Assembly (NCBI GenBank): GCA_903824965.1
Contig: CAIJYR010000213.1
Span: 1 to 33,707 of the forward strand
Reading direction: 5' to 3'
Origin: an uncultured Thiotrichales bacterium
GTDB lineage: Bacteria > Pseudomonadota > Gammaproteobacteria > CAIRSR01
Length of the DNA stretch: 33,707 nt
Under the pieces are notes generated by a model, which had not been told where the DNA came from, did no database searches, and saw only the letters and a program-made list of their open reading frames with translations. Below are positions 1 to 33,707 of this stretch, piece by piece. Position 1 is the first letter of the stretch; the number at the start of each line of letters is the position of its first letter. The translations under genes were made by a program, and so were the position numbers.

Positions 1-10
1 AAATGGCTTT

Positions 11-141
11 ACGCCGTGCTCGGTTGCCTTACGTTTTGTCTCAGCCCGCGATACGGCTGCGGACATCGACAAAACGTACGGCCCTCACGGCTACGCGGGG
101 CTCGTCGCACTACGCTTCGCTCCATGTGCTCCTCGATGGAG
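11..141 (+). ncRNA. Structured RNA-like region, possible IscB omega RNA (HEARO)
   Basis: This stretch folds into nested hairpins. GCCGTG at 13-18 pairs with CACGGC at 86-91. A 15-base arm at 26-40 pairs with 68-82 at 14 of 15 positions. CAGCC at 42-46 pairs with GGCTG at 55-59. A separate hairpin joins CTCCAT at 120-125 to ATGGAG at 136-141. No convincing protein is encoded on either strand. A decayed IscB gene lies downstream on the same strand. IscB elements are known to carry a structured guide RNA (omega RNA, called HEARO in older work) just upstream of the protein gene. The identification is an inference from fold and position; the 5' guide end would lie left of the window. Confidence 0.42.
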
Positions 142-431
142 TGGAATTGTCAAACATGCTCGCCGAGGCTCACTATGAAGGTTACACACAGTCCATACAG
201 CGCGGCGTCGATGCACACAAACGTTGGCTCACACCTATCCGATCCAAGGTACGCTTCCAAGATTCACGAACGACTCTTCCTCGCATTGTCCCACACGCAC
301 TCTGACCAGGCAATGCTGAGCCTTGCCCAATGTGAGATGAGCCTGAACGAGAGAGTGTGTTTCCAGCTTTAAGAACCCCACCCCTATTCAGGTCGGGTCT
401 TGTAAAAACAAGCTTACACTTGACCAGTCTA

Positions 432-920
432 AGTCTCTACAGGACTACGTCTTTTGGGCCATGACACCTACGGATGTGTGCCAGTTTGTGGATCTGTCGC
501 TAATCGTTAAACATCTTGAAGAGGGGTAAGGACTTGGTATCATTCAGATCACCGCAAGCATCGGCCCTTGTCTATGTGCCATCCAGCATGGACGAGGGCG
601 TTGCTGACAGTAGGAAGGGCAGCGGTATCAAAGCTACTGGCCACGGCAGTAGGCAAATGTGCGGCACAGATTCAGTACGGTTTTCCAGTTTGGTATCCTA
701 GGCGGCAAAAAGTACATTTCGGCTTTGAGACAGGCGATCAGGTGTGGGCTATTGTCCCGTCTGCCAAGAAAGCCGGAAAATATACGTGTCGTATACGGGT
801 TGCGTTCTGTGCCGAGCCACAGGGAGCTTCGATATCCAAACAAAAAAAGGACATATCTCTGGGATTTCACACAGAGATTGCATTCCTGTTCAACAAAAGG
901 ATGGCTATGCCTCTCTTTGA
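432..920 (+). pseudogene. iscB: Decayed IscB-type RNA-guided nuclease, C-terminal remnant
   Basis: Pieces of the C-terminal half of an IscB protein (the transposon-encoded ancestor family of Cas9) can be read in order but in switching frames. Frame 3 at 627-662 gives IKATGHGSRQMC. Frame 1 at 667-807 gives QYGFP, then FGFETGDQVWAIVP and KKAGKY..RIRV. Frame 3 at 813-920 gives RATGSFDIQTKKGHISGISH, then DCIPVQQKDGYASL and a stop at 918-920. These match the order of conserved blocks in IscB C-termini. At least two frameshifts break the frame, and the bridge-helix and HNH regions are not recognisable, so the gene is dead. Weak IscB-like echoes (for example SIQRGVDAHKRWL near 200-240) suggest the decay extends further left. 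The start coordinate is approximate; 627-920 is the firm part. Confidence 0.82.
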
Positions 921-975
921 AAACCGACTGCTTACCTCTCCATGGCAAAAGCCAGAGGTTTCTCGCAGGCTTCTG

Positions 976-2067
976 ATGAAAGAGTTATCTTCAGTCAGAC
1001 TGATTGCCGTTTTCATTGCCTCACTGTTCATCGTTGACTATGCCATTGCAGACGCACTCCTAACAACCCGGCCTGCACTCACGGTCAGCACAGTATCCCC
1101 TCTCTTGCAGGACTGGCCCATTCAAATCACTGCAAACGGCAGCATCGCAGCTTGGCAGGAAGCCATTGTAGGCGCCGAAATGGGTGGTTTACGTCTGACT
1201 GATGTACTGGTCAATGTGGGTGACGGCGTACACAAAGGCCAGGCATTGGCACATTTGCAGCATGACACCCTAGAGGCAGATCACGATCAAACTCGCGCAA
1301 ACCTGGCAGAAATGGCAGCCACTCTAGAAGAAGCCACAGCCAATGCACGTCGAGCACGTCAGATGGAAAGTCGTGGCGCACTCAGTCCCCAATCCATTCT
1401 CCAGTCCCTCACCGCTGAGAAAACTGCACGAGCACGCGTTGATGCGTTGATCGCACGTCTCAAATCAGAACAACTGCATCTTGATCAAACCCGCATAGTC
1501 GCACCGGATGATGGCACCATTTCCTCTCGGTCGGCAACACTAGGCGCAGTGCCAACACAAGGGCAGGAACTGTTTCGTTTGATCCGGAACGACAGACTCG
1601 AATGGCGTGCCGAATTGACCGCCGCCGATCTGGTGCAAATCAAAAACGGAATGCCTGTGCAGATCATGACCACGAGCCAAGAAATCATCCTGGGAAGTGT
1701 TCGGATGGTCGCACCCACTCTCAATCCTCAAACACGTACTGGCCTCGTGTATGTCGATCTGAACCACTCGGGGAACGCAAAGGCTGGCATGTTTGCACAC
1801 GGTACAATCACCCTGGCCCATCGCGTTGCGCTGACCCTTCCGCAAAGTGCCGTGATGCTCCGTGATGGTTTTAGCTATGTGTATAGCGTTGGGCCTGACC
1901 ATCGGATTACTCAAACCAAGGTCACTGTAGGACGACGTTCTGCTGCTTTCATGGAGATTAGCAGTGGCCTAGCAGCGGATGTGCGCGTTGTCCGCACGGG
2001 CGTCGGTTTTCTCACCGATGGTGACTTGGTCACAATCGTTCCTGACGTGGCCACGAACACCCCTTGA
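976..2067 (+). CDS. RND efflux periplasmic adaptor subunit (membrane fusion protein)
   Basis: This 363-residue protein should link an inner-membrane RND pump to an outer-membrane channel. An N-terminal signal segment (residues about 7-25, ending YAIA/D) exports it. A biotinyl/lipoyl-like half-motif follows (VGDGVHKGQALAHL), then an alpha-helical hairpin rich in Ala, Glu and Arg (about 100-170), the second lipoyl half (IVAPDDGTISSRSATLGAVP), and beta-barrel and membrane-proximal domains (VYSVGPDHRITQTKVTVG). There is no lipobox, so it is probably anchored by an uncleaved signal or is soluble. I chose ATG 976 because it gives a proper signal peptide and has CAGG six bases upstream. The frame is open back to 568, but that part encodes the IscB remnant. 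The stop lies 15 bases before the pump gene, so the two form an operon. The substrate cannot be read from the sequence. Confidence 0.88.
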   Translation: MKELSSVRLIAVFIASLFIVDYAIADALLTTRPALTVSTVSPLLQDWPIQITANGSIAAWQEAIVGAEMGGLRLTDVLVNVGDGVHKGQALAHLQHDTLEADHDQTRANLAEMAATLEEATANARRARQMESRGALSPQSILQSLTAEKTARARVDALIARLKSEQLHLDQTRIVAPDDGTISSRSATLGAVPTQGQELFRLIRNDRLEWRAELTAADLVQIKNGMPVQIMTTSQEIILGSVRMVAPTLNPQTRTGLVYVDLNHSGNAKAGMFAHGTITLAHRVALTLPQSAVMLRDGFSYVYSVGPDHRITQTKVTVGRRSAAFMEISSGLAADVRVVRTGVGFLTDGDLVTIVPDVATNTP

Positions 2068-2082
2068 GAGGCATCTTTTTTC

Positions 2083-5000
2083 ATGAACGTTTCCGCATGG
2101 TCTATACGCAATCCGACCCCTGCCGTTCTGCTCTTTATCATGCTAACCTTGATTGGCTTGATGGGCTTCCGATCGATGAAGATCCAGAATATGCCGGACG
2201 TCGAATTGCCCACAGTGATTGTCACAGCCTCTCTACCTGGTGCTTCTCCTTCGCAATTAGAAACCGAGATTGCACGCAAAATTGAAAACTCGGTCGCCAA
2301 TATCCAAGGCGTCAAGCATATCTATACGATCGTGCAAGATAGTACAACGACCATTACCATTGAGTTTCGCCTAGAAAAATCCATCCAAGAAGCCACCGAT
2401 GATGTCCGTGATGCAGTTTCGCGTATTCGTGCCGATCTACCCTCGGATATGCGCGATCCCGTGATCGCAAAATCGAATATCGCCGGTATGCCTGTACTTA
2501 CCTATACCGTAGCATCGCAACGGATGGACGAGGAGGAATTATCTTGGTTTGTTGACAACAAAATCGCGAAGCGTTTATTGGCAGTCAAAGGAGTGGGGGC
2601 GGTTTCCCGCGTGGGAGGCGTCACCCGTGAAATCCATGTGGAATTGGATTCTGATCGGATGCTGGCCCTGAACACTACAGCGGCAGAAATTTCTCATCAA
2701 TTGCGCCAGGTGCAGCAAGAAGCCTCCGGTGGACGCATGGATGTCGGGGGTGCTGAACAATCCATTCGTACCCTTGCAACTGTACAAAACACCGACGAGC
2801 TTGGCATGGTAGAACTCGCCTTCACAGATGGCCGCCACCTTCGTTTGAACCAAGTGGCCACGGTCGAGGATACAATTGCAGAACGACGCACCATGGCTTT
2901 GTTAAACGGCAAACCAGTCGTTGGTTTTGAGGTTGTCCGTAGCAAGGGTGCGGGCGAAGTAGAAGTGATGTACGGTGTACGTGCTGCCTTAGAACAACTG
3001 AAGACCCAATACCCGGACATTCTCGTTACGGAAGCCTTTAATTTCGTGACTCCGGTGGTCGAGAACTACAACGGTTCTATGTCGCTGATGTACGAAGGTG
3101 CTTTGCTTGCGGTATTGGTCGTCTGGTTGTTTCTCCGTGACTGGCGTGCTACGTTCGTTTCCGCGACTGCGCTACCGCTTTCGATCATTCCTACCTTTGG
3201 TGCAATGTACTGGTTCGGCTTCACTATCAACGTTGTGACCTTGCTTTCACTTTCGCTCGTGGTCGGTATTCTCGTTGATGATGCCATCGTCGAGATCGAA
3301 AATATCATGCGCCATCTACGGATGGGCAAAACACCCTACCAGGCCGCAATGGAAGCCGCAGATGAAATTGGACTCGCGGTCATTGTCACGTCGTTGACCC
3401 TGATTGCCGTCTTTTTGCCGACGGCTTTTATGACGGGTGTGGTCGGCAAGTTCTTCGTCGAGTTTGGTTGGACTGCCGCTCTTGCGGTGTTCTTTTCGCT
3501 CGTCGTCGCCAGAATGCTGACCCCCATGATGGCCGCCTATCTCCTCCACGCCACGCACGGACTCGCAAAAGAGGCGCTCTGGGAGCGCGTGTATATGCAC
3601 CTGGCCCAGTGGTGCCTACAACACCGATGGATGACCTTGCTGATGGCAAGTGCCTTTTTCCTTGGCACCCTTGTAGTGCTCGCACCGTTGCTGCCAACGG
3701 GTTTTATTCCACCGGATGATCTTTCAGAAACTCAGATTGCCCTCACGTTACCACCAGGCAGTACCTTCCAGGAGACGGCTGCCTTGGTGCAACAAGCCGA
3801 GGCTCGGATCAGCCAGCATCCCCAAGTAAGAACCATTTATACGACCATTGGGGGAGGGCATTCTGGTGGCGATCCTTTTGCGCCACAGGGTGTGAGTGAG
3901 GTACGAAAGGCAACACTCACGATCAATCTTGCGCCACGCAATGAACGCCAGGGCATCAAAAAACAGGCCATTGAAGCAGACTTCCGCACTGCAATGGAAA
4001 ACCTACCCGGCGTGCGTATCAAGATTGGCCTTGGTGGTTCCAACGCGAAATACCAATTTTCTCTTGCGAGTGAAGATGGCCGTCTTCTGATCGAACAGGC
4101 CCAAAAAGTCGAGCGCGAATTGCGTGACATACCGGGGGTGGGCAATGTCACTTCCAGTGCAAGCTTGGTGCGGCCGGAGGTGGTGATTCGCCTGGATTTT
4201 GCGAAGGCTGCCGATTTGGGCGTAACTTCTGCGGCCATTGCCGATACCTTGCGGATAGCGACTTCTGGTGATTACGATCAGGGATTGGCCAAGATCAATT
4301 TTTCGCAACGCCAGGTTTCGGTGGTGGTCAAACTGCCTGACAAGGCACGACAGGATCTCGATCAAATCGCTCGTTTGACCGTGCCGAGCGATCACGGCCC
4401 GATCATGCTGGCCAATGTCGCTGACATCGAAATCACGAGTGGCCCAGCTCAAATCGAACGTTTTGACCGGACACGCAATACCATCATTGACATTGAATTG
4501 AATGGTGTTCCGCTTGGTGTTGTGCAGGAAAAAGCCGCAACCCTGCCAAGCCTACAAAACCTACCCCCAGGCGTCGCCCAGAAACCCATCGGGGATGCCG
4601 AAGCCATGGGAGAATTGTTCTCAGGCTTTGGATTGGCCATGCTGACCGGGGTATTGTGCATGTACATCGTATTGGTCTTATTGTTCAAAGATTTTGTACA
4701 ACCCGTGACCATTCTGGCAGCCTTGGTACTTTCTGTCCCTGGCGCTATTTTTGCGCTCTTCATCACCCGCACGGCACTTTCTATGCCTGCGATGATCGGG
4801 CTGATCATGCTGATGGGGGTTGCGACGAAAAACTCGATCCTGCTCGTAGAATACGCCATCATGGCACGGCGCGATCGTCACATGACCCGCAAAGAAGCCT
4901 TGTTGGATGCCTGTCGCAAACGATCACGCCCCATTGTCATGACCACCGTTGCTATGGGCGCGGGGATGTTGCCGGTTGCGATTGGGGTTGGAAGTGATGC

Positions 5001-5163
5001 AAGTTTCCGTTCTCCAATGGCAATTGTGATCATCGGAGGAATCATTACCTCTACGTTTCTGAGTCTGCTCGTGATTCCGGTGGTCTTTACCTATGTAGAC
5101 GATATGCGATCCTGGATGGTCGCCCACCTGTCGCGAAAGAAAGCAGTACAAGCTATTTTGTAG
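2083..5163 (+). CDS. RND-family efflux transporter permease (AcrB/MexB-like)
   Basis: This 1026-residue inner-membrane proton-driven pump has the usual RND length and plan: TM1 near residues 10-30, a large periplasmic loop, six central TM segments, a second loop and a C-terminal TM block. The proton-relay residues are present: the Asp-Asp pair at 399-400 in GILVDDAIVEIEN and Lys916 in GVATKNSILLVEYA. It follows the adaptor gene closely on the same strand and needs an outer-membrane TolC-type channel, which is not in the window. The N-terminus (SIRNPTPAVLLFIML, MPDVELP) resembles the adaptor-paired multidrug HAE-1-like group rather than heavy-metal CzcA pumps, but the substrate is not determined. 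No nearby regulator gene is visible. Confidence 0.95.
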   Translation: MNVSAWSIRNPTPAVLLFIMLTLIGLMGFRSMKIQNMPDVELPTVIVTASLPGASPSQLETEIARKIENSVANIQGVKHIYTIVQDSTTTITIEFRLEKSIQEATDDVRDAVSRIRADLPSDMRDPVIAKSNIAGMPVLTYTVASQRMDEEELSWFVDNKIAKRLLAVKGVGAVSRVGGVTREIHVELDSDRMLALNTTAAEISHQLRQVQQEASGGRMDVGGAEQSIRTLATVQNTDELGMVELAFTDGRHLRLNQVATVEDTIAERRTMALLNGKPVVGFEVVRSKGAGEVEVMYGVRAALEQLKTQYPDILVTEAFNFVTPVVENYNGSMSLMYEGALLAVLVVWLFLRDWRATFVSATALPLSIIPTFGAMYWFGFTINVVTLLSLSLVVGILVDDAIVEIENIMRHLRMGKTPYQAAMEAADEIGLAVIVTSLTLIAVFLPTAFMTGVVGKFFVEFGWTAALAVFFSLVVARMLTPMMAAYLLHATHGLAKEALWERVYMHLAQWCLQHRWMTLLMASAFFLGTLVVLAPLLPTGFIPPDDLSETQIALTLPPGSTFQETAALVQQAEARISQHPQVRTIYTTIGGGHSGGDPFAPQGVSEVRKATLTINLAPRNERQGIKKQAIEADFRTAMENLPGVRIKIGLGGSNAKYQFSLASEDGRLLIEQAQKVERELRDIPGVGNVTSSASLVRPEVVIRLDFAKAADLGVTSAAIADTLRIATSGDYDQGLAKINFSQRQVSVVVKLPDKARQDLDQIARLTVPSDHGPIMLANVADIEITSGPAQIERFDRTRNTIIDIELNGVPLGVVQEKAATLPSLQNLPPGVAQKPIGDAEAMGELFSGFGLAMLTGVLCMYIVLVLLFKDFVQPVTILAALVLSVPGAIFALFITRTALSMPAMIGLIMLMGVATKNSILLVEYAIMARRDRHMTRKEALLDACRKRSRPIVMTTVAMGAGMLPVAIGVGSDASFRSPMAIVIIGGIITSTFLSLLVIPVVFTYVDDMRSWMVAHLSRKKAVQAIL

Positions 5164-5241
5164 GATGGCGATTCAGTTCTTCCCCGTAACTCCTCAGGTA
5201 TCCAAGAATACCTGCAACCAACTCTTTTAGCCTTTGATAAA

Positions 5242-5274
5242 CTCCTTCCCATGGGGAAGGGGCTGGGGGGGCTG
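5242..5274 (-). repeat. C-rich hairpin intergenic repeat, copy 1 (REP-like)
   Basis: CCTTCCC at 5244-5250 pairs with GGGAAGG at 5254-5260 around a 3-base loop, followed by a G-rich tail ending at 5274. On the minus strand the order is C-rich tail then hairpin, the same plan as the copies at 5460-5491 and 30117-30155. Short repeats of this kind sit between genes in many bacteria. Confidence 0.6.
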
Positions 5275-5282
5275 TTTTTGAT

Positions 5283-5317
5283 CTTGATCTTGCATCTTGC
5301 ATCTTGCTAAGATCAAG
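5283..5317. repeat. Inverted repeat enclosing GCATCTT heptads
   Basis: CTTGATCTT at 5283-5291 is the exact inverse complement of AAGATCAAG at 5309-5317. The 17-base loop holds repeats of the heptad GCATCTT. It lies 120 bases after the RND pump stop and could act as a transcript end for that operon, but there is no T-run, so terminator function is uncertain. Confidence 0.45.
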
Positions 5318-5459
5318 TCAAAATCAACCCCTTTTCTTAGTACAAAATCAAGATATAGTGAGGTGCAGAAGAAGAGGCCATCCACTCAAAATACAGTCAT
5401 CTTGCTATATCAGTAACTGATCAGGGCATCTAAAAAACAAGTCAAACCCAGAAATCACC

Positions 5460-5491
5460 TCTCCCCAACCCCTCTCCTTTCAGGAGAGGGG
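5460..5491 (+). repeat. C-rich hairpin intergenic repeat, copy 2 (REP-like)
   Basis: A C-rich tail (CTCTCCCCAA) leads into a perfect 9-base-pair stem: CCCCTCTCC at 5469-5477 with GGAGAGGGG at 5483-5491, loop TTTCA. It is the clearest member of the three-copy family in this window and lies just beyond the stop of ribF. Confidence 0.7.
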
Positions 5492-5515
5492 CAAGCTGAA
5501 AGTCAAAAGCGTGCG

Positions 5516-6448
5516 CTACATAAGCGTTTCAAAGAAATCTCTGGCTTCCTGCATATCGATCGCAATTTGCGCACGCAGCTCCTCGAAAGACGCAAAGCGG
5601 CGTTCCTCACGAATTCTGTGCAAAAAATCAACCTCCACATAGCGACCATAGATATCGCCTGTAAAATCGAGCAGATGAACCTCTAAGAGGGATCGCATTC
5701 CCCCCGCAGTAGGGCGCGTCCCAATATTAGCAACGCCAGGTTGTGGTTCCCCAGGGACACCAAACATCTCGACAACATAGACGCCAGAAAGCGGCGCTGT
5801 TCGCCTGTGCAAAAACAGATTCGCAGTAGGCACCCCGATCATCCGTCCGCGTTTGTCGCCGTGCGCTACCCGTCCCACCATGCGATACGGTCTGCCCAAT
5901 AGCCTTTCAGCCCGCTCAAAGTCACCTTGACCGAGTACATCCCGAACCCCCGTACTGCTGACCCGCATATGATCAACACGAAACGTATGCAAACTGACCA
6001 CAGGAAAACCATGCGCCATACCCGCCACTCGGAGCATGGTCGCGTCACCACGCCGATCATGGCCAAAACGGAAATCGTCCCCAATAACCAAATAGCGTAT
6101 CCCAAGACCCGCTACCAAAATCCGTTCGATAAAATCCTCCGCTGTCATAGCGGCCATCCGATCATTGAACGGCAGGCACAGTACCCGATCCACCGAATAA
6201 CGACGCAAGACTTCTACCTTTTCGCGAAATCGGGTAAGACGCGGAGGAGTACGATCGGGTGCAAAATATTCTTGTGGATAGGGTTCAAAGGTGATAACCA
6301 AGGTGGGAACCCCATAGATCCCCGCCTGTACTGCGAGTTGTCCCAAAACTTGCTGGTGCCCTAAATGCACACCATCGAAATTGCCAATGCTCGCCACACA
6401 ACCCCGATGCCGAGGCTGTAGATTGTGTATGCCACGAATGATTTCCAT
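5516..6448 (-). CDS. ribF: Bifunctional riboflavin kinase / FAD synthetase
   Basis: The 310-residue protein phosphorylates riboflavin to FMN and adenylylates FMN to FAD. The N-terminal nucleotidyltransferase domain has the signature IGNFDGVHLGH at residues 21-31 and the later YLVIGDDFRFGHDRRGD block. The C-terminal kinase domain shows GDKRGRMIGVPTANL and the VEVDFLHRIREERRFASFEEL end typical of RibF. Length matches the family (about 310). It is the last gene of the ribD-ribE-ptp-murJ-ribF operon, starting three bases after the murJ stop, so translation is probably coupled. The murJ-ribF neighbourhood is common in proteobacteria, though often followed by ileS-lspA, which are absent here. Confidence 0.96.
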   Translation of the reverse strand: MEIIRGIHNLQPRHRGCVASIGNFDGVHLGHQQVLGQLAVQAGIYGVPTLVITFEPYPQEYFAPDRTPPRLTRFREKVEVLRRYSVDRVLCLPFNDRMAAMTAEDFIERILVAGLGIRYLVIGDDFRFGHDRRGDATMLRVAGMAHGFPVVSLHTFRVDHMRVSSTGVRDVLGQGDFERAERLLGRPYRMVGRVAHGDKRGRMIGVPTANLFLHRRTAPLSGVYVVEMFGVPGEPQPGVANIGTRPTAGGMRSLLEVHLLDFTGDIYGRYVEVDFLHRIREERRFASFEELRAQIAIDMQEARDFFETLM

Positions 6449-6451
6449 AGG

Positions 6452-8038
6452 CTATTGGGATCCCAGCCCAGCAGTTTTTTCCGCCGCTGCAATGGTAGGA
6501 CTGCGGCCCAGCAAAAGGGATCGGATCTGGACTCCGCTCACGATAAGCACTGAGAAATAAACCCCCATACACACTACGATCCAAAGTACCAAATGCGCAG
6601 CACGCGCCAATACACTCCACGCCATCCAAGAGGCTAAGCTTCCTGTTCCCCACCACAACACAATCGCCATGGCTGCATTGGCCAACGCCGCCCGTGTGAG
6701 AAAACCGCCCCAACCCGGCAGGGGATGATAAACACCGACACGACGCAGGGTACGGTAAAGCAATCCAGCATTTAAGTAAGCCGATAGGGTAGTGGCGAGT
6801 GCCAATCCCGCATGAGCAAGCGGAAAGACCAACAGCACGTTGAGCACCATATTGGAGAGCATCGCAAAAATGCCGATACGTACCGGTGTTTTCGTGTCTT
6901 GACGGGCATAAAAACCCGGCACCAACACCTTGATGAAAATAAACGCAGGCAATCCGAAGGAAAAAGCCATCAAACTACGGGTGGCCATCTCGGTATCATG
7001 GGCAGAAAATTCCCCATATTGAAACAGAGTGGACAACAATGGCCCACCCAGTAGGGCAAGCGACAACCCAGCAGGCACGCCAATCAACACAACCAAACGG
7101 AGTGCCCAATCCAACGTGCGCGTAAAACTTTCTGCGTCGCGCATCGCATTGTCGGCGGAAAGCTTTGGCAAAATCACGGTCGCAATGGCGATTCCAAAGA
7201 CACCCAACGGAAACTCTAACAACCGATCGGAATAATACAGCCAAGAAACGCTGCCCATCACCAAAAAAGACGCAATCAGCGTGTCAAACAGCAAATTGAT
7301 CTGGGCCACTGAAGAACCAAACAGCGTCGGTACCATGAGCCTGAGGATCTTCCGTACCGCTGCGTTTTGGAAACTCGGCTTCGGCAAAGCCAACAGTCCC
7401 AACCGAAAGACAAATGGGAGCTGTACCATCAGTTGCAACGCACCCCCTAGCAACACACCCCAAGCCAGGCCCGTGACCGGATGCTCCAGGTGTGGTGCCA
7501 AGAGGAGGGCACCTGCAATCATCGACAAATTGAGAAAAACGGGCGTAAAAGCAGGAACCCCAAACCGCCCGTAGGTATTGAGTACGCCACCGGCGAGTGC
7601 TGCCAAGGAAATGAACGTGAGGTAAGGAAAAGTGATGTGAAGCATCTCGACGGTCAGTCCGTAGCGGGTTGGCTCACTGACAAAACCCGGCGCGAACACC
7701 ATGACCAACACAGGCGCTGCGAGCACCCCCAAGATCGTAATCAACACCACAATCAGCCCAAGCACCCCAGCCACATGTCCGATCAGGGCACGCACTTCGT
7801 CGTGTCCGTACAGGGTCTTTTGCTCGGACAGTACGGGTACAAACGCCTGCGAAAACGATCCCTCGGCAAACAACCGACGCAAAAAATTGGGAATACGAAA
7901 AGCAACAAAGAACGCATCCGCGCCATTGCTTGCTCCAAAATACCGCGCAACGACCATATCTCGCAGAAAGCCCAGGATGCGCGAGATCAGGGTCATACCA
8001 CCAACGGTAAAGGTTGAACGCAGAAGCTGCTTGCTCAT
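6452..8038 (-). CDS. murJ: Lipid II flippase MurJ
   Basis: This 528-residue polytopic membrane protein of the MVF/MOP superfamily flips lipid-linked peptidoglycan precursor across the inner membrane. The N-terminus (GGMTLISRILGFLRDMVVA) and the block AFRIPNFLRRLFAEGSFSQA are diagnostic of MurJ. Hydrophobic stretches throughout fit 13-14 membrane segments. The start ATG overlaps the end of the upstream phosphatase gene by four bases (ATGA), a coupled arrangement, and the stop is three bases from ribF. It is expected to be essential. Nothing in the sequence suggests damage. Confidence 0.96.
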   Translation of the reverse strand: MSKQLLRSTFTVGGMTLISRILGFLRDMVVARYFGASNGADAFFVAFRIPNFLRRLFAEGSFSQAFVPVLSEQKTLYGHDEVRALIGHVAGVLGLIVVLITILGVLAAPVLVMVFAPGFVSEPTRYGLTVEMLHITFPYLTFISLAALAGGVLNTYGRFGVPAFTPVFLNLSMIAGALLLAPHLEHPVTGLAWGVLLGGALQLMVQLPFVFRLGLLALPKPSFQNAAVRKILRLMVPTLFGSSVAQINLLFDTLIASFLVMGSVSWLYYSDRLLEFPLGVFGIAIATVILPKLSADNAMRDAESFTRTLDWALRLVVLIGVPAGLSLALLGGPLLSTLFQYGEFSAHDTEMATRSLMAFSFGLPAFIFIKVLVPGFYARQDTKTPVRIGIFAMLSNMVLNVLLVFPLAHAGLALATTLSAYLNAGLLYRTLRRVGVYHPLPGWGGFLTRAALANAAMAIVLWWGTGSLASWMAWSVLARAAHLVLWIVVCMGVYFSVLIVSGVQIRSLLLGRSPTIAAAEKTAGLGSQ

Positions 8039-8532
8039 GAGGGGTGCTGTACGTCTAAGTCGGGGAGCAAGGCCGCGAGCAGACCCTGTGCGGCAGCCTC
8101 TATGAGGTCGAGCACATGGTCAAAGCCGTTCGCCCCTCCATAGTAGGGATCGGGCACTTCCTCAGCGGGGAGGTGTGGCGCGAAGGTCAAAAACAGACGA
8201 ACCTTGTGGGCGTACTGAGGGGCTTGTTGGATCAAGGATTGGTAGTTGTCACGATCCATCGCCAACAGATAATCATAGTGCTCGAAATCCTTCGGAACCA
8301 CCCGCCTAGCACGTAACGCACTGAGATCAACACCGCGACGCAACGCTGCGGCCTGGCTACGCCGATCGGGTGGCTCGCCCACATGATAGGCATGGGTACC
8401 CGCCGAATCAATCTCAAACCGATGGCTCAGTTTGTTTTTGTGTACCCATTGCGTGAAGACGCCCTGCGCCGTGGGAGAACGACAGATGTTTCCCATGCAA
8501 ACAAAGAGTATTTTGATCGTATCTGTGCGCAC
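8035..8532 (-). CDS. Low-molecular-weight protein tyrosine phosphatase family protein
   Basis: This 165-residue cytosolic enzyme has the active-site loop C-X5-R-S at residues 12-19 (VCMGNICRSP) and the general-acid Asp in VPDPYYGG near residue 128, so both catalytic elements are intact. The length is normal for the family. Members include phosphotyrosine phosphatases that act on bacterial tyrosine kinases of polysaccharide export, and ArsC-like arsenate reductases; the DPYYGG motif favours a phosphatase. The start is GTG at 8532, seven bases after the ribE stop, and the end overlaps murJ by four bases. No tyrosine kinase partner lies in the window. Its place inside a riboflavin/murJ operon is the odd feature. 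Confidence 0.92.
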   Translation of the reverse strand: MRTDTIKILFVCMGNICRSPTAQGVFTQWVHKNKLSHRFEIDSAGTHAYHVGEPPDRRSQAAALRRGVDLSALRARRVVPKDFEHYDYLLAMDRDNYQSLIQQAPQYAHKVRLFLTFAPHLPAEEVPDPYYGGANGFDHVLDLIEAAAQGLLAALLPDLDVQHPS

Positions 8533-8539
8533 CGTTGGC

Positions 8540-9202
8540 CTACGTCGAAGTCATAAAACCCGCAGCCGCCAGCATCTCTTGCGTGACACGGCCTTGGGGT
8601 TGGGTGGCACGCTCCCCCAAAAGCAAGCGTTCCAGATAACGGGCGATGATGTCTACTTCTAGATGGACTTCCCGTCCCGCTTTGTATTCATGAATGATCG
8701 TGTTGCGTATCGTATGGGGCACGATGTTGAGTGCAAAGTGTGCACCATCGACACGGTTGACCGTCAAACTCACCCCATCAATGCAAATCGAGCCCTTGTG
8801 GGCGATGTAGCGAGCGAGTTCAGGGGGGGCCGCGAGGGTGAAGTGTTCTGAACGCGCCTCTTGGGTGCGTGCAATGACCTTTCCGACCCCATCTACATGG
8901 CCGCTCACCAAATGCCCACCCAATCGGGTCGTGGGAGTAAGCGCCTTTTCTAAGTTGACAGCCCCCCCCCTGGGTAAGCGATGGATCAGGGTACAGGAGA
9001 CCGTTTCTGCCGAGACATCGGCCCAAAAACCATCGCCTGGTAACTGTACTGCGGTGAGACAGACACCGTTCACAGCAATGCTGTCACCCACCGCGACATC
9101 CGAGAGATCCAGGGTGCCGGTACCGATGCGTATACGCAAATCACCACCTGCTGGCTCCAGCGCCAACACTTTGCCAACCGCTTGAATGATACCTGTGAAC
9201 AT
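8540..9202 (-). CDS. ribE: Riboflavin synthase, alpha subunit
   Basis: The 220-residue enzyme dismutates two 6,7-dimethyl-8-ribityllumazine molecules into riboflavin. It has the two internal lumazine-binding repeats expected. The first starts MFTGII and contains GDSIAVNGVCLTA. The second contains HLVSGHVDGVGKV and KGSICIDGVSLTVN, followed by HTIRNT. I chose ATG 9202 because the family begins exactly at MFTGI; the frame is open a further 18 codons into ribD. The gene follows the ribD stop by 17 bases. A run of nine identical bases (9 C on the plus strand at 8961-8969) lies in the coding region at RGGAVNLEK, a possible slippage site. The symbol ribC is used for the same enzyme in some species. 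Confidence 0.95.
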   Translation of the reverse strand: MFTGIIQAVGKVLALEPAGGDLRIRIGTGTLDLSDVAVGDSIAVNGVCLTAVQLPGDGFWADVSAETVSCTLIHRLPRGGAVNLEKALTPTTRLGGHLVSGHVDGVGKVIARTQEARSEHFTLAAPPELARYIAHKGSICIDGVSLTVNRVDGAHFALNIVPHTIRNTIIHEYKAGREVHLEVDIIARYLERLLLGERATQPQGRVTQEMLAAAGFMTST

Positions 9203-9219
9203 CGTAACCCATCCAGAGG

Positions 9220-10359
9220 CTAGGGCCGTGCTTGTACGCTGGCTTCGATGCGCCAATCTTTGCCAACCGCTCGCATTTCTCGGATCTCCAAATGGTATGC
9301 ATTGGCAAGCTGCACAAGACCCGGAAGATGAAACAGACCCCGTGCACCATCTCCCAACAAGATGGGTGCCATGTAGATCACCAATGCGTCCACCAGGCCC
9401 GCCTGTAGCATCGAACCACTCAAGGTTGCACCGGTTTCCAACAGGACTTCGTTGATTTCGGAGGTACCCAGAAAATCGAGCAACGCTTTCAAATCAACGG
9501 TGTCGCGCCCACCCGGGAGGTGTACCACTTCTGCGCCACGCTCCCGCAGGAGGTCTGCCACTTCGGTGTCTTCGCTTGCGGTGGCAATGAGGGTTCTGCC
9601 GGGCGCAGAGAGCATTCGGGCGTTTTCTGGCAGACTCAAATGGGGATCGACCACCACGCGCAGGGGTTGGCGCACGATGGGGGTGGTAGAAGCCCCTGGA
9701 TAATCGTCGGGCAACGTCTCAAGACGCACAGTACACAGCGGATCGTCGGCCAAGACCGTGCCAATGCCCATCATGACCACCGAACTGCGTGCACGAAGGC
9801 GTTGTACGTCCAAGCGAGCCGGGGCACTGGTGATCCAGCGACTCTCCCCGGAAGCCATGGCGGTACGTCCATCGAGGCTCATGGCGAGTTTGCACCGGAC
9901 AAAGGGCCGTTTAGAGCGCATTCTTTTGATAAAGCCTGGGTTGATCGCATGTGCTTCGGAGGACATCAAGCCCACGTTGGTTGCAATACCTGCGGCTTCT
10001 AGTTCTACGAGACCTTGTCCCCAGACGAGGGGATTCGGGTCTTCCATGGCGGCTACTACCCGTGTGACCCCTGCCTTAATCAGGGCACGCACACAGGGTG
10101 GGGTGCGCCCATGATGGCAGCATGGCTCCAGGGTAACGTAACACGTGGCACCCCGCGCCCGATCGCCCGCTTGCGCCAAAGCACGTACTTCGGCATGTCC
10201 TTCTCCAGCGCGTTCGTGCCAGCTTTCGCCCACCACTTCGTTGTCGCGTACCAGGACGCAACCCACCCTAGGGTTCGGATCGGTTGTATAGAGACCCCGT
10301 GCCGCCAGTTGTAGCGCCCTAGACATAAAACGATGATCATCAGGAGTAAAAAGAGACAT
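9220..10359 (-). CDS. ribD: Bifunctional pyrimidine deaminase / uracil reductase
   Basis: The 379-residue protein catalyses the second and third steps of riboflavin synthesis. The N-terminal cytidine-deaminase-like domain has the zinc site HAE at residues 55-57 and EPCCHHGRTPPC at 79-89. The C-terminal dihydrofolate-reductase-like domain starts at about 150 with KLAMSLDGRTA and contains GIGTVLADDP and a late EVLLETGATLSGSML block. Both activities look intact. It is the first gene of the five-gene operon. Its leader (10360-10402) carries two copies of an 11-base repeat, listed separately, and a TTGACC box lies further upstream, but no well-spaced -10 box can be assigned. Confidence 0.96.
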   Translation of the reverse strand: MSLFTPDDHRFMSRALQLAARGLYTTDPNPRVGCVLVRDNEVVGESWHERAGEGHAEVRALAQAGDRARGATCYVTLEPCCHHGRTPPCVRALIKAGVTRVVAAMEDPNPLVWGQGLVELEAAGIATNVGLMSSEAHAINPGFIKRMRSKRPFVRCKLAMSLDGRTAMASGESRWITSAPARLDVQRLRARSSVVMMGIGTVLADDPLCTVRLETLPDDYPGASTTPIVRQPLRVVVDPHLSLPENARMLSAPGRTLIATASEDTEVADLLRERGAEVVHLPGGRDTVDLKALLDFLGTSEINEVLLETGATLSGSMLQAGLVDALVIYMAPILLGDGARGLFHLPGLVQLANAYHLEIREMRAVGKDWRIEASVQARP

Positions 10360-10379
10360 CTGTCCTCAGCAGAAACCAT

Positions 10380-10402
10380 GCAAAGTACGACGCAAAGTAC
10401 GA
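10380..10402. repeat. 11-base direct repeat in the ribD leader
   Basis: GCAAAGTACGA occurs at 10380-10390 and again at 10392-10402 with one base between. The pair lies 21-43 bases upstream of the ribD start codon. It could be an operator or a chance duplication; nothing in the window distinguishes these. Confidence 0.5.
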
Positions 10403-10523
10403 TAACAGGACGCGCCCCATGCGCGACGGTCAACTATAGCAGAATCCTCGTAAAAGACGACCACTGTGTTCCCGTGCGCGATGCGTGTGCAAGGTTCTTC
10501 GTGTCTTGGTGCGCCAGCACACC

Positions 10524-12698
10524 TCACACAAGAGCAGAGAGCAAACGATCGCCCCGACACCATGCCTGCCACATGCTTCGATAGAGTGTTTCGAGATCAC
10601 GGGTAAATGACTCTGATTGCCGCAACGGACTTGCCGCCATACGGGAGCGCAGTTGCCCGCGAATCGTTGCGAGCCTCTGCGGATCACTCGCAAGCGCAAT
10701 GGTTCCTTCGATGAATGCTTCACTGTTCGGAAAGGCCAGCGATTCCAGCCCAATATTGATGAGCGCAGAAACCGTTTGGCGTGCCACCACCCCCTGACCC
10801 GCAAGGGTCGTGACGGGTACCCCCATCCAGAGCGCCTCCAGGGTAGTCATGCCACCATTGAAGGGGAACGTATCCAACGCAATGTCTATTTCACCGTATT
10901 GGGCCAACATATCGATGTGGGACGATGGCCCACGGAGTTCCAAGCGATCGCCTGTGAGTCCAAACGCTGCAAAACGCTCTGACAGTTCCTCGCGTATACT
11001 GTCATCCTCCAGTTTGCCTGCTTTTACGATCAGACGGCTCTGTGGAACGGCGTTGACAATGCGCGACCATGCGTCCAGGACGGGATCCATCAATTTCTCG
11101 ACCCGATTAAACGACCCAAAAGTAACATAGCCTCTGGTATTCATAGGCAAGGGGCTGACTTCTGTGGCATACGTGGGCGGTGCGTAACAAAAACGCGAAT
11201 GTGGTAGCCACACAGGGGTTTCCGAAAACCATTGTTGAGAGCCACGCGGCGATGTATACGGATCCGTAATGAAATAATCGATGCTGTCTAATCCCGTTGA
11301 GTGAAAATACCCAATCCAGGTCACTTGGAGGGGGGCTGGTTTCAACACAAAAGTAGGCAGGCGGTTGTAGGCCGTGTGCCCTGAGAGATCGACTAATAGG
11401 TCGATCTTGCACGCATGGATTTCCTTTGCAAGGTCTTCGTGGCTTGTGAGCAAGATGTCATGCCAAGCGTAGGCTTGCTCACGGATAGCACGGGTAATAT
11501 CGTCATCCTTGCGCATCATAGAAAAGCAATGGATTTCGTATTGTGAACGGTCGTGGTGCCGTAGGACATCGAGCAACAGAAAACCAACAGGATGCTGGCC
11601 AAAATCACCAGAAACGTAGCCAATCCGCAGAGGACGATCAGGATCACCGCCTGGGTTGTGCGAATAGCACTGCGCAGCAGCGGGTTGCTCGAACCGTTGT
11701 GACCATTCTCTGTGGTATTGAAACACCACTTCGGCGGATATAGTAGGCAGGTAGGTAGCATCAAAAGCAATGTTGGAAAAGATGGAAGGCATATTCTGAT
11801 TGACCTGCAACGCCTGTCGATGCAGATCAATCGCTTCATGGTGTTTTCCGCGTGTACTCAAACAACTTGCCAAGGTGATCATGGCAGAGAGATTGCTCGG
11901 GTGCATCTCCAGGGCTTTGTGGCAGGTTTTTTCGGCGGCCGCATGATCTTGGCTGGCCACTTGCGCCAAAGCGAGTGACCATAAGCGTTGTGCCGTTTCA
12001 CCTTTCAGGGCGATTTCTTGTTCGATAAAACGGATCGCGTGACTCAGGTGATACGATTCACCAAGCAATGTTGCGAGATTTAAGTGGGCTTCTGCACAAC
12101 CAGGATCACAGTCCAGAGCTTTGCGGAAGGCGGCAATCGCCGAACGCGCTTGGCCTGTGTGCAAAAGTACGTTGCCATAATTGACATGCATGGCCGCTTG
12201 CTGGGGGAAAAGTGCAATGCCTTCTAGGGCAGCGGTTTCTGCAGCAGGATAACGACCCAGCTCAAAAAGGGCCGCAACACGGTTGGTCAGTGCTTCCCGT
12301 AAACGGGGATCGCAGGCCAGACTTTGATCACAATAGGTGAGCGCCGTCTCAGGATCCCCTTGGATTAAGCACAATTCGCCGAGGTTGCTTAGCGCCTGCG
12401 AGAAACGGGGATCAATGCGAACAGCCTCGTCGTAGGCACGACGTGCAGCAGGCAGATTGGCCAAATAACGATGTGCAGCCCCCAAACCACACCAAGCACG
12501 GGCGTGCTCGGGGTCGTACTGTGTTGCTTTTTCAAAGGCGAGCACCGCTTCCTTAGGACAATCGCGATCCAACAGACTCTTGCCGAGGGAGAACCAGGCC
12601 GATCCGTTGCGGTAACAGGTCTCCGCAAGAACGGTCAACTGGCGTCGTCCAAACCAGTGTCCTAGATGTACCCAAAACAGATCAGCAAACCAGCGCAT
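10524..12698 (-). CDS. TPR-repeat O-GlcNAc transferase-like glycosyltransferase (GT41)
   Basis: The 724-residue protein joins about ten tetratricopeptide repeats (residues about 25-330) to a SPINDLY/OGT catalytic region. Catalytic-domain landmarks are RIGYVSGDFGQHPVGFLL, IDLLVDLSGHTAYNRLPTF, PLQVTWIGYFHSTGLDSIDY and the UDP-sugar-binding block DTFPFNGGMTTLEALWMGVP. GT41 enzymes add GlcNAc or related sugars to Ser/Thr of proteins, the TPR region choosing the target. I prefer ATG 12698. A GTG at 12710 overlaps the stop of the preceding small gene and would add four residues. It lies downstream of the four pilin genes on the same strand, and these have Ser/Thr-rich C-termini, so pilin modification is a reasonable guess. 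No signal peptide is seen, so it acts in the cytoplasm. Confidence 0.92.
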   Translation of the reverse strand: MRWFADLFWVHLGHWFGRRQLTVLAETCYRNGSAWFSLGKSLLDRDCPKEAVLAFEKATQYDPEHARAWCGLGAAHRYLANLPAARRAYDEAVRIDPRFSQALSNLGELCLIQGDPETALTYCDQSLACDPRLREALTNRVAALFELGRYPAAETAALEGIALFPQQAAMHVNYGNVLLHTGQARSAIAAFRKALDCDPGCAEAHLNLATLLGESYHLSHAIRFIEQEIALKGETAQRLWSLALAQVASQDHAAAEKTCHKALEMHPSNLSAMITLASCLSTRGKHHEAIDLHRQALQVNQNMPSIFSNIAFDATYLPTISAEVVFQYHREWSQRFEQPAAAQCYSHNPGGDPDRPLRIGYVSGDFGQHPVGFLLLDVLRHHDRSQYEIHCFSMMRKDDDITRAIREQAYAWHDILLTSHEDLAKEIHACKIDLLVDLSGHTAYNRLPTFVLKPAPLQVTWIGYFHSTGLDSIDYFITDPYTSPRGSQQWFSETPVWLPHSRFCYAPPTYATEVSPLPMNTRGYVTFGSFNRVEKLMDPVLDAWSRIVNAVPQSRLIVKAGKLEDDSIREELSERFAAFGLTGDRLELRGPSSHIDMLAQYGEIDIALDTFPFNGGMTTLEALWMGVPVTTLAGQGVVARQTVSALINIGLESLAFPNSEAFIEGTIALASDPQRLATIRGQLRSRMAASPLRQSESFTRDLETLYRSMWQAWCRGDRLLSALV

Positions 12699-12709
12699 AC
12701 CGCCACGCA

Positions 12710-13030
12710 CTAGGGCAACCTAGAAATAAAGGCAGATAGGATCATAGCGATGAGCACCTGTCGAACCACAGGCAGCGGATAACCGGCTGCCACCATCTTT
12801 TTTTGCAGATGAAAGGCAATGCGTGCCCGTGCTATTATGCCTGGGCGGTGTTTTTTACGCTCACGCGCAGCCTCGGCATAAAACCTCGCCAATCCTGCTT
12901 CCGCAATGGGTTCCAGTGCTTTGATCGACGGCTTTCTTCCGAGGCGGTGTTGATCACCGCTCGGGGACAATCCCTCTTGGAACACCGAGAACAACCGTTC
13001 ACTGATCTCTTGGACATTCCCCACACCCAC
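12710..13030 (-). CDS. Hypothetical protein, N-terminus made of the pilin-associated repeat
   Basis: I do not recognise this 106-residue reading frame. Its first 30 or so residues (ERLFSVFQEGLSPSGDQHRL) come from the repeat that follows each pilin gene; the other copies read similarly (ERLFLGFQEGMSPSGDQHRL). The rest is unique, basic and helical (ARERKKHRPGIIARARIAF), with a hydrophobic tail. The start is uncertain: GTG at 13030 has AGGAGA almost touching it, while GTG at 13024 has better spacing. It ends exactly at the start of the glycosyltransferase gene (TAG/GTG overlap), which suggests translation through this stretch. It could be a real small protein or a chance frame. Confidence 0.45.
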   Translation of the reverse strand: MGVGNVQEISERLFSVFQEGLSPSGDQHRLGRKPSIKALEPIAEAGLARFYAEAARERKKHRPGIIARARIAFHLQKKMVAAGYPLPVVRQVLIAMILSAFISRLP

Positions 13031-13071
13031 TCTCCTGCTCTGCCCATGATGCGGTCAGCGAATACAAACGA
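12941..13071 (-). repeat. Pilin-associated downstream element, copy 1
   Basis: A region of about 110-135 bases after each pilin stop recurs four times. It contains a hairpin: GCGGTG at 12944-12949, loop TTGAT, CACCGC at 12955-12960. This copy is diverged from copies 3 and 4 in its pilin-proximal part and runs into the small ORF at 12710-13030. Confidence 0.7.
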
Positions 13072-13503
13072 CTAGCCTGTACAAACCAGCGTGACAGAAG
13101 CACTTGAGGAGTTGGGGCCAGAAACGAGACACGCGAGCGTTGTTCCCGCCACCCTGCAATCGACACCGCTAGAGGCACCAGCACTGACCATTGCATAACC
13201 GCTTGGCAAGCCACCCTGTAGAATACCCCCAGCACTCGTTACTGCCACATCATTGCACAGTTGCGTGGAGGCATTTACCGCAACCCCTTTATTGCTGTCT
13301 GCGAAGAATGCCGAATAATTGGTGCTAAACGCTGTGTTCAGCGCCCCGGCCACCCCACTGGTTGCTGCTGCAGAAGCATTCCCACGAAGATCGTTCAACT
13401 TTGGCAAGGCCGTAATGGCAAGAATGCCCAGAATTACGATCACCATAATCAATTCAATCAGCGTAAAACCAGCTTCTTTGCTGTCCATCATCCTGTTTTC
13501 CAT
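13072..13503 (-). CDS. MSHA-like type IV pilin, copy A
   Basis: This is a 143-residue prepilin. The leader ends KEAG, with cleavage before FTLIELIMVIVILGILAITA, the methylated hydrophobic helix typical of type IV pilins. ALPKLNDLRGNAS and GGLPSGY resemble MSHA pilins, and four cysteines (LCND, VDC, LAC, LVC) are kept in all four copies. ATG 13503 aligns the leader with the other copies and lies four bases after a GGGGGA ribosome-binding site; ATG 13506 is possible but too close. This is the most diverged of the four genes and last in the array. It assembles at the cell surface with prepilin peptidase and motor proteins that are not in this window. Confidence 0.92.
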   Translation of the reverse strand: MENRMMDSKEAGFTLIELIMVIVILGILAITALPKLNDLRGNASAAATSGVAGALNTAFSTNYSAFFADSNKGVAVNASTQLCNDVAVTSAGGILQGGLPSGYAMVSAGASSGVDCRVAGTTLACLVSGPNSSSASVTLVCTG

Positions 13504-13612
13504 CATTCCCCCTAGTTCAGCGATCCGTTCTCAGAACGTTCACGACCAAAACCAGCGATACGAATGAACGGACGCCACACCTACATCCTTGCTCACCTAC
13601 CTGACCCGCCCG

Positions 13613-13748
13613 AGGTGGTGTTGATCACCATTCGGAGAGATCACCCTTTGGAACACCAAGAACAACCGTTCACCGGGTTCTTGGAGATTCCCTACAACTA
13701 CTCTCACCCTCCTGTTCTGCTCACCATGCGGTCAGCGGATAAAAACCA
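13613..13748 (-). repeat. Pilin-associated downstream element, copy 2
   Basis: The hairpin here is GTGGTG at 13615-13620, loop TTGAT, CACCAT at 13626-13631. Relative to the other copies one C-G pair has become T-A on both sides of the stem, so pairing is kept. The element lies directly after the stop of pilin copy B. Confidence 0.7.
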
Positions 13749-14168
13749 CTAGCCTGTACAAATCAGCGTGACAGAAGCAGTCGAGGCGTTGCTGCCAGAA
13801 ACAGTACATGCCAGCGTTGCGCCCGACGCAGAACAGTTGACAGTATCTGACGACATCGTGTACCCGCTTGGTAAACCACCCTGCAGAACACCCGCCGTAC
13901 CCAGCATTGCAGTATCACTACATGCCTGCGCGGTAGCATTTATGCGGATCGCTTTTGTGCTGTTGGCGAGGAATGTCGAAAAATTATTGCTAAACGCTCC
14001 GTTCAACGCACCGGCCACCCCGGATGCCGCTGCTGTAGAGGCATCACTACGAAGATCGTTAAATTTTGGCAAAGCGGTCACGGCAAGAATGCCCAGAATC
14101 ACGATCACCATAATCAATTCAATCAGCGTAAAACCAGCTTCTTTTTGGTTCATAAGCCCATTTCTCAT
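13749..14168 (-). CDS. MSHA-like type IV pilin, copy B
   Basis: This 139-residue prepilin has a 12-residue leader (MRNGLMNQKEAG), cleavage before FTLIELIMVIVILGILAVTA, and the shared ALPKFNDLRSDAS and GGLPSGYTMS blocks. Four cysteines occur at ACSD, VNC, LAC and LIC. The C-terminus is Ser/Thr-rich (SGSNASTASVTLICTG). A GGGGGG ribosome-binding site lies four bases before the ATG. The central part around residues 75-93 (NATAQACSDTAMLGTAG) is nearly identical in DNA to copy D although the flanks differ, pointing to exchange between copies. Confidence 0.93.
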   Translation of the reverse strand: MRNGLMNQKEAGFTLIELIMVIVILGILAVTALPKFNDLRSDASTAAASGVAGALNGAFSNNFSTFLANSTKAIRINATAQACSDTAMLGTAGVLQGGLPSGYTMSSDTVNCSASGATLACTVSGSNASTASVTLICTG

Positions 14169-14268
14169 CAGCCCCCCAATTCACCGATCTGTTAGCAGAA
14201 GGTTCACAACCAAAGCCGACGATAGGAATCGCCCCCCAACTCCGTAGATCACCTACCTGAACCATCCC

Positions 14269-14376
14269 GAGGCGGTGTTGATCACCGCTCGGAGACATGC
14301 CCTCTTGGAACCCCAAGAACAACCGTTCCTCGGTTTCCTGGATTCCGCCAGTCATGCGGTTAGCGAATAGAAATGA
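14269..14376 (-). repeat. Pilin-associated downstream element, copy 3
   Basis: The hairpin is GCGGTG at 14272-14277, loop TTGAT, CACCGC at 14283-14288. From about 14231 to 14376 the sequence is nearly identical to copy 4 (about 14926-15064), so these two arose by recent duplication or conversion. It follows the stop of pilin copy C. Confidence 0.75.
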
Positions 14377-14796
14377 CTAACCCTTACAAATCAACGTGAC
14401 AGAAGCGGTAGAAGATTTGGCACCAGAAACAGTGCACGCCAACGTCGCGCCCGCCGCAGTACAATTGGCAGTACCCGTCGACATCGTGTACCCGCTTGGT
14501 AATCCGCCTTGCAGGATACCCGCCGTACCCATCACCGTCGCATCATTGCACGCTTGCACGCTACTACTCATGCGCACCGCTTTTGTGCTGTTGACAATGA
14601 ACGTCGAATAATTGATGCTGAATGCAGCGTTCAAGGCACCTGCCACTCCGGATGCCGCTGCACCAGAGGCATCACTACGCAAATCGTTAAACTTCGGCAA
14701 GGCCGTAATGGCGAGAACGCCCAGAATCACGATCACCATAATCAATTCAATCAGCGTAAAACCCGCTTCTTTCTGATTCATAGCCCCGTTTTTCAT
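14377..14796 (-). CDS. MSHA-like type IV pilin, copy C
   Basis: This 139-residue prepilin has leader MKNGAMNQKEAG, mature start FTLIELIMVIVILGVLAITA, then ALPKFNDLRSDASGAAASG and NYSTFIVNSTKAVR. The four cysteines are conserved. It is very close to copy D except for the stretch around residues 75-93 (MSSSVQACNDATVMGTAG), where D instead matches B. The C-terminus ends in TLICKG rather than TLICTG. The ribosome-binding site GGGGGG is four bases from ATG 14796. A 15-base motif in its upstream region is expanded to three copies (14833-14877). Confidence 0.93.
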   Translation of the reverse strand: MKNGAMNQKEAGFTLIELIMVIVILGVLAITALPKFNDLRSDASGAAASGVAGALNAAFSINYSTFIVNSTKAVRMSSSVQACNDATVMGTAGILQGGLPSGYTMSTGTANCTAAGATLACTVSGAKSSTASVTLICKG

Positions 14797-14832
14797 CAGC
14801 CCCCCCTCGTCACCGATCCGTTCTCAGAGCAT

Positions 14833-14877
14833 GCACGATCAAAACCTGCACGATCAAAACCTGCACGATCAAAACCA
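14833..14877. repeat. Three tandem copies of a 15-base unit upstream of pilin C
   Basis: GCACGATCAAAACCT repeats at 14833-14847, 14848-14862 and 14863-14877 (last base differs). A single related motif (TTCACGACCAAAACC and variants) lies at the same place upstream of the other pilin genes, for example near 13538 and 14201. The expansion lies 37 or more bases before the pilin C start and could affect its promoter region. Confidence 0.8.
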
Positions 14878-14956
14878 GCGACACGGACAAATCGGGACGG
14901 GATGAATGGGACGGATCGCCACCCCAACTCCGTAGATCACCTACCTGAACCATCCC

Positions 14957-15064
14957 GAGGCGGTGTTGATCACCGCTCGGAGACATGCCCTCTTGGAACC
15001 CCAAGAACAACCGTTCCTCGGTTTCCTGGATTCCGCCCGTCATGCGGTTAGCGAATAGAAATGA
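14957..15064 (-). repeat. Pilin-associated downstream element, copy 4
   Basis: The hairpin is GCGGTG at 14960-14965, loop TTGAT, CACCGC at 14971-14976. It directly follows the stop of pilin copy D and is almost identical to copy 3. Confidence 0.75.
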
Positions 15065-15484
15065 CTAACCCGTACAAATCAACGTGACAGAAGCGGTAGA
15101 GGAGTTGGAACCAGACACAGTACACGCCAGCGTTGCGCCTGCCGCAGTACAATTGGCAGTACCCGTCGACATCGTGTACCCGCTTGGTAAACCGCCTTGC
15201 AGGATACCCGCCGTACCCAGCATTGCAGTATCACTACATGCCTGCGCAGTAGCATTTATGCGCACCGCTTTTGTGCTGTTGACAATGAACGTCGAATAAT
15301 TGACGCTGAATGCAGAGTTCAAGGCACCTGCTACCCCGGATGCCGCTGCACCAGAGGCATCACTACGCAAATCGTTAAACTTCGGCAAGGCCGTAATGGC
15401 GAGAATGCCCAAAATCACGATCACCATAATCAATTCAATCAGGGTAAAACCAGCTTCTTTGTTATTCATCGACCCGTTATTCAT
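15065..15484 (-). CDS. MSHA-like type IV pilin, copy D (mosaic)
   Basis: This 139-residue prepilin has leader MNNGSMNNKEAG, then FTLIELIMVIVILGILAITA and the shared ALPKFNDLRSDASGAAASG block. Four cysteines and the Ser/Thr-rich end (SGSNSSTASVTLICTG) are present. The gene is a mosaic: 15207-15262 differs from copy B (13891-13946) by one base in 56, while the sequence on both sides matches copy C. A run of seven G lies just before the start codon as ribosome-binding site. It is first of the four pilin genes in transcription order, 38 bases after the pseudopilin gene. Confidence 0.93.
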   Translation of the reverse strand: MNNGSMNNKEAGFTLIELIMVIVILGILAITALPKFNDLRSDASGAAASGVAGALNSAFSVNYSTFIVNSTKAVRINATAQACSDTAMLGTAGILQGGLPSGYTMSTGTANCTAAGATLACTVSGSNSSTASVTLICTG

Positions 15485-15522
15485 ACTCCCCCCCTTCGCT
15501 ACTGATCAGTTCTTTAGGACAG

Positions 15523-16095
15523 TCACTGCCAAAACCAATGATACGGATGAACAGGACGTATGACCACACCGGCCAGTTCTTGTTTGCCTGTTTGACCCGT
15601 ACCCCCCCTCGAACCCTGCGGACGATCGAGATCGTCGTAGAGGAGTTCGATCCGCAAGCGTACCCACCGCCGTCCATCGACACCAGGCACAAAGTAGCGT
15701 CCACTGTCAACCAAGTACACCAATTCGTGATCATGCAGATCATAATACCAAGAGCCTTGCGGTAAATCGACAGGGTCGGGCTGGTAGTATTCTCCGATAT
15801 AATTGCTGGGTTTCTCGGCAAGCCACCCCATTGGATTCTGTTGGGGCATTGCCTCGATCCGTTCGATCTGAGAGCGCACCAAGAAAGCGGATACCCGTAG
15901 CGTCATCGCACTTTGCAGAATGACGATGACTTGCTCCATCGCCGTCTTCTCTGCCATTTCCCTGTAACGCAAGAACCGTTCCAACAGGACAGCACCCAGG
16001 ATGCTGATCAGCGTGATGACCACGATTAATTCTATAAGGGTAAAACCGAGGCCAAAACCCGGCCCTCCACGATCAGTCTGCCGTCCCACAGACAC
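15523..16095 (-). CDS. Type II secretion / type IV pilus pseudopilin-like protein
   Basis: The 190-residue protein has a prepilin signature in which a polar 17-residue leader ends GLG before FTLIELIVVITLISILGAVL. The rest is unlike the four pilins: helix ERFLRYREMAEKTAMEQVIV, then a Trp/Tyr-rich globular region (GSWYYDLHDHELVYLVDSGR) resembling minor MSHA pilins and GspH-type pseudopilins. The start is GTG 16095, with GGGGG six bases upstream. It is the first gene of the cluster and may be a minor pilin that primes or caps the fibre built from copies A-D. I do not assign it to a specific named minor pilin. No sigma-54 type promoter was found upstream. Confidence 0.85.
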   Translation of the reverse strand: MSVGRQTDRGGPGFGLGFTLIELIVVITLISILGAVLLERFLRYREMAEKTAMEQVIVILQSAMTLRVSAFLVRSQIERIEAMPQQNPMGWLAEKPSNYIGEYYQPDPVDLPQGSWYYDLHDHELVYLVDSGRYFVPGVDGRRWVRLRIELLYDDLDRPQGSRGGTGQTGKQELAGVVIRPVHPYHWFWQ

Positions 16096-16335
16096 TGTTT
16101 ACCCCCATGCTTGTGCAAACTGCAGTCTACCTGTATCGGCCACTGTGCCGATCCATAAACCACTGAATTAGAGTCACGGTGTTGGACAGAAACCATTCAG
16201 TTTACGTCTCTATGATATTTGTCACCCTGCAGCAGGAAGGTTGCTGCCACGATTTCCCAAGCTTGTGAATATTCTTATATTGCCTGTGTCTATTCTGCGT
16301 GGATGTACGTTGCCCGACATACGGTACCCGTTTTT

Positions 16336-16364
16336 TTCATAGTTTGCTAATAGTCTGGTATCTT
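16336..16364 (+). promoter_or_regulatory. Candidate promoter for ispH
   Basis: TTCATA at 16336-16341 and TATCTT at 16359-16364 are separated by 17 bases, with TGG just before the second box as in extended -10 promoters. The start codon is 31 bases after the -10 box. This is a pattern match only. Confidence 0.35.
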
Positions 16365-16394
16365 ATCGTTCTTCTGATGAGGGGATTTTCATTG

Positions 16395-17330
16395 ATGCGT
16401 GTTATCCTAGCCAATCCGCGTGGTTTTTGTGCTGGCGTCGATCGCGCCATCGATATTGTGAACCGCGCCATAGAACGTTTTGGTACCCCCATCTATGTGC
16501 GTCATGAAGTCGTTCACAATCGATTTGTGGTCGAAACCTTACGGGTGCGTGGTGCAGTATTCGTCGAGGAATTGGATCAAGTACCAGAGGGGGCTACGGT
16601 CATCTTTAGTGCGCATGGTGTCTCGCAAGCCGTACAAGACGAAGCAACCCGCCGATCCTTGCGGGTGCTGGATGCCACCTGTCCCCTCGTTGCCAAAGTT
16701 CATTTGGAGGTTGCCCGACACGCCCGTGCAGGACGCGATGTGATTCTGATCGGGCACGCAGGCCACCCCGAAGTAGAGGGCACGATGGGCCGTTACAGCC
16801 AAGCCAGCGGCGGTAAGATCCATTTGGTGGAGAAACCCGAAGATGTCGCCAAAGTACAATTGCGCAATCCTACCCGTGTTTCTTTCGCAACCCAAACCAC
16901 CTTGTCGATGGATGACACCCGTATCGTGATTGAGACCCTCCACAGCCATTTTCCTGCCTTGGTGGGGCCAAAGAAAGACGATATTTGCTACGCCACCCAA
17001 AATCGCCAAGATGCCGTAAAAGAACTGGCACGTACCTGTGACATTGTTTTGGTCGTCGGTTCTCCCAGCAGCTCTAACTCCAACCGTCTGCGAGAAATCG
17101 CTGCAAAGCTCGGCGTCCCTTCGTATCTAATCGATTCAGCAGCCGACATTCGCGAAGAATGGCTTGTCGGCGTGAAAACCGTCGGCGTAACCGCAGGCGC
17201 CTCCGCGCCCGAAGTGTTGGTGGACGAGGTAGTGGCGCGTCTACGTGTGTGGGGTGCCGACTCCGTAGAAGAAAACCAAGGACAGCGCGAAGACGTCGTC
17301 TTTCCCGTCCCTAAGCGCCTACAGTCCTGA
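16395..17330 (+). CDS. ispH: 4-hydroxy-3-methylbut-2-enyl diphosphate reductase
   Basis: The 311-residue iron-sulfur enzyme makes IPP and DMAPP in the last step of the MEP isoprenoid pathway. The three cluster cysteines are present: Cys12 in [12 protein letters not shown], Cys96 in LDATCPLV and Cys198 in [10 protein letters not shown]. The substrate-site motifs [27 protein letters not shown] (Glu126) and [11 protein letters not shown] are all there. I chose ATG 16395 because the family starts at this [12 protein letters not shown]; an upstream in-frame extension encodes a non-conserved stretch. It is a single-gene unit flanked by the divergent pilin cluster and convergent bamB. A 13-base duplication (17318-17330, 17331-17343) spans its stop codon. 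Confidence 0.97.
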
Positions 17331-17353
17331 CCTACAGTCCTGAGTCTGTTGAA

Positions 17354-17394
17354 ACGCCTCTCCGAATCTTCAGAGAGGGATCTCAGAGAGGCGT
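17354..17394. terminator. Hairpin between convergent ispH and bamB
   Basis: ACGCCTCTC at 17354-17362 is the exact inverse complement of GAGAGGCGT at 17386-17394, with a 23-base loop that can pair further. It lies 24 bases after the ispH stop and just before the end of bamB, so it may serve both. There is no long T-run. Confidence 0.55.
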
Positions 17395-17405
17395 CTTGCC
17401 GATCC

Positions 17406-18587
17406 TCACTCTTTAAAGGCAGCCACCGCGCCACCACTCCCAACCGCGTACAACACAGACCCTTGTACGACAGGAGCGGCGAGAATAGGCTTCCCCTCTA
17501 GGGACGTCCGAGCCAGGATGCGGCCGTCTTCCTGGTTGATCACATGCAGATAACCCTCCAAATCACCGACCCACACGGTGCTACCATAGGCTGTGGGGCC
17601 GGTAAGGTCTCGGTTGCGCAATGCATCTTGACGCCACAGTGCACTGCCCGTTGATCGATCCAAGCACCACACCACACTTTCATCATCGGTGGCATACACA
17701 TGCCTACGATCGACCGCAATCCCCGTTGCGGTAGAAAGGATGCGAGACCAACGCAACTGACCGTTTTCGGGATCCACCGCCACTACCCGTCCCTGAAAGG
17801 CCGCTACGTACAAAGTGCCCTCGAACAACACAGGATCAGCATCAATGTCTACCATGCGCTCTAGTTCGGAGCGACCCTTGGGTACCGCGATCACCGCTTC
17901 CCACAACAGATGCCCGTCATGCAGGGACAACGTGATTAGTTGCCCATTGTCCAATCCCACAAAGACTCGTCCCTCTGCGATCAACGGGGTACTGACCCCA
18001 CGCAAGGTCAGCACCGGAACCGTGCGGCTAAAAACCCACTGACGTGTGCCATTGAGCGCAGAGAGTCCCATCACATTGCCATCGAGTGAGCGCACCACCA
18101 CCACGCCTTCGCTCACTCGGGGGGGTGCGAGTACCTCTCCAGAGATCGAGGTTCGCCAGCGTTCCTTGCCATCCTGACTGGATAAGGCGACCACGTCCCC
18201 TTTGGTACTGCCAACCACGACGAGATCATCCCCCCCGCCTGTTCCCCCTACCAGGGGGAGGTTGGTGGCCGTCCGCCAGAGCTGTGTACCGCTTGTGCTG
18301 TAAGCGACCACCTCGCCATCGGCATTGGACACAATCACCTGGCCGTCCAGAAGAAGTGGGCGTAGGCGAAGAAACTGTTTGGCCGTACCCACACCGCTCG
18401 ATGTTGTCCAGAGGCTGTGCCCAATCCCCTGGCTTGTCGATAGGGGCGTCGAGATGGGCGGCAGGGGGGCGGGAGGGATCGTTGTATCGGCCGCGAACCA
18501 CTCACTGATGGTAGAACACCCCGCAAGCCACGTGAGCATGGCCAGCACCGCACTGCGTCGTATCGTCCTCGTTCCTATGCGCTTCAT
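17406..18587 (-). CDS. bamB: Outer membrane protein assembly factor BamB
   Basis: This 393-residue lipoprotein of the BAM complex helps insert beta-barrel proteins in the outer membrane. The signal peptide ends in the lipobox LAGC with the lipidated Cys at residue 24. The mature part is a PQQ-like beta-propeller with repeated blades such as GDVVALSSQDGKERWRTS, GRVVAVDPENGQLRWSR and GYLHVINQEDGRILAR. Length is normal for the family. It overlaps the 3' end of the yfgM gene by four bases, the usual yfgM-bamB order. hisS upstream and der downstream, common neighbours, are not present. Confidence 0.95.
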   Translation of the reverse strand: MKRIGTRTIRRSAVLAMLTWLAGCSTISEWFAADTTIPPAPLPPISTPLSTSQGIGHSLWTTSSGVGTAKQFLRLRPLLLDGQVIVSNADGEVVAYSTSGTQLWRTATNLPLVGGTGGGDDLVVVGSTKGDVVALSSQDGKERWRTSISGEVLAPPRVSEGVVVVRSLDGNVMGLSALNGTRQWVFSRTVPVLTLRGVSTPLIAEGRVFVGLDNGQLITLSLHDGHLLWEAVIAVPKGRSELERMVDIDADPVLFEGTLYVAAFQGRVVAVDPENGQLRWSRILSTATGIAVDRRHVYATDDESVVWCLDRSTGSALWRQDALRNRDLTGPTAYGSTVWVGDLEGYLHVINQEDGRILARTSLEGKPILAAPVVQGSVLYAVGSGGAVAAFKE

Positions 18588-19219
18588 AGCTCGCCACCCG
18601 CATCATCGATTTTCAAGCGAAGGACAGAGGATACCCCAGAACCGGCCGAGAGTCCCGCCAGGGCCGCTTGATAGGCAGTCCGCGCCCCTTTTCGGTCGCC
18701 TTGGGCACGCAGGACATCCCCACGGAGTTCATCGGCCCCTGCCTGAAAACCGGCTGAGGCAGCCGAGGCAGCCAGCGTGAGGGCGCGTGCGGTATCTCCC
18801 TGTTCCAGGAGAAGATAGCCCAAACGCAAGGCAGCCAGTCCTTGGATGTGTGGCTCCGACGACTGTGCAATCACCCATTCTAGGCGTCCCCGTGCCCCCA
18901 CCAGATCGCCCTGGGTCACGAACACGGACGCGTGGGCCAGCGCCCCAAGTGCCGCATAGATCGAGGCAGGGTATTCTTCGAGGAGGCGTGTGCTGAGGGA
19001 CTGTACAACCAAAGGTTGATTTTTTTGCAGTGCCGCTTCGATCGATTGGTAGAGTGCCGAGGCTGCTTCGGCGTTCTGCGCACGCCAATCGTTCCATGTG
19101 CGCATCCCGAATATAATCGCAAGACCCAGTACCATCCCTACGATGATGCTGGTTCCATTTTCTTTCCACCATTGTTTGATGGCCTCGACCTGTTGGTCTT
19201 CAGTAACGTAAGGATCCAC
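18584..19219 (-). CDS. YfgM-family tetratricopeptide-like membrane protein
   Basis: The 211-residue protein has a short cytoplasmic N-terminus (DPYVTEDQQVEAIKQWWKEN), one membrane segment at about residues 23-39 (TSIIVGMVLGLAIIFGM) and a periplasmic helical TPR-like domain (AEAASALYQSIEAAL; LAALRLGYLLLEQGDTARAL). YfgM proteins act with SecYEG and periplasmic chaperones in envelope protein traffic. The start is GTG 19219, with GAGG eight bases upstream. It is co-transcribed with bamB through a four-base overlap. The region just upstream holds four 11-base tandem repeats that may belong to its promoter region. Confidence 0.9.
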   Translation of the reverse strand: MDPYVTEDQQVEAIKQWWKENGTSIIVGMVLGLAIIFGMRTWNDWRAQNAEAASALYQSIEAALQKNQPLVVQSLSTRLLEEYPASIYAALGALAHASVFVTQGDLVGARGRLEWVIAQSSEPHIQGLAALRLGYLLLEQGDTARALTLAASAASAGFQAGADELRGDVLRAQGDRKGARTAYQAALAGLSAGSGVSSVLRLKIDDAGGEL

Positions 19220-19275
19220 GCGCTCATCCTCAGGGGTGTGTGGTAAAACATAAGGAGTACAACGGTTCTTTCAGG

Positions 19276-19319
19276 TATAGCAAAGATATAGCAAAGATAT
19301 AGCAAAGATATAGCAAAAA
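19276..19319. repeat. Four tandem 11-base repeats upstream of yfgM
   Basis: TATAGCAAAGA occurs at 19276-19286, 19287-19297 and 19298-19308, with a fourth copy at 19309-19319 differing by one base. The period is close to one helical turn, so the A-tracts are in phase and would bend the DNA. It lies 57-100 bases upstream of the yfgM start and after the end of the deaminase gene. Confidence 0.85.
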
Positions 19320-19383
19320 TGCTGTACTAGCGACGCTGCTGAGTGAGCACGCCATTGCCGAGTTTTGGTAAGAACAGCAAGGC

Positions 19384-20685
19384 TTATTGCGCGATACGCT
19401 GCCGCCATGCACGTGCTTTGTCCAACACAGCGGAAGTGTCCACCGTGGTCAGCACTCGGTTATGCACGACACGGCGTCCCGCCACCCAGACATCGGTTAC
19501 GGCTGTACGCACGGCAGAATAGACCAGCGCCGAAGCAGCATGGTACACGGGTTCTGTGGCAAGTCCTGAGAGATCGAGGGCAACGAGATCCGCCGCTTTC
19601 CCTGCGACGATAGAACCAATCTCACCTCCCATGCCCAGTGCTTGTGCGCCGCCCAGGGTGGCCAAGCGTATCGCTTCGTGGGCACTCAAAGCAGCGGCAT
19701 CACCCGCGACCGCCTTCGCCAGTAGAGCCGCTGTGCGCAGTTCCCCCAACATATCTAAGTCGTTGTTGCTCGCAGCACCATCGGTACCAATCGAGACGTT
19801 GACACCTGCGGCCCGCAAGCGGACCACCGGACAGAAACCCGAAGCCAGTTTCAGGTTGGATTCAGGACAATGCACGACCTGTACGCCGGTACGTGCACAG
19901 GCATCGATTTCCGCTTCTGTGAGTTGTGTCATGTGCACCGCAACCAGGCGCGGAGAGAGCAAGCCCAAGCGTGCTAATCGCGCAAGCGGGCGCTCACCGT
20001 TCTGCACTTCGGTCGCGGTTTCGTGTACATGCATGTGAATGGGCACATCCCACGCCTCGGAGAGAGCACGTACCCGTTCCAACGGTGCATCTGAGACCGT
20101 ATAGGGAGCGTGTGGTGTGAGTGCGGTACGGATGAGAGGAACACCGTGCAGACGGTCATGAACGACCAATGCGCGGTCAAGATAATGAGTAGCGTTTGCG
20201 GCCCAAGCGGTCGGAAAATCCAACACAATCAGGCCAACGCAGGCACGAATCCCGACGGTGAGGGCTGCTTCGGCGATCTCCTCCGGGAAAAAATACATGT
20301 CGTTAAAACAAGTGACGCCGCCTGACAACATCTCAGCGGCAGCGAGCAAGGTACCCTCGCGCACAAAAGCAGGACTGACCCAATGGGCCTCGGCAGGCCA
20401 GATGTGCTCCGTAAGCCAGGTCATCAAAGGCAAATCATCCGAAAATCCACGCAACAAAGCCATCGCCGCATGGGTATGGGCATTGACGAATCCTGGGATC
20501 AGGATATGTTGATCGAGAGAGACGGAAGGAAAGGTCGGATAGCGTTGTACAGCGGTGGCAGAAGGCAGAACGTCCAAAATGCGACCGTCCTGAACGACCA
20601 CGCTGTAGTGTTCAAAAACAACGCCCGCTGGCTCTACAGGGAGAACCCAGCGGGCTTTCAGCAAAAAAGCGTCGGATACAGACAT
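19384..20685 (-). CDS. mtaD: 5-methylthioadenosine/S-adenosylhomocysteine deaminase (TRZ/ATZ family)
   Basis: The 433-residue amidohydrolase probably deaminates methylthioadenosine and S-adenosylhomocysteine. Metal-site motifs are intact: HTH at residues 70-72 in PGFVNAHTHAAM, HMHVHET at 217-223, the HCPESNLKLASG block and Asp302 in IGTDGAASNNDLDM. The length fits MtaD. I chose ATG 20685, where the family homology begins (SVSDAFLLKARWVLPVEP); the frame runs open upstream into the OmpA gene. It lies 34 bases after that gene, probably in the same transcript. mtnA, another gene of methylthioadenosine use, is nearby and divergent. Related family members hydrolyse other amines, so the exact substrate is inferred from similarity. 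Confidence 0.9.
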   Translation of the reverse strand: MSVSDAFLLKARWVLPVEPAGVVFEHYSVVVQDGRILDVLPSATAVQRYPTFPSVSLDQHILIPGFVNAHTHAAMALLRGFSDDLPLMTWLTEHIWPAEAHWVSPAFVREGTLLAAAEMLSGGVTCFNDMYFFPEEIAEAALTVGIRACVGLIVLDFPTAWAANATHYLDRALVVHDRLHGVPLIRTALTPHAPYTVSDAPLERVRALSEAWDVPIHMHVHETATEVQNGERPLARLARLGLLSPRLVAVHMTQLTEAEIDACARTGVQVVHCPESNLKLASGFCPVVRLRAAGVNVSIGTDGAASNNDLDMLGELRTAALLAKAVAGDAAALSAHEAIRLATLGGAQALGMGGEIGSIVAGKAADLVALDLSGLATEPVYHAASALVYSAVRTAVTDVWVAGRRVVHNRVLTTVDTSAVLDKARAWRQRIAQ

Positions 20686-20719
20686 AGTATGTACGTCCAG
20701 ATCCCACGATGAAGCACTG

Positions 20720-21322
20720 TTAACGGATCTCGACCTCGACACGACGGTTCATTGCACGACCTGCTGCGGTGCGGTTGTCCCCGACCGGGTCAGCCTCGCC
20801 ACGACCTTCGGCAGTCACATGACGTACACCATTCTGCATCAGGTAATTTTTAACCGTTTGGGCACGGTGTTCGGAAAGGATCTGATTGTGCGCAGCGGAG
20901 CCTTTGCTGTCGGTATAGCCCACCACACGTACCTCTTGGACACCTGGCGTGCTCTTGATCTCTCTCACGAGTTTTGCCAAGGCCGATCTGCCTTGGGGCT
21001 TGAGGACAGCTTTGTTGGTATCAAAGAGTGCCTTGCCTTCTACGGTCGTTTTGCTCAAGACAGACGGCGCATGGGGCTCTGTATGTCCCATGGTCTTCGG
21101 TACGGAAATGGGCGCAGCTACGCCACCACACTCGGCGGGAGTCCGACCATCCGCAAATGTACTGCGCACACAACCACGGTCTTGGGACATGTCTGTCACA
21201 GCACTACCGGTTGAGTCGACCACATAGCCTTCGCCCATGGTGGCAGCGTTGGTCATCGTTCCGAGTCCCAGGCACAACGCGGGGATGGCTGCGTAACGCA
21301 TCACTTTTGAAAAATTTCTCAT
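20720..21322 (-). CDS. OmpA-family peptidoglycan-binding outer-membrane-associated protein
   Basis: The 200-residue exported protein has a signal peptide ending near MTNA/ATMGEG (about residue 26). A short linker with two cysteines (RGCVRSTFADGRTPAECGG) may form a disulfide. From about residue 95 there is an OmpA C-terminal domain: ALFDTNKAVLKPQGRSAL, VVGYTDSKGSAAHNQILSEH and GRGEADPVGDNRT..NRRVEVEI. These include the Asp and Arg that hold diaminopimelate of peptidoglycan. There is no N-terminal beta-barrel. The start ATG has AGGAG about nine bases upstream. It lies just before mtaD on the same strand, and a perfect TATAAT lies upstream. Confidence 0.93.
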   Translation of the reverse strand: MRNFSKVMRYAAIPALCLGLGTMTNAATMGEGYVVDSTGSAVTDMSQDRGCVRSTFADGRTPAECGGVAAPISVPKTMGHTEPHAPSVLSKTTVEGKALFDTNKAVLKPQGRSALAKLVREIKSTPGVQEVRVVGYTDSKGSAAHNQILSEHRAQTVKNYLMQNGVRHVTAEGRGEADPVGDNRTAAGRAMNRRVEVEIR

Positions 21323-21380
21323 AACAATACACTCCTAATCAAGGTTAGTTGTAATAATAGTACAAACTATTCTACACACG

Positions 21381-21409
21381 TTGCGCTCTGTACACAAGAT
21401 CTGTAATTA
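21381..21409 (+). promoter_or_regulatory. Candidate promoter for mtnA
   Basis: TTGCGC at 21381-21386 and TAATTA at 21404-21409 are 17 bases apart, leaving a leader of about 33 bases to the mtnA start. The site overlaps the proposed -10 of the divergent OmpA promoter. Confidence 0.4.
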
Positions 21410-21411
21410 TA
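21406..21411 (-). promoter_or_regulatory. Candidate -10 box for the OmpA-family gene
   Basis: On the minus strand this reads TATAAT, a perfect -10 box, 84 bases before the OmpA start. The sequence 17 bases further up is only a weak -35 match (TTTTTA). Confidence 0.4.
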
Positions 21412-21448
21412 AGAAAAATATCGTTGTTTAAAAATAGGAAAATGTATC

Positions 21449-22519
21449 ATGAAAACAACAGTCGAAGCCGTTGCATGGCACGACGACCATCTCCGTATCC
21501 TCGACCAACGACGCCTACCCCAAGAAGAGGTCTACCTGGATCTCCATGAGGTCTCTGCCGTTGCCCAAGCGATCCGCGAGATGGCGGTGCGCGGTGCGCC
21601 TGCCATTGGTATCACGGCTGCCTATGGTGTGGTACTGGCCGCACGAAACCGCTATCGCTTGTCTCCTGCTACATGGCGCACAGACGTGGAAGCCGATCTT
21701 GCGCTATTGGCGGCGACCCGTCCCACCGCTGTGAACCTGTTTTGGGCACTCAAGCAGCTGCGTACAGCCATTGAGACCCTTCCCGTGGGAGATCCCGGTG
21801 CTGATTTACTCGCCACTGCACAAGGCATTCACACATCCGACATCGCAGACAACCACCGAATGGGAGCACTCGGCGCTGCCCTGTTTGATGGCGAGGGGGA
21901 CGTCATTACCCATTGTAACGCAGGCTCGCTGGCAACAGGCGGCTATGGTACCGCGCTGGGTGTCATCCGCACTGCCTATGCCAATCGGCGCATAAAGCAA
22001 GTATACGCCGATGAAACTCGCCCGTGGTTACAAGGTGCGCGCCTCACCACATGGGAACTGGCACGTGACAACATTCCCGTTACCCTCATCACGGAGGGCG
22101 CCGCTGCACACCTCATGGCCACCCGCCCCATCCAGTGGGTTGTGGTGGGTGCCGATCGCATCGCAGCCAACGGCGATACTGCCAATAAGATCGGAACCTA
22201 CCCCCTCGCCATCGCCGCACGCTACCACGGCGTTCGTTTTATGGTAGTTGCGCCTACGTCCACCCTCGACATGGAACGTGCAAACGGCGGACTCATCCCC
22301 ATTGAGATCCGTCCTTCAGAGGAGATCCTCACGTTCTCCGGTACGTCCATTGCCGCGCCTGGCGTACAAGCGTGGAATCCTGCATTCGACATCACCCCCG
22401 CATCGTTGATTGACGCCATTGTCACCGAGCGTGGCGTCGTTTTCGCACCCAACCAAGAAAAAATGGCAGCCCTTAAGGTGGCAACTCCATTCGGGACAAT
22501 CGTACAATCAGTGTGTTAA
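21449..22519 (+). CDS. mtnA: S-methyl-5-thioribose-1-phosphate isomerase
   Basis: The 356-residue cytosolic enzyme converts methylthioribose-1-phosphate to methylthioribulose-1-phosphate in methionine salvage. The signature RGAPAIGITAAYG is at residues 48-60. The catalytic Cys156 is in THCNAGSLATGGYGTALG, and Asp236 is in VGADRIAANGDTANKIGTY. YADETRPWLQGARLT and VAPTSTLD are also conserved. The length is typical. AGGAAA precedes the ATG by about ten bases. No other mtn genes are in the window. The last 47 bases overlap the 3' end of the convergent membrane-protein gene. Confidence 0.96.
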   Translation: MKTTVEAVAWHDDHLRILDQRRLPQEEVYLDLHEVSAVAQAIREMAVRGAPAIGITAAYGVVLAARNRYRLSPATWRTDVEADLALLAATRPTAVNLFWALKQLRTAIETLPVGDPGADLLATAQGIHTSDIADNHRMGALGAALFDGEGDVITHCNAGSLATGGYGTALGVIRTAYANRRIKQVYADETRPWLQGARLTTWELARDNIPVTLITEGAAAHLMATRPIQWVVVGADRIAANGDTANKIGTYPLAIAARYHGVRFMVVAPTSTLDMERANGGLIPIEIRPSEEILTFSGTSIAAPGVQAWNPAFDITPASLIDAIVTERGVVFAPNQEKMAALKVATPFGTIVQSVC

Positions 22520-23498
22520 GCTCCGTGACATCATGCCGCAACGGTGTTCGTTGCAAACTACGGATCCAGAACAACCAGGGTTTTGCCTCTGGGCTTTTGA
22601 GAAACTGAGACCCCAGCAGGTCTTCGAGGGTTGCACTGGCACTACGAAGACCGGCTTCATCTCCCCATAATGCCAACCACTTGAGACGATCCAGGCGTGC
22701 CACCAGATATCGGCCCGCATCGGTCGTCTCTAATTCCGTACGCGATTCTGGGTGGTTGGACTTATGCCAGGGCGTGAGCCAACCCAGCAGACCCGTATCA
22801 CCGCCGAGTGGTGGAGGGCCGAACGTCACCCGTACCCACGTCTCTTTTAGGGCTTCAATGTCACGATCGAGGTGTCCGAGTGACAACACCGGCGCACTTT
22901 GTAACCCAGAAAGAATGCGATCCAACTCGATGCTTTCTGGGGCGAAGGGCTTGCCTAGAAAATTCAGGTGAATCTTGGCCAACACCAAGGAGGCTATGGC
23001 CGAATCGTTCAGGCCCAACAGCAAATCATGGCGTGCAAACTGCAAATCCGTGATGGCAAGCCACTGAATCCCCTGAGAAGCCGACATCGAGGGCGTTGGG
23101 GCCGGTGCGGCAGCCGGTGGCGGTGGTGAGGCTACGACCTTGGAGGGCAGGCTTTCTCGGGGAGAGGTGACGGGCACCACAGGCGTAGGTTGTGGCAACA
23201 GCAAACGATAAGCATCGAATGACGCCACACCCAACGCGCACATACTGAGGAACAGGGCAAAATGCGCGTTCCCCCCCCCCCGCCGCACATGCGTCTGCTG
23301 CTTGAGGGGTATCTGTGGGGTGGGCTTGGACGCTGTCGAGGGAGTCGCCGAGACAGACGTTGCGGAGGCTCCTTCTGCAGGAGACCCATCCACACCGGTT
23401 CCGGCCTGAATAAATTCTTCGACCGACTGTGAGGAGTCTGGGAGTGGTCTGCGCCGGATCGCAGAAGGTCGTGGCGCACGTGGCGGACTATTCGTCAT
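22473..23498 (-). CDS. Proline-rich single-pass membrane protein, HemX-like layout
   Basis: I do not firmly recognise this 341-residue protein. It has a cytoplasmic Pro/Ser/Ala-rich N-terminus, one membrane segment at about residues 79-100 (FALFLSMCALGVASFDAYRL), a second Pro-rich linker (SPPPPAAAPAPTP), then a helical domain in which WLAITDLQFARHDLLLGLND and ASLVLAKIHLNFLG resemble the helical region of HemX-type proteins. HemX similarity is an inference from layout. ATG 23498 has GGAG six bases upstream. A run of 11 identical bases (C on the plus strand, 23271-23281) lies in the coding region just before the membrane segment, a likely slippage site. It follows the ParA gene by about 90 bases. 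Confidence 0.72.
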   Translation of the reverse strand: MTNSPPRAPRPSAIRRRPLPDSSQSVEEFIQAGTGVDGSPAEGASATSVSATPSTASKPTPQIPLKQQTHVRRGGGNAHFALFLSMCALGVASFDAYRLLLPQPTPVVPVTSPRESLPSKVVASPPPPAAAPAPTPSMSASQGIQWLAITDLQFARHDLLLGLNDSAIASLVLAKIHLNFLGKPFAPESIELDRILSGLQSAPVLSLGHLDRDIEALKETWVRVTFGPPPLGGDTGLLGWLTPWHKSNHPESRTELETTDAGRYLVARLDRLKWLALWGDEAGLRSASATLEDLLGSQFLKSPEAKPWLFWIRSLQRTPLRHDVTELNTLIVRLSRMELPP

Positions 23499-23517
23499 CA
23501 ATATCTCCGTTTCAATC

Positions 23518-23547
23518 CGCGCCCTTCAGGGCGGTGAGGAGAGAAGA
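23518..23547. other. Hairpin sequence between ParA and the membrane-protein gene
   Basis: CGCCCT at 23520-23525 pairs with AGGGCG at 23528-23533, followed by GTGAGGAG. This resembles the 3'-end hairpins of IS200/IS605-type TnpB elements, but no transposase or second end is nearby. It may be a relic or chance. Confidence 0.25.
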
Positions 23548-23589
23548 CCGCTTCTTGTCTCTCTTCCTGCAAAGAATGCGCTTACGCGC

Positions 23590-24267
23590 CTAGCCCAAAC
23601 TGCTTAGCCCTGATTCTGCCGTACAGAGGTCAGGGAATATCTCCGAAAAAAGCAACTTGATTTCTGCAATAGCCTTGTCATCACGCGGTTTTGTTTCCGT
23701 CACGATCAAGCCCTGTCCTGTGGAAGACCGAAAGGCCTTGCGGTTACCAAGACGTGCCCGTAACACGTGAATGTCACCCACCCCATCCACGGTATGAATG
23801 GCAGCGAGGTTGTCTCGGTCGGAAGGATCCGCTCGGTTGAGCAAGGCCACCGTGCGCAAGTGATCGTTGTAGGCACGCGCCTCTTCGATGAGATCTACCG
23901 TCCTCTCTAAGCCCCAGACGTCAAAAGACCCTGGTAGAAAAGGCAAAATAACAACATCAGCGATTGCGATCGCGGCACGCTGGCCTGCGCTGTCGCGCCC
24001 TGCGACGTCGATGACGATCTCATCATATTTGGGCGCAAGCCGCATCCCTTCCGCACGGATTGCAGCACCGAACAGTTGTACATTGGAGTAGCCTGCATCG
24101 CCTCCAAGCGCCTCACGGCGAATGGCGGTAAAATCGGACGCACTCCCTTGACTGTCGCCGTCGATCAGCAAAACCTCTCGTCCTGCCATCGCAGCCAACA
24201 CAGCAAGATGCACGGCAATGGTCGTTTTCCCCACGCCGCCCTTGATACCCCCGCATGCCACGATCAT
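23590..24267 (-). CDS. ParA/MinD-family partition-like ATPase (orphan)
   Basis: This 225-residue P-loop ATPase has the deviant Walker A KGGVGKTT at residues 9-16, DGDSQGSASD as the A' region and IVIDVAGRD as Walker B. The short length, without an N-terminal DNA-binding domain, fits the plasmid/accessory ParA (ParF-like) type, not chromosomal Soj. No ParB or centromere-like repeats are visible nearby. The family positions plasmids, chromosomes or membrane and cytoplasmic protein clusters (for example McdA-, ParC- or CheA-associated forms). Here it precedes a proline-rich membrane protein and sits next to the flagellar operon, so a role in placing a cell-pole or envelope complex is possible but unproven. 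Confidence 0.88.
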   Translation of the reverse strand: MIVACGGIKGGVGKTTIAVHLAVLAAMAGREVLLIDGDSQGSASDFTAIRREALGGDAGYSNVQLFGAAIRAEGMRLAPKYDEIVIDVAGRDSAGQRAAIAIADVVILPFLPGSFDVWGLERTVDLIEEARAYNDHLRTVALLNRADPSDRDNLAAIHTVDGVGDIHVLRARLGNRKAFRSSTGQGLIVTETKPRDDKAIAEIKLLFSEIFPDLCTAESGLSSLG

Positions 24268-24373
24268 CGATCGGCCACCCCTGAGAACAGCACCACCTAC
24301 GAAGCGACATATAACACGAATCTTTTGTGTCTCGCAACCACCTCCTCTGTCCTACCTGTCCTACTTTCTCCTT

Positions 24374-24400
24374 ATCATGCGACAGCAGCGTACGCATGAT
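24374..24400 (-). terminator. Hairpin at the end of the flagellar operon
   Basis: ATCATGCG at 24374-24381 is the exact inverse complement of CGCATGAT at 24393-24400, loop of 11 bases, touching the flgL stop codon. It lies where transcription of flgI-J-K-L should end. No T-run follows, so it may be a weak terminator or an mRNA-protecting structure. Confidence 0.45.
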
Positions 24401-25848
24401 TAGCGCAAGTAGTTGAACAAGGACAGGTTAGAGACCTTGACGTAGGCCTGTTGAGCGGCTTGTAGCCCCACGGTCTGGAGGTTCAGGGTAGAGATCGCGG
24501 TCGTGTAATCCAGGTCAGACAACTTAGACTTGGCAGCACTGAGCTGTACTGAAAAATAGTTCTCGCTATCCTGTGCACTGCTCACCCGATTGAGGCGTGC
24601 CCCCACCGTCGCCCGTATGTCCGAAACACGTGTTTGGGCACTGTCGATGTTCTGTAGGGCATTGGAAACCGCGCTGGCAATGCTGCTGCTCGTCTGGATA
24701 CCACGCGAATCCTCCAGGGTGGTGGCCATCGTATTGACGGTCGAAAAAATGTCCTGTTGTGCAGGGGGTTCGATCACAAAACGGTCGCCTGCGTTGGGAG
24801 CGCCCGTGATTTTTGTTTGTATCCCGTTGAAGTTAATCGGATCTCCGGACTGGTAGGTGCCGATTTTTACCACAGCACCCGTGCTGTCTACGATCTGATA
24901 ATCCCCTTGCGAAGGGAAAGAGAGGGTATAAATATCCGGCTTCATCGCCGTAGAATCTACAACGATACTGTGATCCAGCACGCCACTCCCTGTGTTGGCT
25001 GGATTGGCACCAATGCCAGCAATCGTGAAGGAGTCTCCCGCAGCAGGCGTGCCGCTGATTTTGGTTTGAACACCATCGAACGCAATGGCACTTCCACTGG
25101 TATAGGTCCCACTCGCGACCAAGCTTCCGCCACTGTTCAGCACCTGATAGGAACTGGGGCTTGAAAAAGAGATGTGATAGGTGTCTGGTACCCAGGCTTT
25201 TTGGTCAACGACAGTACCCGCATCGATGGTACCGCTGCCGTTGTTGTCTGCTTTGGGGCCTGTCATGAAAACACCGTTGGTATCTCCAGTCGGGATATTC
25301 ATAAAAACATTCCAACCCGAATCCCCAATGGCCACTTGGTTCGCGGTTCCCACTTGGACGGAACGGCTGGCTTGGTCACCATGATAGGTCACTTTGTTGG
25401 CATTGACTGTAAAAGGCTGTGTTTGGGTCTTGCTACCAGCGAAAAGATATTCACCGTTGGCATCTTTCGTATTGCCCAAACTGACCAGCTGTTCAAGATC
25501 CTGTCGCATTTGTGCTGCGATGGCCTGGTGGTCGGAGGTAGTCTGCCCAGGTACATTGGCCTGCAAAGCAAGGTCTCGTATATTCATGAGGACATTGTTG
25601 ACGTTAGAGAGCGTCGAATCCTCTAGGTTGAGACGGTTGGTGGCTATATCACCATTGCTTTGGTATTGTCCACTGGTGGTGATAGCCTGTTGCAACTCCA
25701 AGACGTTGCTTGCAGCATCGGGATTGTCGGAAGGGGTGAGCATCTGTTTCCCCGTTGCGAGTTGCCCTTGCGTATGCTGGAGCACAGAAGTTGCATTCTG
25801 CATCGCATCAATGCTCTGCTGCTGAAACTGTGTCGTGGAGATGCGCAT
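24400..25848 (-). CDS. flgL: Flagellar hook-associated protein 3 with duplicated module
   Basis: FlgL joins hook to filament. The N-terminus (MRISTTQFQQQSIDAMQNAT) and the C-terminus (SLFNYLR) are the terminal helical regions of the family. At 482 residues it is much longer than the roughly 320 of E. coli. The extra length comes from two copies of a 73-residue module at residues 204-276 and 287-359. They share TYxxxFxxxxxYQ, GTYxSGxxIxFxGxQTKI and a final GDxFxI block. GAGGG lies six bases before the ATG. It is the last gene of flgI-flgJ-flgK-flgL, 16 bases after flgK. The module would form the surface-exposed part of the protein. Confidence 0.95.
   Translation of the reverse strand: MRISTTQFQQQSIDAMQNATSVLQHTQGQLATGKQMLTPSDNPDAASNVLELQQAITTSGQYQSNGDIATNRLNLEDSTLSNVNNVLMNIRDLALQANVPGQTTSDHQAIAAQMRQDLEQLVSLGNTKDANGEYLFAGSKTQTQPFTVNANKVTYHGDQASRSVQVGTANQVAIGDSGWNVFMNIPTGDTNGVFMTGPKADNNGSGTIDAGTVVDQKAWVPDTYHISFSSPSSYQVLNSGGSLVASGTYTSGSAIAFDGVQTKISGTPAAGDSFTIAGIGANPANTGSGVLDHSIVVDSTAMKPDIYTLSFPSQGDYQIVDSTGAVVKIGTYQSGDPINFNGIQTKITGAPNAGDRFVIEPPAQQDIFSTVNTMATTLEDSRGIQTSSSIASAVSNALQNIDSAQTRVSDIRATVGARLNRVSSAQDSENYFSVQLSAAKSKLSDLDYTTAISTLNLQTVGLQAAQQAYVKVSNLSLFNYLR
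24772..24990 (-). repeat. FlgL internal module, second copy
   Basis: This encodes residues 287-359 of FlgL (GSGVLDHSIVVDS to GDRFVIE). It matches the first module residue by residue without gaps over its shared blocks; the DNA has diverged, so the duplication is old. Confidence 0.75.
25021..25239 (-). repeat. FlgL internal module, first copy
   Basis: This encodes residues 204-276 of FlgL (GSGTIDAGTVVDQ to GDSFTI), the partner of the module at 24772-24990. Confidence 0.75.
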
Positions 25849-25864
25849 ACTTTACCCTCTTTTA

Positions 25865-27970
25865 TTACCTTCCCACTACACCGAGTATCGTACCAAACAA
25901 GGTATTGGCTGTAGAAACCAATTGTGCGGCGGCTTGGTAGGCTTGTTGGTATTTCAGAAGATTGGCGGCCTCTTCGTCTAGATTGACACCCGACAAAGAT
26001 TGTTGCGCCGCTTTTGCTTGGGTCAGTAAGTTCTTTGATGCCGTGTTGTCGGTTTGTGCACGTTGTGTGGTGGTACCTACCCCGGCTACCATACGTCCAT
26101 AGGCATCTTGAAAGGTTGCGGTCTTTCCGGCCAAGAGGGTCGCGTGTTGCAAATTGCCTAACGCCAATATATTGCTGTTGTCACCAGTTCCCCCTGAATT
26201 ATAATCTACTGTGAAACTATCTCCTGGATTGGGAGTACCCGACAGCGTTACCCGATAGCCATAATCTACGTTCTCTTGCGGAAAGATCGCCGCATCTTGT
26301 GCTGGGTCATAGACAACATGTTGTAATAACAAGGGGTTGTTTGGGTTTCTGTTGTCTGTGAGGGGAATTGGGTTGTTTGGATTTGTATTATCGTATACTG
26401 AGTAGGTTAATTGTCCAGTAACGGCTGGCGGGTTGTCAAAACGAACCAAGATAGGGGGTATTAATTTTCCTGTAGAGGCAAAGGCAGGGTTCGTGGTATC
26501 GACTACTTGTGTCACACTGAGGGTAGCTGTTCCGGTATTGCCCGTGGTAGCGTTCGTGCGGATAGGGCTTGCAGCAGCCACGGCGCTGGGGTCGTTGATG
26601 GCCATGGAGATTTGGCTCGCGCCGGTTTGCGTCGGCCTAATCAGAAAGCTATCCCCTGTATTGTGTTGGGCTCCTGTACCCGCCTGTAAACTAAAGGTGA
26701 TGCCATCGACTGGGGGGGTGAGTGTAATGGCTGAGCTGCTGCTACCCCCTGCTTGAATCGAAAGGTTGGTGGTTGTACCATCGCTCAGCCGTGTGAGGAT
26801 GTAACCACCGCTTGCAACGTCTAGGCGGTAGTCGCTTGTACCTAAGGCGCTGGCGTCCGTAATCTCGGCATTGACTTGAAGGTTATTGGTATTGTGAAGA
26901 CTCGGAAACACTTGAGGTGTACCAACAGTAAAGAGCGGAGTACCCAACTTACCCTTCAGATCCATGCCTTGCTGCTGTTGTTGGTTGAGTGCAGAGGCAA
27001 GCCCAACCGCAACACGCCATAGTCCGTTCTGGGTGGGTTGAAGCACGGTATTGCGAAATTGTAACAAACCTCCTAGAGAACCGCCGGTGACCTGACTGGA
27101 AATGATGTCAGCGGTACTCCTTGCAGTGGGTGTGAGGGTGCTTGACTGATCGTCAGGGGCACTCTGCGTCGCATCGACGGAGGTTCCCAAGGCAATTTCA
27201 TTTTGCGATAAATCATACGGATTTTCTGTTACGGCCAGATAGCGCACCTGGTTCCCTGATACGATATTTTGGCCATTGCCGACCGAAACATTGAGTGTTC
27301 CATCCGACTGCTGAAAAACGCTCACACCAATAATGGCTGACAACTGGCGTATGGCTTCGTCTCTGGAATCTTTTAGATCGTTCGCAGATCCTCGATTGCC
27401 GGTATTGGCTGTGGCGCTTGTAATTTCATTGTTGTATTTTGCAATGCTAGAAGTCAAATTATTGATTTGTGATACTTGTGTATTCATCTGTTTGTTGACT
27501 TGTTGCGCCAACGTATCGAGTCGTGCGGATTGTGTATTAAAAGTCTTGGTCAGCGTTTCGCCTGTGGAGAGCATTTCCTGGCGTGCTGCGGTATCGGTGG
27601 GATCATTGGCCACCCCTTGGGTTGCTTTAAAGAACGTATCGATTGCTGGAGAAAGTCCAGCACTCGTATCTCCCAAAAGATTGTCCACTTGGGCACTCAT
27701 GTCAGAGAGCGATTGTGTTTGACTTTGCTGGCTGGTAGTGTTCCAGAGGTTTGTGGTCAGAAAGGAACTGTAGTCGCGTTGTACACTGTCTACCGTGACC
27801 CCGGTACCCACGTATTGACCACCTATTAGGGTCGGGGCATTCGCAGACAGGGCGACCGTTTGACGCGAGTACCCTGGCGTATTGACGTTGGCGATGTTAT
27901 GGCCCGTGGTACTGAGCCACTGATCGACCGCTGTCAACGCGGAGGTGCTGATACTGAGTAGACCAGGCAT
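25865..27970 (-). CDS. flgK: Flagellar hook-associated protein 1
   Basis: FlgK is the first hook-filament junction protein. The N-terminal rod/hook signature STTGHNIANVNTPGYSRQ lies at about residues 19-37. The C-terminal region SGVNLDEEAANLLKYQQAYQ followed by STANTLFGTIL is the conserved terminal helix. At 701 residues it is longer than the enterobacterial protein (about 550), the extra length being in the variable central domain, which holds a GTPNPGDSFTVDYN block similar to that in the FlgL module. GAGGGAGA lies close before the ATG. It lies 17 bases after flgJ and 16 before flgL. Confidence 0.96.
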   Translation of the reverse strand: MPGLLSISTSALTAVDQWLSTTGHNIANVNTPGYSRQTVALSANAPTLIGGQYVGTGVTVDSVQRDYSSFLTTNLWNTTSQQSQTQSLSDMSAQVDNLLGDTSAGLSPAIDTFFKATQGVANDPTDTAARQEMLSTGETLTKTFNTQSARLDTLAQQVNKQMNTQVSQINNLTSSIAKYNNEITSATANTGNRGSANDLKDSRDEAIRQLSAIIGVSVFQQSDGTLNVSVGNGQNIVSGNQVRYLAVTENPYDLSQNEIALGTSVDATQSAPDDQSSTLTPTARSTADIISSQVTGGSLGGLLQFRNTVLQPTQNGLWRVAVGLASALNQQQQQGMDLKGKLGTPLFTVGTPQVFPSLHNTNNLQVNAEITDASALGTSDYRLDVASGGYILTRLSDGTTTNLSIQAGGSSSSAITLTPPVDGITFSLQAGTGAQHNTGDSFLIRPTQTGASQISMAINDPSAVAAASPIRTNATTGNTGTATLSVTQVVDTTNPAFASTGKLIPPILVRFDNPPAVTGQLTYSVYDNTNPNNPIPLTDNRNPNNPLLLQHVVYDPAQDAAIFPQENVDYGYRVTLSGTPNPGDSFTVDYNSGGTGDNSNILALGNLQHATLLAGKTATFQDAYGRMVAGVGTTTQRAQTDNTASKNLLTQAKAAQQSLSGVNLDEEAANLLKYQQAYQAAAQLVSTANTLFGTILGVVGR

Positions 27971-27987
27971 GGGTTATCTCCCTCTGC

Positions 27988-28932
27988 TCAGGCACCGCTC
28001 AGCTTGGCCAGCGCCTGTTGCAATGTACTTCCATGCAAAACAGAGGCCACTTTATGGGCATAGGTCGGATCAGTCGCATATCCTGCTGCCTGCAGGCCGC
28101 GCAAAAAGGCGTCAGGGTTGTTTGCCTGTTCTAGGGCGCTCTGGTAGCGTGGGTTGGAACGCAAAAAGTGCGCATAATCAGAGACACTGTCCCCAAAAGA
28201 ATCGTACGCACGGAAGGGATCACGACGACGAACGAACGTACCGTCTTGGTACTCAAGGGTAGAAACGACGGCGCGTTGTCCCTCCCAGCGCCCATCGGCT
28301 TTGATGCCAAACAAATTGTGGCTATTTTGGCCATTGGACAGGTGTGGTGTGGAACGACCCCATCCACTTTCTAGAGCAGCCTGGGCGACCAGTACCTTTG
28401 GATCCACGCCCAATTCGCCTGCGGCTTTGCAGGCGGCTGGCCAGATGGCAGCCACGAATTCTTCGGGCGTGTGGTGGGGGGAGGTTCCTGCGTTTGCGGT
28501 ATGCGAAGAAGCAGATGCCGCAGAGTTTGCTGTCGTGGCGGGTGTATTGGACGCCTGCCCAACAGAGGAGTGACTGGTACCGTATCCCGTGGAGGGCGGT
28601 CTCATGACGTGTAAGGGCGGTGGAGTACCCGCACCCGGTATCGATCCTTGCAGCTGACGCACGAGCATGTCCGCAATCCCAATACCTTTGCCTTTGGAAA
28701 GCGTGAGCGCCAGTTGTTGATCGTACATTTCCTTATAGGTATCGCTGTGGGGGCCATCCATGGCACCTGTAGCGAGCTTCGCTTCCCGTGCGCTTTTGAG
28801 CATATTTTGGATGAAAATGGCCTCAAACTGGCTTGCTGCTTCGCGCAGGTTTTTGCTCGGATCTCGGTGTGCTTGACTGCGGAGGCTCGTCAGACCTTGG
28901 AGATCGGTATAAACAGCAGGATTGGCGTTCAT
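27988..28932 (-). CDS. flgJ: Flagellar rod assembly protein / peptidoglycan hydrolase FlgJ
   Basis: The 314-residue periplasmic protein caps the growing rod and cuts peptidoglycan to let it pass. The N-terminal rod-binding domain (about residues 10-100) contains EAASQFEAIFIQNMLKSARE. A Pro/Ser/Thr-rich linker (about 100-155) leads to a glucosaminidase domain in which the catalytic Glu188 lies in AQAALESGWGRSTPH, followed by NLFGIKADGRWEG and SVSDYAHFLRSNPRY. It is the dual-domain form typical of gamma- and betaproteobacteria. It starts 10 bases after the flgI stop. Confidence 0.96.
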   Translation of the reverse strand: MNANPAVYTDLQGLTSLRSQAHRDPSKNLREAASQFEAIFIQNMLKSAREAKLATGAMDGPHSDTYKEMYDQQLALTLSKGKGIGIADMLVRQLQGSIPGAGTPPPLHVMRPPSTGYGTSHSSVGQASNTPATTANSAASASSHTANAGTSPHHTPEEFVAAIWPAACKAAGELGVDPKVLVAQAALESGWGRSTPHLSNGQNSHNLFGIKADGRWEGQRAVVSTLEYQDGTFVRRRDPFRAYDSFGDSVSDYAHFLRSNPRYQSALEQANNPDAFLRGLQAAGYATDPTYAHKVASVLHGSTLQQALAKLSGA

Positions 28933-28942
28933 GGCGGCATGA

Positions 28943-30043
28943 TCAGATGACGATCAGTTCTGCGCGTAACGCGCCTGCTTCCTTGAGTGCTTCGAGAATA
29001 GCCACCAAGTCACCAGGGGCAGCGCCGACCTGGTTCACGGCACGTACGATGTCATCCAGGCTGGTACCCGGATTAAACAAGAACATACGATTCTTTTCTT
29101 GTTCTACTTTCAGCGAAGAACGCGGCACAATGGCAGTCTGTCCTTGGGAGAGCGGTGCAGGCTGGCTCACTTTGGGCGACTCTGCGATGGTGACTGTGAG
29201 GTTGCCATGCGAGACCGCAGCAGGCAGAACGCGCACACGGCTACCGATGACCACGGTGCCAGTACGAGAGTTGATGATCACCCGTGCGGCTGCATCTCCA
29301 GGACTCACCTCTAGGTTCTCCAACACAGAGACAAAACCGACCTTTTGGGTGGGCTCCAGGGGGGCGCGAACCCGCACGGAGGTTGCGTCCATTGCCGTCG
29401 CGCTGTCTGCACCGATGGCCTGGTTAATGGCTGCGGCCATGTGTTCGGCAGTGGTGAAATCGGGGGTATTGAGGTTCAGAACGATGACATTGCCATCGTG
29501 AAAACTGTTGGATACGGTACGTTCGACAGTAGCCCCCCCGGGAATGCGACCAGCACTCGGAATATTAATGGTAATTTTAGATCCGTCTTGCCCCTGGACA
29601 CCCAGGCCACCGACCAAGAGGCTGCCTTGTGCTACGGCATAGACGTTGCCATCGGCCCCTTTGAGGGGGGTCATCAACAATTCGCCACCGCGTAGGCTTG
29701 CGGCATTGCCGATGGAAGCGATGGTCACATCGATGGTCTGACCGGGTTTGGCGAATGGCGGAAGATTGGCGCTGACGGAGACGGCTGCGACGTTTTTGGG
29801 TTGGGGATTGGTGCCAGGCGCGAGCGTAATACCAAGCCTTGTGAGCATACTTTGGAGACTCTGGATGGTATAGGGCGTTTGTGTGCTTTGATCGCCGCTG
29901 CCATTCAGTCCGACGACGAGACCATACCCAACCAGTTGGTTGATGCGTACGCCTTGTACCGAGGCGAGGTCTTTGATACGTTCTGCGTGCGCGGGCGCTG
30001 TGAGAACCAGCAGAACCATGATCACAAAGGAGATTTTGTTCAT
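28943..30043 (-). CDS. flgI: Flagellar P-ring protein FlgI
   Basis: FlgI forms the periplasmic P-ring around the flagellar rod. The signal peptide [20 protein letters not shown] is followed by the mature start [55 protein letters not shown] and the C-terminal [19 protein letters not shown] block are conserved. The length (366) is normal. I chose ATG 30043 since it gives this signal peptide and has GAGG eight bases upstream; the frame is open eight codons further. It is the first gene of the operon in this window: flgB to flgH do not lie upstream. Confidence 0.96.
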
Positions 30044-30116
30044 GACGAACCTCGCATCTTGTAGCACTCAGTGTGACTGCTTTACCCTCCCCTCTCTGGT
30101 GTGAGCCTGGTTTGCC

Positions 30117-30155
30117 TCTTCCCTACAAGGAAGGGGGGTGTAGGGAGAGGGGCAG
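30117..30155 (-). repeat. C-rich hairpin intergenic repeat, copy 3 (REP-like)
   Basis: CTTCC at 30118-30122 pairs with GGAAG at 30129-30133, followed by a G-rich tail with GGGAGAGGGG. On the minus strand it reads as C-rich tail then hairpin, matching the copies near 5.2 and 5.5 kb. It lies in the leader region between divergent flgI and the protease gene. Confidence 0.6.
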
Positions 30156-30274
30156 GTGTTGCTTTTCTTCTTTATGATGCAATAAACAGGCCGAAGACCG
30201 AAGCGACGAATCGTTTGGCTGTATTCTCGAAACCCCCAGAGCGTAGCCATGGGGTGGTTTGGCCGCACATCGAG

Positions 30275-30280
30275 TACAAT
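30275..30280 (+). promoter_or_regulatory. Candidate -10 box for the M16 protease gene
   Basis: TACAAT lies 50 bases before ATG 30331 in the divergent flgI/protease region. No good -35 box is found at the right spacing, so the call is weak. Confidence 0.25.
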
Positions 30281-30330
30281 GGGCGCACTGTCCGGAACAC
30301 ATGGCCTTTCGGAAAACTGGAGATTTTTGG

Positions 30331-33237
30331 ATGCCTCACGATCCCTTTGTGCTGTTGCGGCAGCAAGCAGTGCCCTCCCTGCGCATCGTCGTCGAAGAAT
30401 ACCGTCACACAGCGACTGGCGCACGTCACTTTCATCTGGCGGCTGACGACGACAACAACGCTTTCTTGGTGGCCTTCCTCACAGTACCCACGGATTCCAG
30501 CGGAGTTGCCCACATCCTAGAGCACACTGCCCTCTGTGGCAGTCAACGCTATCCGGTGCGAGACCCTTTTTTCATGATGGTTCGTCGTTCCCTCAATACC
30601 TTCATGAATGCGTTTACCTCCTCCGATTGGACAGCGTACCCATTTGCTACCTGCAACCGCAAAGATTTCCACAATTTACTCCAAGTATATCTAGATGCGA
30701 CTTTTTTCCCGCTGCTCAATCCGTTGGATTTTGCGCAAGAAGGGCATCGCGTGGAATACCAGGCTCCAGGGGAATTGACTTACAAGGGCGTGGTCTACAA
30801 CGAAATGAAAGGGGCCATGAGCACGCCTAGCCGACGTCTCGCACAAACCCTCCAAAGCCATCTGTTTCCTAGCATCACCTACCACCACAACAGCGGGGGC
30901 GAACCAGAAGCCATTCCCACCCTCACCCACGCACAACTGCTTGCTTTTCACCAACGCCATTATCATCCCTCCAATGCGGTCTTTATGACCTATGGCGACT
31001 TGCCGGTGGCACAGCACCATGCCTGGTTCGAGGAATACGCACTGGGACGTTTTACGGCACAGCCCATCGACCTGCATGTGCCCGACGAGCATCGCTATAC
31101 CGCCCCCTTGACCGTAGAAGCACCCTACGCACTCGAACCCGGCGCAGAAACCACACGCCGTACCCATGTGGTTTTGGGGTGGCTCTTGCGTCCTGGTACC
31201 GATCCACTGGATTACCTCACCGCCAATTTGCTTTCTGGGGTATTGCTCGATAACAGCGCGTCCCCCCTGTTACAAGCCCTAGAAACCACGCCTCTCGGCA
31301 GCGCACCTTCCGAACTCTGTGGCCTGGACGACTCTTCGCGCGAAATGGTCTTCTCCTGTGGTCTAGAAGGCTCTGAGCGTGATCAAGCCCCCGACGTTGA
31401 AGCCTTGATCCTCTCTGTCCTAGAAGAGGTGGCTACACGGGGCGTACCCCGCGCCCAAGTCGATGCCATGTTGCACCAACTGGAACTCACCCAACGTGAG
31501 ATCCGAGGCGGTGGTTTTCCTTATGGATTGCGGATCATGGTCAGTGCCTTGGGTCGGGCGCTGCACGGCGCTGATTTGGTCACTGCCTTGGACATCGACG
31601 CAGCCCTGAACGAGCTTCGTCGACGTGTACAGCACGATCAATTCATCCCGCAGTTGGTTCGTACTTGGTTGCTGGACAATCCACACAGGGTCAGAGTTAC
31701 CCTCTATCCCGATCCGCTGCTCGACGCACAACAACGCGCCCAAGAACAAGAACGTCTCCTGCGTTTGGCCGCAACCCTGGGCGAAGACGAACAGGCACAG
31801 GTACTCGAACAGACGCAAAAACTGGCAGCCCGTCAAGCCCAACCAGACGATCCAGAATGTTTGCCTCGCGTAGAAATGAGCGATGTCCCAGCCGATCTAC
31901 GTATCGCCGAAGGCGACGAGGCAATGATGGGGGAGATGCCCGTAGCGTGGTACAACCAAGGTACCAATGGCCTCGTGTACCAGAAGATTGTTTTGGATCT
32001 ACCGGATTTGGATCAAGATGCAGTGGATGCCTTGCCGCTGTTCTGTGAGTATCTCTCGGAGGTGGGTTCGGCAGGTCGTACCTACCTAGAAACCCAAACC
32101 CTTCAGTCCGCAGTCACGGGGGGAGTCGACGCGAGCCATACCTTGCGAGCCACGGTAGACGACGCCTCACAGAGTCATGGTTTGATCATCGTTTCTGGCA
32201 AAGCACTCACCCGCAACCATGCTTCCCTGACACAGTTGCTACGCGAAACTTTATTGAACCCCCGTTTTGACGAACGAAGCCGACTGCGCGAATTGGTATC
32301 CCAATCACGTGCCTCCCGCGAATCCTCCGTGACGGATCATGGACATGCGTTGGTCATGGTTGCGGCGGCGGCCGGTCTTTCTGCGGTCGCGCACCTCTCG
32401 CATCGTTGGGGCGGATTGCTGGGTTTGGTTCGTCTCAAGGCCCTAGATGACCGTCTGAACCAGGACGACGAATTGGACGCTTTCGCGGCGCGTCTTACTG
32501 CCATGGCAGAAACCGTTGCCGCCCTCCCCCGTCGTCTGCTCTTGGTGGGGGAAGAGGCGCATCGGCAGGCCGTATTGGATGTGGTGGCGGCAGCCTGGAC
32601 GGAGAGGACGCCACCCGTCCGTGCCCTGCCCGCCTTGCGTACATCTGCGCCGCTGGGTGCCGTCCGAGAAGGATGGGCCACCGCAACACAGGTGAATTTC
32701 TGTGCCAAAGCGTATTTAGCTGTTCCGGTCAACCACCCGGATGCTGCTGCGCTGACCGTGCTTGGGCCGTTCTTACGCAATGGCTACCTGCACCGCGCCA
32801 TCCGTGAACAGGGGGGTGCTTACGGGGGAGGTGCAGGGTACGATGGAGACAGTGGTGTTTTTCGTTTTTACTCTTACCGTGATCCGCGTCTGGTCGACAC
32901 GCTCGAAGATTTTGATCGTGCTCTGGAGTGGTTGGATCGCAATGACCATCCGGCACGGACGCTGGAAGAAGCCTGTCTTGGGGTCATTGGCTCGATCGAT
33001 CGTCCCGACAGTCCCGCCGGAGAAGCGATCAGCGCCTACCTGGGAACACTGCATGGTCGTACTCCAAGCCAGCGCCGATCTTTCCGTTCACGTATCCTAG
33101 GTGTCACGATAGAGGATTTGCGCCGCGTAGGTGCCGAGTACCTTGATCCTGCGCGGGCCAGTATCGCAGTGATCAGCGACCCCACGACGCTGGATCGAGA
33201 GGGTGCGCGTTTGGGATTGACGGTACAATCGATCTGA
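30331..33237 (+). CDS. M16C-family zinc metalloprotease, presequence-protease (PreP)-like
   Basis: This 968-residue protein matches the PreP/falcilysin type of M16 peptidase, which degrades free peptides in a closed chamber formed by four domains. The inverted zinc motif HxxEH is H61-I-L-E64-H65 in GVAHILEHTALCGS, with the distal ligand Glu137 in DFAQEGHRVE. C-terminal landmarks are AYLAVPVNHPDAAAL and REQGGAYGGGAGYDGDSGVF. I chose ATG 30331, where homology starts (HDPFVLLRQQAVPSLRIVVE), with GGAGA seven bases upstream; ATG 30301 would add ten residues. There is no signal peptide, so it is cytosolic. It is followed after 26 bases by the asparagine-synthase fragment. Confidence 0.93.
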   Translation: MPHDPFVLLRQQAVPSLRIVVEEYRHTATGARHFHLAADDDNNAFLVAFLTVPTDSSGVAHILEHTALCGSQRYPVRDPFFMMVRRSLNTFMNAFTSSDWTAYPFATCNRKDFHNLLQVYLDATFFPLLNPLDFAQEGHRVEYQAPGELTYKGVVYNEMKGAMSTPSRRLAQTLQSHLFPSITYHHNSGGEPEAIPTLTHAQLLAFHQRHYHPSNAVFMTYGDLPVAQHHAWFEEYALGRFTAQPIDLHVPDEHRYTAPLTVEAPYALEPGAETTRRTHVVLGWLLRPGTDPLDYLTANLLSGVLLDNSASPLLQALETTPLGSAPSELCGLDDSSREMVFSCGLEGSERDQAPDVEALILSVLEEVATRGVPRAQVDAMLHQLELTQREIRGGGFPYGLRIMVSALGRALHGADLVTALDIDAALNELRRRVQHDQFIPQLVRTWLLDNPHRVRVTLYPDPLLDAQQRAQEQERLLRLAATLGEDEQAQVLEQTQKLAARQAQPDDPECLPRVEMSDVPADLRIAEGDEAMMGEMPVAWYNQGTNGLVYQKIVLDLPDLDQDAVDALPLFCEYLSEVGSAGRTYLETQTLQSAVTGGVDASHTLRATVDDASQSHGLIIVSGKALTRNHASLTQLLRETLLNPRFDERSRLRELVSQSRASRESSVTDHGHALVMVAAAAGLSAVAHLSHRWGGLLGLVRLKALDDRLNQDDELDAFAARLTAMAETVAALPRRLLLVGEEAHRQAVLDVVAAAWTERTPPVRALPALRTSAPLGAVREGWATATQVNFCAKAYLAVPVNHPDAAALTVLGPFLRNGYLHRAIREQGGAYGGGAGYDGDSGVFRFYSYRDPRLVDTLEDFDRALEWLDRNDHPARTLEEACLGVIGSIDRPDSPAGEAISAYLGTLHGRTPSQRRSFRSRILGVTIEDLRRVGAEYLDPARASIAVISDPTTLDREGARLGLTVQSI

Positions 33238-33263
33238 TAAAATATCCATGAGGTGAAGAATTC

Positions 33264-33692
33264 ATGTGCGGAATCCTGGTAGTCAACGGGATCGATCGTC
33301 CCTTTAGTCATCATTTGCTCGGAACGCTCAGAAAACGAGGCCCAGATCAATCAGGGTTCTGGTGTGATGCTTTTGTCAAGATGGCACACACAAGGCTCTC
33401 TATTATTGGCCTTGACGAACGCGGCCTCCAGCCCATGGAAAACGCGACACACGTCATTGCCTTCAACGGAGAGATCTATAATTTTATTGAGATCAGAGAA
33501 CGGCTACACATGGCTGGTGTGCAGGTCGGTGGCGTCAGCGACACAGAGATCATGCTGTATGCGTGGAGTCAGTGGGGAGCATCCATTCTAAAAGACTTGA
33601 CCGGTTTTTGGGCGTTCGCGATTTATGAGAAACCCAAGTTGCCACCTATGACCACCATCAGAATCCTTCCAAGAGGTAATGGATTAATGTAG
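33264..33692 (+). CDS. Asparagine synthase (glutamine-hydrolysing), N-terminal fragment, probably broken
   Basis: The frame encodes the class II glutamine amidotransferase domain of an AsnB-type enzyme. It has catalytic Cys2 in MCGILVVNG, then KRGPDQSGFW, HTRLSIIGLDERGLQPM, AFNGEIYN and SDTEIMLYAWSQWG. Homology ends after FWAFAIYEK near residue 125, where the family continues to an R-D-R-x-G block and the synthetase domain. The last 16 or so residues are unrelated and the frame stops at 33692. Either an insertion or deletion broke the gene, or the rest lies beyond an element at the window edge. As it stands it could only hydrolyse glutamine. GAGGTGA precedes the ATG. Confidence 0.75.
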   Translation: MCGILVVNGIDRPFSHHLLGTLRKRGPDQSGFWCDAFVKMAHTRLSIIGLDERGLQPMENATHVIAFNGEIYNFIEIRERLHMAGVQVGGVSDTEIMLYAWSQWGASILKDLTGFWAFAIYEKPKLPPMTTIRILPRGNGLM

Positions 33693-33707
33693 CCTTATAG
33701 TAATCAA

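Follow-up and report, generated by a model that had tools for sequence, protein, structure and literature searches.

HEARO elements reportedly lie next to ATGA or GTGA, an observation said to go back to Weinberg in 2009. Among the closest described systems, IscB works with a guide located at the omegaRNA 5' end together with a target-adjacent motif (PMC9640706), and its IsrB relatives have motifs of the NTGA type (PMC9581776). Standalone omegaRNAs that function with IscB are also known, according to work cited in PMC9581776.

The window, which is the whole stretch of 33,707 nucleotides analysed here, belongs to genome G000 (3.2 Mb, 265 contigs, 98.4% complete). Our analysis makes it highly probable that positions 368–979 of the window are what is left of a single, once complete IscB-type (ISC/OMEGA) element. 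Its parts follow one another with the left end and omegaRNA first, then iscB and then the right end, as listed here with the flanks:

1–135, + strand: end of an unrelated dispersed repeat with strong hairpins, delimited by 42-mer copies and a shared boundary
136–367, + strand: left flank, non-repetitive among the matches listed in a genome search with window 1–950
368–548, + strand: left end of the element with the 5' portion of its HEARO/omegaRNA, covering positions 1–177 of the 211 positions of Rfam model RF02033
562–627, + strand: start of iscB with the PLMP-type N-terminal block RPLSMCHPAWTRALLTVGRAAV, from DNA likeness to the relative G002:C62 and from NCBIfam
627–921, + strand: frameshifted C-terminus of iscB, from tblastn, blastp and DNA alignment
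925–979, + strand: right end, with a hairpin (about 934–958) followed by TTTCTCGCAGGCTTCTG and the terminal ATGA, from aligned right ends
976–2067, + strand: gene for an HlyD-type membrane fusion protein (Pfam HlyD_D23, E = 1.2e-17)

The locus resembles the described IscB/OMEGA (ISC) elements (HEARO RF02033, NF040563) in having omegaRNA and iscB on one strand, with the RNA upstream, and also in its PLMP N-terminus, its C-terminal WED/TI region and the ATGA at its right end. However, the window copy differs from them in being internally deleted and frameshifted and in having no omegaRNA 3' end. What survives is the 5' portion of the RNA, ~22 codons from the start and ~100 from the end of iscB, and the right end; the RNA 3' end and the middle of iscB have been lost. 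The closest relative that we found is an iscB element in G002, a genome of another genus of the same family, on contig C62. The two are colinear and align in three pieces: window 371–532 shares 76% identity with the HEARO of the relative, 555–628 shares 76% with its first iscB codons, and 627–979 shares 70% with the 3' part of its iscB plus right end. The first gap, between HEARO and the iscB start, measures 22 bases in the window and 106 in G002:C62, so that the omegaRNA 3' end is about 84 bases shorter in the window; at the second, between the iscB start and the C-terminus, about 590 bases are absent from the window. The element of G002:C62 is itself internally deleted, with a gap inside its own IscB match. 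In the genome search with window 1–950, the left flank at 136–367 had no second copy among the 40 matches listed. By analogy with known IscB biology (PMC9640706), the intact element would have used the bases directly before 368 as its omegaRNA guide.

An Rfam scan finds RF02033 on the + strand at 368–604 with 50.3 bits (E = 5e-9), and a cmscan search of 300–548 only gives 54.1 bits (E = 1.3e-10) for 368–548. Because the score is higher without the downstream sequence, bases after 548 contribute nothing to the RNA match. The score of 54.1 bits falls below the gathering score of the family (83), as expected for a truncated copy, and the whole-window Rfam scan at gathering thresholds gave no match. 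Model positions 178–211 are missing; the HEARO pseudoknot has lost its 3' strand, and the copy does not amount to a complete omegaRNA. The RNA is therefore broken like its protein, and the dead protein beside a still well-paired RNA, as the sequence-only reading had it, turns out to be an element with both parts damaged, its real omegaRNA being cut at the 3' end. That reading had placed the omegaRNA in the nested hairpins at 11–141, and it overlooked the HEARO at 368–548, the N-terminal iscB block at 562–627 and the fact that the right end falls on the start codon of hlyD.

The hairpins at 11–141 are real and stronger than those of shuffled sequences (-53.5 kcal/mol, z = -3.0), but they are part of a dispersed repeat ending near 135 and not of an omegaRNA. 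The HEARO model does not match at 11–141, nor does any Rfam family at E <= 1 match there or in the 1–135 repeat. Further copies of the start of the window do exist: a 42-base piece of 1–135 occurs in 71 exact copies in the genome, nearly all of them at the very beginning or end of a contig. The copies that were read share their sequence as far as ...GTGCTCCTCG (window 135) and diverge beyond it, and contig C71 has what appears to be a full copy, estimated at ~0.3 kb. This repeat is probably responsible for much of the fragmentation of the assembly.

The protein part of the earlier description, a fossil IscB element with a frameshifted C-terminus at 627–920, is confirmed by matches to IscB in two frames interrupted by stops and by the DNA likeness to G002:C62. 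When the C-terminus of the IscB encoded in the same genome on C51 was used as tblastn query, it matched 676–969 (E = 6e-13) and, in another frame, 792–911 (E = 1e-8). The read-through frames match several IscB proteins in blastp, the C-terminus resembling IscB of the same genome, of Acidithiobacillus, of Vreelandella and of others. It contains GSFDIQTKKGHISGISH at 822–872 and KDGYASL at 898–918. For the RPLSMCHPAWTRALLTVGRAAV block, guided_IscB is the sole NCBIfam family matched, over profile positions 8–32 and weakly (E = 0.044). A large internal deletion has joined this block to the C-terminus at about 627. Nothing of RuvC and HNH is retained, and a Pfam search of window 659–976 on the + strand gave no match. 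Since just the PLMP start and C-terminus survive, in different frames, the copy is a relic and not a functional member of the IscB elements; it can encode neither a working nuclease nor a complete omegaRNA. Taken alone, this fossil is ordinary.

The right end at 925–979 aligns with the right ends of the C51 and G002:C62 elements and with a 90-copy family of right ends described below. It stops exactly on the ATGA at 976–979, whose ATG serves as the start codon of hlyD; ATGA is inferred to be the target-adjacent motif of this IscB lineage. The hlyD gene has orthologues in G001 of the same genus (72%), in G003 of the same family (65%) and in G002 (60%), and it is followed by a large ORF that we take for an RND transporter. 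Neither a HEARO nor a fossil is found upstream of the orthologue in G001 or G003. On contig C326 of G002, a HEARO-type right end of another subtype lies directly before the ATGA start codon of hlyD and probably arose through a separate insertion at this codon. The window right end carries a weak signal only, AGG six bases before the ATG, and its pairing with the anti-Shine-Dalgarno is -2.6 kcal/mol versus -6.6 kcal/mol for the common type of right end. Replacement of the ribosome-binding site by the right end is thus only plausible at hlyD itself.

The window copy is one member of a numerous group of related HEARO elements in G000, most of them without an ORF, and it is this population at start codons, rather than the window fossil, that is worth following. 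The genome has 37 HEARO matches; among the 30 of these that were retrieved, the window copy is the only one with an IscB match within 1.5 kb. The remaining retrieved copies are ORF-less and ~0.36–0.4 kb long when complete, with the layout GTCAACCACCCCCGCC..., HEARO, a short linker and the right end. At least 34 HEARO matches each are present in G002 and G003, and G001 has no HEARO match. The ORF-less elements are like non-autonomous IS derivatives (MITEs, IS200/IS605-like) in being short, without ORF, of high copy number and with both ends kept. However, their body is a guide RNA, their right end with its Shine-Dalgarno sequence stops on an ATG, and no Y1 transposase (TnpA) was found in the G000 assembly, which has three TnpB-type matches. 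A separate observation concerns contig C239 of G000, where a standalone right end is immediately preceded by sequence like the right end of the IscB lineage seen in the window, possibly a second fossil of that lineage.

Searching with the right-end pattern GGTTTCTCGGAGACATTGATGA, allowing up to 3 mismatches, gave 90 copies in G000, 180 in G002, 69 in G003 and a single weak one in G001, and the reversed pattern used as control gave zero. The common right end has GGAG six bases before the ATG. In 76 of the 90 G000 copies an ORF of at least 60 aa begins at this ATG, such an ORF being a proxy for a gene start that was checked with family profiles for 30 genes. NCBIfam families were matched by 27 of the 30 scanned ORFs (three have no family), and the profile alignments begin at or close to the N-terminus for rpsH, nuoK, rpmE, acpP, iscR, rpoN, gcvH, accC, nusA, trpS, pyrE and others. 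Many copies are reduced to the right end, the remainder having decayed and the RNA being lost. No enrichment of a displaced native Shine-Dalgarno over background was seen in the left flanks of the other copies. We found no report in the open-licence literature of right ends carrying a Shine-Dalgarno at start codons.

Based on these observations, we read the transposon right ends as putatively doubling as ribosome-binding sites. If ATGA serves the lineage as target-adjacent motif, the element would insert 5' of an ATGA, and such an insertion would separate the native leader from the start codon. Most right ends would then supply a Shine-Dalgarno (GGAG, six bases before the ATG) in place of the displaced ribosome-binding site, and insertions at start codons might be tolerated because most right ends bring their own and so rebuild the site. 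After the remainder has decayed, selection may hold the right end as the 5' UTR of the gene. Position, spacing of the Shine-Dalgarno and depletion of mutations support a putative role of the right ends as a mobile supply of ribosome-binding sites in G000. For the family as a whole we see roughly even chances that its nuclease-less, IscB-derived omegaRNA elements are mobile ribosome-binding sites: with a target motif, ATGA, that coincides with start codons and a right end that has its own Shine-Dalgarno, they could invade essential operons and persist as the 5' UTR of roughly 75 genes in G000. If true, this would show how a transposon of an RNA-guided nuclease spares its host, through a motif found at start codons and a right end that restores the site for ribosome binding. 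It would also show how the ends of dead transposons come to be retained as 5' UTRs of essential genes.

The strongest alternative is that the ATGA target motif, together with the removal of gene-breaking insertions, is enough to explain the placement and that GGAG is coincidental. The ATGA or GTGA said to adjoin HEARO elements would fit this explanation. So would the NTGA-type motifs in PMC9581776. However, only 11 of the 28 ATGA sites of the window that are either a gene start or non-coding are gene starts, a null that is based on hand-called genes in one 33-kb window; against this share of tolerated sites, 76 of 90 is a clear enrichment (binomial P = 1e-18). The same holds for copies that were found through their HEARO, which avoids selection by the right end: 19 of the 24 copies with a right end in reach, the window copy included, are at ORF starts (P = 8e-5). 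In the start-codon copies, GGAG is depleted of mutations, with 4 mismatches observed versus 19.6 expected (P = 5e-6, or 5e-4 when the recurrent position 16 is left out), although it is not the sole conserved part, as TT at positions 3–4 and C at position 8 of the right end are also never altered. Right ends without GGAG are less often located at starts: over three genomes, an ORF begins at 101 of 124 right ends with GGAG and at 18 of 45 without (P = 7e-7). Only one of 13 right ends of the G002 subtype ending in CTCGCGGGCATTTGGTGA is at an ORF start, and the right ends of a second HEARO subtype in G002, CTTCTCGCGGGCATTTGGTGA, have no GGAG and are mostly away from start codons. We consider it unlikely that the motif alone explains the placement.

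It is less likely still that the HEARO elements are domesticated 5' UTR regulators of the downstream genes and not parasites with a tolerable right end. Their sense orientation, the precise placement at start codons and a partly conserved structure would agree with such a function. However, the downstream genes have no pathway in common, many copies have kept the right end alone without the RNA, and G001, a genome of the same genus, has no HEARO and one weak right-end match.

That the window omegaRNA was kept in order to guide, in trans, an IscB from another locus of the genome, as suggested in the sequence-only reading, is very improbable: standalone omegaRNAs working with IscB are reported in work cited in PMC9581776, G000 has 37 HEARO matches and two iscB loci, and two-sided changes preserve the pair at 8 of 35 predicted pairs in 21 standalone copies, but the window copy has no RNA 3' end, it is closest to the G002 lineage without a comparable second copy in its own genome, and both iscB loci are disrupted. 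On C51, a frameshift next to a GT run puts the C-terminal region out of frame, and on C247 the gene has an inverted internal segment and a replaced C-terminus, so that an intact cognate IscB for use in trans, looked for in the 98.4% complete assembly, was not found there. The HEARO population is similar to the standalone trans-acting omegaRNAs cited in PMC9581776 in being HEARO RNAs without an adjacent iscB, whereas its members are compact mobile elements with a common right end at start codons in a genome with both iscB genes disrupted. The assembly has dozens of standalone omegaRNAs but neither an intact IscB nor a Y1 TnpA, which makes the mobility and retention of these elements a testable question.

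Two observations concern other parts of the window. Its last ~76 bases (33632–33707), at the end of an asparagine-synthase-like ORF (33264–33692), also close contig C24 and open contig C12; they belong to another dispersed repeat, which probably disrupts the gene. On the - strand, 13072–15484 holds a tandem array of four type IV pilin-like genes that resemble one another (GFTLIELIMVIVILGILAITALPK).
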